Source: Rhodobacter sp. SGA-6-6
GTDB taxonomy: Bacteria; Pseudomonadota; Alphaproteobacteria; Rhodobacterales; Rhodobacteraceae
DNA length: 64,000 nt
Assembly (NCBI RefSeq): GCF_011043545.1
Contig: NZ_JAAKGP010000004.1
Location: 124,001 to 188,000 of the forward strand
Direction of reading: 5' to 3'
Shown: positions 1 through 64,000 of the stretch, piece by piece
Numbering within the stretch: the stretch's first letter is position 1
Layout: the number at the start of each line of letters is the position of its first letter
Notes under the pieces: generated by a model
What the model saw: only the letters and a program-made list of their open reading frames with translations
Told to the model about the DNA's origin: nothing
Database searches by the model: none
Program-made: the position numbers and the translations under genes

Positions 1-280
1 GCTTGGGGAAGGCGCGGATCGCCGCCCAATGCGCCTTGCGCGGGTCGGCGGCGCCCTCGGCGGCGGTCTTGTGCTCGATCTCGTCGATATCGGCGCCGGC
101 GGCGAAATTGCCCTCGGCCCCGCAGAGCAGCACCGCCCGGCAGCCCGCGTCCGCGGCCAGCCGGTCCAGCACCGCCGCCAGCCCGCCCAGAAGCGCGGTG
201 TTCAGCGCATTCTTCGCCTCGGGCCGGTTCAGCACCAGCCGCACCCAGCCGTCCTGCGCTTCGACAAGAAGATGATCCAT
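1..280 (-). CDS. Enoyl-CoA hydratase/isomerase family protein (N-terminal part, cut by window edge)
   Basis: The reading frame starts with ATG at 280 and runs off the left edge, giving 93 residues. The translation opens MDHLLVEAQDGWVRLVLNRP and goes on to EAKNALNT and GNFAAGADI, the crotonase signatures (LNRP..NAL at the N-terminus, then the oxyanion-hole AGADI motif near residue 63). Family knowledge: crotonases hydrate or isomerise CoA thioesters, often in fatty-acid or amino-acid catabolism. The exact substrate cannot be told from this fragment. It is probably unlinked to the chemotaxis gene on its right, from which it is separated by 112 bases with no clear signal. Confidence 0.85.
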   Translation of the reverse strand, partial: MDHLLVEAQDGWVRLVLNRPEAKNALNTALLGGLAAVLDRLAADAGCRAVLLCGAEGNFAAGADIDEIEHKTAAEGAADPRKAHWAAIRAFPK

Positions 281-392
281 GCCGCCATCTTGCCGCCGCC
301 GCCGCGCTTTGCAAGCGAGAAGTTTCAAGCTTGAAGGATTTCGCTTCGCGGGAGAAGGATGAACCTGTCCCCCCCTCCCGCACGGCGGAGAA

Positions 393-2279
393 TCAGAAAT
401 CCTCCCATTGCGCCAGCGCGCCGCCGTCGGTGCCGGTCCGCCGCATTGCCACCGGCTCGGCCGTCACCGGCGCCGCTGCCCGCACCGCCATCGGCACCAC
501 CTGCCCCGCCGCCAGCCGGAACTGCGACAGGCCCTCGGCCAGCCGTTGCGCGTCGTCGTGCAGCGCCTCGGCCGAGGTGGTGGACTGCACCACCACCGCC
601 GCATTGCGCTGCGTCACCTCGTCCAGCTGCTTCACCCCGCTGTTGATCTCGCTCAGCCCCAGCGACTGTTCGCGCGCCGAATTGGCGATGTCGGCGATCA
701 GCGTGGTCACATTGCCGATCCGCGCGATCATCTCGTCCAGCGCCTGCCCGGTGGCATGGACCAGCGCCGAGCCGGTCTCGACCTGATCGGTCGACTGGCT
801 GATCAGCCGCTTGATCTCCTTGGCCGATTCCGAGGCCCGCTGCGCCAGCGACCGCACCTCCGAGGCGACCACGGCGAAGCCCTTGCCGGCATCGCCGGCC
901 CGCGCGGCCTCCACCCCCGCGTTCAGCGCCAGCAGATTGGTCTGGAAGGCGATGTCGTCGATCACGTCGGTGATCCGGGTGATCTGGCGCGAGGATTGCT
1001 CGATCGCCTCCATCGCCGAGATCGCCCGGCGCACCACCTGCCCGCCCTCCTGCGCCTGGCGGCCGCTTTCGCCCATCGCCTTGTCGGCATCGGCGGCATT
1101 GGCGGCGGTGGACTGGACCGAGGCCGTCATCTCGTCCAGCGCCGCCGCGGTCTGTTCCAGCGTCGCCGCCTGGGTCTCGGTCCGGTTCGACATGTCCTGG
1201 GCGATGGTGTTGAACTCGGTCGCGCCGCTGTCGATGGATTGCGCGGTGCGGCGGATCATCTCGATGGTGTCGGCCAGCGTCTTCACCACCCCGTTGAAGT
1301 TCTGCCGCAGCTCCTGGTAGCGCTCGGGGAAGGGGTTGCCGGGCGGGCTGTCGATGGCAACCGTCAGGTCCAGCGCCGCCAGACGGGCCAGCGCGCGGGT
1401 CAGCTCAGCCACCACGCGATCCTGTTCCTCCTCGCGCAGGCGGTCCTGTTCGGCCAGCGCCTGCGTCTCCAGCACCGAATCGCGCCAGGCCGCGATGCCG
1501 CGGGCAAAGCCGCCGAGTTCGTCCTGGCGGCCGGTGGCGGGAATTTCGCCCTCCAGCCGGCCGTCGCGCACCCGGTCCATCGCCTGCTGCAACCCGCCCA
1601 GCGGCTTCAGCAGCATCCGGTTGCCGAGGCCGAGCAGCACCATCCCGGCCAGCGACACCATCGCCAGTGCCACGCCGATCATGGTCCGCCCCGTGACCAG
1701 CTGCTGCCGCTGCACCTCCTCGGGGACGAAGGTGCCCAGGATGCCCGCCACCTGCCCGGCGCGGGTCTTGACCGGCCGCATGTCCATCGAGAACGGGGTG
1801 CCGAACATCTCGGCCCGGCCGACGAAGGGCCGGCCGGCCAGGATCGACTCGCGCGCGGGGTGGTCCAGGCCCAAGGGCAGGCCGACCTGCCGCCTGCCGT
1901 TTTCGTCCTGCAGGCTGGTGGTCACCCGGACGAAATCGTTCCGCGCCGCATCCCAGCGCAGGATCGAGACATAGGCCCCGGTCTGGAGCGTGGCGCGGTC
2001 GGCAAGGCCGTGGTCGGCGAAATCGGGGATGGCGTCCCAGGTGACCTCGCCGACCTCGCCGCTTGCGTCCACCGTGAAGCTCATCTCCGGGAAGGCCGCT
2101 GCCACGTCATGCGCCGAGACGCGGGCTGCGGTCAGCATCGCCGCCTTCAGGTCCCGGTCCAGCATGGACTGCATGGCCCGGTCGGCCACGATGACGCCCA
2201 CCGCACCGACGGCGACGAAGAGGGCAAGGCTCATCAGCGAGAGCTTTGCCGCGAGGCTCAGGGAAAGGAGGCGTTGCAT
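393..2279 (-). CDS. Methyl-accepting chemotaxis protein, single periplasmic sensor domain
   Basis: A 628-residue transmembrane chemoreceptor. TM1 lies at about residues 12-34, a periplasmic Cache-like sensor at 35-195, TM2 at 199-221, HAMP at 215-268, and the cytoplasmic signalling hairpin at about 350-600 with the highly conserved tip FQTNLLALNAGVEAARAG. The protein ends in AQWEDF, which resembles the C-terminal aromatic pentapeptide that tethers CheR/CheB in some receptors. The start at 2279 is preferred over upstream alternatives because the upstream in-frame residues are Arg/Pro-rich and unlike a leader, and TM1 follows directly. The ligand is unknown. It is divergent from zapE, and the 227-base gap must hold both promoters. 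Confidence 0.9.
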   Translation of the reverse strand: MQRLLSLSLAAKLSLMSLALFVAVGAVGVIVADRAMQSMLDRDLKAAMLTAARVSAHDVAAAFPEMSFTVDASGEVGEVTWDAIPDFADHGLADRATLQTGAYVSILRWDAARNDFVRVTTSLQDENGRRQVGLPLGLDHPARESILAGRPFVGRAEMFGTPFSMDMRPVKTRAGQVAGILGTFVPEEVQRQQLVTGRTMIGVALAMVSLAGMVLLGLGNRMLLKPLGGLQQAMDRVRDGRLEGEIPATGRQDELGGFARGIAAWRDSVLETQALAEQDRLREEEQDRVVAELTRALARLAALDLTVAIDSPPGNPFPERYQELRQNFNGVVKTLADTIEMIRRTAQSIDSGATEFNTIAQDMSNRTETQAATLEQTAAALDEMTASVQSTAANAADADKAMGESGRQAQEGGQVVRRAISAMEAIEQSSRQITRITDVIDDIAFQTNLLALNAGVEAARAGDAGKGFAVVASEVRSLAQRASESAKEIKRLISQSTDQVETGSALVHATGQALDEMIARIGNVTTLIADIANSAREQSLGLSEINSGVKQLDEVTQRNAAVVVQSTTSAEALHDDAQRLAEGLSQFRLAAGQVVPMAVRAAAPVTAEPVAMRRTGTDGGALAQWEDF

Positions 2280-2506
2280 CGGACCCTCGGCTGGAATGGT
2301 TTCGCCGGGCAGCCTGCGGGCGATTGCTTGAGATTTCGTTAGCCGCCGTCGGATTTCCCGCGGTTTCGTGGCGCATCCGGCTTTGCGGCGGCGCGCGCCC
2401 GTGGTCTCCTGCGCCATCCGCCGACAGGAGCCGCCGTGCCGCCCGCCGTCCCGCCTTCCCTTCCCCCCGGGCTTTCCCTGCGGCGGCAGTCGCGGTATGC
2501 AACGGT

Positions 2507-3601
2507 ATGCGGAAGACACTGACCGAGATATACGAGGCCCGGGTGGCCGAGGGCAGCCTGCGCGCCGATCCGGCGCAGCATCAGGTGCTGCCGGTGCTGG
2601 AGGGCCTGCGGGCCTGGCTGGAGCAGAACGCCACCCGCAAGGTCGGCCTTTTCGCCGGCCTCTTCGCCCGACCGCCGATGCCGCCGCCGGGGCTCTATCT
2701 CTGGGGCGGCGTCGGACGCGGCAAGTCCATGCTGATGGACCTGTTCACCGAGGCCACCGCCATCGCCGCCAAGCGCCGGGTGCATTTCCACGCCTTCATG
2801 CAGGAGATCCACCGCGGGATGCACGAGGCCCGCAAGCAGGGGGTGGAGGACGCGCTGGCCCCGGTGGCCGAGCGGATCACCCGCGACATCCGCCTGCTGG
2901 CCTTCGACGAGATGCAGATCACCGACATCACCGATGCGATGATCGTCGGCCGGCTGTTCGAAAAGCTGTTCGCGGCGGGGGTGGTGGTCGTCACCACCTC
3001 GAACCGCCCGCCCGAGGACCTGTATCTGAACGGGCTGAACCGGGCGCTGTTCCTGCCCTTCATCGCCCTCTTGCGCGAAAGGCTGCAGGTGGTGGAGCTG
3101 GAAAGCCCCACCGACTACCGCCGGCACCGGCTGCAGGGGGCGCAGGTCTATTTCCACCCCGCCGGCACCGCCCGCGGCCGCATCGCCGCGATCTGGGACG
3201 ACCTGACCGGCGGCGCCCCCGGGGAGCCCCTGCTCTTGCCGGTGAACGGCCGCGAGGTCGAGCTGCCCCGCTTTGCCAGCGGCGTTGGCCGCGCCAGCTT
3301 CTGGGACCTCTGCGCCCGCCCTCTGGGCCCCGGCGACTATCTCGCCATCGCCCAGGCCTGCCGGGTGCTGATTCTGGAGGACATCCCGCAGCTTTCGGCC
3401 GCCAACTACAACGAGGCGAAGCGCTTCGTCACCCTGATCGACGCACTCTATGAGGCGAAGGTCCGGCTGATCTGCTCCGCCGCCGACGCGCCCGAGCGGT
3501 TGTATCTGGAAGGCACCGGGTCGTTCGAGTTCGAGCGCACCGTCAGCCGCCTGCGCGAGATGCAGGACGCCAACTGGGGCGCGGACCGCGCCGCGGGGTA
3601 G
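2507..3601 (+). CDS. zapE: AFG1-family ATPase, cell division protein ZapE
   Basis: A 364-residue AAA-type ATPase of the ZapE/AFG1 family. The Walker A motif GGVGRGKSM is at residues 67-75, the HFHAFMQEIH motif follows at about 95, Walker B is LLAFDEMQ at about 130, and TSNRPPEDLY is the sensor region. All are characteristic of AFG1-like proteins, and the length matches bacterial ZapE. In E. coli ZapE acts at the FtsZ ring under stress, and in mitochondria the family handles membrane-protein turnover. The start at 2507 begins MRKTLTEIYE, the usual family N-terminus, so the longer upstream frame is not used. Confidence 0.9.
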   Translation: MRKTLTEIYEARVAEGSLRADPAQHQVLPVLEGLRAWLEQNATRKVGLFAGLFARPPMPPPGLYLWGGVGRGKSMLMDLFTEATAIAAKRRVHFHAFMQEIHRGMHEARKQGVEDALAPVAERITRDIRLLAFDEMQITDITDAMIVGRLFEKLFAAGVVVVTTSNRPPEDLYLNGLNRALFLPFIALLRERLQVVELESPTDYRRHRLQGAQVYFHPAGTARGRIAAIWDDLTGGAPGEPLLLPVNGREVELPRFASGVGRASFWDLCARPLGPGDYLAIAQACRVLILEDIPQLSAANYNEAKRFVTLIDALYEAKVRLICSAADAPERLYLEGTGSFEFERTVSRLREMQDANWGADRAAG

Positions 3602-3635
3602 GTCATCGGCATCCAGTATTTTCCCGCCCGATCTC

Positions 3636-3842
3636 CTTGGCGAAGGCGCGTGCCTTCGCCACCGCGCACCGCTTCTCCTTGTCCGGCCGGGCCTCAATGG
3701 CCCGGCCAGCGCCCGCCCCGCCCTCGGCGGGCGCTTCTCGCCCGCCGGGTCGGGCGCTGGCCTCTCGGGGTTTCGCGTGCCCAATGTTTCCGGGCGACAT
3801 GTCCCGCACGGGCGGGGCGAGGCAGTGCCTCGCCTGTTCCCG
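3636..3842. repeat. GC-rich composite intergenic repeat, copy 1
   Basis: Nearly all of the 352-base gap between zapE and the MscS gene. It carries an inverted repeat GGCCAGCGCCCG / CGGGCGCTGGCC bounding 3704-3762, a palindromic block GAAGGCGCGTGCCTTCGCC near 3640, and a second perfect palindrome GGCGAGGC-AGT-GCCTCGCC near 3820. The whole unit recurs in opposite orientation at 48985-49205 with few differences outside a variable middle of about 45 bases. No convincing gene lies here: the small open frames across both copies follow the repeat and have no ribosome-binding site. Confidence 0.75.
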
Positions 3843-3953
3843 CCCGCCCCCACGACAACAAGGGCCGGCCGTCGCTCTGTCTTGTGCCGCGGGACATTCC
3901 TTGGCAGAGGGGTTCCGCAAAGCGGCGAAAACGCGGCAAGGAGGAGGATCAGG

Positions 3954-5288
3954 ATGCAGGGGCAACCCGCCTTCCCGGAAAAACTGGTGGAATGGCTGAA
4001 CTGGATCTGGGATCAGGCCATGGGCTGGCTGTCCTCTCCGGCCGCCTGGTCGCAATTCGCCCTGCTGGCCGCCGCCTACGTCGCCGCCCTGCTGCTGACC
4101 CGCCGGCTGATCCCGATGGTGGAGCCGGTCCTGAGCCCGCAGCCCGGCGCGACCGGCGCCGTCGCCACCGCCCGCCGCTTCTCCCTGCGCTTCCTGCCGC
4201 TGATCCTGCCGCTCCTGGCCTACGGCCTGACCGCGGCGGGCGAGGGGCTGACGCGGGCCACCTTCGGCAGCGGAGAGGTGATCGCCTTCGGCAAGCGGGT
4301 GTTCCTGTTCCTCGCCGCCCGCGCCCTGGTGCGCGACGTGCTGACCGAGCGGTTCCTGAACCTGCTCGGCCGCTATGTGCTGCTGCCGGTGGCGGCGCTG
4401 CACGCGCTCGGCATCCTCGACGACGTGACCGCCTGGCTGGACGAGGCGCAGGTCAGCCTCGGCAACATCCGCTTCTCCGTCCTCGCCCTGATCCGCGGCG
4501 GCATCGCCGGTGCGGTGCTGTTCTGGCTGGGCGGCTGGTCCAACCGGCAATCCGCCGAATACATCCGCGCGCAGGAGGAGCTGCGCCCGGCCACCCGCGA
4601 ACTGGCCCGCAAGACCGCCGAGGTGGCGATCTTCGGCGCGGCCTTCCTGCTCTTGATGTCGATCATGGGCATCGACCTGACCGCCGTCGCCGTCCTCGGC
4701 GGCGCGCTCGGCGTCGGCATCGGTCTCGGCCTGCAGCAGATTGCGGCCAACTTCGTCTCGGGCATCATCCTGCTGCTGGAGGGGCAGACCACGGTCGGCG
4801 ACTACGTGGAACTGGACGGCGGCGAGCAGGGCACCATCGTCAAGATGACCGCCCGCGCCTGCGTGCTGGAAACCATCGACGGCCGCTGGATCGTGGTGCC
4901 GAACGACAATTTCATCGTCTCGCGGGTGGTGAACTTTTCCGATGCCGGCAAGGAGCACCGCTATTCCGCCGCCTTCAGCGTCAGCTACGACACCGACATC
5001 AACCGCCTGCCCGAACTGATCGAGACGGCGGTGGCGAAGCTGCCCTTCGTCCTGGCCGAGCCCGCCCCGCCCTCCTGCGAGCTGTGCGGCTTCGGCGAGA
5101 GCGGCATCGACTTCGAGGTGGAATACTGGGTCGCCGGGATCGAGGACCTGACCGACGACTACCGCTCGAAGGTGCTGTTCTGCGTCTGGAACACCCTGAA
5201 GGAGGCCGGGATCGAGATGCCCTATCCGCAGCGGGTGGTGCATCTGAAGACCGACGCACCGCTGCCCATGGCGAAGGCCGGCCGGTGA
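3954..5288 (+). CDS. MscS-family mechanosensitive ion channel
   Basis: A 444-residue inner-membrane protein with several transmembrane helices over residues 25-270, followed by the MscS pore and beta domain. The pore helix is recognisable in GGALGVGIGLGLQQIAANF and is followed by LLLEGQTTVGDYVEL, the usual MscS beta-domain entry. The family releases solutes on hypo-osmotic shock. The ATG at 3954 is chosen because GGAGGA stands 8-13 bases upstream and the first residues lead straight into a membrane segment. Its stop overlaps the GTG start of the next gene by four bases, so the two are probably translated together. Confidence 0.88.
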   Translation: MQGQPAFPEKLVEWLNWIWDQAMGWLSSPAAWSQFALLAAAYVAALLLTRRLIPMVEPVLSPQPGATGAVATARRFSLRFLPLILPLLAYGLTAAGEGLTRATFGSGEVIAFGKRVFLFLAARALVRDVLTERFLNLLGRYVLLPVAALHALGILDDVTAWLDEAQVSLGNIRFSVLALIRGGIAGAVLFWLGGWSNRQSAEYIRAQEELRPATRELARKTAEVAIFGAAFLLLMSIMGIDLTAVAVLGGALGVGIGLGLQQIAANFVSGIILLLEGQTTVGDYVELDGGEQGTIVKMTARACVLETIDGRWIVVPNDNFIVSRVVNFSDAGKEHRYSAAFSVSYDTDINRLPELIETAVAKLPFVLAEPAPPSCELCGFGESGIDFEVEYWVAGIEDLTDDYRSKVLFCVWNTLKEAGIEMPYPQRVVHLKTDAPLPMAKAGR

Positions 5289-6439
5289 GCGAGGCCCCGC
5301 AGGCGCTGGTGATCGGCGCCGGCCCCGCGGGGCTGATGGCGGCCGAGGCGCTGGCTTCTGCGGGCCGTGCCGTGGTGGTGGCGGAGGCGAAGCCGAGCCC
5401 GGCGCGCAAGTTCCTGATGGCCGGGAAATCCGGGCTGAACCTGACCAAGGACGAGGCCCTGCCCGCCTTCCTTGCCGCCTACAGCGCCGACTGGCTGGCC
5501 CCGATGCTGCGCGCCTTCGGCCCGGACCAGGCGATGGCCTGGGCACGCGGGCTGGGGGTGGAGGTCTTCACCGGCTCCTCCGGCCGGGTATTCCCGCTGG
5601 CGATGAAGGGCTCGCCGCTGCTGCGCGCCTGGCTGCGGCGGCTGGAAGGGATGGGGGTGCAGCTGCGCAGCCGCTGGCGCTGGACCGGCTTCGACGGCGC
5701 GGCCTTCCGCTTCGACACGCCGGAAGGGATGCAGATCCTGCGCCCCGGGGTGACGGTGCTGGCGCTCGGCGGGGCAAGCTGGTCGCGGCTGGGGTCGGAC
5801 GGCGCCTGGGTGCCCTGGCTGGCGGAACGGGGGGTGGAGATCGCCCCCTGGCAGCCCGCCAACGTCGGCCTGCGGGTGGACTGGTCGCCGCACATGGCCC
5901 GCCATTTCGGCGCGCCGGTGAAGGGCGCGGTCCTGCGCCTGACGCCCGGCCAGTCAGAACATCGCGGCGAGTTCGTTATCTCCGCCCGCGGGCTGGAAGG
6001 CGGCGGCCTCTATCCGCTATCGCCCGCCCTGCGCGAAGGGGCGGGGCTGGAGCTGGACCTGATGCCCGACGTGCCGGAGGCCGAGGTGCAGGCCCGGCTG
6101 GACCGGATGCGCCCCGGCGAGACCGCCGCCAACCGCCTGCGCAAGCTGGGCCTCGCGCCGGTGGCCGCCGCGCTGGTGATGGAATGGGCGAAGGGCCACC
6201 CGCTGACGGTGGTGAAGCGCCTGCCCGTCCGCCACGCCGGCCTCAGGCCGCTGGACGAGGCGATCTCGGTCGCCGGCGGCATCACGGCCGCCGCGCTGTC
6301 CCCCGACCTGGAACTGCGCGCCCTGCCCGGCGTCTTCGCCGCCGGCGAGATGCTGGACTGGGAGGCGCCGACGGGCGGCTACCTGCTGACCGGCTGCCTG
6401 GCGACCGGCCTCTGGGCAGGCCGGGCGGCGGCCCGATAG
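5285..6439 (+). CDS. NAD(P)/FAD-dependent oxidoreductase, HI0933/BaiN-like flavoprotein (TIGR03862 type)
   Basis: A 384-residue flavoprotein starting at GTG 5285, overlapping the channel gene by four bases. The N-terminal dinucleotide fold VIGAGPAGLMAAEAL is at about residues 8-22. The motif RKFLMAGKSGLNLT near residue 45 and the C-terminal GEMLDWEAPTGGYLLTGC are typical of the HI0933 family of putative aminoacetone-oxidase-like or BaiN-like proteins. The physiological substrate is unknown for most members. Coupling to an MscS channel is positional only and gives no functional clue. Confidence 0.85.
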   Translation: MSEAPQALVIGAGPAGLMAAEALASAGRAVVVAEAKPSPARKFLMAGKSGLNLTKDEALPAFLAAYSADWLAPMLRAFGPDQAMAWARGLGVEVFTGSSGRVFPLAMKGSPLLRAWLRRLEGMGVQLRSRWRWTGFDGAAFRFDTPEGMQILRPGVTVLALGGASWSRLGSDGAWVPWLAERGVEIAPWQPANVGLRVDWSPHMARHFGAPVKGAVLRLTPGQSEHRGEFVISARGLEGGGLYPLSPALREGAGLELDLMPDVPEAEVQARLDRMRPGETAANRLRKLGLAPVAAALVMEWAKGHPLTVVKRLPVRHAGLRPLDEAISVAGGITAAALSPDLELRALPGVFAAGEMLDWEAPTGGYLLTGCLATGLWAGRAAAR

Positions 6440-6454
6440 CCGCCGCCGACCGCT

Positions 6455-8881
6455 TCAGCCCTTCTTCTTCGGCGGCACGAAGCGCTTCGAGGTGTCCCGC
6501 GCGTCGGTTTTCGGCGCGACCTTGAACGGAGCCTTCTTCGGCCCGGGCTTGTCGCCCTTGGCATAGGCAGGCTTGCCGCCCGCATCACCATGGGACTTCG
6601 CGCCCCAGCTGCGGCCCTCGGGCTTGCCTGCCGGCTTGGCCCCGCCTTCCTTGCGGGCATAGGGCCGGGCCTCCTCGCCCTTCGCCGCCCAGGGCTTGCG
6701 CCCCTCGCCCGCGTCGGCATGGCTCTTGTAGCCCGCCGCCCGCGCCGGCCGCCCCTCGCCGCCATGCGACTTGAAACCGGCCGATTTGAACGGCGGCTTC
6801 TTCTCGCGGCTGGAGGGCGCGGCCCCCTTGGCCGCCCGTTCCTCGGGCGTCCACCGCGGTTTCTTCGCCGCCTCGCCCTCGCCGCGCGGCGCATAAGGCT
6901 TGCGCTCTGCATCCCCCCGCGGAGCGTAGGGTTTCCGCTCGCCGTCACGGGGCGCATAGGGCTTGCGCTCCGCACCTTCTCGCGGGGCGTAGGGCTTGCG
7001 TTCCCCATCGCCGCGCGGCGCCCATGGCTTGCGCTCGCCATCTCCGCGCGGGGCGTAGGGCTTGCGCTCCGCCGCTTCCCGCGCCGGGCGCGGCCGTTCC
7101 TCGCCTTCCTCGCGCCGCGCATAGGGGCGGCGTTCCTCGCCCTCGTCGCGCTTGGGCCAGGACTTCCGCGCCGCCTCCCGCGGCTCCTCGCCCTCTTCGA
7201 CGAAGCGCGAGGGCTTCGGCTGATAGGGCGCCTTCTCGCGGCGCGGCGCGGGCCGGCCCTCGGGCCGGGCGCCGACGCGCGGCGCCGGGCGGCCGAGGTC
7301 GGGCTCGCCCTCGATCCGCTCCATCGGCAGGTCGCGGTCCAGCTCCACCCGATCGCCGAAGCGGTCGGCCAGCGGCGCGGCCAGCTGGACATAGGTCACG
7401 TCCTGCTGCACCCGGATCGCGCCGATGCCGTCCTTGGCGATGCCACCGGCGTCGCAGATCTTCGGCAGCAGCCAGCGCGCCTCGGCCCGGCCTGTATGGC
7501 CGACCGGGATGCGATACCAGACCGAAGGCCCGAACTCGCCGCGTTCGCGCGGCGGCAGCGGCGCGGGCGGCGGCAGGCTGTCCGACAGCACCTCCGGCGC
7601 GCTGCGGCCCGACCGCCACAGCCGCACGAAGGCGGCAGCCACGGCCTCCGGCCCCCAGCGGTCCAACAGGTCGGCGGCCATCCCGGCCTCCTCCCCCGCC
7701 CCGGCAGCCAGCGCCTCGTGTTCCAGCAGGCGTTGGTCCTCGCGCGCCTGCACCTCCTCGGCACTCGGCGCCTTGCCCCAATCGGCGACCAGCTTGGCGC
7801 CCTGCAACAGCCGCTGCGCCTTGCGCATCTCGGCCGGCGGCACCACCAGCACCGAGGTGCCCTTGCGCCCCGCCCGGCCGGTCCGGCCCGAGCGGTGCAG
7901 CAGCACCTCGGAATTCGACGGCAGGTCGGCGTGGATCACCAGCTCCAGCCCCGGCAGGTCGATGCCGCGGGCGGCCACGTCGGTGGCGATGCAGACCCGC
8001 GCCCGGCCGTCGCGCAGCGCCTGCAAGGCGTGCATCCGTTCGGACTGCGACAGTTCCCCCGACAGCGCCACCACCTGGAAGCCCCGGTTCACCATCCGGG
8101 CGAACAGGTGGTTCACATTGGCGCGGGTCTTGCAGAAGACGATGGCCGTCGCCGCCTCGTGGAAGCGCAGCACGTTGAAGATCGCGTGCTCCTTGTCGCG
8201 CGCCTGCACCGACAGCGCCTGATAGGCGATGTCGGAATGCTGCTTCGCCTCGCCCTGCACCACCACCCGCTCGGCATCCTTCTGGAAGCTGGCGGCCAAT
8301 TTCTCGATCTCCTTCGGCACGGTGGCCGAGAACATCAGCGTCCGCCGGGTCTCCGGCGCCGAGCCGAGGATGAACTCCAGGTCCTCGGCGAAGCCGAGGT
8401 CCAGCATCTCGTCCGCCTCGTCCAGCACCACGGCGCGGGCTTCCGAGAGGTCCAGCGACCCGCGCTCGATATGGTCGCGCAACCGGCCCGGAGTGCCGAC
8501 GACGACATGCGCGCCGCGCTCCAGCGCCCGGCGCTCGGTGCGGTAGTCCATGCCGCCGACGCAGGTCGCCAGCTGCACCCCGGCCGGAGCATAGAGCCAC
8601 TGGAATTCCCGCGCCACCTGCTGGGCGAGTTCGCGCGTCGGCGCCACCACCAGCGCCAGCGGCTTCTCCGCCGGCAGCAGGGCATCGACGCCCCCCAGCA
8701 CCTCCGGCGCGATGGCCAGCCCGAAGGCCACCGTCTTGCCGCTGCCGGTCTGCGCGCTGACCAGGAGGTCGCGCCCCGCCAGCCCTTCGGCCAGCACGGC
8801 CTCCTGCACCGGGGTCAGCCGGTCATAGCCCTTGTCCGCCAGCGCCGCCTGAAGCGGGCCCGGCACGCCGAGATCATCCAT
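6455..8881 (-). CDS. DEAD-box RNA helicase with DbpA-like RNA-binding domain and long basic repeat tail
   Basis: An 808-residue helicase. The Q motif and motif I (AQTGSGKT, residues about 45-52), DEAD-type motif II (VLDEADEM), SAT, and the HRSGRTGRAG motif VI give a complete two-domain helicase core over about 1-370. At about 470-560 comes a DbpA/CsdA-type RNA-binding domain (WYRIPVGHTGRAEARWL). The last ~230 residues are low-complexity, Arg/Lys/Pro-rich, with six near-identical ERKP(Y/W)APR units. Family role: rRNA or mRNA remodelling in ribosome assembly or decay. The start at 8881 is backed by AGGACAG just upstream and by the usual N-terminus; the upstream in-frame extension is Pro-rich and unlikely. 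Confidence 0.92.
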   Translation of the reverse strand: MDDLGVPGPLQAALADKGYDRLTPVQEAVLAEGLAGRDLLVSAQTGSGKTVAFGLAIAPEVLGGVDALLPAEKPLALVVAPTRELAQQVAREFQWLYAPAGVQLATCVGGMDYRTERRALERGAHVVVGTPGRLRDHIERGSLDLSEARAVVLDEADEMLDLGFAEDLEFILGSAPETRRTLMFSATVPKEIEKLAASFQKDAERVVVQGEAKQHSDIAYQALSVQARDKEHAIFNVLRFHEAATAIVFCKTRANVNHLFARMVNRGFQVVALSGELSQSERMHALQALRDGRARVCIATDVAARGIDLPGLELVIHADLPSNSEVLLHRSGRTGRAGRKGTSVLVVPPAEMRKAQRLLQGAKLVADWGKAPSAEEVQAREDQRLLEHEALAAGAGEEAGMAADLLDRWGPEAVAAAFVRLWRSGRSAPEVLSDSLPPPAPLPPRERGEFGPSVWYRIPVGHTGRAEARWLLPKICDAGGIAKDGIGAIRVQQDVTYVQLAAPLADRFGDRVELDRDLPMERIEGEPDLGRPAPRVGARPEGRPAPRREKAPYQPKPSRFVEEGEEPREAARKSWPKRDEGEERRPYARREEGEERPRPAREAAERKPYAPRGDGERKPWAPRGDGERKPYAPREGAERKPYAPRDGERKPYAPRGDAERKPYAPRGEGEAAKKPRWTPEERAAKGAAPSSREKKPPFKSAGFKSHGGEGRPARAAGYKSHADAGEGRKPWAAKGEEARPYARKEGGAKPAGKPEGRSWGAKSHGDAGGKPAYAKGDKPGPKKAPFKVAPKTDARDTSKRFVPPKKKG
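6885..7078 (-). repeat. In-frame tandem repeats in the helicase tail
   Basis: Six copies of a 32-36-base unit encode ERKP(Y/W)APR followed by two or three variable Gly/Asp/Glu/Ala residues. The DNA units differ at silent positions, so the protein repeat is maintained rather than freshly duplicated. Basic disordered tails of this kind bind RNA non-specifically in many DEAD-box proteins and can promote phase separation. Confidence 0.85.
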
Positions 8882-9002
8882 TATCTGTCCTGACGCGGAG
8901 ACCTGCCCCGCCGATGAAGCCACATGAAGGCCCACCACCCCCCGCCGCGCCCTCCCTGTCGGCGCGGCCCCGGAGTCCTCAGGCCTGCAGCGGGCCATAC
9001 AC

Positions 9003-9047
9003 GGGAAAGGGGGCGGGGGGAAGGGGTGTGGGAGGATGGGCCGGGGG
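9003..9047 (+). other. Dense G-run tract, potential G-quadruplex
   Basis: Seven runs of three or more G fall within 45 bases on the plus strand, separated by short loops. The tract lies 120-170 bases upstream of the DEAD-box helicase start, so the C-rich strand would be its untranslated leader or promoter. No gene overlaps it. Whether it folds is an inference from base composition alone. Confidence 0.5.
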
Positions 9048-9079
9048 CCTGGCAAAACTGACGGCCTTGTTCGCTGCTG

Positions 9080-9676
9080 TCACAGACCGTCGGTGCGCGC
9101 TTCGCGCGTTCTGGTCAGGTGAAAGATCAACAGATGAACCAAGCTGATCAAGAAGAACAGGGTGATCGACACCATAAGGAAGTGGCCGAACCCAAAATTC
9201 TTTTGAAAGGTCGAGCTGCGGCGCAAGCTTGCGCTTTCCGACAAGGGGGCGAATATCTCATGCGCTAGGATAAGTGCCAGAACCAAAAGGCCCGCAAGCA
9301 GCTTCTGTGGCATGGACTGATCTTCCTCTCGAACATCCCCACCGGCTGTTGCAAGCGGATGGGTCAGCAAACGGGACCGGCGGGTCGCCAGATGGAGGAT
9401 CAGAAAGGGTATCTGGAACACCACCAGCCAGAAAAGGGTAGCGCAGGTTCTCAGATAGGCGATGCCCAGTCCTGGACGATATGCCTCGGATGCCCGGAAT
9501 CGGTCCGCAATCAGGTCGAAGCCCAACAGCCAGGCCCAGATGCCGCCGGGCGGGATAGCGGTAACGGCCTCATCGGTGATCGCCGCGTCGAAAATCCAGT
9601 AGGTGATAGCGACCGGAAAGGCCACCACCATCGCAATGAGGATGATTAGACGTTGCTTGCGGGAGCGGGGCTGCAC
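9080..9676 (-). CDS. Hypothetical membrane protein of unusual base composition
   Basis: A 198-residue frame with GTG start at 9676 and about four hydrophobic segments (residues 10-27, 75-97, 128-145 and 166-188). No family is recognised. Its codons are visibly richer in A and T than those of the flanking genes (many TTG, GAT, AAA, ATA), which suggests recent acquisition. No clear Shine-Dalgarno sequence precedes the GTG, and an internal start near residue 16 is possible. It stands alone on the minus strand between the helicase promoter and dinB. Confidence 0.55.
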   Translation of the reverse strand: MQPRSRKQRLIILIAMVVAFPVAITYWIFDAAITDEAVTAIPPGGIWAWLLGFDLIADRFRASEAYRPGLGIAYLRTCATLFWLVVFQIPFLILHLATRRSRLLTHPLATAGGDVREEDQSMPQKLLAGLLVLALILAHEIFAPLSESASLRRSSTFQKNFGFGHFLMVSITLFFLISLVHLLIFHLTRTREARTDGL

Positions 9677-9826
9677 GGGATTCGCTTTGACTTGTACTGA
9701 ACTCGCCCCGTCACACTAGCCTTTCCAGAGCCGAAAGATACCGTGATATAAGCCTTTCTGGCGCATATTCCGTTACCCCCGGAACCCTTTGCCTCCGCCC
9801 CCGCCCGGCCCTATCCTGCCGCCACC

Positions 9827-11080
9827 ATGTCCGCCCTCTGCCGCGACTGCCTGACCGCCTTCGACGAAGGCAAACGCTGCCCCGCCTGCCGGTCGCCGCG
9901 AGTGCTGGCGCACGCGGAACTGGACAGCCTCTCCATCGCCCACATGGACTGCGACGCCTTCTACGCCTCGGTGGAACAGCGCGACGATCCTTCCTTGCGC
10001 GACCAGCCGCTGATCGTCGGCGGCGGGCAGAGGGGCGTGGTCTCGACCTGCTGCTACCTCGCCCGGATCAAGGGCGTGCGTTCGGCCATGCCGATGTTCC
10101 AGGCGCTGCGGCTCTGCCCCGAGGCGAAGGTGGTGAAGCCGCGGATGGGGGTCTATGCCGCGGTCAGCCGCCAGATCCGCGCGATGATGGAGGAGCTGAC
10201 CCCCGCCATCGAGCCGCTCAGCCTGGACGAGGCCTTCCTCGACCTCACCGGCACCGCCCGGCTGCACGGCGCCCCGCCGGCGCTGCTGCTGGCCCGGCTG
10301 ACGAAACGGATGGAAGAGGAGCTGGGGGTCACCGGCTCCATCGGCCTGTCGCACAACAAGTTCCTGGCCAAGATCGCCAGCGATCTGGACAAGCCGCGCG
10401 GGTTTTCCGTCATCGGCCGGGCGGAGACCGCCGATTTCCTGCGCGGCAAGCCGGTCCGCATCATCTGGGGCGTCGGCACCGCCACCCAGGCGGCGCTGGA
10501 GAAGGCGGGCATCCGCACCATCGCCGACCTGCTGCGATGGGACCGCGCCGATCTGACGGCGCGATTCGGCCATATGGGCGACAGGCTCTGGCACCTGGCC
10601 CGGGGCGAGGACCGCCGCCGCGTCAGCCGCGACGAAAGGCCGAAGTCGATCAGCAAGGAGACCACCTTCTTCGAGGACACCGCCGACCCCGACATTCTCG
10701 ACGGCCATCTCTGGCGGCTGTCGGAACAGGTGGCCGACCGGGCCAAGGCCAAGGACCTCGCCGGCCGCACCGTCACGCTGAAGCTGAAGCGCGGCGATTT
10801 CCAGCTGGTCACCCGCCGCCAGTCCCTGCCGGGGCCGACCCAGCTGACCGACCGCATCTACCGCGCGGCGCGGGCGATGTTCGATCTGGCCGGGACGCAG
10901 GGGCCGTTCCGGCTGATCGGCGTCGGGATTTCCGAACTGGTCGAGGGCAAGCTGGCCGACAGTTCCGACGATCTGCTGGACCCGGACGCCGCGAAGCGGG
11001 CGGCGGTGGAGCGGGCGGCGGACGGCATCCGCGCCAAATTCGGCACGGATGCCATCATCCGCGGCCGGGCGTTGCGCTAG
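9827..11080 (+). CDS. dinB: DNA polymerase IV (Y-family) with N-terminal zinc-ribbon-like segment
   Basis: A 417-residue translesion polymerase. The palm motif IAHMDCDAFYASVE is at about residues 38-51 and the second catalytic motif PLSLDEAFLDLT at about 130. A helix-hairpin-helix region (GVGTATQAALEKAGI) and a little-finger domain follow. The first 25 residues carry two CxxC pairs (C5/C8 and C18/C21), an extension absent from E. coli DinB. No C-terminal beta-clamp peptide of the usual form was picked out by eye. No clear LexA operator was found upstream. Confidence 0.92.
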   Translation: MSALCRDCLTAFDEGKRCPACRSPRVLAHAELDSLSIAHMDCDAFYASVEQRDDPSLRDQPLIVGGGQRGVVSTCCYLARIKGVRSAMPMFQALRLCPEAKVVKPRMGVYAAVSRQIRAMMEELTPAIEPLSLDEAFLDLTGTARLHGAPPALLLARLTKRMEEELGVTGSIGLSHNKFLAKIASDLDKPRGFSVIGRAETADFLRGKPVRIIWGVGTATQAALEKAGIRTIADLLRWDRADLTARFGHMGDRLWHLARGEDRRRVSRDERPKSISKETTFFEDTADPDILDGHLWRLSEQVADRAKAKDLAGRTVTLKLKRGDFQLVTRRQSLPGPTQLTDRIYRAARAMFDLAGTQGPFRLIGVGISELVEGKLADSSDDLLDPDAAKRAAVERAADGIRAKFGTDAIIRGRALR

Positions 11081-11091
11081 GCGATCAGGGG

Positions 11092-11961
11092 CTATTCCGC
11101 CGCCAGCGGCATCTCCTGCCGCAGCGCGCCGCAGATGTCGGCCACCACGCCGCCGACCAGCCGGCGGAAGGCCGGGAAGGCGGCCGAGGGCTCCACCCGC
11201 TGCTCGTCCATGTAGAGTGCGCGGTCGATCTCGACCTGCACCACATGCACCCGGCGCGAGGGGCGGCCGTAGGCCTGGGTGATATAGGCCCCGGCGAAGG
11301 GGGCGTTGCGCGCCACCCGCAGGCCGGCGGCGACGAAGGCGGCCTCGATCCGGTCCACCACCTCGCGCCCGGCGGCGGCGCCGAAGCGGTCGCCCAGCAC
11401 CACCTCGGGCCGCGGCTGGCCGGGGCGGGCGTGGCTTTCGATCGCCTCGTGCGGCATCGAGTGGCAGTCGATCAGCACCGCCTCGCCGAACCTGTCGCGG
11501 GTATCTTCGATCAACCCGCGCAGCGTGTCGTGATAGGGATGCCAATAGCGGCGCAGCCGGCGTTCGGCCTCGGCCGCGCTCAGCTTGCCGGAATAGATCG
11601 TGCGCCCGCCGGCGACGACGCGGGGAATCACCCCCAGACCCGAGGAGATGCGCGGATTGTGGGCCGACCGGCCGATGCCGTCGATCACCGCCGGGTCCAG
11701 TTCGTCCGCGGCGCGGTTCAGGTCGACGAAGGCGCGGGGGACGCGGGCGGCCAGCAAGGGGGCGCCGCAGCCGGGGGCGGCATCGTAGAGCCGGTCGACG
11801 AAGGCATCCTCCGACGACCGGATCGCCCGCCGGTCCAGCGCGGTTCCGGCCAGGAAAGCCGCGGAATACTCCGCCCCTGAATGCGGCGAGGCGAAGATCA
11901 CCGGCGCCCGCTGGATCACGGGCCGGTGCAGGGAATAGACCTCGGTTTGCGTCTCCGGCAC
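11092..11961 (-). CDS. N-formylglutamate amidohydrolase family protein
   Basis: About 289 residues from the GTG at 11961. Recognisable family features are IFASPHSGAEY at the N-terminus, EDAFVDRLYD, LIDCHSMP, and the C-terminal VVQVEIDRALYMDE, typical of N-formylglutamate deformylase/HutG-type hydrolases, which bind zinc through the early His and later Glu/His residues. Family role: final step of one histidine-degradation route. No other hut genes are in the window, so another substrate is possible. The start is uncertain: a TTG at 12060 would add 33 atypical residues and collides with the tRNA promoter, so GTG 11961 is preferred. Confidence 0.75.
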   Translation of the reverse strand: MPETQTEVYSLHRPVIQRAPVIFASPHSGAEYSAAFLAGTALDRRAIRSSEDAFVDRLYDAAPGCGAPLLAARVPRAFVDLNRAADELDPAVIDGIGRSAHNPRISSGLGVIPRVVAGGRTIYSGKLSAAEAERRLRRYWHPYHDTLRGLIEDTRDRFGEAVLIDCHSMPHEAIESHARPGQPRPEVVLGDRFGAAAGREVVDRIEAAFVAAGLRVARNAPFAGAYITQAYGRPSRRVHVVQVEIDRALYMDEQRVEPSAAFPAFRRLVGGVVADICGALRQEMPLAAE

Positions 11962-12043
11962 GGCGGCCCCGGTTGATGCGGCTTTCGGATGCGGCGCTGC
12001 CGCCCCTCCGGTATAACGGCATTCGCGCGAAAGCCAAAACCCC

Positions 12044-12072
12044 TTGCGGGCGGCGGGCAAGCTGGATATAGA
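12044..12072 (+). promoter_or_regulatory. Probable sigma-70 promoter of tRNA-Val
   Basis: A -35 hexamer TTGCGG at 12044-12049 and a -10 hexamer TATAGA at 12067-12072 are separated by exactly 17 bases. The layout is typical of stable-RNA promoters, and the predicted transcript starts near 12079, about 70 bases before the tRNA. Judged by eye only. Confidence 0.5.
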
Positions 12073-12148
12073 CCCTGCGACCGACGCGGTTCGCCCCGCG
12101 TCCTTTTCGTTTCATCGAAGGGGCATGGCGCGAATCGGACGGCAGCGT

Positions 12149-12223
12149 GGGCGGTTAGCTCAGCGGTAGAGCACTACGTTGACATCGTAGTGGCCACTGG
12201 TTCGATCCCAGTACCGCCCACCA
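12149..12223 (+). tRNA. tRNA-Val (anticodon GAC)
   Basis: A complete cloverleaf can be folded. The acceptor GGGCGGT (12149-12155) pairs with ACCGCCC (12213-12219). The D stem is GCTC/GAGC. The anticodon stem CTACG/CGTAG encloses loop TTGACAT with anticodon GAC. The T arm carries GGTTCGATCCC, and A-CCA is encoded at the 3' end. Length is 75 bases. GAC reads GUC/GUU valine codons, the favoured class in this GC-rich genome. Confidence 0.96.
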
Positions 12224-12295
12224 TTCGCCGCCCCCTCACGGGGGCACGGGTTTCAATCTGGCGCGGGATGCGCCGCGTAGAATGGAGGGCCGACC

Positions 12296-12421
12296 ATGAA
12301 GGTTGCCAACTCGCTCCGCTCGCTGAAGACGCGCCACCGCGATTGCCAGGTCGTGCGCCGCAAGGGCCGCGTCTATGTGATCAACAAGACGCAGAAGCGC
12401 TACAAGGCCCGCCAGGGGTGA
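12296..12421 (+). CDS. rpmJ: 50S ribosomal protein L36 (41-residue zinc-free form)
   Basis: A 41-residue basic protein beginning [20 protein letters not shown] and ending RYKARQG, preceded by GGAGGG 7 bases upstream of ATG. It matches the alphaproteobacterial L36 type, in which the four zinc ligands of the classical C+ form are missing (only one Cys remains). It lies on its own between tRNA-Val and a strong terminator, as is usual for this gene in the class. Confidence 0.93.
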
Positions 12422-12456
12422 TCCCCCGGGCCCTGCCTTCGGCAGGACGGATATGG

Positions 12457-12493
12457 AAAGGCCGCCCGCGGGAAACCGGGGCGGCCTTTTCCT
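12457..12493 (+). terminator. Rho-independent terminator after rpmJ
   Basis: Stem GGCCGCCC / GGGCGGCC (12460-12467 with 12479-12486) followed by TTTT. It begins 36 bases after the rpmJ stop. An AAA run on the other side gives weak bidirectional potential for the converging TonB receptor gene. Confidence 0.8.
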
Positions 12494-12595
12494 TTGCGGA
12501 AAGCCGGGCGGGAACAGGTGTGCGCCCGCGGGGCCGTCCTCCCGGGTGCCCCCCGCAAGCGGGGGCGGCACGGGAAGCGGTGGCGGGACGGGCCG

Positions 12596-14638
12596 TTAGA
12601 ACGTCTTCGACAGGAACAGGTTGACCGACCGTTCGGCGCCCGGCATCTGGTCGTAGGGCTTGTAGCTGCGGTCGGTGATGTTGTTCAGCTCCACCGTCAG
12701 CGCCAGGTCCTCCGAGAAATTGACATCGGCCCGCAGGTTCAGCGTGCCGTAGCCGCCCACCTTGTCCTTCAGATCGGTCAGGGCGGGGCCTTCGCGCAGG
12801 GCCGCGCCGCTTTCGGCGCGCATGAACAGGTCCAAGGTGCCCGAAAGCCCGCCTGCCTCCCAGTCCTTGCGAAGGCCGATCCGGCCAGACAGCCGGGGCG
12901 TGCCGCTGTCGGAGGTGGTGTAACCGCTGGCGTATTGCAATTCGCGCCGCATCACCGCCCCGGTGACATAGGGCGTCAGTCCCCAATCCTCGATGTAATG
13001 TTCGGCAACCAGTTCCAGCCCCCAGGTGCGGGCGGTATCCACGTTCTGATAGGTCTTGAGGGTAGGGGTGCCGATCTTGGCGATGTAGTCCTTTGCATCG
13101 GAGTAGAACAGCGTCGCGTCGATCAGCGTGCCGCTGCGGTCCAGCCGCGCGCCCAGCTCGAAGGTGGTCGAGCGTTCGGGACGCAGGTCGGGGTTGGGAA
13201 GGATATTTGCGCTGTCGGCATAGCTTTCCAGGAAAAGCTGCGAAAGCGTCGGGTAGATATAGCCCTGCGAGATATTGGCCCGGAAGGCCAGGTCCTCGGA
13301 GGGCATCCAGACCAGCCCGGCCGAGAACAGCGCCCTGCTGTCCGCGTTGGACTGTAACGGGTTGGCCGCCCCGTTGGTGGTGGAGGCCAGCAGATCGGCC
13401 TCGACCCCATACCAGCGGCCGCCCAGGGTCAGCGTCAGATCGTGGCCGAGGTCGATCTCGTGCTGCGCGAAGGCCGAGAGGGTGACGATCTTCGCCTCGT
13501 CATGGCGGTTCTCGGGCACCGCGCTCATCGGCTTCAGGGTGAACTTGTCGGCGGTCAGCCGGTCGTCCTCGTATTCCAGGCCGAGCACCGTGCGGCTTGC
13601 CGCGGAAAGCCGCATCTCGGCGCGCAGGTTGGCGCCGAAGGTCAGCTGCCGGTCGTCGGAATCCGAGACCAGCCGCATCAGCGGCAGCGGCCCCAGCGTC
13701 GCCCGCGTCTCGAACAGCCGGTCCGTGGTCTGGCGGTAGAGGTCGAAGCTCAGCCGCTCCAGCCAGGGCGCCAGGTCGGTGCCCTCGTAGAAGACAGAGG
13801 TCTTGTTCAACTCGCGCTTGGGCAGGCTGATGGTGAAGTCGGGGTTGGGGTCGTAGGTGCCGGTCGCGGGATCGAATTCCTCGACATAGACATTGCCCGC
13901 CACATCGTAGCGCTGCGCCCGCAGCCCGAAGTAATGGTCGCCCAGCCGATAGCCCAGATGCGCCGAGACGCTGCTGTCGCGGGTGTCCGAGGGCACCAGC
14001 CGCCCTTCGGGCGTGCGGCGGTCGCCCTGGTCCATCCGCCCGGCGCTGAGCCGGTAGTCCAGCACCCCCGCCCCCGCCTCGAAGCTGCCCGAGGCGGTGG
14101 CCGACAGCCGGTAGCCGTCGGTGGCCGACAGCCAGCCGGCGGTGGTGGCCAGCGCGAAGGGCTGCTCGGCGCCCTTCCTGGTGACGATGTTGATCACCCC
14201 GCCGATGGCCCGGCTGCCCGAGACCACCGAGGAGGACCCGCGCACCACTTCGATCCGCTCGATGGTGGTGGGGTCGACCAGCACCGGCTGGCCATAGTCG
14301 GTGTGGTCGGTCAGCTTCTGCCCGTCCACCAGGATGGCGACCCGGCGCGAGTTTTCGCCGCGGATGACGATCCGCTCGATCCCCTCCTCGCTGATCTGCA
14401 GCCCTGGCACGTCGCGCAGCAGCGTGGCGATGGAGACCGGGGCCTTCTGCTTCAGGCTGTCGCCCTCGATCACCGTGATCGAGGCTGGGTTGGTCAGCAC
14501 CTCGGTCGGCAGGCCGGTGCCGAGCAGCGTGATGGTGCCGAGGTCGACATACGCCGTCTCGGCCAGGGCGGGGAAGGCGGAGGAAAGCGCGGTGCCGACC
14601 AGCAACGCGCGGAGAAGGGAAGTGCCGGAGGGGGCCAT
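12596..14638 (-). CDS. TonB-dependent outer-membrane receptor (possibly haem)
   Basis: A 680-residue protein with a cleavable signal ending near ALA-ET (residue 25) and a plug domain containing IRGENSRRVAILVDGQ and the region RGSSSVVSGSRAIGGVINI. A 22-strand-type barrel follows, ending in Phe (VNLFLSKTF). The start at 14638 puts the signal peptide at the N-terminus; the longer frame is not leader-like. The adjacent upstream gene encodes an ABM-domain monooxygenase that could degrade haem, so a haem or haem-protein ligand is plausible but not shown. An NNR/FNR-type palindrome sits 105 bases upstream, hinting at induction during anaerobic or NO growth. Confidence 0.85.
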   Translation of the reverse strand: MAPSGTSLLRALLVGTALSSAFPALAETAYVDLGTITLLGTGLPTEVLTNPASITVIEGDSLKQKAPVSIATLLRDVPGLQISEEGIERIVIRGENSRRVAILVDGQKLTDHTDYGQPVLVDPTTIERIEVVRGSSSVVSGSRAIGGVINIVTRKGAEQPFALATTAGWLSATDGYRLSATASGSFEAGAGVLDYRLSAGRMDQGDRRTPEGRLVPSDTRDSSVSAHLGYRLGDHYFGLRAQRYDVAGNVYVEEFDPATGTYDPNPDFTISLPKRELNKTSVFYEGTDLAPWLERLSFDLYRQTTDRLFETRATLGPLPLMRLVSDSDDRQLTFGANLRAEMRLSAASRTVLGLEYEDDRLTADKFTLKPMSAVPENRHDEAKIVTLSAFAQHEIDLGHDLTLTLGGRWYGVEADLLASTTNGAANPLQSNADSRALFSAGLVWMPSEDLAFRANISQGYIYPTLSQLFLESYADSANILPNPDLRPERSTTFELGARLDRSGTLIDATLFYSDAKDYIAKIGTPTLKTYQNVDTARTWGLELVAEHYIEDWGLTPYVTGAVMRRELQYASGYTTSDSGTPRLSGRIGLRKDWEAGGLSGTLDLFMRAESGAALREGPALTDLKDKVGGYGTLNLRADVNFSEDLALTVELNNITDRSYKPYDQMPGAERSVNLFLSKTF

Positions 14639-14742
14639 GTCATGGGTCCTTCCAGCCGACGGAATCGAAAGCTGCGTTGCCCGGCAGAGGGCTGGATGCG
14701 CGGGACGCAGGGACCGCGTAGCCCGGCCCTGCGGGCGCGTAA

Positions 14743-14756
14743 TTGACAAAGGTCAA
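14743..14756 (-). promoter_or_regulatory. Candidate FNR/NNR box upstream of TonB receptor 1
   Basis: TTGAC-AAAG-GTCAA is a perfect 5+5 palindrome centred 111 bases upstream of the receptor ATG. With the usual -41.5 placement, transcription would start near 14708, leaving a ~70-base leader. Confidence 0.6.
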
Positions 14757-14868
14757 TGGGTGGGAAATCCGGCCGGGAAGCTGCCCGCCCCACGGCCGTT
14801 GCGCAGCCCGGCGCTTCATTCCCCGGTGCAGCGGAGGATCATCCGGCGCGATTATGCCGCCAGGAAGC

Positions 14869-14893
14869 AGGCCCGGCGCGGCAGGCCGGGCCT
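14869..14893 (-). terminator. Stem-loop downstream of the ABM monooxygenase gene
   Basis: AGGCCCGGC / GCCGGGCCT form a 9-bp stem with a 7-base loop, beginning 14 bases after the stop of the gene at 14907 on the minus strand. The T-tract is poor, so this may be a weak terminator or an mRNA-stabilising hairpin. Confidence 0.45.
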
Positions 14894-14906
14894 TCCGGCC
14901 GGCATC

Positions 14907-15236
14907 TCAGGCCGCGCTGGCCTTGGGCAGGACGTGCTGGATCACCTCGAAGCCCTCGAACTTCTGCGCGCCCTCGTGCAGCTTGCGGGTCTCGCCGGCG
15001 CGGGCATGGGCGGCGCGGAACTGCTCGGACCGGGTCCAGTTGCGGAAATCCTCCTCGCTGGCCCAGACGGTATGCGAGGAATAGAGCCGCAGGCCGTTCT
15101 CCTCCGGCCCCTTCAGCATGTGGAATTCGACGAAGCCCGGCAGGGTGTTCAACTGGCTGTCGCGGCCGAGCCAGAGCGCCTCGAAGTCCTTCTCGTTCTC
15201 GGCGGCGACGGTGAAGCGGTTCATGGCGATATACAT
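14907..15236 (-). CDS. ABM-fold monooxygenase, HmoA/IsdG-like (possible haem-degrading enzyme)
   Basis: A 109-residue protein starting MYIAMNRFTVAAENEKDFE, with FVEFHMLKGPEENGLRLYSSHTVW in the middle, the pattern of antibiotic-biosynthesis-monooxygenase (ABM) proteins of the HmoA/IsdG haem-oxygenase group. These small dimers open the haem ring to release iron. The start at 15236 gives the conserved family N-terminus. It lies upstream of and on the same strand as a TonB receptor, which supports a haem-iron acquisition pair. The catalytic Asn/His/Trp set cannot be assigned by eye, so a quinol-type monooxygenase remains possible. Confidence 0.7.
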   Translation of the reverse strand: MYIAMNRFTVAAENEKDFEALWLGRDSQLNTLPGFVEFHMLKGPEENGLRLYSSHTVWASEEDFRNWTRSEQFRAAHARAGETRKLHEGAQKFEGFEVIQHVLPKASAA

Positions 15237-15395
15237 CGCTTGCGGTCCTTTCCGGTTGGAATGGCCTGCCCCGGGGGCAGGACGGTCAAGCGCTGGCTGT
15301 GCAAGGCTGGCTGGCCGGGAAGGTATAGGCCAAGCGGGCGGCACCATCAAATCCGCCGCGGTCCGGGCGACGGAAGGCCGCGGCAAGGCCGCCTC

Positions 15396-15692
15396 CTAAC
15401 GGTTGCCGTCGATCCATTTCGACATCAGGCCCTTGTCGCGGAAGCATTCCTCCGGCACCGCGCGGCGCTTGATCCGGGCCAGCCGCTCGGCGAAGGCCAC
15501 CTGCTTGGAACTGGGCAGCCGATCGGTGGGCGACAGCGGCCGCAGCCGCGCCTGCGCGTCGATCCAGGCCGAGAGGCTGCGGCGGTCGCGCTGCACCTCC
15601 CAGGGCAGGAGCGTCTGGTTCCGCAGCGCGAGCGAGCGGGCATAGGCCATCTGCCGCGGCGTGGGGGACAGGGGGAAATCGGGGTCTTCCAT
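15396..15692 (-). CDS. Conserved hypothetical protein with two internal repeats
   Basis: A 98-residue protein made of two copies of one ~40-residue unit. The first runs PRQMAYARSLALRN...LPWEVQRDRRSLSAWID (about residues 12-45), the second SKQVAFAERLARIK...VPEECFRDKGLMSKWID (about 62-95). Similar units occur, from memory, at the C-termini of some plasmid topoisomerases. The function is not known. GGAG-like bases lie just upstream of ATG 15692. It has no obvious partner in the neighbourhood. Confidence 0.75.
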   Translation of the reverse strand: MEDPDFPLSPTPRQMAYARSLALRNQTLLPWEVQRDRRSLSAWIDAQARLRPLSPTDRLPSSKQVAFAERLARIKRRAVPEECFRDKGLMSKWIDGNR

Positions 15693-15823
15693 GGCGGAAC
15701 TCCCTTTGCTGATCGGCCCCCTGATATAGAACAAACAGGGAACATTTTCAAGCCGCAAGGGAACAGTCCCGGCAGGAGGCCGGAAAGCGGCCCGCGCACC
15801 CCAAGGGCGCGCGGGGACCGGGG

Positions 15824-16237
15824 TCACTTCATGGTGGCCAGGTAGGCGGCCACGTCCTCGTTGCCCTTGTTCAGCTTGAAGGTCATTTTCGACTTGGCGG
15901 CGTCGTCGCCGGTCTCGGCCTTCAGCCAGGCGGCGGGGTCCTTGGTGTATTCGACCAGCGAGGCCTCGTCCCAGATCTTGCCGGCCGCGCCGACCGACAG
16001 GATGGAGTCGCCGTATTTGAAGTCGGGGTCCGAGGCCACCTGACGGCCGACGACACCCCAGAGGTTGGGGCCGGTCTTGCCGCCCTTGACGACCGCGTTG
16101 CCCTCGGGATCGACGATGGCATGGCAGGACTTGCACTTGTTGAATTCCTTGGCGCCTTTCTCGGCATCGCCCTGGGCAAGGGCCGGCAGGGCGAGAGCGA
16201 GGAAGGCAAGGGTCGTGGTGCTGACTCGGAGGATCAT
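15824..16237 (-). CDS. Periplasmic c2/c550-type cytochrome at the end of the nos operon
   Basis: A 137-residue class I cytochrome c with signal peptide (residues 1-21, ending ALA-QG), haem site CKSCH at 35-39 and a probable axial Met118 in KMTFKL, as in cytochromes c2 and c550. It starts 12 bases after the nosX stop on the same strand and has no separate promoter that can be seen, so it is most likely the last gene of the nos operon. In Paracoccus, cytochrome c550 and pseudoazurin feed electrons to NosZ. The position suggests a dedicated donor. Confidence 0.88.
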   Translation of the reverse strand: MILRVSTTTLAFLALALPALAQGDAEKGAKEFNKCKSCHAIVDPEGNAVVKGGKTGPNLWGVVGRQVASDPDFKYGDSILSVGAAGKIWDEASLVEYTKDPAAWLKAETGDDAAKSKMTFKLNKGNEDVAAYLATMK

Positions 16238-16249
16238 GGTTTGGTCCTT

Positions 16250-17155
16250 TCAGGCTGGCGTTATGGATTCGGGTCTGGTTTCGGCGAATTTCTCGCATAG
16301 GTTTTCGATGCCCGCCTTGACTTCCATCAGGCAGGCGGCGGTGGACAGCGCATCCGCCAGCGCCGCGGAGGGGGCCGAGATGCTGACGGCCCGCCAGACC
16401 GGGACGGCGGGGGTGCCGGTGCGCGGGTCCAGGATATGGCCGACCCGGCCCGCGGCATCGAAGGTGGTGCCGAGCGGGGAAGAGGTCGCCAGCGCCCGGC
16501 CGCGCAGGCCGACCTGCCCGCCCTGCGCCAGATGCACCGGCCAGTCGCCGCCGCGCGGGTCGCCGCCGAGGGCGCGCAACTCGCCGGTGTCGATCAGGAT
16601 GTCGGCCAGTCCTTCCGCCTCCAGCAGCGCGGCCACCCGGTCGGCGATGTAGCCCTGCGCGATGCCGTTCAACGTCAGCGCCATGCCCGGCGCCATGCCG
16701 ATCCGGTCGGGGCCGATCCGCAGGTTCTGCCAGCCGGTCCGCGCCAGCGCGGCCTTGCGCTCGTCCCCCGTCGGCAGGCGGCCCTGCACCGCGGTTTCGG
16801 CGTAGAGCGCCCAGAGCGGCTGCACCGTCGGGTCGAACAGCCCGCCGCTGGCGGCATGGACCGCCCCGGCCAGCGTCAGGCATTCCAGCAACTCGAAGGG
16901 CGGCGCCTCCAGCGTGCCGGAGGCATTCAGCCGCATCAGCGCCGAGTCCGGGCGGTAGAGGCTGAACACCTCCTCCAGCCGCGAAATCTCGGCCAGCGCG
17001 CGGGCGGCGATGGCGGGGGCGTCGGGATGCGATAGCCGCAGGGTGACGCGGGCGCCGAGCGCCTGCCCGGTGGCGACATGCAGTTCCTGCGCCAGCGCCG
17101 GCACGGGCAGGCAGCAGGCGGCGGAGATGGCAAGGAAACGGCGGCGGCTCAGCAT
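16250..17155 (-). CDS. nosX: FAD:protein FMN transferase NosX (ApbE family)
   Basis: A 301-residue periplasmic ApbE-family enzyme with a twin-arginine signal (SRRRFLAISA at 3-12). ApbE landmarks include EEVFSLYRPDSALMRLN, GGLFDPTVQPLW, TLNGIAQGYIADRV and HILDPRTG. NosX transfers FMN to a Thr in the SGAT motif of NosR, and such a motif is present in the NosR encoded here. The gene begins 4 bases after the nosL stop. Location in the periplasm fits its substrate, the periplasmic domain of NosR. Confidence 0.93.
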   Translation of the reverse strand: MLSRRRFLAISAACCLPVPALAQELHVATGQALGARVTLRLSHPDAPAIAARALAEISRLEEVFSLYRPDSALMRLNASGTLEAPPFELLECLTLAGAVHAASGGLFDPTVQPLWALYAETAVQGRLPTGDERKAALARTGWQNLRIGPDRIGMAPGMALTLNGIAQGYIADRVAALLEAEGLADILIDTGELRALGGDPRGGDWPVHLAQGGQVGLRGRALATSSPLGTTFDAAGRVGHILDPRTGTPAVPVWRAVSISAPSAALADALSTAACLMEVKAGIENLCEKFAETRPESITPA

Positions 17156-17159
17156 CGGG

Positions 17160-17723
17160 TCATCCTCCGGTCTGGTCGGACAGGTCGCGCAGGCGGCGTT
17201 CGTAATCCGGGTCTTCGCCGGTATCCGGCTGTTCGGGCGGGATCACCAGCGCGTCGGGAATCTCGGCAAGCCGCATCACGCTGCCACCATTCGCCTCGGC
17301 GAAGGCACGGGCCTTGTCGCGGTCGGCGAAGGGGACGAATTCCTGCTCGCCCATGCCGCCCTCGATGGCGGCGCCGACCACGTAGAAGGCGGTCGTGGCG
17401 TCGATCCAGTTCGCGGCTCCGGGGTCGTCCCAGGTCGCGCCGGGGGCGCCCATGTCGCTGACCCAGAGGGCGAGGATGCGGTGGCTCTGCTCGGGCATCC
17501 GCACATAGGCAACCACGTCGCGGATCTGGCTGAAGAACAGCGGCGTGCCGGGCAATCCTTCGAGATGCGCCTGCCCCTTCGGGCCGGGATGTTCCAGCAT
17601 GTTCATCTGGCAGAAGTAACCCACCGCCTCGGGGGTAAGTTCCACCGGATCGGTGTTCTGGGTCACTTCCTCGCGGCAGGCCGCCAGCGCCAGCACGAAG
17701 ATCAGCGCGCGTTTCAGGGTCAT
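17160..17723 (-). CDS. nosL: Copper chaperone lipoprotein NosL
   Basis: A 187-residue lipoprotein with the lipobox LALAAC (Cys16) after a short hydrophobic signal. The motif YFCQMNMLEHPG near residue 36 gives Cys/Met copper ligands of NosL type. NosL delivers Cu(I) for assembly of the NosZ CuZ centre together with NosDFY. ATG 17723 overlaps the nosY stop by four bases, consistent with coupled translation. The C-terminus is longer and more acidic than the minimal family. Confidence 0.92.
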   Translation of the reverse strand: MTLKRALIFVLALAACREEVTQNTDPVELTPEAVGYFCQMNMLEHPGPKGQAHLEGLPGTPLFFSQIRDVVAYVRMPEQSHRILALWVSDMGAPGATWDDPGAANWIDATTAFYVVGAAIEGGMGEQEFVPFADRDKARAFAEANGGSVMRLAEIPDALVIPPEQPDTGEDPDYERRLRDLSDQTGG

Positions 17724-18541
17724 GGGATCACCTTTCGGAAGGCGGCGATGGCCAGCGCCAGCGCCAGCACCGGCCAGAGCAGGATCGAGGTCAGGGATTG
17801 CCAGGCCGGCACCGTGGCCGCCGCGCCGCCCACGCCCGCCGCCGCCGCCGTCGCCTCGGAGGCGGACAGGTTGTAGAGCCGGAAGGCATCGGCCGGGTTG
17901 GCCAGCAGGGCGACGGGGAAGCCGTGGACGGTGAACCAACCGCCGTTGTCGGCGACGATGGCGGCAAGCAGGCCGAGGTCGTAAAGCACCACCAGCCCCA
18001 GCCACAGCCCGACCGCCAGCCCGGCGGCGCCGGAGGGGCGGCGGGACAGGGCGGAAAGGGCGTAACCGATGCCGATGAAGGTGGCCCCCAGCAGGACCGA
18101 GGTTGCCAAGAGCCGCAGCATCGCCGGCAGGCCGGCGCTGGCCGCGGGATCGGCCCAGAGGGCAGCGGCGGCGGCCAGCCCGTAGCCCACGGCGCAGGCC
18201 AGCGCCAGCACCGCCAGATGGGCGATCAGCTTGCCCGCCAGCACCTCGGCCCGTGAAACCGGATAGGTCAGCAGCAGCGGCAGCGTGCCGCGCTCCAGTT
18301 CCCCGGCGATGGCGTCGAAGCTCATCAGCAGCGCCAGCAGCGGCACCAGATAGACCGCCAGCGAGGTCAGCGAGGCGACGATGACCGACAGCCTGTCCAC
18401 GCCGAGGCCCCCGGTGGGGGCGGAACCGGCGGCGGCCAGCACCAGCGAGAACAGCGCCATCAGCACCATGGCGATGGCGACCCAGCGGTTGCGCAGCGCG
18501 ATGCGGAATTCGGTTCCGGCGGTGGCGAGGATGCGGCTCAT
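17720..18541 (-). CDS. nosY: NosY, membrane permease of the NosDFY copper-site assembly complex
   Basis: A 273-residue membrane protein with six predicted helices (about 19-42, 50-77, 103-128, 140-165, 175-198 and 250-268) and the LERGTLPLLLTYPVSRAEVL segment typical of ABC-2/NosY permeases. With NosF and NosD it forms an ABC-type machine that acts on NosL and NosZ for CuZ assembly. The four-base overlap with nosF upstream and nosL downstream marks one operon. Confidence 0.93.
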   Translation of the reverse strand: MSRILATAGTEFRIALRNRWVAIAMVLMALFSLVLAAAGSAPTGGLGVDRLSVIVASLTSLAVYLVPLLALLMSFDAIAGELERGTLPLLLTYPVSRAEVLAGKLIAHLAVLALACAVGYGLAAAAALWADPAASAGLPAMLRLLATSVLLGATFIGIGYALSALSRRPSGAAGLAVGLWLGLVVLYDLGLLAAIVADNGGWFTVHGFPVALLANPADAFRLYNLSASEATAAAAGVGGAAATVPAWQSLTSILLWPVLALALAIAAFRKVIP

Positions 18542-19434
18542 TGCCCGTCCCTCTTGCTGAAATGGCTGTAGAGGTCCTCCAGACTGGGCGGGGCCACGTC
18601 CAGATCGGCGACCAGATCGCCAAGCGCGGCAATGCGCGCCAGCATCGCCAGCTTCTCGCCCTGCCCGCAGGACAGAACCAGCCCGTCGGCCCGAGGTTCC
18701 GCCCCCGGCAGCGCGGCGGTGACCGCCTCGCCCGCGCCCGGACGCGGGGTGACCTGCAGCATCACCGGCAGGTCGGCGCGGCGGCGCAGGTCGGCCAGAC
18801 TGCCCTCGGCCACCATCCGGCCCTTGGACAGGATCAGGATGCGGTCGGTCCGCGCCTCCACCTCGGTCAGCGCATGGCTGCTGAGCAGGATCGAGGCCCC
18901 CCGCGCCGCCAGCCCGTCCAAGAGCGCGTAGAAGTCGCGCCGCGAGACGGGATCGAGGCCCGAGGTCGGCTCGTCCAGAACCAGCAGTCGCGGCGTGCCG
19001 ATCAGGGTCTGGGCCAGGCCGACGCGCTGGCGCATCCCCTTGGAATAGGTGCCGATGCGGCGGCGGGCGGCGGGGCCGAGGCCGACCTGCTCCAGAAGGT
19101 CCATCGCCTTGCCCGGGCTTTCGCCGCGCAGCGACAGGTAGTGCCGCATCTGCTCCAGCCCGGTCAGGGCGGGGTGGAAGGCGGCGTTCTCGGGCAGGTA
19201 GGCCACCTGCCGCCGCGCCCCGGCGCTGCCCGGGGCGGCGCCGCAGACCTCCACCTGTCCGGCGGTGGCGGGGATCAGGCCGAGGATGATCTTCATCATC
19301 GTCGACTTGCCTGCGCCGTTGTGGCCCAGAAGCGCCACGCGCTCGCCGGCCGCGACGGTCAGCGACACCTCGGTCAGCGCCGCCACCTCGGCGAAGCGCT
19401 TAGTGAGTGCCGAGATTTTCAGCGTCGATGTCAT
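18538..19434 (-). CDS. nosF: NosF, ABC ATPase of the NosDFY complex
   Basis: A 298-residue ABC ATPase with Walker A GHNGAGKST (about residues 37-45), signature YSKGMRQRVGLAQ, and Walker B LLVLDEPTSGLD. The C-terminal ~70 residues are the NosF-specific extension. It energises NosY/NosD. Its N-terminal coding region overlaps the 3' end of nosD by 35 bases, a tight arrangement shared by nos operons. Confidence 0.94.
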   Translation of the reverse strand: MTSTLKISALTKRFAEVAALTEVSLTVAAGERVALLGHNGAGKSTMMKIILGLIPATAGQVEVCGAAPGSAGARRQVAYLPENAAFHPALTGLEQMRHYLSLRGESPGKAMDLLEQVGLGPAARRRIGTYSKGMRQRVGLAQTLIGTPRLLVLDEPTSGLDPVSRRDFYALLDGLAARGASILLSSHALTEVEARTDRILILSKGRMVAEGSLADLRRRADLPVMLQVTPRPGAGEAVTAALPGAEPRADGLVLSCGQGEKLAMLARIAALGDLVADLDVAPPSLEDLYSHFSKRDGQ

Positions 19435-20728
19435 CGAAATTGCCTTGCGCCCAACGGCCGGCCACCAGGGCCTCCATCGCGGCGATGTCTTCTGGAACGG
19501 GGATGGCGAGCGGCGCCATCAGCGGGTGGCTGTCCACCACGCCGCCGGGCAGCGTGGCCGGGAAATTCGATTGCGACCAGCGGATCAACTGCACCGAGGG
19601 CGCGCCGGTCAGCAGCTTGGCCGCGGGCTGGGACCACAGGATATGGTCCATCAGGTCGTTGGGGCGGAACACCCCGTCGGCGATGCCGTCGCCGTTCAGG
19701 TCGAAGGCCGGATGGTCGGACCAGTAGTTGCCGCGGCCCTCGAAGCTCCACTCCAGGAAACGGGTGCCGACATATTTCACCTGCTCCTGGTTGCCGAGGA
19801 AGGCATTGCCGGTCAGCACGTTGCGTTCCGACCCGGCGGTGAAATGGATGCCGATGCCGCAGTCCTGGAAGCGGTTGCCGAAGATCAGGTTCTTGTGGGC
19901 GTTGTAGACGAAGAGGCACTTCTTCGTGCCGCCCCGGACCAGGTTGCCGGTGACGTCGGAATTGTTGGTGTAGTTCAGCATCACCCCATGCTCGCGGTCG
20001 CCCAAGCTGAGGTTGCCGCGCACCACCGCCCGGTCCGAGTTCATGATGGCGAAGCCGAGGTGGTTGCCGATCGAGATGTTGTCGATCACCTCGGTGCGGT
20101 GGGTATACATGAAATGGACCGCGAAGCGCAGGTCGCGGAACAGGTTGCCGCGGTAGGTGCTGTCCTTCGAGGTGTTGGAGAAGATGCCGTCGCGGCCCCA
20201 GCGGATATCGTTGCCCTCGACCAGCGCGCCGGGGCTGTTCCAGACATAGACGCCGTTGCCGCGTTCGTTCATTCGCGGATTCTGCCGGCCCTCGATCACG
20301 TTGCCGGCGACGCGCACGTCGCGGCCGCCGTGGATGTCGACGCCATGCATGTTGTCGGTCAGGTAAAGCCCGGTGACCAGCACCCGGTCGGCACCCTTCA
20401 GGATCTTCACCCCGGCGTCGAGGTCGGCGTTCACATGGCCCGATCCGGTGACGGTGAAGCCCTCCAGCACCACGTCCGGCGCGGTGACGGTGATCACGGT
20501 GCCCTGCCCGCCGCCGTCCACCACGGCGCCGCGCGGGCCGCGCACAGTCAGGCTGCGGTCGATGGTGACGGGGCCCGGATAGGCCCCGTCGGAGAGGATC
20601 AGCACATCGCCGGGGGAGGCCCCGGCGACGGCCTCGGCCAGAGCGCCCGGCCCGGGCACGACCTGAAGGTCCCGCGCCCAAGCGGGCGGGGCCAGGCAGG
20701 CCAGCGCAAGGATCAGGGCGCGCAGCAT
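19400..20728 (-). CDS. nosD: NosD, periplasmic beta-helix copper-site maturation protein
   Basis: A 442-residue secreted protein with signal peptide (1-19, PAWA-RD). The body is a right-handed parallel beta-helix of CASH/NosD type, visible as many GNxI/GNxF turns (RVAGNVIEGRQN, NNSDVTGNLV, GNRFQDCGIGIHF). NosD is the periplasmic subunit that docks NosL and NosZ. The ATG at 20728 lies 5 bases after the nosZ stop. Confidence 0.94.
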   Translation of the reverse strand: MLRALILALACLAPPAWARDLQVVPGPGALAEAVAGASPGDVLILSDGAYPGPVTIDRSLTVRGPRGAVVDGGGQGTVITVTAPDVVLEGFTVTGSGHVNADLDAGVKILKGADRVLVTGLYLTDNMHGVDIHGGRDVRVAGNVIEGRQNPRMNERGNGVYVWNSPGALVEGNDIRWGRDGIFSNTSKDSTYRGNLFRDLRFAVHFMYTHRTEVIDNISIGNHLGFAIMNSDRAVVRGNLSLGDREHGVMLNYTNNSDVTGNLVRGGTKKCLFVYNAHKNLIFGNRFQDCGIGIHFTAGSERNVLTGNAFLGNQEQVKYVGTRFLEWSFEGRGNYWSDHPAFDLNGDGIADGVFRPNDLMDHILWSQPAAKLLTGAPSVQLIRWSQSNFPATLPGGVVDSHPLMAPLAIPVPEDIAAMEALVAGRWAQGNFDDIDAENLGTH

Positions 20729-20733
20729 CGGTG

Positions 20734-22707
20734 TCAGGCGTCCCTCGGTTCCACGAACATCCGGCCGCGCATCTCCATGTGCAGGGCATGGCAGAACCAC
20801 TGGCAGTAATACCAGTAGACGCCCGCCGACCCCGCCACGAAGGTGACCGAGGAGGTCATCTGCGGCCCGATCTCCATCGCCACGCCATGGTTGCCCATGG
20901 TGAAGCCGTGGGTCAGGTCGTCGATGTCGTCGAGGTTGGTGACGACCACCGTCACCTCGTCGCCTTCCTTCACGGTGAACTCTTCCAGCGCGAATTGCGG
21001 CGCCTGGCTGGACATGTAGACGCGGACCTTGTTCGGGTCGTCCTTGTCGCGGATCACCGTGTCCTGCCAGTCGTCCAGGTTCACCCCGTCCGCCTCGGCC
21101 TGCTTGCGGGTCTCGGCCCACATCGGGTCCTGCCGGTCCCAGACCGACTTGATGTTCGACAGGATCGACGGGTGGACCGAGATCGCGTCATGCGGCTCGG
21201 CGAAGGTCGGGCCGTCGTGGACCAGCACCATCTTGTCGCCCGAGATGTCGATCAGCTGGTCGTTCTCGGCCTTCAGCGGGCCGACGTTCAGGAAGCGGTC
21301 CTTCGAGAACTTGCACAGGCAGACCAGCCAGTCGTTCGCCGCATCCAGCGTCTCGCCCATCACGGTCTTCAGGTGGCCGGGCTGGTAATGCACGTCCAGC
21401 TTGTCCTTGATCGGGTCGATCTGCTCGCCGGCATAGGCCTTGATCGCGTCCTCGATGTTCCACTTCACCACCTGGCTGTCCAGGAACAGCGAGGTATAGG
21501 CATTGCCGCGCCCGTCGAAGGCGGTGTGCAGCGGGCCGAGGCCCAGTTCCGGCTCGGCCACCACGACGCTGCGCAGGTCGACCTCGGCCTCGGGCTTCTC
21601 GAACAGGGTGTCGAACTTCGTCACGTCCAGCACGGTGACGGTGGGCGAAAGCTTGCCGCCGACGCAGAGGTGCTTCCTGTCCGGCGCCATGTTGCAGCCG
21701 TGCGGGTTGTTGGCGATCGGCACGTAGCGGGTGAACTGGCTTTTCGCGTCCTTCCGCCCGTCCAGCACCTTGACGCCGTTCACTTCCTCGAACCGGCCCT
21801 CGGCCACCGCCTTCTCGATCTCGGCGATGTTGAAGATGACCACATGGTCCATCTCCGCCGCGGTCATGTCGGCCAGGTTCATCCCCATCTCCGAGTTGTA
21901 GGAGGTGGAGAAGGCCCATTTGCCCTCGTAGTCGGCATCGGTGTTGTCCAGGTTGCCCGAGACCATGACCTGCCAGGCCACGTCGAAGCTTTCGGTATCC
22001 ACGGCGGTGAAGATGTTCACGTAGGTGGAGACATCGGTCATCGTCGAGCCGTCGTTGACCAGCGGCGCCTCGTCCTCGCCGTTGCAGAAGATGTAGTTGG
22101 AGCTGGGGAATTTCCGCGGCCGCATCCCGTGGATGCCCTTGGCGTTCGGGATCTCCAGGATGGCGTCGCACTTCATCACGTCGCAGCGGACGCGGGCGAC
22201 GCGGGTGTTCGCCTTGTCCTGCATGAACAGGTATTTCCCGTCATACTTGCCCTCGGTGTAGGACATGTGGACGTGGTGCAGGTCGCCGTTGTCGTGGATC
22301 TTCTTGCCGTTGGCTTCCAGCAGCTTCTTGGTCTTCTCGGTCATCGACCGCTGGTGGATGCGGATCGATTCGTTGGTCTGGCCCCAGCCGGTGGCCGAGC
22401 AGCGGTTGAACACCGGCACCCGCATCAGCTCGCGCATCGAGGGGATGCCGAGGATGCGCATCTCGCCGGTCTGGCCCGAGGACCAGAAACCGTAGTAGTC
22501 GTCCAGCTGGCCGGGCGCGATGCCGCCGTCCGCGCCGGCCGCCAGCGCGGCGGTCGAGCTGCCGGCGGTCAGGCCGGCCACGGCGCCCAGGCCCAGGGCC
22601 GCAGGGCCGAGCGCGAGGCGCCCGCCAAGCGCGCCCAGGGCGGCACCGCCGGCGCCGGCGCCAAGCAGGCCGCGGCGGCTGAGACCTTTCGTATCCTTCG
22701 ATTCCAT
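20734..22707 (-). CDS. nosZ: Nitrous oxide reductase, clade I (Tat-exported)
   Basis: A 657-residue periplasmic enzyme that reduces N2O to N2. A twin-arginine leader ([10 protein letters not shown], residues 9-18) marks the clade I type. The seven-bladed propeller binding the CuZ cluster covers about 60-530. The C-terminal cupredoxin carries the CuA motif with Cys635, Cys639, His643 and Met646. AAGGAG lies about 8 bases before the ATG at 22707. Its neighbours nosR, D, F, Y, L and X supply electron transfer and copper-site assembly. Confidence 0.98.
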
Positions 22708-22733
22708 GATCGAACTCCTTCGGTTGAATTTCG

Positions 22734-24926
22734 TCAAACGGCGGTGCGGGCGGCGTTGGGATGCCCGGCAGGCGGCCGCCCCAGAGTCGGCGGAGTGCTT
22801 TCCGCCAGTTTCTCCCGCCGCTTCAGCTTTCTGATGACGACGGGGCATTTGGTTTCGGACTGATACAGCACCTGGCAATGCAGGCAGTTGATGCACTCGT
22901 TCGGGTTGATCTCTCCGGTCGGGTGGATCGACTGGACCGGGCATTCATGGGCGCAGGTCTGGCAGGGGTTGCCGCATTCGTGGTAGCGCTTCAGCCAGTC
23001 GAACATCCGCAGCCGCGCCGGGATCGCCAGCGCCGCGCCCAGCGGGCAGAGATAGCGGCAGTAGAACCGTTCCACGAACAGCCCGGCGATCAGCAGCGCG
23101 GCGGCATAGGCCACGAAGGGCCAGGCGCGCATGAACTTCAGGATGATCGCGGTCTTGAACGGCTCCACCTCGGCCAGATGCTCGGCCTGCTCGATGCTGA
23201 CCAGCGACGCGCCGAAGAGGCCGAGGAAGATCATGTATTTGACCGGCCAGAGCCTTTCGTGCAGGCCCCAGGGCAACGTCCATTGCGGCACCCGCAGCTT
23301 TCGGGCGATGTGGTTGGTGATCTCCTGCAAGGCGCCGAAGGGGCAGAGCCAGCCGCAATAGGCCCCGCGGCCCCAGAACAAGAGCGCAGCGGCGACCGAG
23401 AACCACAGGATGAAGGTCAGCGGATCGAGAAGGAACGCCTGCCAGCTGAACCCGGTCATCAGGCTGCCGAACAGCGCCATCAGGTTCACCACCGAAAGCT
23501 GGGCGTTGAACATCCAGCCCAGCACGACCAGCGTGACCGCCAGATAGGCCATGCGGAACCAGTAGAACCGGCGTTCGTGCCTGACCGCGAAGCTCTGGAA
23601 GAAGAACACCCCGGTCAGCACCGCCAGCATGGCGCCCAGGACGGCGATCTTCAGCTTGGAGTCGGTCCAGATCCGCTTCCACAACTCGGCCTGCGCGGCG
23701 CCTTCCTCGCGGTCGGCGACGGCGGCGGCCACTTCGGGCACCTCCGCCGGGGCGGTGGCCGCCACGGCGCGCAGGTATTGCGGCGGCAGCTGGTAGCCCA
23801 GGTCGAAGGTGGTGAACAGCTTCTCGATCGGCCCGACCTCGCGCTGCACCAGCAGCTGGATGCGGAACGGCTTGGTCGGGTCGAAGCCCACGTCGGCCGG
23901 GATCTTGAACAGGTCGGCCTCGGTGAATTCGGGATGACCCTCCGCGGCGATGCTGCCCAGCCGGCGGTGCTGGCGGTCGCGGAAGCGGACCGACACGTCG
24001 TCCTGGATCAGCACGATGCGGTCGAAGATGCCGCCGCGGACATAGCCCGAGCCCTTGAAGCTGTAGAGCCCGCGGCCGACGACGACCAGCGCATGTTCGC
24101 CCGGTTGCAGCCAGTTCTGCAGGTTGGCCTGTTCGGCCTCGCCCAGCATGGCCTCGCCGATGGCGGGAACCGAGACCAGCGCCGCCTGCATCTCGATGAA
24201 GGTGGTTTCCGGCGCCTCGGTCAGCGCGCGCTCGGCGGCGCGCTTGTCGTCCAGCGCGGCGAAGGCGGCGTTGACCTGGCCCACGTCCAGCGACAGCCGG
24301 CGCAGGGTGCCGTCGCCCTCCATCTCCATCCAGCTGGCGGGAACCGGGGCATCGGGATTGATCTCGAAGGCCGGCCCCTGTGCCGCCGACTCGGCCTGCA
24401 AGCCGCCGAGGCCAAGCGCCCGCGCCGCCTTCAGGCCGGACCGCACGATGGAATCGTCGATCACCATCACCGTGACGGTGGCGCCCGAGATGATGTCCAC
24501 GTCATGCGCGGTGCCGCCCGAATTCGCCTCGGCCACCAGGTCGAGGCCGATGTAGCTGTCGACCAGCGCCTTGATCTTGGCCTCGGGGATGCCGATCAGC
24601 ACGATCGGCTCGGAATGCTTGACCAGATCCATGCCGATGATCCGCGCCTGCGGGTCCACCGCGACAAGGGTATGGATCGGCTTGCCGGAATAGCCGGTGG
24701 TGCCGACGAAATCCGAGGTGACGAAGGCCCAGCCGATGGTCTCGCCGCCCTTCAGCACCGGGGCGACCGGCAGGTCCTCGCGGATCGGGCCGTAGCCGTC
24801 GGCGCCTTCGACCAGTTCGGCCGCGGGCACCTTGCCCAGCCATTCGGGCAGCACGCTTTGCGCCAGCGCGGGCAGCGGACACAGCAGGGCGAGGACGACA
24901 AGGATCAGTCGGACGAGCGTATTCAT
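22734..24926 (-). CDS. nosR: NosR, membrane flavo-iron-sulfur protein of N2O respiration
   Basis: A 730-residue inner-membrane protein. A signal segment (1-22) precedes a periplasmic FMN-binding domain with flavinylation motif SGAT (147-150). About five membrane helices over 425-640 follow, with CGWLCPFGA and CRYLCPLGA (CxxxCP motifs), and two 4Fe-4S clusters of ferredoxin type lie near the C-terminus ([13 protein letters not shown] and CINCLHC). NosR passes quinol electrons to NosZ and is needed for its expression in some species. Its ATG overlaps the nosC stop (ATGA). Confidence 0.96.
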
Positions 24927-25411
24927 AGGGCAACCCGTTGGCGTTGCCCGCTGCCTGCCATCGCACAGGGACCGATGGCTTGACCAAACTCAAGAGGTTC
25001 GGCGAAAGCCCGGGGCTGCGGCAAGGGGCCGCAGAATTGACCGGGATCAAGCACTTGGACCTGCGCAGCCGGGGGGCCGCGGGACAAGGGGCGAAGGTGG
25101 GTCCGGGGCGCGGGCAATACGGCCGGGGCGGCCGGCGCCAGCATCCGCGCCGGTCGCAGCGGGATCGTCTCCGCTGCGGGGCCGGCGGGCAGTCCGAACG
25201 CCAGGACAAGGCAGTCCGGGCAGTGGAAGCAGTCCGAGGAATCGACCGGATCGCCCTTGGCGTCCAGCAGGACAGTGGCGATTCCGCCTTCGGAGCAGAT
25301 GACCATCTCCATCGCCGGTCCCCTGGCCACCATGGCACCGGCCGCCGCGCCGTAAAGCGCGACCGCCAACAGGGCCAAAAGGCAAAGGAATCGGGTCAGG
25401 GCACGGCTCAT
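24923..25411 (-). CDS. nosC: NosC-like secreted protein with CxxCxxC motif
   Basis: A 162-residue protein with an N-terminal signal/anchor (residues 5-26), then GDPVDSSDCFHCPDCLVLAF, which holds the CxxCxxC triad expected of Paracoccus NosC. The remainder is Pro/Ala-rich. NosC is the first gene of the Paracoccus nos operon and its role is not established. A perfect FNR-type palindrome is 36 bases upstream. If that box sits at -41.5, transcription would begin at the start codon itself, so the message may be leaderless. The 3' end overlaps nosR by four bases. Confidence 0.8.
   Translation of the reverse strand: MSRALTRFLCLLALLAVALYGAAAGAMVARGPAMEMVICSEGGIATVLLDAKGDPVDSSDCFHCPDCLVLAFGLPAGPAAETIPLRPARMLAPAAPAVLPAPRTHLRPLSRGPPAAQVQVLDPGQFCGPLPQPRAFAEPLEFGQAIGPCAMAGSGQRQRVAL
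24980..24993 (-). promoter_or_regulatory. Candidate NNR/FNR box inside nosC, upstream of nosR
   Basis: TTGAC-CAAA-CTCAA matches the NNR/FNR pattern at nine of ten half-site positions and is centred 60 bases before the nosR ATG. No good -10 element was seen at the expected distance, so its activity is uncertain. Confidence 0.4.
25037..25050 (-). promoter_or_regulatory. Second candidate NNR/FNR box inside nosC
   Basis: TTGAC-CGGG-ATCAA is a match to the NNR pattern, 57 bases from the previous box (centre to centre). Tandem intragenic boxes could give nosR extra promoters, or the site may be fortuitous. Confidence 0.4.
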
Positions 25412-25446
25412 GGGTCGATTGTTAGCGGTAGGGAGAAAATATGAAA

Positions 25447-25460
25447 TTGATATAAATCAA
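25447..25460. promoter_or_regulatory. Perfect FNR box between nosC and the Crp/Fnr regulator
   Basis: TTGAT-ATAA-ATCAA is the exact FNR consensus palindrome and the only box in the window with both half-sites of the FNR (rather than NNR) type. Toward nosC a -10-like TAACAA at 25419-25424 is correctly placed for a class II promoter. Toward the regulator gene the ATG is 103 bases away, so both genes could be controlled from here. Confidence 0.8.
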
Positions 25461-25562
25461 TGGTTGAGTGATCCGTGCGATCCTTTGCCGATTTCCGATC
25501 CGCGATTGACTTTCTTCGGTGCTTTTGGTTGCAGATTGTGGCCTGTGTAGAGGAACTGGTTC

Positions 25563-26276
25563 ATGCGTCCGGACGATCTGGCGGAAGTCCGCCACCTGCC
25601 GCTGTTCCGCGACATGCTGAAGGCGAACTTCGATGCGCTGATGCAGGGCGCCTATGCCCAAGCCTTCCCCGAGGGACTGGAGCTGATCCGTCAGGGCGAT
25701 CCGGCGGATTTCCTGCATGTGGTGCTGGAGGGCGCGGTGGAGCTTCACGCCGGCTGGCAGGACCGCAGCTGCACCATGGCGGTGGTGAAGCCGGTCGGCA
25801 CCTTCATTCTGGCCGCCTGCATCAAGGACGTGCCCTACTTGATGTCGGCCCGCACGCTGGAACGGTCGCGGCTTCTGCTCGTGCCGGCCTCGGACCTGCG
25901 GGCGGTGTTCCGTCGCGACGCGGAATTCGCCGTCTCCACCATCACCGAGCTGGCGGGCTGCTACCGCGCCGTCGTTCGCCACGCCAAGAGCCTGAAGCTG
26001 CGCAACTCGCGCGAGCGGGTGGCGGCCTACATGCTGAAGCAATCGCAGCTGGCGGGCGGCGCGCTGCGGTTCACGCTGGGGATCGAGAAGCGGCTGATCG
26101 CCTCCTACCTCGGCATGACGCCCGAGAACCTGTCGCGGGCGCTGAAGACGCTGGACGATGTGGGGATCGAGGTTCATGGCCAGATGGTCACCATCACCGA
26201 CATGGACCGGCTGCTGGCCTTCGTGCCGCCCGATGCGCTGATCGACGGCCCGGACGCGCCGGGACTGGTGGCCTAA
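25563..26276 (+). CDS. Crp/Fnr-family regulator of NNR/Dnr type
   Basis: A 237-residue regulator with cyclic-nucleotide-like sensor domain (about 12-130), dimer helix and C-terminal winged helix. The recognition helix MTPENLSRALKTL holds E188, S191 and R192, the residues that read the TTGA half-site in FNR proteins. There is no N-terminal cysteine cluster, so it is not an oxygen-sensing FNR; NO-sensing NNR/Dnr proteins lack it too. It lies between nosC and the nir genes behind an FNR box, fitting an FNR-to-NNR cascade. The 3' end overlaps the convergent small gene by four bases. Confidence 0.88.
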   Translation: MRPDDLAEVRHLPLFRDMLKANFDALMQGAYAQAFPEGLELIRQGDPADFLHVVLEGAVELHAGWQDRSCTMAVVKPVGTFILAACIKDVPYLMSARTLERSRLLLVPASDLRAVFRRDAEFAVSTITELAGCYRAVVRHAKSLKLRNSRERVAAYMLKQSQLAGGALRFTLGIEKRLIASYLGMTPENLSRALKTLDDVGIEVHGQMVTITDMDRLLAFVPPDALIDGPDAPGLVA

Positions 26277-26512
26277 CCATCCGCCTCGGCCTCGGCGATC
26301 AACCCGCCGATCCAGCGGGCGGCGGCCCAGGTCGCGGGCAGCCCCAAGGGCAGCGAGATCCACAGCGCCGTGACCGGCGGCAGCGCCGGCAGGCCGAGCC
26401 AGGTGCCCATCAGCCCCAGCAGGAACAGGTTGATCGCCACCGCCGTGGTGGCGAAGGGCCAGATCCACAGCTGCAGCCGCCGCAGCCGGCGCGGGTCGAT
26501 GGTGCGGGTCAT
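26273..26512 (-). CDS. Small two-helix membrane protein downstream of nirH
   Basis: A 79-residue protein with a basic N-terminus (DPRRLRRLQLW) and two membrane helices (about 17-40 and 47-70). No family is recognised. Its ATG overlaps the stop of the nirH-like gene by four bases, so it is read as part of the nir unit. It occupies the place where nirJ would be expected in canonical nirS clusters. A role in haem d1 synthesis or membrane attachment is only a guess. Confidence 0.7.
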   Translation of the reverse strand: MTRTIDPRRLRRLQLWIWPFATTAVAINLFLLGLMGTWLGLPALPPVTALWISLPLGLPATWAAARWIGGLIAEAEADG

Positions 26513-27000
26513 TCCGCCCCTCCTTCCGCCAGCCGCATCCCGGTGCTTTTCAGCACCCGGGTCGAGAACAGCATCTGATGCCCCCGGCAGGCCGGCCCCA
26601 ACACCGCGGCGATGGCGGCGCACTGGTCCTCCACCTCCTCCCGGGTCTCGCCGTGCAGCTTGACGAACAGGTTCCAGGGCCAGTCCGGCAGGTGGCGCGG
26701 GCGCAAGGAGCACTGGCGCACGAAGGGCAGCGCCGCCACTGCGCGGCCCAGGTCGCGCACGCCCTCGTCCGCCACGTCCCAGACGCCCAGGCCGTTGGCG
26801 ACCTGGCCGAGCGCATGGCGGTCGGGGCAAAGCGCGATGCGGCGGATGATGCCCTCGGCCTGCATCCGCGCCAGCCGCGCCATCACCTCGGCCTCGGGCA
26901 GGCCCAGCCAGCGCGCCACCTCGGCGAAGGGCCGGGCGGCCAGCGGCAGGCCGCTCGCCGTGGCCTGAAGGATGCGCCGGTCGGTGGCGTCAATGGTCAT
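26509..27000 (-). CDS. nirH: Siroheme decarboxylase subunit, NirH/NirL (AhbB) type
   Basis: A 163-residue AsnC/Lrp-fold protein. The N-terminal helix-turn-helix remnant (residues 4-55) is followed by SLRPRHLPDWPWNLFVKLHG, the hallmark of the AhbB/NirL/NirH half of siroheme decarboxylases. These enzymes convert siroheme to 12,18-didecarboxysiroheme on the way to haem d1, the cofactor of NirS. It follows the AhbA-like partner with its ATG overlapping the partner's 3' end. The letter nirH rather than nirL is chosen because Paracoccus carries D and L as a fusion. Confidence 0.82.
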   Translation of the reverse strand: MTIDATDRRILQATASGLPLAARPFAEVARWLGLPEAEVMARLARMQAEGIIRRIALCPDRHALGQVANGLGVWDVADEGVRDLGRAVAALPFVRQCSLRPRHLPDWPWNLFVKLHGETREEVEDQCAAIAAVLGPACRGHQMLFSTRVLKSTGMRLAEGGAE

Positions 27001-27466
27001 GCCTCTCTCCGGTCCCCCGCGAGAAATCCTCTTCCTTGGGGAAAAGCAGGACCTCCAGCCCGGTCTTCTCCCCGATCGCCCTAGCCGCCGCCGCGATGTC
27101 GCCCGGCCTTTCGCAGGCCAGCACGAACCACAGGTTCAGCCGGTGATTGCGGTGATGATTGTGCACCACCTCGGGCCGGGCATTGACCAAAGTCACGACC
27201 GCCTCCAGCCGCCCGGGCGGCACCGCCATGGCGCAGAGGCAGCAGGCGCCGCCCATCGCGGCGGCGTCGAGGAAGGGGCCGAAGCGGGTGATCGCGCCGA
27301 TCTCGCGCAGCCGCGCCAGCCGGGCGGTGATCTCGTCCTCGGTCAGGCCCAGGGTGGCGGACAGCGCGGCGAAGGGCGCCTCGGTGATGGCGATGCCGTC
27401 GCGCAGCCGCTCGATCAGGCTGCGGTCGGCGGCATCCAGCGCGTCGGAGGGCATGGTGCGGGGCAT
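26990..27466 (-). CDS. nirG: Siroheme decarboxylase subunit, NirG/NirD (AhbA) type
   Basis: A 158-residue AsnC/Lrp-fold protein with the AhbA-type motif VVHNHHRNHRLNLWFVLA near residue 105, whose His residues are implicated in catalysis in the family. It would pair with the NirH-like product. The start at 27466 (MPRTMPSDALDAADRSLIER) is 108 bases after nirS, and that gap contains two strong hairpins. The partner genes nirE, nirC, nirF, nirJ and nirN are not in this window. Confidence 0.82.
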   Translation of the reverse strand: MPRTMPSDALDAADRSLIERLRDGIAITEAPFAALSATLGLTEDEITARLARLREIGAITRFGPFLDAAAMGGACCLCAMAVPPGRLEAVVTLVNARPEVVHNHHRNHRLNLWFVLACERPGDIAAAARAIGEKTGLEVLLFPKEEDFSRGTGERHDH

Positions 27467-27500
27467 CGGGCGGCCTTTCGGGAGGGGCGGGAAATCCGAT

Positions 27501-27528
27501 GGGCGGGCCCTCGGGAAAGGGCCCGCCC
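27501..27528 (-). other. Intercistronic hairpin B between nirS and nirG
   Basis: GGGCGGGCCCT and AGGGCCCGCCC pair perfectly over 11 bp with a 6-base loop. On the nir transcript it is followed by ATCGGATTTCC, not a T-run, so it looks like a processing or attenuation element rather than a full terminator. Confidence 0.6.
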
Positions 27529-27534
27529 GGGGAT

Positions 27535-27564
27535 GGCCCCGCGGCGCACAAGAACCGCGGGGCC
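27535..27564 (-). other. Hairpin A just after the nirS stop
   Basis: GGCCCCGCGG and CCGCGGGGCC pair perfectly over 10 bp with a 10-base loop, starting 9 bases past the nirS stop codon. Such structures often protect the 3' end of a highly expressed upstream message. Confidence 0.6.
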
Positions 27565-27573
27565 GGAACGGGA

Positions 27574-30793
<3,220 letters not shown>

Positions 30794-30828
30794 GCTTGCA
30801 GGACAAAAGTTGACCCGATGACGCAGGG

Positions 30829-30842
30829 TTGACTTTTGTTAA
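30829..30842 (+). promoter_or_regulatory. Candidate NNR box upstream of norC
   Basis: TTGAC-TTTT-GTTAA, identical to the nirS box, centred 72 bases before the norC ATG. Predicted transcription start is near 30877. A weak -10 (GATCAC) stands at the expected spacing. Confidence 0.78.
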
Positions 30843-30907
30843 GGACCGGCCGCGCCCGGTCGATCACAGGGAGGTGACTGCAACAGCTTTGGGAAGGACC
30901 CCTCGCC

Positions 30908-31363
30908 ATGCGCGAAGTCATGACCAAGAGCATGGCCCGGAACATCTTCTACGGCGGGTCACTGTTCTTCATCCTGATCTTCCTGGGCCTCACGGCCCAT
31001 TCACACTATTACATCTCCAACACCTCGACCGACAAGGCGACGCTGACCGACAGCGTGGCGGCGGGCAAGCTGATCTGGGAAGAGAAATCCTGCATCAACT
31101 GCCACACCATTCTGGGCGAGGGCGCCTATTTCGCCCCCGAACTGGCCAACGTCATGACCCGCTGGGGCGTCGAGCCGGGCGACCATGAAGGCGCCTTCGA
31201 GGCGCTGAAGACCTGGATGGATGCCATGCCCTCCGGGATCGAGGGCCGCCGCCAGATGCCGAACTTCGGCCTGACCGACGAGGAATACCGCAACCTTGCC
31301 GATTTCCTGCTCTGGACCAACACGATCCGGGCGCAGGACTGGCCCCCGAACGACGCGGGCTGA
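30908..31363 (+). CDS. norC: Nitric oxide reductase subunit C
   Basis: A 151-residue membrane-anchored cytochrome c. One N-terminal helix (about 13-32) is followed by a periplasmic domain with haem site CINCH at 62-66. The Met ligand is probably in RRQMPNFGLT. NorC accepts electrons from periplasmic c-type cytochromes and passes them to NorB. It is the first gene of norCBQDEF, 10 bases before norB. Confidence 0.97.
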   Translation: MREVMTKSMARNIFYGGSLFFILIFLGLTAHSHYYISNTSTDKATLTDSVAAGKLIWEEKSCINCHTILGEGAYFAPELANVMTRWGVEPGDHEGAFEALKTWMDAMPSGIEGRRQMPNFGLTDEEYRNLADFLLWTNTIRAQDWPPNDAG

Positions 31364-31373
31364 GGAGAACGCC

Positions 31374-32771
31374 ATGAAATACCAATCGCAAAAGATCGCG
31401 CTGGCCTATTTCGTCGTGGCCATGGCGCTGTTCGCGGTGCAGGTCTCGATGGGCCTTCTGCTGGGCTGGATCTACGTCTCGCCCAACTTCCTGTCCGAGG
31501 TGCTGCCCTTCAACATCGGCCGGATGCTGCACACCAACAGCCTGATCGTCTGGCTTCTGCTGGGCTTCTTCGGCGCCGCCTACTACCTGATCCCGGAAGA
31601 GGCGGAGCGCGAGATCCACTCGACCAAGCTGGCCTGGCTCCAGCTGGCGATCTTCGTCCTCGGCACCGCCGGGGTGGTGGTGACCTATCTCTTCAACCTG
31701 TTCGAGGGCAACTGGCTTCTCGGCAACGAGGGCCGCGAGTTCATCGAGCAGCCCCGCTGGGTCAAGGTGGGCATCGTCGTCGCCGCGCTGATCTTCCTCT
31801 ACAACGTCAGCATGACCGTGCTGGCGGGCCGCAAGACCGCGATCACCAATATCCTTCTGCTCGGCCTCTGGGGCCTGGCGCTGCTGTTCCTCTTCGCCTT
31901 CGTCAACCCCGACAACCTGGCGCTGGACAAGATGTACTGGTGGTACATCGTCCACCTCTGGGTCGAGGGGACGTGGGAGCTGGTGATGGCCTCGATCCTC
32001 GCCTTCCTGATGCTGAAGCTGACGGGGGTGGACCGCGAGGTCGTCGAGAAATGGATCTACGTCATCGCCGCGCTGGCGCTGTTCTCGGGCATCCTCGGCA
32101 CCGGCCACCACTACTTCTGGATCGGCACCCCGGGCTACTGGCAATGGATCGGCTCGATCTTCTCCAGCTTCGAGGTGGCGCCCTTCTTCGCGATGATGTC
32201 CTTCGCCTTCGTGATGGTCTGGAAGGGCCGCCGCGACCACCCGAACAAGGCCGCGCTGCTGTGGAGCCTCGGCTGCGCCACGCTGGCCTTCTTCGGCGCG
32301 GGCGTCTGGGGCTTCCTGCACACGCTGCACGGGGTGAACTACTACTCGCACGGTACGCAGATCACCGCCGCCCATGGCCACCTGGCCTTCTACGGCGCCT
32401 ATGTCTGCCTCAACCTGGCAATCATCACCTATGCCATGCCGCATCTGCGGGGCCGCGACCCCTACAATCAGGTGCTGAACATGGTCTCGTTCTGGCTGAT
32501 GTCGGGCGGCGTGGTGTTCATGACCTTCACGCTGACCTTCGCCGGCACCATCCAGACCCACCTGCAGCGGGTGAACGGCGAATACTACATGGATGTGCAG
32601 GACCAGCTCTGGCTGTTCTACGCCATGCGCTTCGGTTCGGGCGTCGCGGTGGTGCTGGGGGCGGTGCTGTTCATCTACGCCGTGCTGGTGCCCCGGCGCG
32701 AGGTGGTGACGCCCGGCCCGCTTGAGCGGAACCGTCTCGAACACGATCCCGACCACATGGCGGCGGAGTGA
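31374..32771 (+). CDS. norB: Nitric oxide reductase subunit B (cytochrome c-dependent)
   Basis: A 465-residue, twelve-helix haem-copper oxidase-type catalytic subunit that joins two NO into N2O. Typical motifs are RMLHTNSLIVWLLLGFFG (low-spin haem His), WWYIVHLWVEGTWEL (active-site His and Glu), and GTGHHYFWIGTPGYW with the His pair near residue 245. The N-terminal quinol-oxidase extension of qNor is absent, so this is cNor. GAGGAG lies about 6 bases before ATG 31374. The stop overlaps the norQ ATG by one base. Confidence 0.98.
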   Translation: MKYQSQKIALAYFVVAMALFAVQVSMGLLLGWIYVSPNFLSEVLPFNIGRMLHTNSLIVWLLLGFFGAAYYLIPEEAEREIHSTKLAWLQLAIFVLGTAGVVVTYLFNLFEGNWLLGNEGREFIEQPRWVKVGIVVAALIFLYNVSMTVLAGRKTAITNILLLGLWGLALLFLFAFVNPDNLALDKMYWWYIVHLWVEGTWELVMASILAFLMLKLTGVDREVVEKWIYVIAALALFSGILGTGHHYFWIGTPGYWQWIGSIFSSFEVAPFFAMMSFAFVMVWKGRRDHPNKAALLWSLGCATLAFFGAGVWGFLHTLHGVNYYSHGTQITAAHGHLAFYGAYVCLNLAIITYAMPHLRGRDPYNQVLNMVSFWLMSGGVVFMTFTLTFAGTIQTHLQRVNGEYYMDVQDQLWLFYAMRFGSGVAVVLGAVLFIYAVLVPRREVVTPGPLERNRLEHDPDHMAAE

Positions 32772-33583
32772 TGAAGATGGACGGTTCCCGAATCCTGAAG
32801 GGGACGGCTGACGCCCCCTTCTACCTGCCCCAGGGCGACGAGGTCTCGGTCTTCGAGGCCGCCGCCGCCCGCCGCCTGCCGGTGCTGCTGAAAGGCCCCA
32901 CCGGCTGCGGCAAGACCCGCTTCGTCGCCCATATGGCGGCGCGGCTCGGCCGGCCGCTCTATACCGTGGCCTGCCACGACGACCTGTCGGCTGCCGACTT
33001 GATCGGCCGCTGGCTCTTGAAGGGCGGCGAGACGGTCTGGGCCGACGGCCCCCTCACCCGCGCGGTGCGCGAGGGCGCGATCTGCTACCTCGACGAGGTG
33101 GTGGAGGCCCGCAAGGACGTGACCGTGGTCCTGCACCCCTTGACCGACGACCGCCGTATCCTGCCGATCGACCGAACGGGAGAGGAGCTGGAGGCGCATC
33201 CCGATTTCCTTCTGGTCGCCTCCTACAACCCCGGCTACCAGAACATCCTGAAGACGCTGAAGCCTTCGACCCGGCAGCGCTTCGTCGGGCTGGAATTCGG
33301 CTTCCCGCGGCCCGAGCACGAAATCCCGGTGGTGGCGCGCGAAAGCGGGCTGGCCGAGGATCGGGTGCAGCCGCTGGTGCGGCTGGCGGGCAAGCTGCGG
33401 GCGATGAAGGGGCAGGACCTGGAGGAGGGAATCTCCACCCGCCTCGTGGTCTATTGCGCGCAGCTGGTCGCCGGGGGGATGCCGGTCGAACGCGCCATTC
33501 GCGCCGCGATGATCGAGCCGCTGACGGACGACCCGGATGTGAAGGCCGGGCTCCGCGATCTTGTGACCGCCGTTTTCGGGTGA
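32771..33583 (+). CDS. norQ: NorQ, MoxR-type AAA+ ATPase for NO reductase activation
   Basis: A 270-residue AAA+ protein with Walker A GPTGCGKTR (about residue 43), Walker B ICYLDEVVEARKD, and the family motif LKTLKPSTRQRFVGLEFGFP. With NorD it inserts the non-haem iron into the NorB centre. ATG 32771 is used rather than the GTG three bases upstream, because it overlaps the norB stop as TGATG, a common re-initiation arrangement. Confidence 0.95.
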   Translation: MKMDGSRILKGTADAPFYLPQGDEVSVFEAAAARRLPVLLKGPTGCGKTRFVAHMAARLGRPLYTVACHDDLSAADLIGRWLLKGGETVWADGPLTRAVREGAICYLDEVVEARKDVTVVLHPLTDDRRILPIDRTGEELEAHPDFLLVASYNPGYQNILKTLKPSTRQRFVGLEFGFPRPEHEIPVVARESGLAEDRVQPLVRLAGKLRAMKGQDLEEGISTRLVVYCAQLVAGGMPVERAIRAAMIEPLTDDPDVKAGLRDLVTAVFG

Positions 33584-33591
33584 GGCCGGCG

Positions 33592-35511
33592 ATGTCACGG
33601 ATCGAGTTCGAGCCATGGGAGCCCGAGGAGACTGTCGGGAAACTGTGGCACGCCTTTGCCAGCCGTCTGGACGCTGACCCCGCGCACGATGGAGCCCGTG
33701 TCCCGCTGTCACAGCTGGGCGGGCGGCTGGCAGTCCTGTTCCGCGGTCTCGGCGGCGATGCCTCCGTCGAGATCAAGCCGGTGGCGGAAGAGACCAGTCC
33801 CCACCGGCTGGGCCTGCTGCGCGGCCTGGGGACATGGCGCGAATCCGTTCCCCGCGCCAGCTACGACGGCACCACCCTGCGCCTGCCGGAGTCGCTGGCC
33901 GTCTTTCCCGCAGCCGAGGCCAATGCCGCGCTGTATCTCTGGCTCGCCGCCGCGGCGGCCGCCCTGCGCGACATGCCGCCGGTGGAGGAGAACGATCCCC
34001 TGCTGGCCGACCTGGCCGCCATCGACACCGCCCGCGCGATGACCGAAGCCGCGCTGCACTTGGCCCCCGGCTTCCGCGCCCTGCACACCGATCTCTGCGC
34101 CGCCGTGCTGGCCACCCGCCGCACCGCCGCCCTTCCCGCCGCCGAGGCGGCGGTGGAGGCCCGCGTCCGCGCCGCCCTCGGCCAGGACATCGCCCTGCCG
34201 CCCTTGCCGCCGCGCGCGCCCCGCGGCTACCGCCCCTTCCGCCCGGTGCCGCTCTGGCCCGACCTGCGGGTGGCGGCCCGCTCCGAGGCCACCGCGGTCG
34301 AGACCCGCGCCACCGAGGGCACCCCGGAACAGTCCGAGGAAAGGACCGCCCGCCGCGCCCGCCGCCGCAAGGCCGATCAGGCCGACCGCAACGACAGCTT
34401 CATCCTCCACAAGTTCGAGGCGATCCTGTCGATGACCGAGTTCCTGAACCTCAACCGCCGGGTGGAGGACGACGACGAGGATACCGCGAAGAAGGCCGCC
34501 GACGATCAGGAGGAGATCGGGCTGGCGCAGGTGTCGAAATCCCCGGCGACCAGGCTGAAGCTGCACCTCGACCTCGCGCCCGAGGATGTGGACCGGCAGG
34601 CGCTGTCCGGCGTGACCACCTATCCCGAATGGGATGCCCGGACCCGCAGCTACCTGCCCGCCCATGCCCGCGTGCTGCATTCCCGCGCCGAGGCTGGCAC
34701 CGAAACGCCGCCCTTCCGCGCCGATCCGCGCGCCGACGCCCGCATCCGCGCCGTCCGCCGCCAGTTCGAGGCGCTGCGGCCCGCGCTGGTCTCCACCCCC
34801 GGCCACCCGGACGGCGACGTGCTGGACACCGAACGCGCCGTCCGTGCCCGGGTCGACCTGCTCGCCAGCGGCGAGGGCACCGACCGGGTCTGGCGCCAGA
34901 CCCGCCCCGAACGCCGCGACCTGGCAGTGTCGATCCTCTTGGACATCTCGCGGTCGACCGAAAGCGCCCTGCCCGGCCACGGCCACGACGGCCGCGCGGT
35001 GATCGACATCGAGCGCGAGGCGCTGGCCGCCCTGGCCTGGGGGCTGGACGCCTGCGGCGACGGCTTCGCCATCCACGCCTTTTCCTCGCTGCGCCGCGAC
35101 CGGGTCTTCGTGCAGGAGGTGAAAAGCTTCGCCGAGCCGATGGCCGAGGGCGTGGAGGCCCGGATCGCCGCCCTGCGCCCCGGGCACTACACCCGCCTCG
35201 GCGCCGCCATCCGCCATGTCTCGGCCGGCCTCGCGCGCGAAGGGCGCAAGCGCCGGCTGCTCCTGGTGATCACCGACGGCAAGCCCAACGACCTCGACCA
35301 TTACGAGGGCCGCCATGGCATCGAGGACAGCCGCATGGCGGTGCAGGAGGCGCGCCGCGCCGGCCATTCCGTCTTCGGCATCACCGTGGACCGCGACGGC
35401 AAGTCGTGGTTCCCGCGGTTGTTCGGACAGGGCGCCTTCGCCCTGATCCCGGATGCGGAGCGGCTGACCCAGGCGCTGCCGCAGATCTACCGGCAACTGG
35501 TGACGGGATGA
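33592..35511 (+). CDS. norD: NorD, VWA-domain activator of NO reductase
   Basis: A 639-residue cytoplasmic protein. The N-terminal ~440 residues are NorD-specific with an acidic stretch (EDDDEDTAKK). The C-terminal von Willebrand A domain has the MIDAS motif LDISRSTES and later ITDGKPNDLDHYEGRHGIED. NorQ-NorD form an ATPase-VWA pair similar to CbbQ-CbbO. The ATG at 33592 lies 8 bases after the norQ stop. Confidence 0.95.
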   Translation: MSRIEFEPWEPEETVGKLWHAFASRLDADPAHDGARVPLSQLGGRLAVLFRGLGGDASVEIKPVAEETSPHRLGLLRGLGTWRESVPRASYDGTTLRLPESLAVFPAAEANAALYLWLAAAAAALRDMPPVEENDPLLADLAAIDTARAMTEAALHLAPGFRALHTDLCAAVLATRRTAALPAAEAAVEARVRAALGQDIALPPLPPRAPRGYRPFRPVPLWPDLRVAARSEATAVETRATEGTPEQSEERTARRARRRKADQADRNDSFILHKFEAILSMTEFLNLNRRVEDDDEDTAKKAADDQEEIGLAQVSKSPATRLKLHLDLAPEDVDRQALSGVTTYPEWDARTRSYLPAHARVLHSRAEAGTETPPFRADPRADARIRAVRRQFEALRPALVSTPGHPDGDVLDTERAVRARVDLLASGEGTDRVWRQTRPERRDLAVSILLDISRSTESALPGHGHDGRAVIDIEREALAALAWGLDACGDGFAIHAFSSLRRDRVFVQEVKSFAEPMAEGVEARIAALRPGHYTRLGAAIRHVSAGLAREGRKRRLLLVITDGKPNDLDHYEGRHGIEDSRMAVQEARRAGHSVFGITVDRDGKSWFPRLFGQGAFALIPDAERLTQALPQIYRQLVTG

Positions 35512-36113
35512 CCGACGCTCTTCGGACACTTCGTGCCTCATCGCCGACCCCCTGCGAGGAGAAGTCGAAGACGCCCGACGAGCCGTTCGGCCAATTGCCC
35601 GGCGACCTGATGATGTGGGTGCTGATCGTCTCGGAACTGGCGGTCTTCGGCGCCGGGCTGGCGGCCTTCCTTGCCGTCCGCCTGACCGATCCCGCCGGCT
35701 TCGCCGAGGCGCAGACCCACCTGCACCGCACCGGCGCCGGCATCAACACCATGGTGCTGGTCACCTCCGGCTGGCTGGCGGCGCTCGCCTTGCAGGCGGT
35801 GGAGCGGGGGCAGGTCGCGCGGATGCGGGGGCTGCTGGCGCTGGCCTCGCTGCTCGGCTGCGTCTTCCTGGCCCTGAAGGCGCAGGAATTCGCCGACCTC
35901 TGGGCCGCGGGCATCAGCTTCGAGACCCATGGCTTCTTCACCTTCCACATGCTGCTGACCGGCTTCCACGCCGCCCATGTGCTGGCCGGCATCGTCCTGC
36001 TGGCACTTGTCGCCACCCTCGCCACCCCCCGGGCGGTGGAGGCGGGCGCCGCCTTCTGGCACATGGTCGATCTGGTCTGGGTGATCCTGTTCCCGGTGGT
36101 CTACCTGATATGA
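35508..36113 (+). CDS. norE: NorE, cytochrome oxidase subunit III-like protein
   Basis: A 201-residue protein with a short cytoplasmic N-terminus, then five membrane helices from residue 34 on (MMWVLIVSELAVFGAGLAAF). The segment FHMLLTGFHAAHVLAGIVLL and terminal FWHMVDLVWVILFPVVYL are shared with CoxIII and NorE. It is not needed for catalysis in vitro but aids NO reductase function. Both ends overlap neighbours by four bases (norD and norF). Confidence 0.93.
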   Translation: MTDALRTLRASSPTPCEEKSKTPDEPFGQLPGDLMMWVLIVSELAVFGAGLAAFLAVRLTDPAGFAEAQTHLHRTGAGINTMVLVTSGWLAALALQAVERGQVARMRGLLALASLLGCVFLALKAQEFADLWAAGISFETHGFFTFHMLLTGFHAAHVLAGIVLLALVATLATPRAVEAGAAFWHMVDLVWVILFPVVYLI

Positions 36114-36355
36114 GCGTCACCTCTGCCTGGGCCCTTCTCGTCGCATTGTCTGCCGGCTCCACCCTCGCCGCCGTCAGCGGCCTGACCGGCCCCGTGCTGG
36201 CGCTGACCGTTCTGGCCCTGGCCTGGGGCAAGGCGCAGCTGATCCTGAACCGCTACCTCGGCCTCGCGCAGGCCCCCGCGATCGCCCGCGGCTTCGCGCT
36301 GGCGCTGGCGATCTTCATGGCGGTGCTGGCGACCCTTGCGGCCGCCGCCGGATAG
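36110..36355 (+). CDS. norF: NorF, small membrane protein of the nor operon
   Basis: An 81-residue, mostly hydrophobic protein with two to three helices and the internal segment ALAWGKAQLILNRYLGL, the most conserved part of NorF and of the related CoxIV-like family. It is the last gene of norCBQDEF. Its role is accessory. The gap to nnrU is only 15 bases. Confidence 0.88.
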   Translation: MSVTSAWALLVALSAGSTLAAVSGLTGPVLALTVLALAWGKAQLILNRYLGLAQAPAIARGFALALAIFMAVLATLAAAAG

Positions 36356-36370
36356 GGCGAGAGTCGCCGC

Positions 36371-37054
36371 ATGGCATGGATCGAACTCGCACTGGCCATG
36401 GCGCTGTTCCTGGCCTCCCACCGCATTCCCGCGGCGCTCGGGGTCAAGGGGCGGCTTCTGGCCGCGCTCGGCCCGCGCGGATATGGGCTGCTGTTCTCGG
36501 TGGCCTCGGTGCTGCTGTTGTGGTGGCTGATCTCCGCCGCCGGGCGGGCGCCGTTCATTCCGCTCTGGGACCAGCAGCCCTGGCACCGCTGGGCGGCGAA
36601 CATCGTGATGCCGCTGGCCATCGCGCTGGCGGTCTTCGGCGTGGCCGCCCCCAACCCCTTCGCCTTCGAGGGCCGCCGCATTGGCTTCGACCCAACCCGC
36701 CCCGGTATCGCCGGGCTGACCCGCCAGCCGCTCCTGTGGTCGCTGGCGCTGTGGTCCGGCGTGCATCTCTTGCCGAACGGCGACCTCGCCCATGTGCTGC
36801 TGTTCGGCCCCTTCCTGATCCTGGCATTGACCGGGATGCCGATGGTCGAACGCCGCCGCCGGCGCGAGATCGGCGCGGCGGAGTGGAGCCGCCTGACCGC
36901 CCATACCGGCCTGATCCCCTTCGCCGCCCTGCTGGGCGGCCGCTGGCGCCCCCGCGGCCTGCCGCCGCTGGCAAGAGCGGCGGTCCTGCTGCTGACATGG
37001 GCCGCCGTCTGGCACCTGCACGAGCCGTTGATCGGCCTCTGGCCGGGCGTCTAG
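36371..37054 (+). CDS. nnrU: NnrU-family membrane protein
   Basis: A 227-residue protein with about five to six helices. GLTRQPLLWSLALWSGVHLLPNGDLAHVLLF is the conserved NnrU core, and the N-terminus (LALFLASHRIP-like) also fits. NnrU is found with nor and nir genes in Rhodobacter and is required for NO metabolism, with no defined biochemical role. Its stop overlaps, on the opposite strand, the stop of the TonB receptor by four bases, leaving no room for a terminator. Confidence 0.88.
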   Translation: MAWIELALAMALFLASHRIPAALGVKGRLLAALGPRGYGLLFSVASVLLLWWLISAAGRAPFIPLWDQQPWHRWAANIVMPLAIALAVFGVAAPNPFAFEGRRIGFDPTRPGIAGLTRQPLLWSLALWSGVHLLPNGDLAHVLLFGPFLILALTGMPMVERRRRREIGAAEWSRLTAHTGLIPFAALLGGRWRPRGLPPLARAAVLLLTWAAVWHLHEPLIGLWPGV

Positions 37055-39216
37055 AACGCCAGCTTTGCCCCCAGGTAGAAGGCCCGTCCCTCGCCCGGGA
37101 TGAAGGCCGCCTGCGTGGGTGAGGCCTGGTCCACCACCAGCGTCGAGGAGGCATAGCGTTCGTCGAGGAGGTTCGTCACCTCGGCCACGATCACCGCATT
37201 CTCGCCCACCGACCAGGACGCCCCCAAGTCCACCAGCGTGTAGGGCTGGTTGAACACCGTGTTCATGTTGTCCACCGGCGTCTTGCCCGGCACCCAATGC
37301 ACCGTGCCCGACAGAGCCAGCTTTTCGGTCGCCTGCCAGTCCAGCGCCAGCGTCAGCACATGCTCGGGCGCGCCCGCCAGCCGGTTGTCGCCGCGCAGCG
37401 GGTCGTTGTCGAAGCGGAAGTCCTGCCAGGTCCAGGCCACCCGCGCCTCCAGCGTATCGCTCAGCGCGGCCCCCAGCCCCAGCTCCAGCCCACTGTGCAC
37501 GGTGCGGTCGGCGTTGACCGAGGCCAGCGCCGCCCCGCTGGTATCGCGCAGCGACAGCAGTTCGTTCTTCAGCCGCGAATGATAGGCGGTCACGTCCCAG
37601 CTCAGCGCCCCCGCCTCGCCGCGCCATCCGGCCTCCAGCGTCACCGCGGTTTGCGCCTTCAGATCGGGCGTGGCGAACATCGCCCCCGCCGGGCCGGAGT
37701 TCGGCGTGCCGCCCACGGTGCCGATCAGGTCGTCATGGGTCGGCGGCTCGAAGCTTTTCGCCAGCGAGACCCAGGCGAATTGCCCCTCGGCCGGTTTCCA
37801 CGACAGCGCCAGCGAGGGCGCGAAGCCGGAATAGTCGCGGTCGTAACTGGTGGACACCGCCGGCGCGGTGCCGGGGGTCGGACCGCCCGGCCCGAAGGCG
37901 ATGGTCGGCCGGGTCGCGCCGGTCCAGAGGTCGGTGTTCCTGCGGCTGGCATGGATGAAGGCCAGCGCCGGCGACAGGGTGAAACCGCCGATCTCGACAT
38001 TGCCGCCGGCATGGATCGACAGGGTTTCCGATTTCAGCTTGTTGCTGCCGAAGGCCGCGCCGCGGGTGCCGCCGATGTTGTGGAAATAGTCCCGGTCGGC
38101 CTCGCCCAGCGACCAGCTGAAGCCCGCCTCGAACAGCGGCAGGTCGCCGGCGCCCGGGATGGTGTAGCGGGCGGTCAGGGTGCCGTCGGTCCCCTCGGTA
38201 TCGCGGAAGCCGGCAGAGACCGGGAAGGCGAAGCTGTCGTCGGTCCGCCCGACCGACAGGCCCACGTCGAACAGCCCGCCCGCGCCTTCCCATGTGGTGC
38301 GCAGGCCGGCCAGCGTCTGCACAGTCTCGCGGTGCGGCTTGTCGCGGACGACGTTCGGCCCGGGGTTGGTCGGCACGCCGCCCACCATCACCGGCCCGCG
38401 ATGGACCTGGGTCGGATCATCCTGCAAGGCGGCCCAGGTCAGAGGCCCGGCCACGTCAAAGGAGAGGTCGGTATGGGTGAAGAACAGCCGCGTGGTGGCC
38501 TCGCCCATGGCGAAGGTGACGTTGCCGCCGACCACGGTGCGGTCCGAACTGTTGTAATCGCGGAAGCCGTCGCTTTCGGAATGCTCCAGATGGAACCAGC
38601 TGTCCGCCGTCTCGCCGTCGATCCCGTAGCTCAGCGCGAGGTCGCGACGGCCGAAGCTCCCCGCCCCCAAGGCCCCGCGCCAGCCGGGCTGCGAGGCGCC
38701 GGAGGGCGAGGTGAAGTTCAGCGCCCCGCCCATCACCGCCGCGCCCAGCCGGTTGGCCGCCGCGCCGCGGAACACCTCGATGGTTTCCGCCCCGCCCGGG
38801 CTGGCGATGCCCACCACATAGGCCCCGTCGGCGCGGTTGACCGGCATCCCGTCGATCATCACCAGCAGCCCGCGCTCCGCCGGGTTCTGCTGCTGGCCCG
38901 AGCCTCGGATCTGGATGCGCGGCTGGTCGTTGCCGCCGAAGAACTCCTGCAAGACGATCCCCGGGTTCAGCCGCAGCGCATCGGTCAGCCGCGGCGCCAC
39001 CTCGGTATCCTTCGCCGCGCTGCGGTCGATCAGCGTCACCCCGCCCGGGGTGACGCCGAAGCGCAGCTTCACCGGGTTGTCGGCCTCCAGCCAGATCGTG
39101 CCGAGGTCGATGGTGGCGCCGGGAGAGACCGATTGCGCCAGCACCGGCGCGGCGGACAGCACGGTCCCGGCCAGCAGCATGGCAAGGGCGGGACGGGAGA
39201 GGCGGGAAGCGGGCAT
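37051..39216 (-). CDS. TonB-dependent outer-membrane receptor (substrate unknown; copper or iron chelate)
   Basis: A 721-residue receptor with signal peptide (ending VLA-QS at about 28), plug domain (IQIRGSGQQQNPAERGLLV, IDGMPVNRADG), and barrel ending LGAKLAF. It looks like the FecA-type group with an atypical long early plug. It sits between nnrU and a regulator gene within the denitrification island and has its own NNR/FNR box 105 bases upstream. NosZ and NirS need copper and haem iron, so uptake of a metal for denitrification is a reasonable guess; no ligand motif proves it. Start at 39216 is set by the signal peptide. Confidence 0.85.
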   Translation of the reverse strand: MPASRLSRPALAMLLAGTVLSAAPVLAQSVSPGATIDLGTIWLEADNPVKLRFGVTPGGVTLIDRSAAKDTEVAPRLTDALRLNPGIVLQEFFGGNDQPRIQIRGSGQQQNPAERGLLVMIDGMPVNRADGAYVVGIASPGGAETIEVFRGAAANRLGAAVMGGALNFTSPSGASQPGWRGALGAGSFGRRDLALSYGIDGETADSWFHLEHSESDGFRDYNSSDRTVVGGNVTFAMGEATTRLFFTHTDLSFDVAGPLTWAALQDDPTQVHRGPVMVGGVPTNPGPNVVRDKPHRETVQTLAGLRTTWEGAGGLFDVGLSVGRTDDSFAFPVSAGFRDTEGTDGTLTARYTIPGAGDLPLFEAGFSWSLGEADRDYFHNIGGTRGAAFGSNKLKSETLSIHAGGNVEIGGFTLSPALAFIHASRRNTDLWTGATRPTIAFGPGGPTPGTAPAVSTSYDRDYSGFAPSLALSWKPAEGQFAWVSLAKSFEPPTHDDLIGTVGGTPNSGPAGAMFATPDLKAQTAVTLEAGWRGEAGALSWDVTAYHSRLKNELLSLRDTSGAALASVNADRTVHSGLELGLGAALSDTLEARVAWTWQDFRFDNDPLRGDNRLAGAPEHVLTLALDWQATEKLALSGTVHWVPGKTPVDNMNTVFNQPYTLVDLGASWSVGENAVIVAEVTNLLDERYASSTLVVDQASPTQAAFIPGEGRAFYLGAKLAF

Positions 39217-39313
39217 GGGCCAGGTCCTTTCGCAGGAAGCAGCGTCCGGTTCCTGGCGAAAGGCTGGGTGAAGGACATCGGCACAGCGGTGCGCCATGCC
39301 GCCCGCGAAGGGT

Positions 39314-39327
39314 TTGACCAAAGTCAA
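39314..39327 (-). promoter_or_regulatory. Candidate NNR/FNR box upstream of TonB receptor 2
   Basis: TTGAC-CAAA-GTCAA, a perfect 5+5 palindrome centred 104 bases upstream of the receptor ATG. Its spacing to the ATG is nearly the same as at TonB receptor 1 (111 bases). Confidence 0.65.
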
Positions 39328-39373
39328 ATGATGACAAAAAGACTCTGGAATCGGGGCCGTGCCGCCACGCGGT

Positions 39374-39934
39374 TCAGTCGTGGAAGGCCGCCGCCAGGTC
39401 CTCGGGCAGGTCGAACTCGGCCAGCACCCGGGCGCGGGCTTCGGCCGACATCTTGCGGGCAGTCTTCTCGACGATGCCGGGGATTTCCTCCTGCGGCCGG
39501 GTGGCGGCGAAGGGCGCGAAATACCAGCGCAGGAAGGTGAAGCAGATCACGTCCTCCAGCGCCTGCACCTCGGCATCGCGCTTGATCCCCTCTTTCCGCA
39601 GCAGCACGCCGACGCGGGCGCAGTCCTCCGGGCCGAACCCCGCCTCGGCCATGATCCCGGCCACCCGCTCGGCATGGCGCCGCCCCTGCTCGCGCCGCCA
39701 GGCCAGATAGCCCGGCTTGCCTTCCGGCCAGGCGCTGCGCGGCAGCAGCCAGCGCTCGACATGCTGCCCCCGCGCCGCGATCCGCAGGACGGCGGAGGCC
39801 TCGGGGAACAGCCGCTCCAGCTCCGCCGTCATCCGCTGGCCGTAGAGCAGCGCGGCGGGCACGCCCTCTTCCAGCGTCGGGTCGGCGGCATTGGCGGCGT
39901 CGATCAGCGCAATCGCCTGGGTCAGATCGGCCAT
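39374..39934 (-). CDS. DUF4202-family protein
   Basis: A 186-residue cytoplasmic protein starting MADLTQAIALIDAANAADP. It contains RGQHVERWLLPRSAWPEGKPGY and CFTFLRWYFAPFA, the most recognisable DUF4202 signatures. The His/Glu/Asp residues in RGQHVERW and in ALEDVICFTFLRW recall an HD-type arrangement, but no activity is established. The gene follows the Crp/Fnr regulator by 9 bases and is the last gene of that operon. Confidence 0.75.
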   Translation of the reverse strand: MADLTQAIALIDAANAADPTLEEGVPAALLYGQRMTAELERLFPEASAVLRIAARGQHVERWLLPRSAWPEGKPGYLAWRREQGRRHAERVAGIMAEAGFGPEDCARVGVLLRKEGIKRDAEVQALEDVICFTFLRWYFAPFAATRPQEEIPGIVEKTARKMSAEARARVLAEFDLPEDLAAAFHD

Positions 39935-39943
39935 CCCCGCCCC

Positions 39944-40642
39944 CTACCGTGCCCAGGCCAGCGCCGGGTCTTCCTCGACATAGGTCCGCAGCACCGCCAC
40001 GTCGTCGATCTGCGCCAGGTTCTGCCGGATCGTCACGCCCTGCTCCTTCAGCCGGGCGAAGGCGCGGCTCAGGCTTTCGGGCTTCATCCCCAGCCGCCCG
40101 GCGATCAGCACCTTGTCGTAGGGCAGCGTCACCTCGCAGGCCCCGGCCTCGCAATCGGCCAGTTCCAGCAGGAATTCCGCCACCCGCTGCGCCCCGGTCT
40201 GCGCTTTCAGCGCCTCGATCTGGCCGACGAGGGCGTGCAGATGGGCGAAGGTAGCCGACAGGATCGAGATCGCCACCTCCGGGTTGTCGCGGATCTGGCG
40301 CAGGAAGCTGTCGGCCTCGATGCGGATCAGGGTGCAGTCGGTCACCGCCTCGGCCGCCACCGGATAGGTGTCGTCGCGGAAGGCCACCGCCTCGCCGAAG
40401 GAGGCGCCCTTGGTGAAGGCGCCCACCACCGCCTCGGTGCCGTTCGGGGCGATGCGATACAGCTTCACCCAGCCCTCGGCGACGATGTAGATCGCCCGGG
40501 CCCGCTCGCCCTGCAGGAAGATCGTCGCGCCGCGGTCGAAATGGCGCACATGCGCCTCGGCCAGCACGGCGCGGGCGACCGGCTCGGGGGCGGAGGCAAG
40601 CAGCAGCGAGGCTCTGGCAAGAGCGATGAGTTCGGGCTTCAT
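39944..40642 (-). CDS. Crp/Fnr-family regulator of Dnr/NnrR type (second copy)
   Basis: A 232-residue regulator with a cyclic-nucleotide-like domain (15-130) and a winged helix ending in LGMKPESLSRAFARL. E189, S192 and R193 are the FNR-type half-site contacts. It lacks the FNR cysteine cluster. It differs clearly from the regulator at 25563 and resembles Pseudomonas Dnr and Rhodobacter NnrR more closely. It probably senses NO and binds the TTGAC-type boxes. It is part of the run ABC importer-nnrS2-regulator-DUF4202, so it would be auto-regulated through the box at 44626. Confidence 0.87.
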   Translation of the reverse strand: MKPELIALARASLLLASAPEPVARAVLAEAHVRHFDRGATIFLQGERARAIYIVAEGWVKLYRIAPNGTEAVVGAFTKGASFGEAVAFRDDTYPVAAEAVTDCTLIRIEADSFLRQIRDNPEVAISILSATFAHLHALVGQIEALKAQTGAQRVAEFLLELADCEAGACEVTLPYDKVLIAGRLGMKPESLSRAFARLKEQGVTIRQNLAQIDDVAVLRTYVEEDPALAWAR

Positions 40643-40715
40643 CGGCGGCGTTCCTGTCAGACGGGGCGCGGCGACCCTAGCGGTTGTGCGCGGAAAACGC
40701 CACCCTCGGCCTGCC

Positions 40716-41966
40716 CTAGCAGCCCTCGTGATTGCCCAGGGTCTCCGGGTCGGACAGGATCGGACAGTAGGCCCGCAGCCACAGCCCGAAGGCCAGCGCC
40801 CAGAGCGCCGCCGAGGCGATGTGCAGCGCCTGCGCCTCGCCGCCGGCGATCTCCGGCCAGATCCGGCAGGCGGTGGCCGCCAGCAGCGCCGCCATCGCCG
40901 CCTTCACCGGCCGGCCGAAGGGCAGCGAATGCCCGGCATGGAACAGGCCGGCGATGGACAGCACGGCCAGCGTCGCCAGCCCGAGGCCCCCCATCAGCGC
41001 CAGATGCCAGCCCCCGGCCTCGGCCAGGGGCGCGCCGATTCGCGCCGCGCCCAGCCAGATCAGCCCGGCCCCGGCCATCCCTGCGGGCAGCGACAGCGCC
41101 AGGATCTCCGCCCGCAGCGCGGCGCGGCCGATGAAGCCCTCGGCCATGCGGTCGATGAAGCCCGCCCCCGCCGCCAGCAGGAGCCAGCCGCCCACGGCCG
41201 GGCTGGCGCCCATGGCCTGCGCCACCACCGCCAGCGCCACCAGCCCGGGGGCAAGGTTCAGCCGCCCGGGATGCGGCCGGAACGGCGAGGTCTGCTCGCT
41301 GGGGTCGAGGACGAGGTTGGTCACCGCCACCGCGATCCGCGCCAGCGCCAGACCGAGGAGGCCCAGGAACACCAGCCCGCCGAGCCGCATCATCTCCCCC
41401 GCCTCGAAGGCATCGCCGCGGATCATGTGCCAGCGCGCCACCGCCTCGGTCGCGCCGAACGCGGCCAGCCAGCACAGGAAGGCCAGCAGGTTGTCGGTCC
41501 GCTTCTGCCAGCTGATCCGCGCGCCGTAGAGCACCAGCCCGGCGATCCAGCCCAGATCGGCCAGCGCGGCGACCGGCGTCAGCAGGTCGAGGCCGAACAG
41601 CCCGATCACCCGCGCAACGCCCCACAGCCCGGCCAGCAGCCACAGCGCCCGGCCCTGCAGCTTCGGCGTGTCGGTCCATTCCGGGAAGGCGCTGGTCAGG
41701 AAGCCGATCAGCGCGGCGCCGAAGCTGCCCCAGATCATCTCGTGCATGTGCCAGACGCCGGGGGTCATCGCGGTCGTCCCCACCAGCCGGTAGCCCTGCA
41801 CCGCGACCCAGAGGAAGGGCCAGAGCGCGGCATGGAGAGCCGCCAGCGGGAAGAACAGCCGAAAGCCCTCGTCCGAGATCACCGCAGCCAGCCCGGGCCG
41901 CGGGATCGGCAATTCGGCCGGCGGGACACAGGCAGTGCCGCGCAGGTTCGGGATCGGCGCGGTCAT
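40716..41966 (-). CDS. nnrS: NnrS-family membrane protein (paralogue 2)
   Basis: A 416-residue twelve-helix protein. VWHMHEMIWGSFGAALIGFLTSAFPEW contains the HxHE(M) motif of NnrS, and GHSLPFGRPVKA is the late conserved region; the terminal SDPETLGNHEGC is unusual. Its sequence is only distantly like the copy at 29591. It is coupled with the ABC ATPase by a four-base overlap, so it shares that operon. Two NnrS copies suggest separate conditions or substrates. Confidence 0.87.
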   Translation of the reverse strand: MTAPIPNLRGTACVPPAELPIPRPGLAAVISDEGFRLFFPLAALHAALWPFLWVAVQGYRLVGTTAMTPGVWHMHEMIWGSFGAALIGFLTSAFPEWTDTPKLQGRALWLLAGLWGVARVIGLFGLDLLTPVAALADLGWIAGLVLYGARISWQKRTDNLLAFLCWLAAFGATEAVARWHMIRGDAFEAGEMMRLGGLVFLGLLGLALARIAVAVTNLVLDPSEQTSPFRPHPGRLNLAPGLVALAVVAQAMGASPAVGGWLLLAAGAGFIDRMAEGFIGRAALRAEILALSLPAGMAGAGLIWLGAARIGAPLAEAGGWHLALMGGLGLATLAVLSIAGLFHAGHSLPFGRPVKAAMAALLAATACRIWPEIAGGEAQALHIASAALWALAFGLWLRAYCPILSDPETLGNHEGC

Positions 41967-42736
41967 GCGATCCGCCTTTCGTCCACGTCATGGATATGGC
42001 GGAACAGCGGGTCCTCGTGCTGCCAGCGCCGGGTCAGGGCGAAAACCGCCTCGTCGTCGCGGCTGCCGGGCGCGCCGGGCAGGTGCCGCACCCCCATGAT
42101 CCCCCGCCCCTCCGGGTGCAGCACCGCCACCCGGTGGGCGATCCGCGCGGCTTCCGACAGGTCGTGGGTGACGAAAAGGCCGGAGAAAGAGGCCTGCGCC
42201 ACCTGCGCGATCACCAGATCCTGCATCCGCCGCTTCAGCGCCGCATCCAGCGCGGTGAAGGGCTCGTCGAACAGGATGAAGTCGGGCGCCACCACCAGCG
42301 CGCGGGCGATGGCGACGCGCTGGCGCATCCCGCCCGACAGCTCCACCGGATATTTGCCCAGGTCGGCGGCGTCGAAATGCACCCGCGCCGCGGCGGTGCG
42401 GGCGGCGTCCCGCGCCGCGTGCCGGCCCATGCCGGCCAGCCGCGCAGCATAGGCGATGTTCGCCTCGGCCGTCGCCCAGGGCATCAGCCGCGGCTCTTGG
42501 AACACCATCGCCTGCCGGGCGAAGCGGCGGGCGATCCGCCCCGACTTCTGCTCCAGAAGCCCCGCCGCCAGATGCACCAGCGTAGACTTCCCGCAGCCCG
42601 AGGGGCCGATCAGCGCCACCACCTCGCCGGGCATCACCGCCAGCGAGATGTCGCGCAGCACGTCGCGGCCCAGGAAGGCATGGGTGACATGGGCCAGTTC
42701 AAGAACGGGGGCGAAGTCCAGCACCGGATCGGTCAT
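41963..42736 (-). CDS. ABC transporter ATP-binding protein, nitrate/sulfonate/taurine type
   Basis: A 257-residue ATPase with Walker A GPSGCGKST (about residues 43-51), signature LSGGMRQRVAIARAL and Walker B FILFDEPFTALDA, all complete. The closest subfamily by motif is NrtD/SsuB/TauB. It is coupled to the permease by four bases and followed by nnrS2 with a four-base overlap. The substrate is unknown. Confidence 0.9.
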   Translation of the reverse strand: MTDPVLDFAPVLELAHVTHAFLGRDVLRDISLAVMPGEVVALIGPSGCGKSTLVHLAAGLLEQKSGRIARRFARQAMVFQEPRLMPWATAEANIAYAARLAGMGRHAARDAARTAAARVHFDAADLGKYPVELSGGMRQRVAIARALVVAPDFILFDEPFTALDAALKRRMQDLVIAQVAQASFSGLFVTHDLSEAARIAHRVAVLHPEGRGIMGVRHLPGAPGSRDDEAVFALTRRWQHEDPLFRHIHDVDERRIA

Positions 42737-43542
42737 CGCTTCACCCCCCAGGGCCGCGCGGCCTCGCGCCAGCGTTCGGTCTCGGCCCGCAGCGGGTGCA
42801 GCACGCCGTATTCCAGCGCCACCAGCCCGGCCACGGCGATGACGATCCAGGCCAGCGCCATGGTCACGTCCATATATTGCCGCGCCCGCGCCAGTTCATT
42901 GCCGATGCCGCCGACCGAGGTCAGCACCTCGATCATCACGGCGACCTTGACCGAGGTCGCCAGCCCCAGCACCAGCGCCGGGAACAGATGCGCCAGCATC
43001 TGCCGCATCCCGACCGACCAGAACCGCCGCCAGGGTCCCGCGCCGAACGCCTGCGCCATGGCGTCGAGGCCGCGGTCGCGGCCCGCCACGCCCTCGGCAG
43101 TGCCGGCGAAGACCAGCGGGACAACGCCGACAAGGATCGTCGCCATCACCATGCCGTCGGTGGCGCCGAACCAGATCATCGCCACCACCAGCCAGGCGAT
43201 GGGGGGAACGCCCAGGATCACCGTCAGCAGCGGCCGGGCCAGCCGCATGGTGGCCGGCGAATAGCCCGCCGCCAGCCCGGCCATCCCGCCGACCGCCCCG
43301 GCCAGCACGAAGCCGCCGGCCGAACGGGCCATGGTCCGCCCGATGATCTCCCACGACGCCGGGTCGCGCAGCAGGTCCACCGCCGCCGCCAGCACCGCCA
43401 AGGGGGCGGGCAGGATGAAATCGCCCCAGGCCTGGTGCCCGGCCTGCCAGAGCGCGGCCAGCAGGCACAGTCCGGCCAGCCCCGCCCAGCCGCCCCAGAG
43501 GAAGCGGCCCGCCCGGCCCAGCCTGTGCAGGATCTGGTCCAT
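42733..43542 (-). CDS. ABC transporter permease, nitrate/sulfonate/taurine type
   Basis: A 269-residue inner-membrane protein with six helices. The EAA-like loop EGVAGRDRGLDAMAQAFGA lies near residue 165, followed by LTSVGGIGNELARARQY, typical of the SsuC/TauC class. The start at 43542 is directly after the binding-protein stop (1-base gap), and MDQILHRLGRAGR is a normal leader-less cytoplasmic start. Confidence 0.88.
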   Translation of the reverse strand: MDQILHRLGRAGRFLWGGWAGLAGLCLLAALWQAGHQAWGDFILPAPLAVLAAAVDLLRDPASWEIIGRTMARSAGGFVLAGAVGGMAGLAAGYSPATMRLARPLLTVILGVPPIAWLVVAMIWFGATDGMVMATILVGVVPLVFAGTAEGVAGRDRGLDAMAQAFGAGPWRRFWSVGMRQMLAHLFPALVLGLATSVKVAVMIEVLTSVGGIGNELARARQYMDVTMALAWIVIAVAGLVALEYGVLHPLRAETERWREAARPWGVKR

Positions 43543-43543
43543 C

Positions 43544-44533
43544 TTACAGCAGATAGAAGCCGTCGTCCGGCAGCCTGCCGCCGATGATGGCGGCATCGGC
43601 ATCGGCCACCGCGGCGAACATCGCCTCCAGCGCCGGACGGGCGGCGCGGGCCGGCGTGGCCAGCAGCGCGCAATGCGGGATCGACTTCGCCAGCACCGGC
43701 GCGGGCATCCCCAGGGCATCCGCCGCCGAGGCCGCAGCCGCCTCCGGCGCGGCCAGCACCTGCGGCACCGTGGCGGCAATCGCCGCCTGCAAGGCCGCGG
43801 CAGCCTCGGGCGCGGAGGCGATGAATGCATCGGTGACGCCAAGCCCCGCCTGCGGGATCGAGGCGCCGAGGCCGGTGATCCGGCCCCATTCCGCCTGCAG
43901 GTCGATCACCCGGTGCATCGCCCTTCCCTCCTGCGCCGCCCGCATCTCGGCCATGGCGCCCGCGGGTTCCGGCAGCACCCCGGCATCGGCGCGGCCGGTC
44001 AGCAGCAGCTGCACCGCCTCGATCGGGTTGGCGGCGGCCACCACTTCGACATCCGTCGCCGCCATCCCGGCCTCCAGCATCAGCCGCTGCATCAGGATGT
44101 CGGGCGTGTCGTTGCGGAAGGGCAGCGCCAGCCGCTTGCCCTTCAGGCCGGCGATGGTGGTCAGCGAGGCGTCGGGGCTGACCACATAGACCAGCCCGTC
44201 GGTCATCACATTCGCCAGCCGCACGCCCAGGCCGCGGGTATACAGGTTCGCCGCCGCCAGCGTCGGCAGGATCACCGCCCCCATGGTGCCGGAGGCCAGG
44301 CCCGCCCGCAGCTCGTCCGGGTCCTTCCACGGCGCGAAGGTGACTGTCCCGGCGATGCCGTCCAGCGCGCCCGAGGCCACCGCATGGGCCAGGGTGATCG
44401 AAGGCCCGGCGGGCGGGCCGTAGAGGTGCAGTTCCACCAGCATCGGCGCCGCGCGCAGAATGCCGGGCGCCGCCAGCGCCGCCCCGCCCGCCGCCGCCAG
44501 CCCGATCAGCCGCCGCCGCGAAATCCTGTCCAT
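43544..44533 (-). CDS. ABC transporter substrate-binding protein (NrtA/SsuA-like), Tat signal
   Basis: A 329-residue periplasmic protein with twin-arginine leader ISRRRLIGLAAAGG (residues 4-17). The body has two alpha/beta lobes of NMT1/SsuA type (LKGKRLALPFRNDTPDIL). GGAGAGA precedes ATG 44533. It heads a polycistronic run with permease, ATPase, nnrS2, regulator and DUF4202. The ligand is not evident; a metal chelate, nitrate-like ion, thiamine precursor or sulfonate could all fit. The upstream box and -10 make it NO/low-oxygen responsive. Confidence 0.85.
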   Translation of the reverse strand: MDRISRRRLIGLAAAGGAALAAPGILRAAPMLVELHLYGPPAGPSITLAHAVASGALDGIAGTVTFAPWKDPDELRAGLASGTMGAVILPTLAAANLYTRGLGVRLANVMTDGLVYVVSPDASLTTIAGLKGKRLALPFRNDTPDILMQRLMLEAGMAATDVEVVAAANPIEAVQLLLTGRADAGVLPEPAGAMAEMRAAQEGRAMHRVIDLQAEWGRITGLGASIPQAGLGVTDAFIASAPEAAAALQAAIAATVPQVLAAPEAAAASAADALGMPAPVLAKSIPHCALLATPARAARPALEAMFAAVADADAAIIGGRLPDDGFYLL

Positions 44534-44598
44534 ATGGTCTCTCCGTCTCTTCCCGGGGCTGGCGGCGGCTGGCCCGGGACTCATGTCCATCGGCGCGG

Positions 44599-44639
44599 AT
44601 AATACCCGAGTCAAATACTCAGGTCTTGACTTGCATCAA
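44599..44639 (-). promoter_or_regulatory. Class II NNR/FNR promoter of the ABC-nnrS2-regulator operon
   Basis: Box TTGAC-TTGC-ATCAA at 44626-44639 and -10 hexamer TATTAT at 44604-44599 fit exactly a class II layout, with the box at -41.5 and the start near 44591. This is the best-formed FNR/NNR promoter in the window. The box overlaps the last codons of the small membrane gene upstream. Confidence 0.75.
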
Positions 44640-45020
44640 GCGCAGCGGAATCCCCGCCAGCACCCCGATCCGCACCGCCAGCGCCACCGGAACGGCATAA
44701 AGCGCCAGCAGGTTCCCCAACCCCAGTTCCGCCACGGGCTGCAGCCCCCGCGCCGGGCCGAGCGTCCAATGCAGCGCAACCGCCGCCAGCAGCCCGGCCA
44801 GCCACAGCGGCGGCAGCGCCCGGCCGGGCAGGGCCAGCGAAGCCAGCAGCAGCCAGAGCCACCACCACAGCCGCGCCAGCCCGGCCAGGCCGCTGGCCGT
44901 CATCAGCAGGCTCGCCCGCAGGTCGAAGGGCCAGAGCGCGCCGCGCCATGTCGCCAGCGCCACGGCAAGGGCCAGCAGCCCGAGAATCCACAGAACCGCC
45001 CATCCGATCCGCGCCGCCAT
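44619..45020 (-). CDS. Small membrane protein, function unknown
   Basis: A 133-residue protein with four probable helices (residues 5-24, 38-62, 70-90 and 104-126) and GGAGGAAA 6 bases upstream of ATG 45020. No family is recognised. The gene is divergent from ric across a 170-base gap that contains an FNR/NNR box. Its 3' end contains the box of the ABC operon, so it may be read ahead of that operon. Confidence 0.7.
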   Translation of the reverse strand: MAARIGWAVLWILGLLALAVALATWRGALWPFDLRASLLMTASGLAGLARLWWWLWLLLASLALPGRALPPLWLAGLLAAVALHWTLGPARGLQPVAELGLGNLLALYAVPVALAVRIGVLAGIPLRLMQVKT

Positions 45021-45113
45021 GCCGTTTCCTCCGGTTTGCGCCTTGGCTACGCCGATCCCGCCCGCGGTCAAGGCCGCCCGGCCGGGGCATAGCGCCGCAT
45101 TCGGTATCTCAGA

Positions 45114-45127
45114 TTGACATTTATCAA
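45114..45127 (+). promoter_or_regulatory. Candidate NNR/FNR box upstream of ric
   Basis: TTGAC-ATTT-ATCAA centred 70 bases before the ric ATG. A -10-like TACTCG lies at the right distance. The -41.5 placement predicts a start near 45162. Confidence 0.72.
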
Positions 45128-45190
45128 GGGATGGCCGCCGCACCTGCGCTACTCGGTCAAGGCATGGACCCATGCCCGAAAGGAAGCGCC

Positions 45191-45853
45191 ATGTCCCTGT
45201 CCCTTTCCCCCGATTCCACCGTTTCCGAGATCGCCAACACCCTGCCCGGCGCCGCCGAGGTCTTCCGCCGCCACGGCATCAGCTTCTGCTGCGGCGGCAA
45301 GGCCAGCCTCGCCGAGGCGGCGGCGAATTCCGGCTTCCCGCTGGCCGACCTGACCGCCAGCCTTCAGGCGCTGGTCGACGGCGCCGCCCATGACGCGCCG
45401 CAGGAGACCGGCGCCCTGATCGACCATATTCTGACCCGCTACCACGACACCCATCGGGCCGAGCTGGAATGGCTGATCCCGCTGGCCCAGAAGGTCGAGA
45501 TGGTCCACGGCGACCGCGAAGAGGCCCCCCACGGCCTGGCCGAGGCGCTGATCGCGCTGGCCGAGGACCTGGACAGCCATATGGTGAAAGAGGAACGGGT
45601 GCTGTTCCCGATGATGAAGCAGGGCGGCAACCCGATGATCGTCCACCCGATCGCGGTGATGCGACACGAACATGACGACACCACCGCCCTCCTGCGCCGG
45701 ATCGAGCATGTCTCGCACGGGCTGACCCTGCCCGAGGGCGCCTGCGGCTCCTGGACCGCGCTTTACACTGGCGTCGCCAAGCTGACCGAGGATGTGGTCC
45801 GCCACATGCATCTGGAGAACGACATCCTGTTCCCGCGGTTCGAGGCCGCCTGA
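45191..45853 (+). CDS. ric: Iron-sulfur cluster repair di-iron protein (Ric/YtfE/ScdA/DnrN)
   Basis: A 220-residue protein. The N-terminal DUF542 part holds FRRHGISFCCGGKASLAEAA with Cys33-Cys34. The hemerythrin-like domain has His/Glu ligands in LIDHILTRYHDTHRAEL, LDSHMVKEERVLFPMM and MRHEHDD, and in HMHLENDILFPRFE. Ric mobilises iron to repair clusters damaged by NO or oxidative stress. ATG 45191 is preceded by AGGAAG. It is dnrN-like in location, within the denitrification island. Confidence 0.95.
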   Translation: MSLSLSPDSTVSEIANTLPGAAEVFRRHGISFCCGGKASLAEAAANSGFPLADLTASLQALVDGAAHDAPQETGALIDHILTRYHDTHRAELEWLIPLAQKVEMVHGDREEAPHGLAEALIALAEDLDSHMVKEERVLFPMMKQGGNPMIVHPIAVMRHEHDDTTALLRRIEHVSHGLTLPEGACGSWTALYTGVAKLTEDVVRHMHLENDILFPRFEAA

Positions 45854-45862
45854 TCCCCCGGT

Positions 45863-45892
45863 CCGGCGGCTTGCCCGCCGGGTCTTCCTTCC
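45863..45892 (+). terminator. Terminator hairpin after ric
   Basis: CCGGCGG and CCGCCGG (45863-45869 with 45875-45881) pair over 7 bp with a short loop, followed by GTCTTCCTTCC. It begins 10 bases after the ric stop. The T-rich part is interrupted, so efficiency is uncertain. Confidence 0.6.
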
Positions 45893-46117
45893 TGCTGTCG
45901 GAAAAAAGTCGGCTGCGGCGCCCGGCCCTCTTCTGCCGGAATGCCGCAGCCAGTCTGGAGTCGGGACCCGCCCGGGACGAAGGGGCGGGCCTCGACAGGA
46001 GATTGCCGCGATGGGGCAAGCGGTGGCAGCTGGCTCCGAATGTGGGTCGGTCCGCTGACGGCCACCGGGCTTGCCCTTGCCGCAGGACCAATCTGCCCCA
46101 GCCCGCGGGGATCTTGA

Positions 46118-46131
46118 TTGACTTATGTCAA
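46118..46131 (+). promoter_or_regulatory. Extended NNR/FNR palindrome upstream of the GAF-Fis gene
   Basis: TTGAC-TTAT-GTCAA extends by two further matched bases on each side to GATTGAC-TTAT-GTCAATC, the longest perfect box palindrome here. It lies 154 bases (centre) before the ATG at 46278; the predicted transcript starts near 46166. Confidence 0.65.
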
Positions 46132-46277
46132 TCGTCCGAGAATTTCATGCCGCTCGACCCGGGAAGGCCTGCGCCGGCCGCGCAGAGCCGGCTTGCCGCA
46201 GGTCCTCCCCTGTCCTATCCTCGACCGGCATATCCCGGAAACCGACGCCGCCCCGCCACCCACCCGCAGGGGGACCG

Positions 46278-47219
46278 ATGCCGACATCGACCACCCAGCA
46301 CAGCTCCCGGATCGAGGCCGCGATTTCCGGCGGCCTCGCGGCCCGTTCGGCGCTGGCGGCCTCCTGGGCGCGGTCGGCCCGGCTCTACCGGCTGGACCCG
46401 GCCGAACGGCAGCGCGACCACCGCATCACCGCGCAGGAACTGGCGCAGGCCCGCGACAGCCTCGGCGCGCTGCTGCCCGCCGCCGCGCCGCATCTGGACC
46501 GGCTGTTCCAGGCGGTCGGCGGCCTTGGCGCCTGCATCGTGCTGGCCGATGCCCAGGGCATCGCCGTGGACCGCCGCGGCAATCCCGGCGACGACGCCGA
46601 TTTCTCCGCCGCCGGGCTCTGGACCGGCACCGCCTGGTCCGAGGCCGAGGCCGGCACCAACGGCATCGGCACCTGCCTGGCCGAGGGCCGCGCCGTCACC
46701 ATCCACCGCGAACAGCATTTCCTGGCCCGCAACATCGGGCTCAGCTGTTCCTCGGCCCCGGTCCACGGGCCGGAGGGGCAGCTGATGGCGGTGATCGACG
46801 TCTCCACCGCCCGCGCCGACCTGCCCGATGCCGTGGCCGGGCTGATCGGCGCCACGGTGGCCGAGGTCGCCCGCAAGGTCGAGGCCGACCTGTTCCACCG
46901 GCATTTCCCCCGCGCCCGCATGGTGCTGGTGCCCGGGCTGGACCGCGGCCTCGGCGCGCTACTGGCGGTGGATGCCGACGACCTGGTGATCGGCGCCACC
47001 CGCGCCGCGCGCAGCCACCTGGGCCTGACCGGCGACCTGGCCGCCGCGCCGCGGCCGGTGGCCGACCTGCTGGGACTGGAGAGCCACGACAGCCTCGCCG
47101 AAGCCGAACGCGCGGTGCTGTCGCGGGCGCTGGCGCGATCCGGCGGCAATGTCTCGGCCGCCGCACGGGCGCTCGGCCTGTCCCGGGCGACGCTGCACCG
47201 CAAGCTGGACCGCACTTAG
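46278..47219 (+). CDS. GAF-domain/Fis-type HTH regulator lacking the AAA+ domain
   Basis: A 313-residue regulator. Residues about 60-190 form a GAF-type sensor (GGLGACIVLADAQGIAVDRRG, GTNGIGTCLAEGRAVTIHREQHF). Residues 270-313 are a Fis-type HTH (ARSGGNVSAAARALGLSRAT). It resembles AcoR-type activators of acetoin/aldehyde genes but has no AAA+ ATPase domain or GAFTGA motif, so it cannot act as a classic sigma-54 activator. The next gene, 129 bases downstream, is an aldehyde dehydrogenase, its likely target. An NNR box precedes it. Confidence 0.85.
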   Translation: MPTSTTQHSSRIEAAISGGLAARSALAASWARSARLYRLDPAERQRDHRITAQELAQARDSLGALLPAAAPHLDRLFQAVGGLGACIVLADAQGIAVDRRGNPGDDADFSAAGLWTGTAWSEAEAGTNGIGTCLAEGRAVTIHREQHFLARNIGLSCSSAPVHGPEGQLMAVIDVSTARADLPDAVAGLIGATVAEVARKVEADLFHRHFPRARMVLVPGLDRGLGALLAVDADDLVIGATRAARSHLGLTGDLAAAPRPVADLLGLESHDSLAEAERAVLSRALARSGGNVSAAARALGLSRATLHRKLDRT

Positions 47220-47348
47220 CCCGCCCGACTGTCGCAGTTCTGCGACACATCCGCCGGGCGGTCTCCCCTCTCCCGGGTGATCGACTCGCCAATCCGTCGC
47301 AGCCTTCCGCCATGGGCCGCGAGGAGGCGGCCTTCGGAGGAGGACACC

Positions 47349-48869
47349 ATGAACGAGATGACCCAGAAGGCCGGGCTGGCCGGCTCTCCCTTCAAATCCC
47401 GCTACGACAACTGGATCAGCGGCAAGTTCGTGCCCCCGGTCGGCGGGCGCTACATGGACAACGTAACGCCGATCACCGGCGGCGTGGTCTGCGAGGTCGC
47501 CCGGTCAGACGCCGCCGACATCGACCTGGCGCTGGACGCCGCCCATGCCGCCAAGGAGGCCTGGGGCAAGACCTCGGCCGCGCACCGCTCGAACATCCTG
47601 CTGAAGATCGCCGACCGGATCGAGCAGAACCTGGAGCTGATCGCCACCGCCGAGACCTGGGACAACGGCAAGCCGATCCGCGAGACGGTGAACGCCGACA
47701 TCCCGCTGTCGGTGGACCATTTCCGCTATTTCGCCGGTGTCCTGCGCGGGCAGGAAGGCACCATGTCGGAGATCGACAACGACACCGTGGCCTATCACTT
47801 CCATGAACCCCTGGGCGTGGTCGGCCAGATCATCCCCTGGAACTTCTCGATCCTGATGGCGGCCTGGAAACTGGCCCCGGCGCTGGCCGCCGGCAACTGC
47901 GTGGTGCTGAAACCGGCCGAGCAGACTCCGGCGGCGATCATGGTGCTGATGGAACTGATCGGCGACCTGCTGCCGCCCGGCGTGTTGAACATCGTCAACG
48001 GCCTCGGGGCCGAGGCCGGCAACGCGCTGGCGCGGTCGAACCGCATCGCCAAGATCGCCTTCACCGGGTCGACGGCGACGGGCCGCAAGATCATGGAGGC
48101 GGCCACCGTCAACCTGATCCCGGTCACGCTGGAACTGGGGGGCAAGTCGCCCAACATCTTCTTCTCGGACGTGATGGCGCAGGACGACGCCTTCCTCGAC
48201 AAGGCGGTGGAGGGCTTCGTCCTCTTCGCCTTCAACCAGGGCGAGGTCTGCACCTGCCCCTCGCGCGCGCTGATCCAGGAGGACATCTACGACGCCTTCA
48301 TCGAACGCTGCATCGCAAGGGTGAAGGCGATCAAGCAGGGCGACCCGCGCGAGGCCGACACGATGGTGGGGGCGCAGGCGTCGAAGCAGCAGCATGACAA
48401 GATCATGTCCTACCTGAAGATCGGCCGCGAGGAAGGCGCCGAGGTGCTGGTCGGCGGCGATGCCGCGCGGTTCAACGGCGAGATCGCCGAAGGCTTCTAC
48501 ATCCAGCCGACCATCCTGAAGGGCCACAACAAGATGCGGGTCTTCCAGGAGGAGATCTTCGGGCCTGTCGTCTCGGTCACCACCTTCAAGGACGAGGCCG
48601 AGGCCTTGGCCATCGCCAACGACACCATGTATGGCCTCGGCGCCGGGGTCTGGACCCGCGACGGCACCCGCGCCTACCGCTTCGGCCGGGCGATCGAGGC
48701 GGGGCGGGTCTGGGTCAACAACTACCACGCCTATCCGGCCCACGCGGCCTTCGGCGGCTACAAGCAGTCCGGCATCGGCCGCGAGACGCACAAGATGATG
48801 CTGGACCACTATCAGCAGACCAAGAACATGCTGGTCAGCTACAACCCGAACAAGCTGGGCTTCTTCTGA
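47349..48869 (+). CDS. NAD-dependent aldehyde dehydrogenase (AcoD/ExaC-like acetaldehyde dehydrogenase)
   Basis: A 506-residue aldehyde dehydrogenase. [10 protein letters not shown] is the nucleotide site, [10 protein letters not shown] contains the general-base Glu, and [14 protein letters not shown] contains the nucleophilic Cys. The length and the C-terminus NPNKLGFF match the AldA/AcoD/ExaC group of acetaldehyde dehydrogenases. AGGAGGA precedes the ATG by a few bases. It follows the GAF-Fis regulator in the same orientation and is ended by a strong terminator. Confidence 0.92.
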
Positions 48870-48887
48870 GGCTTTTGCGGGAACGGG

Positions 48888-48921
48888 AGAGGCGCGGGGG
48901 AACCCCCGCGCCTCTTGCTTT
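48888..48921 (+). terminator. Strong rho-independent terminator after aldehyde dehydrogenase
   Basis: A 12-bp perfect stem, GAGGCGCGGGGG / CCCCCGCGCCTC (48889-48900 with 48903-48914), with loop AA and then TTGCTTT. It starts 20 bases beyond the stop codon. Confidence 0.9.
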
Positions 48922-48984
48922 GGGGTGAGTCGGTTGAAGCGAGACGCGGCTCCGTAGGGGGCTACTTCATCCCTCCACACCTCG

Positions 48985-49205
48985 CGTCGGGCGGGAAAAG
49001 GCGAGGCACTGCCTCGCCCCCGCCCGTGCACAGCATGTCAACCGGAGACGGTGCGGTATGAGACTGGGAGAGGCCAGCGCCCGACCCGGTGGGCGAGAAG
49101 CGCCCGCCGAGGGCGGGGCGGGCGCTGGCCGGGCCTTGAGGGCCCGGCCGGACAAGGGGAAACGTTGCACTGTGGCGAAGGCACGCGCCTTCGCCAAGGC
49201 AAAGG
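48985..49205. repeat. GC-rich composite intergenic repeat, copy 2 (opposite orientation)
   Basis: Nearly the reverse complement of 3636-3842. It has the same inverted repeat GGCCAGCGCCCGACC / GGCGGGCGCTGGCC (bounded at 49072 and 49130), the palindrome GGCGAGGC-AGT-GCCTCGCC near 49003-49021, and the GAAGGCACGCGCCTTCGCC block near 49177. The middle stretch (~49025-49065) differs from copy 1. It fills most of the 359-base gap between the aldehyde dehydrogenase terminator and the CoA-transferase. Confidence 0.75.
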
Positions 49206-49210
49206 ATAAA

Positions 49211-49261
49211 GGCGGGGCGAACCCCGCCCTACGTCCCCGGTAGGGCGGGGTTCACCCCGCC
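49211..49261. repeat. Pair of REP-like palindromes, head to head
   Basis: GGCGGGGCGAACCCCGCCCTA (49211-49231) is followed by its inverted form TAGGGCGGGGTTCACCCCGCC (49241-49261), nine bases apart. A single copy of the second form occurs at 54480-54500. The right-hand unit forms the last codons of the CoA-transferase gene. Confidence 0.75.
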
Positions 49262-50398
49262 ATCCCGTCGCTCCCCCAGCACTTCGTCCTGGTGCTCGCC
49301 AAGCCTCGGCGAGGGGCGGTCCAGCGCAAGCTCCGCGCCCGAAAACGTCATCGGGCTGCGCACGCCCGGCACGCCATCGGGAGAAATCCGCATCCCGCGG
49401 GCCTGCACCTGCGGGTCGGCGAAGACGCCCTCCATGTCGTTGATCGGCCCGGCCGGCACGCCCTGCGCCTCGCAGGCCGCCAGCAGGTCGGCCATGTTCC
49501 ACGCCTTCGTCGCCGCGGTGATCCGCTCCGTCATCCCGGCCCGGTTGGCGATGCGGTCGGCGTTGGTCAGGAACGCCGGCGCCTCGGCCATGTCCCCGAG
49601 CCCGAGGATCGCACAGAGCTTGCGATACTGGCTGTCGTTCCCGGTCGCCAGGATGATCCAGCCGTCGGCGCAATCGAACACGGCATAGGGCGCCAGGTTC
49701 GGATGCGCATTGCCCATCTTGCGCGGCGAGACCCCGGTCGCCAGGTAGTTCATCGCCTGGTTCGCCATGATCGAGGTCGCCACGTCCATCAGCGCCATGT
49801 CGATCTGCTGGCCCTCGCCCGTGCGCCCGCGCTGCACCAGCGCCGCCAGGATCGCGGTGGCGGCATAGACCCCGGTGAACACATCCGTGACCGCCACGCC
49901 CACCTTCTGCGGCTGGCCCTCCGGCTCTCCGGTGACCGACATCAGCCCGGCCATGCCCTGGATGATGAAGTCGTAGCCCGCCCGATGCGCATAGGGCCCG
50001 TCCTGCCCGAAGCCGGTGATCGAGCAATAGATCAGCCGCGGGTTCACCTTGCGCAGGGACTCCCAGTCCAGCCCGTATTTCGCCAGGCCACCGACCTTGA
50101 AGTTCTCGATCACCACATCGGCCTCGGCGACCAGGCGGCGCACCACCTCCTGCCCCTCGGCGGTGCGGAAATCGCAGGTGATGCCCTTCTTGCCGCGGTT
50201 GCAGCTGTGGAAATAGGCGGCCGAGCGGTCCCCGTCCCTTTCGATGAACGGAGGCCCCCAGCGGCGGGTGTCGTCGCCCTCGGGCGCCTCGACCTTGATC
50301 ACCTCGGCGCCGAGGTCGGCCAGCGTCTGCCCGGCCCATGGCCCGGCCAGGATCCGCGCCAGCTCGATGACGCGGATGCCTTCCAGCGGTGCGGCCAT
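49229..50398 (-). CDS. CaiB/BaiF family (type III) CoA-transferase
   Basis: A 389-residue CoA-transferase. It starts MAAPLEGIRVIELARILAGP and has ADLGAEVIKVEAPEGDDTR, RGKKGITCDFRT, and AHRAGYDFIIQGMAGLM, where the Asp in GYD is the catalytic residue of the family. It transfers CoA between carboxylic acids; the substrate pair is unknown. The final residues (GGVNPALPGT) are encoded by an intergenic REP-like palindrome, so the gene has run into the repeat. The ATG is 3 bases past the stop of the DsbA-like gene. Confidence 0.9.
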   Translation of the reverse strand: MAAPLEGIRVIELARILAGPWAGQTLADLGAEVIKVEAPEGDDTRRWGPPFIERDGDRSAAYFHSCNRGKKGITCDFRTAEGQEVVRRLVAEADVVIENFKVGGLAKYGLDWESLRKVNPRLIYCSITGFGQDGPYAHRAGYDFIIQGMAGLMSVTGEPEGQPQKVGVAVTDVFTGVYAATAILAALVQRGRTGEGQQIDMALMDVATSIMANQAMNYLATGVSPRKMGNAHPNLAPYAVFDCADGWIILATGNDSQYRKLCAILGLGDMAEAPAFLTNADRIANRAGMTERITAATKAWNMADLLAACEAQGVPAGPINDMEGVFADPQVQARGMRISPDGVPGVRSPMTFSGAELALDRPSPRLGEHQDEVLGERRDGGVNPALPGT

Positions 50399-50401
50399 GT
50401 C

Positions 50402-51034
50402 CTATTCCGCCAGCTTGGCGTCGATGATCGCCTTCAGGTCGGCATAGGACATGTTGCCGTGCTTCTCGCCGTCGATCATCAGCGTCGGCGTGCCCTCGAT
50501 CTGGTCGGCCTTCATGTTCTCCTCGAAGCGCTTGACCATCGCATCCGCCATCGGCGCATCGTTCATGCACTGGTTCAGCTGCTCTTCGGTCATCCCCGAG
50601 GCCAGGCCGATCTTGCGGATGTTCGCCACCGCGGCGGTGGGATCGTCGGTGCCGGCCCATTCGTTCTGGGTGGCGAACAGGGTGTCGGCCACCGGGAAAT
50701 ACTTCAGCTCGCCGCCGCAGCGGGCCATCATCGCGGCCCAGAGGCCGTAGCGGTCGAAATAGACCTCGCGCAGGGTGAAATGCACCTTGCCGGTGTCGAT
50801 GTATTCCGCCTTCAGCGGCTTGAACACGGCTTCGGTGAAATGCGCGCAATGTGGGCAGGTGAAGCTGGCGTATTCGACGATCTTCACCGGGGCGTCGGGA
50901 TTGCCGATGCTGAAATCCTTGACCTCGGGCGCGGCCGGAGCTTCGGTCTCCGCCTCGGTCTCCTGTCCCAGCACGGGGCTGGCGGCCATGGCGGCGGCAA
51001 GGGCGATCAGCGCCCGGCGGTTCATCTTCATCAT
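50402..51034 (-). CDS. DsbA-family thiol-disulfide oxidoreductase
   Basis: A 210-residue exported protein with signal peptide (about 1-23, VLG-QE), an acidic linker and a thioredoxin fold. The active site CPHC is at 60-63 and the cis-Pro loop is GTPTLMI at about 182. The family introduces or reshuffles disulfides in the periplasm. Several ATGs are clustered at 51034, 51031 and 51025; the first overlaps the upstream gene by four bases and is preferred. It is likely co-transcribed with the DciA-like gene. Confidence 0.88.
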   Translation of the reverse strand: MMKMNRRALIALAAAMAASPVLGQETEAETEAPAAPEVKDFSIGNPDAPVKIVEYASFTCPHCAHFTEAVFKPLKAEYIDTGKVHFTLREVYFDRYGLWAAMMARCGGELKYFPVADTLFATQNEWAGTDDPTAAVANIRKIGLASGMTEEQLNQCMNDAPMADAMVKRFEENMKADQIEGTPTLMIDGEKHGNMSYADLKAIIDAKLAE

Positions 51035-51567
51035 CTCTTGTCCTCTGCGGCCTTCCGCCGTGTTAGAATATTCTGCCCCAGGCGTTCAAGCGCCGCCCGC
51101 AGCCCGTCGTCGCCGACCCCCCCGGCGGCGGCCTTGGCCTGCGCCTCCAGCGCCGGGTCCGGCTGCGGCTCCACACTGGGCGCGGGCGCGAACTGCGCTT
51201 GCCCCTCGGCGAAGCCGGTCGCCGCCGTCTGGGTCAGGTGGATGCGGGCGATGGCGTTGTAGCCGTAGACCGCGTTCACCCGCGCCCGCAGCGCCTCTTT
51301 CTGCATCTCCACCACCGGCGCCGCGGCCCCGCGCACCAGCAGCGTCAACGTCGCGCCGAAGCCCTCGCGCCCGTAGCCCACTTTCACCGGGCGGGTGACG
51401 GCGGCAAGGTCCTTGCCCGCCACCTCTTCCCAATGCGTCAGCAGCTTCGCCACCGCGAACCCCCGGGCCTCGCCCGCCGCCCGCACCTCGCGCGCCATCA
51501 GGCCGAAGGCGGGCTCGAAGCCCCGCATCCTGCGGTCCTTGCCTGGTCCGGGTTTCAAAGGTCGCAT
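51031..51567 (-). CDS. DUF721/DciA-like protein
   Basis: A 178-residue basic protein. The core GFAVAKLLTHWEEVAGKDLAAVTRP near residue 37 is typical of DUF721, and VVEMQKEALRARVNAVYGYNAI matches the second conserved part. DciA-type proteins load replicative helicase in many bacteria. The C-terminal third is Ala/Gln/Pro-rich. It is divergent from mutY across 82 bases, and its stop overlaps the DsbA-like gene start. Confidence 0.82.
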   Translation of the reverse strand: MRPLKPGPGKDRRMRGFEPAFGLMAREVRAAGEARGFAVAKLLTHWEEVAGKDLAAVTRPVKVGYGREGFGATLTLLVRGAAAPVVEMQKEALRARVNAVYGYNAIARIHLTQTAATGFAEGQAQFAPAPSVEPQPDPALEAQAKAAAGGVGDDGLRAALERLGQNILTRRKAAEDKR

Positions 51568-51649
51568 CTGGCCTTCACCGTTTCTGCAAGGCTATCTTAG
51601 CCGAACCGCGCCCTCCCGCCAGTGGCGCATCCGTGACAAGGCATAAAGA

Positions 51650-52684
51650 ATGCGTGACGCCAGGCCCGACCCGGGCCAAGCCGGAGCCCTGCTGCTGGAC
51701 TGGTATGACCGGCACGCCCGCACCATGCCCTGGCGCGTGGGGCCGCGCGACCGGCTGGCCGGGCATCGGCCCGATCCCTACCGGGTCTGGCTGTCGGAGG
51801 TGATGCTGCAGCAGACCACCGTCGCCGCCGTGCGCGACTACTTCCACCGCTTCACCGCCCGCTGGCCCACGGTGCAGGCGCTGGCCGCGGCGAAGGACGA
51901 GGAGGTGATGGCCGAATGGGCCGGCCTCGGCTACTACGCCCGCGCCCGCAACCTCCTGAAATGCGCCCGGGCGGTGGCCGACCTGGGCGGCTTCCCCGAG
52001 ACGCGCGAGGGGCTGCTCGCCCTGCCCGGCATCGGCCCCTATACCGCCGCCGCCGTCGCCGCCATCGCTTATGACGAGCCCGCCACCGTGGTCGACGGCA
52101 ATGTCGAGCGGGTGATGGCCCGGCTCTTCGCGGTGGAAACCCCGCTGCCGACCGCCAAGCCGGACCTGACGGCGCTGGCCGAAAGCCTGACGCCGCGCGA
52201 CCGGCCGGGAGACCATGCCCAGGCGGTGATGGACCTCGGCGCCACCATCTGCACCCCGAAGTCGCCGGCCTGCGGCATCTGCCCGCTGACCGCGCTCTGC
52301 CTCGCCCGAGCGGCCGGCATTCAGGCCGAGCTGCCGCGGAAACTGGCCAAGCCCGCCAAGCCCACCCGGCAGGGCAGGCTCTGGCTGGTGCGCAACGGCC
52401 CGCTGTGGCTGGTCGAGACCCGGCCGGACCGCGGCCTTCTCGGCGGCATGACCGGCTTTCCCGGCGATGGCTGGGACGGGTCGGGCGGGGCGGAGCCGGT
52501 GGAGGCCGCATGGCGCGACATCGGCGAGGTCCGCCACACCTTCACCCATTTCCACCTGATCCTGCGTGTGCTGGCGGCGGAGACCGACGCCAACCCCAGC
52601 CGGGGCAGCTATGTCCGGCTGGCCCCGGCCAGCCTGCCGACGGTGATGCGCAAGGCCTACGACCTGGCGGAGAAGACGGGATGA
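51650..52684 (+). CDS. mutY: A/G-specific adenine DNA glycosylase
   Basis: A 344-residue base-excision repair enzyme. It has WLSEVMLQQTTV (catalytic Glu), the HhH-GPD part ALPGIGPYTAAAVAAIAY with later VVDGNVERV (catalytic Asp), the 4Fe-4S loop C-x6-C-x2-C-x5-C in CTPKSPACGICPLTALC, and a NUDIX-like C-terminal domain that reads 8-oxo-G. The length is normal. ATG 51650 gives the standard N-terminus. Confidence 0.95.
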   Translation: MRDARPDPGQAGALLLDWYDRHARTMPWRVGPRDRLAGHRPDPYRVWLSEVMLQQTTVAAVRDYFHRFTARWPTVQALAAAKDEEVMAEWAGLGYYARARNLLKCARAVADLGGFPETREGLLALPGIGPYTAAAVAAIAYDEPATVVDGNVERVMARLFAVETPLPTAKPDLTALAESLTPRDRPGDHAQAVMDLGATICTPKSPACGICPLTALCLARAAGIQAELPRKLAKPAKPTRQGRLWLVRNGPLWLVETRPDRGLLGGMTGFPGDGWDGSGGAEPVEAAWRDIGEVRHTFTHFHLILRVLAAETDANPSRGSYVRLAPASLPTVMRKAYDLAEKTG

Positions 52685-52772
52685 CCCGCAGGGGCGCAAT
52701 TTCGCCGCGTTGAGCTGCCATCCTGCCGCGGATAGAGTCCTCCCGGACGCGCCTGCACCGAAAGAACCTTCC

Positions 52773-53912
52773 ATGACCACACCGGACATGACTTCCCCCC
52801 GCAGCGCCCTGCCGTTCTGGCTGTCGCTCGGCACCGTGCCCATGGCCTTCCTCGGCATGGGCCTCGGCGGGATCTGGGTCCTGGCCCTGCCGCTTTACTG
52901 CTGGGCGCTGTTCTCGCTTCTCGACGCCGTGACCGGGCTGAACGAGGACAACCCCGACACCGACACGCCCGAGGACCAGCTCTACCTCTACCGCCTGCTG
53001 ACGATGATCTGGTTCCCGGTCCAGTTCCTGACGCTGTGCTTCATGCTGTGGTTCGTGCCGCAGGCGGGGCACCTGAACATGGCGGAGAAGGTCTTCCTCT
53101 TCATCGGCATGGGGGTGATGTCCGGCACCATCGGCATCAACTACAGCCACGAGCTGATGCATCAGAAGCCCAAGCTGGAGCGTTGGCTGGGCGACCTGCT
53201 GCTGGCGACCGTGCTCTACTCGCATTTCCGCACCGAGCACCTGAAGGTCCACCACCTTTATGTCGGCACCCCCCGCGACGCGGTGACCGCGCGCTACAAC
53301 GAGAACTTCCACCGCTTCTTCGCCCGGGTGCTGCCGGAAAGCTGGCTGTCCGCCTTCCGCACCGAGAAGGCCTGGCTCGCCCGCAAGGGGCGGCCGTGGT
53401 TCCACCCCTCGAACCCGTTCTGGCGCTACTGGGGGCTGCAAGCCGCCATGATGCTGATCGCGCTGGCGCTCGGCGGCTGGATGGGGCTGGTGTTCTTCCT
53501 GATCCAGGCCTTCGTGGCGATCTGGCAACTGGAACTGACCAATTATGTCGAGCATTACGGCCTGACCCGCCGCTATCTCGGCGACGGCAAATACGAACAC
53601 GCCCTGCCGCGGCATTCCTGGAACGCCTCGCACCGGGCGACCAACTGGCTGCTGATCAACCTGCAACGGCATTCGGACCACCATTACAAGCCCGACCGCC
53701 GCTTTCCGCTGTTGCAGACCTACGGCACCGACGAGGCGCCGCAACTGCCCTTCGGCTATCCGATGATGAACTTCGTCGCCCTGATCCCGCCGCTCTGGCG
53801 CCGCCGGATGAATCCGCGGGTGCGCGCCTGGCGTAAGCAGTTCTACCCCGACATCGCCGACTGGCAGCCCTACAACAAGGGCCAGAACCCGATGCCCGCC
53901 GGGGCGCCGTAA
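52773..53912 (+). CDS. alkB: AlkB-type alkane 1-monooxygenase/fatty-acid hydroxylase
   Basis: A 379-residue membrane di-iron hydroxylase. The histidine boxes are HELMH (126-130), HLKVHH (156-161) and RHSDHH near residue 308, plus NYVEHYG. There are about six helices. The family hydroxylates terminal methyl groups of alkanes using rubredoxin electrons; no rubredoxin gene is adjacent. The start at 52773 follows an AAAGAA stretch. A fatty-acid or other hydrocarbon substrate is possible. Confidence 0.88.
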   Translation: MTTPDMTSPRSALPFWLSLGTVPMAFLGMGLGGIWVLALPLYCWALFSLLDAVTGLNEDNPDTDTPEDQLYLYRLLTMIWFPVQFLTLCFMLWFVPQAGHLNMAEKVFLFIGMGVMSGTIGINYSHELMHQKPKLERWLGDLLLATVLYSHFRTEHLKVHHLYVGTPRDAVTARYNENFHRFFARVLPESWLSAFRTEKAWLARKGRPWFHPSNPFWRYWGLQAAMMLIALALGGWMGLVFFLIQAFVAIWQLELTNYVEHYGLTRRYLGDGKYEHALPRHSWNASHRATNWLLINLQRHSDHHYKPDRRFPLLQTYGTDEAPQLPFGYPMMNFVALIPPLWRRRMNPRVRAWRKQFYPDIADWQPYNKGQNPMPAGAP

Positions 53913-53967
53913 CTTCCCCTCGCCGCCGGGGCCGGCTATCCTGCCCCGGACCGGCGGAGGATGGGCC

Positions 53968-54393
53968 ATGACCAGCGAAAGCCAGCAGCACGAGGCGGCC
54001 TGCCATTGCGGCGCGGTCAGGTTCCGGGTGCGGCTGACGGATGGGTTCCGCACCGCCCGGCGCTGCTCCTGCTCCTATTGCCGGATGCGCGGGGCGGTTG
54101 CCGTCTCCGCCGCGGTGGGGGACATCGCGTTCATCGCCGGCGAGGAGAACCTGACGCTCTACCAGTTCAACACCCTGACGGCGAAGCACTGGTTCTGCAA
54201 GACCTGCGGCATCTACACCCATCACCAGCGCCGCTCGAACCCCCGCGAGTTCGGGGTGAACGTCGCCTGCCTCGAAGGCGTCAGCCCCTTCGACTTCCCC
54301 GAGGTGCCGGTGGTGGACGGCGTTTTCCATCCCTCGGATGCCGCCACCGGCTCCCGCGTGGTGGGCATCCTGCGGTTCGAGGCCGAAAGCTAG
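53968..54393 (+). CDS. GFA (glutathione-dependent formaldehyde-activating)/CENP-V domain protein
   Basis: A 141-residue zinc protein. The zinc sites come from ACHCGAVRF, RCSCSYCRMRGAV and FCKTCGIYTHHQR, with about seven Cys in the usual GFA positions. GFA family members were linked to glutathione-formaldehyde adducts, but the true substrate is often unknown. It has its own short leader and stops 11 bases before the AAAA run that precedes a strong hairpin. Confidence 0.87.
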   Translation: MTSESQQHEAACHCGAVRFRVRLTDGFRTARRCSCSYCRMRGAVAVSAAVGDIAFIAGEENLTLYQFNTLTAKHWFCKTCGIYTHHQRRSNPREFGVNVACLEGVSPFDFPEVPVVDGVFHPSDAATGSRVVGILRFEAES

Positions 54394-54400
54394 GCCGGAA

Positions 54401-54428
54401 AAAACCCCGCCATGCGGACATGGCGGGG
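54401..54428 (-). terminator. Terminator of ccrM (probably bidirectional)
   Basis: CCCCGCCATG / CATGGCGGGG (54405-54414 with 54419-54428) pair perfectly over 10 bp. On the minus strand the hairpin runs into a string of T (AAAAAA on the plus strand), giving a proper terminator for ccrM, whose stop is ~90 bases away. It also lies 11 bases behind the GFA gene. Confidence 0.85.
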
Positions 54429-54479
54429 CAGGTGCACCCCAGGCGGACCAGGGCGCAGGCGTAACCTTGAATGTCGGGG

Positions 54480-54500
54480 TAGGGCGGGGTTCACCCCGCC
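54480..54500. repeat. REP-like palindrome, single copy
   Basis: TAGGGCGGGGTTCACCCCGCC, identical over 21 bases to the unit at 49241-49261, placed between the ccrM stop and its terminator. Confidence 0.75.
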
Positions 54501-54515
54501 TTCAGTTCTGGGCCT

Positions 54516-55725
<1,210 letters not shown>

Positions 55726-55727
<2 letters not shown>

Positions 55728-56355
55728 AGTCACTTACAGAAATAGCTTGGCACAATATATTGTGGACGGGGGCGAAGGAACGTCTATGAAACGGGGTGAC
55801 CCCAAAATCTAGAAGCGCCTGCAGATGGGCCCTGGTCGGGTAGCCCGCGTTCCTGTCCCAGCCGTAGCCGGGGTGCTGTTGCGCCAAATCCACCATGATC
55901 CGGTCGCGCGTCACCTTGGCCACCACCGAGGCCGCGGCGATCGACAGGCAAAGCGCGTCGCCCCTAACGATGGCGCGCGAGGTGCAGGCCAGCCCCTTCG
56001 GGATCAGGTGGCCGTCCACCAGCGCATGGTCGGCGGGCAGCGCGGCCACCGCCCGCTCCATCGCCAGGTGGCTGGCGCGCAGGATGTTCAGCCTGTCGAT
56101 CTCCTCGACCGAGGCATGGGCGACCGAGACCTGGGCGTGATCCATCAGCCAGTCGAACAGCCGCTCGCGCGCCAAGGCGGTCAGCATCTTGGAATCGCGC
56201 AGGCCCTGCGGCAGGCGGCCCGGCTCCAGCCGCACCGCCGCCGCCGTCACCGGCCCGGCCAGCGGCCCGCGGCCCACCTCGTCCACGCCGACGACGTAGA
56301 GGGCGCCGCCTTGCAGCGCCGCCTCTTCCTGTCCGAAATCCGGTTCCATCGTCAT
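55726..56355 (-). CDS. rnhB: Ribonuclease HII
   Basis: A 209-residue enzyme with the RNase HII fold. [17 protein letters not shown] holds the catalytic Asp-Glu pair, [16 protein letters not shown] follows, [12 protein letters not shown] carries the third Asp, and [12 protein letters not shown] is the late motif. It removes RNA embedded in DNA. GGAGG stands 8 bases before ATG 56355. Its last codons end at the edge of the GANTC cluster that controls ccrM. It is divergent from rpe. Confidence 0.94.
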
Positions 56356-56451
56356 CGGCCGTTCCTCCGGCTGCATTTCTCCCTCTGGCCCTGCCGGGCT
56401 GCAAGGGGTATCGACCGGCGCAGGGGACTCACGCGGAAGGAAGGCTGCCGG

Positions 56452-57138
56452 ATGACATTCTCGCGCAAGATCAAGATCGCGCCCTCGATCCTTTCCGCCG
56501 ATTTCGCCGATTTCGGCCGGGAAATCCAGGCGATCGAGGCGCAGGGCGCCGACTGGGTGCATGTCGACGTGATGGACGGGCATTTCGTGCCGAACCTGAC
56601 CTTCGGCCCGCCCGCGGTGGCGGCGTTCCGGCGGCATGTGAAGACGGTGATGGACGTGCACCTGATGATCGCCCCGGTCGATCCCTATATCGACGCCTTC
56701 GCCAAGGCGGGCGCCGACATCCTGACCGCGCATGTCGAGGCCGGGCCGCATATCCACCGCACCCTGCAGGCGATCCGCGGCGCCGGGATGAAGGCCGGCG
56801 TGGCGTTGAACCCGGGCACTCCGGCCGAGGCGGTGGAGCATCTGCTGGACCTGGTCGACCTGATCTGCGTGATGACGGTGAACCCCGGCTTCGGCGGACA
56901 GAGATACATCGACATGACGGCGAAGGTGCGCCGCCTGCGGGCGATGATCGGCGACCGTCCGGTGCATATCGAGATCGACGGCGGCATGGACCCGGTGACC
57001 GCGCCGCTGATGGCGGCGGCGGGGGCGGATGTGCTGGTGGCGGGCTCGGCGGTGTTCAAGGGCGGGTCGGTGGAGAACGCGCAGGTCTACGGCGCCAACA
57101 TCCGCGCGATCCGGGCGGCGGCGGAAAGCGCGCCTTGA
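56452..57138 (+). CDS. rpe: Ribulose-phosphate 3-epimerase
   Basis: A 228-residue TIM-barrel enzyme interconverting ribulose-5-P and xylulose-5-P. It has [42 protein letters not shown] and IEIDGGM, the family's metal and phosphate sites. AGGAAGGCTGCCGG precedes ATG 56452. Its stop overlaps the start of gph by four bases. Confidence 0.97.
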
Positions 57139-57770
57139 TCCTGGTCTTCGACCTCGACGGCACCCTGGTCGATTCCGCCCCGGACATCAGGGCGGCGGTG
57201 AACCGGATGCTGGCAGGGCTGGAGCAAGGGCCGATGGACCTGCCGACCATCATCGGTTTCGTCGGCAACGGGATGCCGAAGCTGGTGGAGCGGGTGATGG
57301 CGGCGAGGGGCATCGACCCGGGCCGGCATGGCGATCTGACGCAGGTCACGCTGGACCACTACGCCGCCGCACCCTCGGCGCTGACCCGGCCCTATCCGGG
57401 CGCTCCGCAGGCGCTGGCGGCGCTGGAAGCGGCGGGCCACCGGCTGGCGGTCTGCACCAACAAGCCCGAGGCCCCGGCGCGGGCGATCCTGGCCGACCTC
57501 GGCCTTGCCCGGCATTTCCCGGTGGTGGTCGGCGGCGACAGCCTGCCGGTCAGGAAGCCCGACCCGGCCCCGGCGCTGGCCTGCGTCGAAGCCCACGGCG
57601 GCGGCGCGGCGGCCTTCGTCGGCGACAGCGAGGTGGATGCGGAAACCGCCGCGGCGGCGGGCCTGCCGTTCTACCTCTTCACCCGAGGCTACCGGAAATC
57701 CCCCGTCGAGGCCCTGCCGCACCGGGCGTCCTTCTCGGACTTCGCCGAACTGCCCGGCCTGATCGGCTGA
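57135..57770 (+). CDS. gph: Phosphoglycolate phosphatase (HAD family), TTG start
   Basis: A 211-residue HAD phosphatase. [13 protein letters not shown] (nucleophile Asp8, acid/base Asp10) starts the protein. [12 protein letters not shown] carries motif II, and KPDPAPAL with [11 protein letters not shown] give motifs III and IV. It removes 2-phosphoglycolate. The start is TTG at 57135, inside the rpe stop overlap, so translation is probably coupled to rpe. The operon rpe-gph links pentose phosphates with glycolate clearance. Confidence 0.9.
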
Positions 57771-57781
57771 CCTCCTCCAGC

Positions 57782-57823
57782 GCCTTCGGCTTGTCGTCTG
57801 GGCCCGCGAAGAGGGCCGAAGGC
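57782..57823. terminator. Inverted repeat between convergent gph and MBL hydrolase
   Basis: GCCTTCGGC (57782-57790) and GCCGAAGGC (57815-57823) pair over 9 bp across a 24-base loop. It lies between two converging genes and could end both, but there is no T-run. Confidence 0.4.
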
Positions 57824-57835
57824 ACCGATGAGCGA

Positions 57836-58720
57836 TTAAAGCCCGTTCACCGGCACCTTCAGCATCGGCCGGCCGTCGGGATCCTTCGGCACCTCCCCCG
57901 CCCGCATGTTCACCTGCAAGGAGGGGATGATCAGCTTCGGCACCGACAAGGTGGCGTCCCGCGCCTGCCGCATCGCCACGAACTCCTCGCGCGTGCGGCC
58001 GCCGCCGACATGGATGTTGTGCGCCTTCTCGTCGGCCACCGTGGTCTCCCAGCGGATCTCGCGGCCGTTCGGGCCGTAGTCGTGGCACATGAACAGCCGC
58101 ATCCCGCCGGGCAGCGCCAGCACCTTCTGGATGCTGTCGTAAAGCTCCCCGGCATCGCCGCCGGGGAAATCGGCGCGGGCCGAGCCGCCGTCGGGCATGA
58201 ACAGCGTGTCGCCGACGAAGGCGGCATCGCCCATCACATGGGTCATGCAGGCCGGCGTATGGCCGGGGGTGTGGAGGGCGAAGCAGGCCATCCCGCCGAC
58301 CGTATAGGTGTCGCCGTCCTTGAACAGCGCATCGAACTGGCTGCCGTCGCGCTGGAACTCGGTCCCCTCGTTGAAGATCTTGCCGAAGGTGTCCTGCACC
58401 ACGGTGATCTTCTCGCCGATGCCGACCTTGCCGCCGAGCGCCTCCTGGATGAAGGGCGCGGCGGACAGGTGGTCGGCATGGACATGGGTCTCGATGATCC
58501 ATTCCAGCCGCAGGCCATTATCTCGGATGAAGGCGATGATGCGGTCGGCGGAATCGTGGGTGATGCGCCCGGCGGCGTAGTCGATGTCCATCACGCTGTC
58601 GACCACCGCGCAGGCCGCGGAGCCGGGGTCCTTGACCACATAGCTGATGGTATTGGTCGCCGGGTCGAAGAAGGCCTCGACCTCGGGGCGGAGGTTCAGG
58701 TTCAGGGGATAGCCGGTCAT
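57836..58720 (-). CDS. MBL-fold hydrolase, ETHE1/persulfide-dioxygenase-like
   Basis: A 294-residue metallo-beta-lactamase-fold protein. THVHADHLSAA is the metal-binding HxHxDH motif at about residue 80, HTPGHTPACMTHV and VGDTLFMPDGGSARADFPGG follow, and HDYGPNGREIRWET is typical of the ETHE1/Blh group that oxidises glutathione persulfide. Members help in sulfide detoxification. AAAGGAG is 7 bases upstream of ATG 58720, in the arm of an inverted repeat. Confidence 0.87.
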   Translation of the reverse strand: MTGYPLNLNLRPEVEAFFDPATNTISYVVKDPGSAACAVVDSVMDIDYAAGRITHDSADRIIAFIRDNGLRLEWIIETHVHADHLSAAPFIQEALGGKVGIGEKITVVQDTFGKIFNEGTEFQRDGSQFDALFKDGDTYTVGGMACFALHTPGHTPACMTHVMGDAAFVGDTLFMPDGGSARADFPGGDAGELYDSIQKVLALPGGMRLFMCHDYGPNGREIRWETTVADEKAHNIHVGGGRTREEFVAMRQARDATLSVPKLIIPSLQVNMRAGEVPKDPDGRPMLKVPVNGL

Positions 58721-58728
58721 CTGGGTCT

Positions 58729-58753
58729 CCTTTCCGGCGCCGGGCCGGAAAGG
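58729..58753 (-). promoter_or_regulatory. Inverted repeat over start site and ribosome-binding site of the MBL hydrolase
   Basis: CCTTTCCGGC and GCCGGAAAGG pair perfectly over 10 bp around a 5-base centre. The start-proximal arm contains AAAGG of the ribosome-binding site. It begins 9 bases upstream of the start codon. It may be an operator or an mRNA hairpin. Confidence 0.5.
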
Positions 58754-58754
58754 G

Positions 58755-58783
58755 ATTATACATAGAAGGGGCTGAATTTGTAA
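58755..58783 (-). promoter_or_regulatory. Promoter of the MBL hydrolase
   Basis: A perfect TATAAT (58760-58755) stands 17 bases from TTACAA (58783-58778) on the minus strand. Transcription would begin inside the inverted repeat at 58729-58753. Confidence 0.6.
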
Positions 58784-58895
58784 GCCGCCCCTGCAACGAA
58801 GTTGGGGGCGAGGGCTGCCCGTCCCCTCGCCCCCCTGCGGCGCGGCCCCTGCCGGACCGCGCCCCGCCAGGCCCCAGGCGGGCCCGCGGCTGTCC

Positions 58896-59384
58896 TCAGT
58901 AGCCCCGGCCGCGGCGGTGGCGGTCCTCCAGCCGGAAGCCGGCGTCCAGCAGGCAGCGTTCGGGATAGACCCGGTCGCGCTTGCCCCAGATCCGCGCCTC
59001 GGTGGCGCAGTGCCGGGGCAGCCGGGCCTCGACGCCCTCGCGGCGCAGGCAGCGCTCGGGGTAGACGGTGACGCTGCGCCGGCCGCTGTCGAACTCCATG
59101 GCGCAGACGGCGGGGATGCGCTTGGCATGGGGCTTGCGCTTCTTGTGCCAGGCCGGATCGGCCCAGCCCTGCGGCTGCGGGCGGAAGCCTTCCGCCTCGT
59201 AGATCGTCGCGGGCTGGGTGCGCAGGGTGTCGGCGGCGCGGGCGGGCAGCGCCGCCCCCAGCATCAGCGACACCGCCGCCGCGCCGGCGGCCAGCCACCA
59301 GCCCAGCCGGCTGGCCGAGGGGCGCCGGTCCGGCGCAGGGGTGCGGGCGATACGGATCGTTTCCGTCGGATAGGTCATGGTCAT
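58896..59384 (-). CDS. Hypothetical secreted or anchored protein, Cys-containing
   Basis: A 162-residue protein. Residues 28-50 form a hydrophobic segment (LGWWLAAGAAAVSLMLGAALPARA) that could be a signal peptide or anchor. The mature part has four Cys, with two in the repeated motif YPERCL about 40 residues apart. ATG 59384 has GGAGG a few bases upstream, so the longer frame is not used. No family is recognised. A disulfide-rich periplasmic role is possible. Confidence 0.65.
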   Translation of the reverse strand: MTMTYPTETIRIARTPAPDRRPSASRLGWWLAAGAAAVSLMLGAALPARAADTLRTQPATIYEAEGFRPQPQGWADPAWHKKRKPHAKRIPAVCAMEFDSGRRSVTVYPERCLRREGVEARLPRHCATEARIWGKRDRVYPERCLLDAGFRLEDRHRRGRGY

Positions 59385-59624
59385 TCCAGCCTCCATCTGC
59401 TCTGGCGGTCCGCCCTTGCGGCGGTTGCGCCCGGTGATGGGGAAAGGCTGGGCCAGCCCCGGCAGGACAGGCAATATCGGCCCGCTGTCAGGCGATAGCA
59501 CCCCGCCCCGCCGCCGCGGTTATGCGATAACAGCACTCGCGCGGCCCTTGCGTTATTGAATATCCGGCCGCGCAGGGCCAATCTGACGGGGACATCGGGC
59601 AGACTCCTCGAAGGGAGCCAGAAC

Positions 59625-59909
59625 ATGAAGACCGCAGCGCTTGGCATCGCCCTGACGCTGGCCCTTTCCGGGGCCGCGGGGGCGGAATGCTATGCCGATT
59701 ACAAGGCCAAGAAGGATTCCCCCCTGCAGCTGCATTACGGCGTGGCGCAGGTCTCGGACGCCAATTGCTCGCGCGGGGGGGCGGAAGGCGAACTCGCGCC
59801 GCGGCTGGCGGCCGACGGCTGGACCCTGCTGAACGTTCTCTCTACCTTCGGCCCCGAAGGTCTTGCCGAAAGGAAAGCGAGTGCCGGAGCCTATTTCCTC
59901 CGTTACTGA
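59625..59909 (+). CDS. Hypothetical small secreted protein
   Basis: A 94-residue protein. Signal peptide 1-20 (GAAG-AE) precedes a 74-residue mature part with two Cys (ECYADYKAKK and DANCSRGG) and an aromatic end (AYFLRY). It resembles small unannotated Rhodobacteraceae proteins with a YADYKAKK start. AAGGGAG stands 7 bases upstream. Its last 29 bases overlap the next gene, so the two are co-translated. Function unknown. Confidence 0.72.
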   Translation: MKTAALGIALTLALSGAAGAECYADYKAKKDSPLQLHYGVAQVSDANCSRGGAEGELAPRLAADGWTLLNVLSTFGPEGLAERKASAGAYFLRY

Positions 59910-60585
59910 CAGCCTGAAGACGGGCAACCGGGTGGTGGCCCTCGGCATCGGGGCGATCGTGCTGATCCTGTTCGGCGCGGCGCTGTTCCTGTTCCTGAAC
60001 CTGCCCGACGCCAATGCCTTCAACGCCCGGGTGGAGCGGCTGTTCGTCGAGAACGACAACCTGACCTCGGGGGCGGAGATCAAGCTGCTGGAGATCCTGG
60101 CGCAGTCGGGGACATCGTTCTCCGAGGTGCTGACCAGCTACCGCTCGGTGATCTTCGTGCTCTTGGTGTTCTCCACCGCCCTGCTGGTGGCGGCGCTGGT
60201 GTTCCTGGTGACCATCATCGCCCTGAACCGCCGCATCTCGGCGATCCAGAGGTCGGGGATACAGGTGGCTTCGCTGATGATCAGCCGCGAGTCGCGGGCG
60301 GTCTACATCAACGACCTGGAGTTCCAGCTGACCGAGGCGGCGCTGGAGACGCTGAGCGTTCTGGCCGAGGCGCGGATGGACGACGAGGTTCTGTCCGGCG
60401 CCCAGATCGAGGCGGTGATCTCCGGCCGCGCCGAGGCCGATTGCGACGAGGCCGCCGGGGCGACGCGGGTGAAGCGGCTGCGGGATGCGCTGGGGAACCA
60501 GCTGGTCAGCGAGCTGCTGGTGAAGACCATCGCCCGGCGGGGATATATGCTGGCGGTCGGGAAGGATACGATACGGATGATCTGA
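59881..60585 (+). CDS. Two-helix membrane protein with a C-terminal winged-helix-like domain
   Basis: A 234-residue protein starting at GTG 59881 with AGGAAA just upstream. TM1 spans about 18-40, a ~45-residue loop (43-88) follows, and TM2 spans 89-115. The remainder is cytoplasmic. Residues 145-226 read like an OmpR-type winged helix (LTEAALETLSVLAEARMDDEV, VKRLRDALGNQLVSELLVK, IARRGYMLAV). If so, this is a membrane-anchored DNA-binding protein with an orientation opposite to ToxR. The call is by pattern only. Confidence 0.6.
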   Translation: MPEPISSVTDSLKTGNRVVALGIGAIVLILFGAALFLFLNLPDANAFNARVERLFVENDNLTSGAEIKLLEILAQSGTSFSEVLTSYRSVIFVLLVFSTALLVAALVFLVTIIALNRRISAIQRSGIQVASLMISRESRAVYINDLEFQLTEAALETLSVLAEARMDDEVLSGAQIEAVISGRAEADCDEAAGATRVKRLRDALGNQLVSELLVKTIARRGYMLAVGKDTIRMI

Positions 60586-60613
60586 GGCGGCTGTGGCGGT
60601 TTCGCGCAACGGA

Positions 60614-60746
60614 GGCCAGCGCCCGACCGCGGGTAGGCGCCTCCGACGGCGCGTGGCCGGCGCTTTATGGTGCGGCCTCTCCCATGGCCCGAGCGGAGAA
60701 CCGGCGGCGCAGAAGCGCCCGCCCGGGGGGCGGTCGGGCGCTGGCC
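60614..60746. repeat. Inverted-repeat-bounded relative of the composite repeat (copy 3)
   Basis: Perfect 16-bp ends GGCCAGCGCCCGACCG (60614-60629) and CGGTCGGGCGCTGGCC (60731-60746) enclose ~100 bases unlike copies 1 and 2. The ends are the same as the inverted repeat in those copies. It occupies the gap between the winged-helix membrane gene and the gene at 60814. Confidence 0.6.
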
Positions 60747-60813
60747 GGGGGCGCGTTCCGCGCCTGTTGACCCGGCCGGGAAGCCATTCCGGGCCGCGGT
60801 GCGCCGAAGGCGG

Positions 60814-61434
60814 TCAATACTCGTTCGCCCCCTTCCCCGCCAGAATCTTTGGCCGCAGCTTGGCGATCCGGTTGATCCGCGTCGCCGGGGTCTTGGTTCC
60901 GGTCACATGCAGCACATGGCTTTTCTGCCGCCCCGGAGTCAGGCGGTGGAAGGCCTCGGCCAGTTCCGGGTCGGCGTCCATCGCCTCCACCAGTTCCTCG
61001 GGCAGGTCGACCTCGGTCTCCTCCTTCGGCGGCTTCACCCCGGCCTCGGCATATCCCTTCGCCTCGGCCAGATAGCGCAGGATCACCGGCGCCATCGCCT
61101 CCACCTGCGCGTTGTCGGTGAAGCGGATCGCGTCGGGGTGGCGGGTGTTCGGCCCCTGCCGCTCCAGCACGCCCTCCGGGTCCTTCATCAGTGCGGCGTC
61201 GAAGAAGGTCAGCCGGAAATCGCCGCGGAAGGCCCCCATGATCGCGATGTTGCGGCCCGCGTGCATGTAGCAGGGATGACCCCATTTCACCGTCTCCGTG
61301 AGCCCCGCCTGCAGGCACAGCTTCCGCAGCGCCGCCAGCCCCTCGGCCCAGAGCCGGGTGGAGCAGTCGGGCGTGGCGAAGCGGTCGCAGCGCCCGCAGC
61401 CCCTGGTGAAGAAATCCTCGATCTCGGTGATCAT
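60814..61434 (-). CDS. YdeI/DUF1801-type protein
   Basis: A 206-residue protein. It starts MITEIEDFFTRGCGRCDRFA and contains TVKWGHPCYMHAGRNIAIMG and LTFFDAALMKDPEGVL, typical of the YdeI/OmpD-associated and DUF1801 groups. The C-terminal DLPEELVEAMDADPELAEAF-HRLTPGRQKSH segment is the YdeI part. No enzymatic role is established. Four Cys in the first 45 residues are of note. Monocistronic. Confidence 0.75.
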   Translation of the reverse strand: MITEIEDFFTRGCGRCDRFATPDCSTRLWAEGLAALRKLCLQAGLTETVKWGHPCYMHAGRNIAIMGAFRGDFRLTFFDAALMKDPEGVLERQGPNTRHPDAIRFTDNAQVEAMAPVILRYLAEAKGYAEAGVKPPKEETEVDLPEELVEAMDADPELAEAFHRLTPGRQKSHVLHVTGTKTPATRINRIAKLRPKILAGKGANEY

Positions 61435-61581
61435 CGCCGGGCCTCTGGCTGGGTCCGGGCCAGACTATCCCGGGCGGGGCGCAGGCTTCAACCGGCCCGC
61501 GGGAAATGCCTAAGATGCCCGGCTTTAAGCCGCCGTTCACCGCGCCCTGCTATCGCTGGTCCCGGGTGTGAAACATGGGTG

Positions 61582-62412
61582 ATGGGGATGGCCGGGCAAC
61601 CGAATGCCGCGCCAGTCATCATCAAGCGGAAAAAGGTCGTCGGCGGTGGGGGGCACCACGGCGGCGCATGGAAGGTCGCCTACGCCGACTTCGTGACGGC
61701 GATGATGGCCTTCTTCCTCTTGATGTGGCTTCTGAACGCGACCACGGAAAAGCAGCGCAAGGGGCTGTCGGACTATTTCAGCCCGACCATCGCCGTCAAC
61801 CGCGTCTCGGGCGGCGGCGACGGCGCGCTCGGCGGCGAGACCATGTTCTCCGAGGAGACCCGGGCGAAGGCGGGCACCGGCGGCACCTCGGACCAAAGCG
61901 GCGCCTCCTCGGGGGCCGAGAAGGACTCGCTGGCCGACGAGGGCGCGGCCGAGATGCGGCAGGTCGAGAAGGAGCTGCTGGACCGCGGCGGCGAAAGCCG
62001 GACGATGGAGCAGCTTCTGCGCCACGTCGTCACCCGCGTCACCGACGAGGGTCTGGTGATCGAGGTCTACGACCTGGAAAACGCGCCGCTGTTCAGCAAC
62101 GACACCGCCGAGCCGACCGCGGTGACGCTGGCGCTGGCCGGGCTTCTGGCCGAGGTGCTGGCGCTGACGAAGAACGATGTGGCAGTGAACGGCCACCTGC
62201 GCAGCTATCCGGTGACGCTGCGCGCCAATCCGGTCTGGGAACTCTCGGCCGAACGGGCGCAGCGGATGCGCCTCCTGCTGGAGGCCGCCGGGCTGGACGC
62301 CGCGCGGATGGAGCGGGTCTCGGGCTTCGCCGACCGCAAGCCGGTGACGGCGGACGGCGCGGCGGTGCGCAACAACCGGCTGGAGGTGATCCTGCTGCGC
62401 AGCGACCGCTAG
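61582..62412 (+). CDS. motB: Flagellar motor stator protein MotB
   Basis: A 276-residue protein with one N-terminal helix, YADFVTAMMAFFLLMWLLNA (about 34-53), whose Asp is the proton-carrying residue of stators. After a plug-like linker rich in Gly/Ser/Glu comes the OmpA-like peptidoglycan-binding domain (VNGHLRSYPVTLRANPVWEL). The basic N-terminus KRKKVVGGGGHHGG is usual for MotB. Starts at 61579, 61582 and 61588 are all possible. It is followed by flgE. Confidence 0.9.
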   Translation: MGMAGQPNAAPVIIKRKKVVGGGGHHGGAWKVAYADFVTAMMAFFLLMWLLNATTEKQRKGLSDYFSPTIAVNRVSGGGDGALGGETMFSEETRAKAGTGGTSDQSGASSGAEKDSLADEGAAEMRQVEKELLDRGGESRTMEQLLRHVVTRVTDEGLVIEVYDLENAPLFSNDTAEPTAVTLALAGLLAEVLALTKNDVAVNGHLRSYPVTLRANPVWELSAERAQRMRLLLEAAGLDAARMERVSGFADRKPVTADGAAVRNNRLEVILLRSDR

Positions 62413-62521
62413 GCCGGGCCGCCGGAGGACAATCGCTAAAATTGCGCCTGTTAGGGGTTTGTTCGGGCCCCTTGGTGCAGCTTGCGCGGATACGGGATCG
62501 CAGCAGCAGAAAGGTGCCCCG

Positions 62522-63829
62522 ATGACCATCTCGTCGTCCCTCGCCGCGGGGGTGGCCGGCCTGAACGCCAATGCCACCCGGCTGGCCACCATCGCCGACA
62601 ACATCGCCAACTCCGGCACCTACGGCTACAAGCGCGCCGCGGCGGATTTCTCCAACATGGTGATCACCAATGCCCGCGGCTCCGGCGTCTATTCCGCCGG
62701 CGGCGTCCGCGCCTCCTCCTTCCGCCTGATCGAGGAGCGGGGGGCGCTGGTCGGCACCGCCAATTCGCTGGACCTCGCCGTCGCCGGCCGCGGCTTCCTG
62801 CCGGTGATCCCGGCGGTGTCGATGGGCAATGCCTCGGGCGACATCCCGCTGATGATGACCACCACCGGCGCCTTCCGCACCGATTCCAACGGCGTCCTGA
62901 AGACCGACTCGGGGCTGGTCCTGCTGGGCTGGCCTGCCGCCTCGGACGGCACCATCCCGGTCTTCCCGCGCGACACCATGGGCGGGCTGGAGCCGATCGT
63001 CATCAACTCCAACCAGACCGCGGGCGACCCGACCACCAAGATGAACCTCGGCGTCAACCTGCCCGCCACCGGGACGGAGGCCGGCGCCACCGGCACCGCC
63101 TTCCCGCTGTCGGTGGAATATTTCGGCAACCTCGGCACCTCGGAATCGCTGGACATCACCTTCACCCCCACGGTCCCGGCCACCGGCACCTCGAACGAAT
63201 GGACGATGGTGATCCGCGACAGCGCCGGCGGCGGCAACATCATCGGCGAATACACCCTGACCTTCGACGACAGCCGCGCCGCCGGCGGCACGCTGGCCTC
63301 GGTGACGGTGGTCTCGGGCGGGGCCTACGATTCGGCCACCGGCCAGCTGGCGCTGACGGTGGCGGGCGGGCCGCTGAACGTGAACATCGGCCGGCTGGGC
63401 GACCCGAACGGCCTGACCCAGCTGTCGGACGGCTTCGCCCCGGTCTCGATCACCAAGGACGGCTCGCCGGTCGGCAACCTGACCTCGGTCGAGGTGGACC
63501 AGAACGGCTATATCACCGCCACCTACGACACCGGCTTCACCCGGCGGCTCTACCAGATCCCGCTGGTGGACGTGCCCAACCCCAACGGCCTGCTGTCGAA
63601 GAACAACCAGACCTTCCAGGTCTCGCCCGAGTCTGGGTCGTTCTTCCTCTGGGACGCCGGCTCCGGCCCCACCGGCTCGATCGAGGGCTATGCGCGCGAA
63701 GGCTCCACCACCGACGTGGCAGCCGAACTGACGAGCCTGATCCAGACCCAGCGGGCCTATTCCTCGAACGCCAAGGTCATCCAGACCGTGGACGAGATGC
63801 TGCAGGAAACCACCAACATCAAGCGATAG
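62522..63829 (+). CDS. flgE: Flagellar hook protein FlgE
   Basis: A 435-residue hook subunit. The N-terminus LNANATRLATIADNIANSGT and the C-terminus AAELTSLIQTQRAYSSNAKV with IQTVDEMLQE are the conserved D0 coiled-coil ends of hook/rod proteins. The central part is Gly/Thr/Ser-rich. ATG 62522 is preceded by a purine-rich AGCAGAAAGG stretch. It is followed by flgK after 5 bases. Confidence 0.93.
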   Translation: MTISSSLAAGVAGLNANATRLATIADNIANSGTYGYKRAAADFSNMVITNARGSGVYSAGGVRASSFRLIEERGALVGTANSLDLAVAGRGFLPVIPAVSMGNASGDIPLMMTTTGAFRTDSNGVLKTDSGLVLLGWPAASDGTIPVFPRDTMGGLEPIVINSNQTAGDPTTKMNLGVNLPATGTEAGATGTAFPLSVEYFGNLGTSESLDITFTPTVPATGTSNEWTMVIRDSAGGGNIIGEYTLTFDDSRAAGGTLASVTVVSGGAYDSATGQLALTVAGGPLNVNIGRLGDPNGLTQLSDGFAPVSITKDGSPVGNLTSVEVDQNGYITATYDTGFTRRLYQIPLVDVPNPNGLLSKNNQTFQVSPESGSFFLWDAGSGPTGSIEGYAREGSTTDVAAELTSLIQTQRAYSSNAKVIQTVDEMLQETTNIKR

Positions 63830-63834
63830 GCTGA

Positions 63835-64000
63835 ATGAGCGTCACCTCGGCCCTTTCCAGCGCGCTGACCGGGCTGACCGCGACCTCGCGGCAGGCCGAG
63901 GCGGTGTCGTCCAACGTCGCCAATGCGACCACCCCGGGCTATGCCCGGCGCGAGGTCTCGCTGACCGCCCTGTCCCTGGGCGGCAGCGGGCAGGGAGTGG
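63835..64000 (+). CDS. flgK: Flagellar hook-associated protein FlgK (N-terminal part, cut by window edge)
   Basis: Starts at ATG 63835, 5 bases after the flgE stop. The first 55 residues, MSVTSALSSALTGLTATSRQ...SSNVANATTPGYARREV, are the FlgK N-terminal motif. The rest lies beyond the window. Confidence 0.9.
   Translation, partial: MSVTSALSSALTGLTATSRQAEAVSSNVANATTPGYARREVSLTALSLGGSGQGV

Follow-up and report, generated by a model that had tools for sequence, protein, structure and literature searches.

Here we present an ABC importer cassette that ends in an nnrS gene, recurs with it in distant bacteria, and lies near a TonB-dependent receptor gene that travels with it. In the window (the whole 64-kb stretch of Rhodobacter DNA analysed), perfect FNR/NNR-type boxes precede both the importer operon and the receptor gene. 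The conservation supports a genetic bond between the transporter and NnrS. On our best explanation, held tentatively and at somewhat less than even confidence, these genes encode an NO-linked uptake system whose cargo is most likely iron, chelated or heme-like, with NnrS as its protective partner. NnrS, TonB receptors and importers of this type are already known kinds. The original prediction had presented its operon as a combination not known as a described system. In keeping with that, the open-access papers searched yielded no description of such an importer with NnrS and a TonB receptor under NO-type control, and excerpts of the HcpR paper (PMC12915319) name no importer of this kind. Of the interpretation as a whole, the box, the denitrification island and the NnrS-bound transporter stand, nitrate or nitrite as cargo does not, and the operon's "own regulator" is read differently here.

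Gene organization and promoter

The window is a denitrification island with nosR, nirS, norC/B, nnrU, a first nnrS and ric/dnrN, although the nos, nor and nnrU names rest partly on our own reading of the ORFs. The features discussed are as follows.

29591-30793, strand not given: first nnrS (ORF)
37051-39216, minus strand: TonB-dependent receptor, start at 39216 chosen (ORF, domain models, co-occurrence)
39314-39327, minus strand: perfect FNR/NNR-type box before the TonB receptor (pattern scan)
39374-39934, minus strand: DUF4202 protein (ORF, Pfam)
39944-40642, minus strand: Crp/Fnr regulator, probable NNR/DNR type (ORF, Pfam, recognition helix)
40716-41966, minus strand: NnrS, the window's second copy (ORF, Pfam, alignment)
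41963-42736, minus strand: ABC ATPase (ORF, domain models)
42733-43542, minus strand: ABC permease (ORF, domain models)
43544-44533, minus strand: Tat-type substrate-binding protein, NMT1/THI5-like clan (ORF, domain models; nearest solved structure 3hn0)
44599-44604, minus strand: TATTAT, putative -10 (read on the sequence)
44619-45020, minus strand: small hydrophobic protein, possible further member (relatives precede the binding protein elsewhere)
44626-44639, minus strand: FNR/NNR-type box TTGATGCAAGTCAA of the operon (perfect match, read on the sequence)
45114-45127, unstranded: perfect box between the small ORF and divergent ric/dnrN (pattern scan)
45191-45853, strand not given: ric/dnrN, divergent to the small ORF (ORF)

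The six genes predicted to share one strand do so: the ORF list gives binding protein, permease, ATPase, NnrS, Crp/Fnr regulator and DUF4202 protein in that order on the minus strand (44533-39374), and the Pfam domains agree. From the coordinates, the first three junctions, binding protein to NnrS, are a 1-nt gap and then two 4-nt overlaps, which bears out the predicted 1-4-base spacing of four genes. A spacer of 73 nt precedes the regulator and one of 9 nt precedes DUF4202, so packing is close among the first four genes and looser for the other two.

Perfect TTGAYNNNNRTCAA boxes occur seven times in the 64-kb window against a mean of 0.00 in 100 shuffles, none of which contained one; the FNR/NNR-type box predicted for the operon is one of these perfect matches. 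The genes that they precede or adjoin are nosR together with a second Crp/Fnr gene (two boxes), a heme-type TonB receptor, the receptor at 37051-39216, the six-gene operon, ric and a gene at 46278. For the class II promoter predicted here, the box and TATTAT are both present, but the box centre, placed at -41.5, was counted as -40.5, one base off, taking TATTAT as -12 to -7. The operon box falls within the last codons of the same-strand ORF 44619-45020, which had been overlooked; relatives of this small ORF (44-50% identity) stand before the binding protein at loci L131/L148 and L152. Neither a sigma-70-type site nor a terminator came up in a consensus scan of 39200-45250, which is weak evidence. 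The six genes are a putative single transcript from the FNR/NNR-type box.

Identity and conservation of the importer-NnrS cassette

As predicted for a Tat-exported protein, the binding protein starts with a twin-arginine type sequence, MDRISRRRLIG. Pfam models assign it to NMT1 (PF09084, 33.7 bits), the permease to BPD_transp_1 (66.7 bits) and the ATPase to ABC_tran (99.7 bits). All three subunits share their superfamily with those of NrtABCD, SsuABC and TauABC, but they score far under the curated cut-offs for those systems: 55.2 bits against 163.5 for SsuA, 42.7 against 347 for SsuC and 36.1 against 342 for TauC, with the permease at 35.4 against 209 for NtrB and the ATPase at 129.8 against 291.8 for NtrCD. 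Unlike those importers, this one is tied to a TonB receptor and NnrS. With all three subunits so placed and the receptor linked to them, a nitrate, sulfonate or taurine importer was rejected. The binding protein's nearest solved relative by family profile is 3hn0 (100.8 bits), a structural-genomics entry titled nitrate transport protein.

The NnrS protein belongs to its family over nearly the whole profile (PF05940, 234.9 bits against a cut-off of 28; profile 4-370 of 371). It keeps W72, H73, E76, H321 and H343, which are invariant in 18 aligned NnrS proteins and are candidate heme/copper ligands. NnrS is described in excerpts of one paper as a heme/copper protein (PMC4417242), and in part of a review as a protein that lowers dinitrosyl-iron complexes and so protects the iron pool (PMC4601167). 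Known nnrS genes, as far as the excerpted source goes (PMC1274295), are single or stand beside nnrR, nsrR or hmp, whereas the copy described here closes an ABC cassette.

The binding protein and the receptor were searched for in 390 genomes of the order and DUF4202 in 292, and 398 genomes of the phylum were sampled; the order's sampled relatives include Paracoccus-like and Maritimibacter-like genomes. Because only the best five binding-protein and best two receptor candidates per genome were scored, the counts are lower bounds. At E 1e-10, at least 17 of the 390 genomes carry a binding-protein relative. In nine (48-100% identity over the matched part, one of them a 58% partial match) NnrS follows the binding protein, so that all nine genomes with the closer protein have it (the copy at L163 is partial); the other eight (39-42% identity) have no NnrS within the stretch read. 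The cassette is rare in the order, with at least 9 of the 390 genomes carrying it, and the sole same-genus genome sampled lacks it; a single-protein scan of genome contigs found only two relatives.

Further afield, NnrS-bearing plasmid relatives were found in the Alphaproteobacteria Cereibacter, Paracoccus, Shinella, Azospirillum, Agrobacterium, Martelella, Bartonella, Chelatococcus and Rhizobium, and beyond that class in Diaphorobacter HDW4A (Betaproteobacteria) and in Arcobacter, Nitratiruptor and Sulfurimonas (Campylobacterota). NnrS is missing beside the binding protein of Diaphorobacter HDW4B and of Pseudomonas nitroreducens, and on a Clostridia plasmid a distant importer is accompanied by hemerythrin, hcp and a Crp/Fnr gene. 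In the phylum sample the family was present at E 1e-40 in at least 10 of 398 genomes; at nine further loci from it, NnrS stood beside the binding protein in five and was absent in four.

In a tree of 43 binding proteins, which omitted L114, L115 and L116 (same genes or near copies of other rows) and the truncated L130, NnrS-linked rows lie on either side of the midpoint root, pointing to an old importer-NnrS link with later losses. The NnrS label changes 7 times against 13.2 when shuffled, and 0 of 500 shuffles were as low; among the labels, L132 counts as without NnrS only since its contig ends, and L144 as NnrS-linked on a weak 42-bit match.

A TonB-dependent receptor travels with the cassette

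The original prediction overlooked the receptor gene, which lies 3' of the operon in the same orientation and has a perfect box of its own 98 nt ahead of it. At E 1e-120, receptor relatives occur in at least 4 of the 390 genomes of the order, and all four are among the nine cassette genomes (p 1.3e-7; 5.8e-6 without the window's own genome). Their distances to the binding protein are 1.6, 3.3, 4.3 (the window's own) and 8.2 kb. Plasmid records matching the receptor at E 1e-60 have the binding protein no more than 3.1 kb away in 23 of 25 cases; of the two exceptions, the match in Prevotella is distant and that in Azospirillum partial. Five of the nine cassette genomes have no close receptor, so that either another receptor serves there or none is needed; in Sulfurimonas and Nitratiruptor a porin-like gene takes its place.

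By sequence profile, the nearest solved receptors are YncD and PqqU (6v81, 9c4o; E 1e-39). The relation is distant, the PqqU model NF041535 giving 93.3 bits against a cut-off of 1200, and the gene company differs. Since it travels with the importer-NnrS cassette, the receptor looks like part of the same uptake system, and receptor and cassette together look like a full import route linked to NnrS and NO. SftP with AtsRBC, a TonB-ABC importer of sulfate esters, likewise pairs a TonB receptor with an SsuA-like ABC importer, but is not known to include NnrS or to be under NO control.

The regulator and DUF4202 form a second module

The regulator combines cNMP_binding (PF00027, 81.9 bits) with HTH_Crp_2 (PF13545, 48.3 bits) in Pfam. 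Its recognition helix reads ESLSR, matching the ExxSR motif that we take to be a mark of the NNR/DNR type, and its only cysteines, at 103, 164 and 169, leave it without an N-terminal Fe-S cysteine cluster. Fold, helix and lack of the cysteine cluster together make it a probable NNR/DNR-type protein.

DUF4202 (PF13875; 214.9 bits for the window's protein) turned up in 94 of the 292 genomes searched, once with a score under the cut-off. Among the 93 matches over it, 80 besides the window's own were examined with about 20 kb of surroundings each, and 12 were left out. The regulator stands beside DUF4202 on the same strand at 20 of the 80 loci, and nor or nir lies in the stretch at 16 of these 20 as against none of the other 60; one regulator relative (51%, genome G273) is about 6 kb from norB. 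No binding protein, permease or cassette-type NnrS was found near DUF4202 at any of the 80 loci. These counts make regulator and DUF4202 one unit of the nor/nir neighbourhood, where NNR, NnrR and DNR also sit; the window's regulator, unlike these, sits behind an importer cassette. The window operon therefore joins two modules, regulator with DUF4202 and importer with NnrS, either fused or adjacent. The regulator predicted to be the operon's own is present, but elsewhere it belongs to an independent nor/nir-side pair that has no transporter. By the same token, of the proposed co-occurrence of DUF4202, nnrS and the ABC genes, importer and NnrS do recur together, but DUF4202 does not accompany the importer in those 80 stretches.

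The function of DUF4202 was approached through a one-sequence model, which is all helical (pLDDT 66.1) and gave no Foldseek match at E 0.001; HD-domain entries 4l1j and 5dqw appeared at probabilities of 0.38 and 0.33 among meaningless matches. By sequence, no solved structure matched it at an E-value under 0.1, and the open-access papers searched yielded nothing on DUF4202, alone or with denitrification.

The six genes might be no functional unit at all, the NNR-DUF4202 pair merely adjoining an unrelated cassette, each with its own promoter. The pair without the cassette at 20 of 80 DUF4202 loci, the cassette without the pair elsewhere and the 73-nt gap between NnrS and the regulator all suit that arrangement. 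Against it, the genes share a strand, both modules share one NO theme, and scans of the gap turned up neither a box nor anything resembling a terminator or a sigma-70 site, whereas 9 of the 20 other pairs have a box with at most one mismatch in the 300 bp upstream. We regard separate units as a real possibility, though an unlikely one.

Evidence for NO or low-oxygen control

The boxes and the NNR-type regulator suggest that the uptake system is under FNR/NNR-type (NO or low-oxygen) control. At seven other NnrS-branch loci of the order, the 400 bp upstream hold a perfect box in only one case and a one-mismatch box in three, the background rate being 0.04 per 400 bp; L163, outside this count, has none. 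A Crp/Fnr (five) or Rrf2 (three) regulator lies within a few genes at 8 of 16 annotated loci, a count with no control set. NorB is present in 7 of the 9 cassette genomes against 140 of 390 overall (Fisher p 0.012; 0.027 without the window's own genome), the other two cassette genomes having no match, and in 3 of the 8 genomes whose binding protein has no NnrS.

Expression data point the same way if, as locus-tag counting suggests, Pden_4169 is the P. denitrificans binding protein. In P. ferrooxidans the binding protein lies 14 locus tags from soxC; with soxB, given as Pden_4154 in part of one source (PMC9409073), taken as the next tag after soxC, 4154 + 15 gives 4169. According to excerpts of a zinc study (PMC5387054), Pden_4169 rises in Zn-depleted medium 6.9-fold by RNA-seq and 11-fold by qRT-PCR, as do norC (9-fold) and nirS (5-fold) by qRT-PCR, but it is not differential in Zn-chelated medium. 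In the window, the regulator may amplify its own expression from behind the cassette.

Proposed cargo and mechanism

In the mechanism we favour, the TonB receptor (37051-39216) would carry a scarce compound over the outer membrane, the Tat-exported binding protein would catch it, and the permease and ATPase would pump it to the cytoplasm. NnrS would be a standing partner that shields the cargo, or the cargo's target, from NO. As iron, chelated or heme-like, the cargo would refill an iron pool tied up by NO at a time when denitrification enzymes rich in heme and iron are being made. The NNR-type regulator, usually with DUF4202 beside nor/nir, would have come to sit behind the cassette.

The choice of an iron or heme-type chelate follows from the recurrence of iron and heme genes nearby and from the reported protection of the iron pool by NnrS. 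Seven of the 16 annotated loci have iron, siderophore or heme uptake genes nearby, whereas none of 7 equal-length controls contains any (p 0.047), but the controls were picked once the positives were known (six from positive-locus replicons, one from a borderline one), and the association is therefore a lead. The count left aside L142, which duplicates the position of L179, the uninformatively annotated L144 and L178, two additional Agrobacterium loci (L164 and L181) and the Clostridia locus L182; L143 and L179 were treated as borderline and not scored as positive. Among the controls, an Nramp transporter and a ferritin-like gene occur in one stretch, and copper and cytochrome c maturation genes in another.

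A Cys/His metal site in the binding protein was considered and rejected, the Cys of the window's SIPHC not being conserved. Across 21 aligned relatives, none of the 20 invariant columns is a Cys, His or Met; invariant residues include W69, D73, R76, E189, P190, P227 and Q228. A two-sequence structure model (pLDDT 44.8) was not used.

Our first choice of cargo is bound iron, followed by copper and then an organic cofactor. A copper chelate would supply NosZ, NnrS and other denitrification copper proteins, with NnrS as client or chaperone. The heme/copper nature of NnrS fits this, as do the nos genes in the same island, the membership of the TonB receptor nosA in the Brucella NnrR regulon (stated in part of PMC1274295), a copper-type P-type ATPase (annotated heavy-metal translocating) near the Cereibacter cassette and a pseudoazurin adjoining that of Martelella. 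Yet the copper-receptor model TIGR01778 (NosA/OprC) is absent from the receptor's 23 matched families at E 0.001, no copper gene is common to the nap/nor-linked and Campylobacterota copies, and the binding protein's invariant residues lack the Cys, His and Met noted above, so we consider copper unlikely.

An organic cofactor or precursor (a quinone, vitamin or iron-free tetrapyrrole) would suit the kinship of the receptor to YncD and the PQQ transporter PqqU, and the NMT1/THI5-like clan of the binding protein, which holds cofactor-precursor binders; the Diaphorobacter HDW4A locus, moreover, has a CobN gene and further TonB receptors. But PqqU is distant, as its model score indicates, and no cofactor pathway gene recurs among the annotated loci, leaving this cargo distinctly unlikely. 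A more elaborate form of the iron reading, in which receptor, importer and NnrS are one machine recovering iron from nitrosyl-iron or heme-like complexes of denitrification, NnrS stripping or shielding NO in the membrane and the importer returning the freed iron complex, strikes us as improbable.

The original prediction had also offered nitrate or nitrite as cargo. Small anions cross porins and should not need a TonB receptor, and the tie of such a receptor to the cassette thus makes nitrate and nitrite poor candidates. Nitrate, nitrite or sulfonate is very improbable: automatic names such as nitrate/sulfonate transporter, the term putative nitrate transporter for Pden_4169 in excerpts of PMC5387054 and the nap genes adjoining the Agrobacterium cassette are outweighed by the receptor link, by SsuA, NtrB, NtrCD and TauC scores far under cut-off, and by Nap and Nir substrates acting in the periplasm of a respiratory denitrifier. 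The other suggestion of the original prediction, a cofactor precursor or metal chelate, fits better.

Conclusions

NnrS is a common member of NO regulons whose function is still unclear, and the cross-class importer-NnrS link, which comes with a receptor and a binding protein, turns the question of NnrS into a ligand-binding experiment. It also indicates that denitrifier genes annotated as nitrate/sulfonate transporters can be something else. If NnrS, receptor and importer were truly one iron-recovering machine, NnrS would gain its long-sought biochemical context. If the cargo is iron or copper, metal supply would be tied to NO exposure, with a bearing on the extent of nitrogen-oxide reduction and of N2O release by denitrifiers.

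Regulators, boxes and heme genes in the window

Besides the cassette, which comprises the ABC importer and NnrS, three features of the denitrification island were recorded:

12596-15236, region of a heme-type TonB receptor and HmuQ, beside the nos genes
25563-26276, second Crp/Fnr gene, above the FtrB cut-off
46118-46131, perfect box, with a DhaR-like regulator gene (46278) about 150 nt beyond it

The second Crp/Fnr gene, which scored 316.9 bits against an FtrB cut-off of 211, faces nosR, and two perfect boxes separate them. The DhaR-like regulator gene is followed by a gene for an aldehyde dehydrogenase. A perfect FNR-type box at 14743 belongs with the heme-type TonB receptor, which is adjoined by the gene for heme-degrading HmuQ (14907-15236); in Cereibacter, a receptor 63% identical to the window's lies directly upstream of the cassette.

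Relatives of the cassette

In an alignment of 18 NnrS proteins, which includes the window's own (40716-41966) and relatives, a Cys is found within the last 20 residues in 9 of the 14 from cassettes, as against only one of the four others, where it lies inside a membrane-like stretch.

In a binding-protein branch without NnrS, large genes adjoin the binding protein at three loci (L158, L160 and L162); judged by their starts, these look like subunits of NAD-linked hydrogenases or dehydrogenases.

On the Diaphorobacter HDW4A plasmid, the binding protein is split from the permease, ATPase and NnrS by intervening genes, namely two further TonB receptors, CobN and an ExbB-type gene. A Paraclostridium plasmid carries a distant member of the importer family with a Crp/Fnr gene alongside, in the further company of an acyl-CoA dehydratase activase, cupins, hemerythrin and hcp, a group that has the look of an NO-response cluster.
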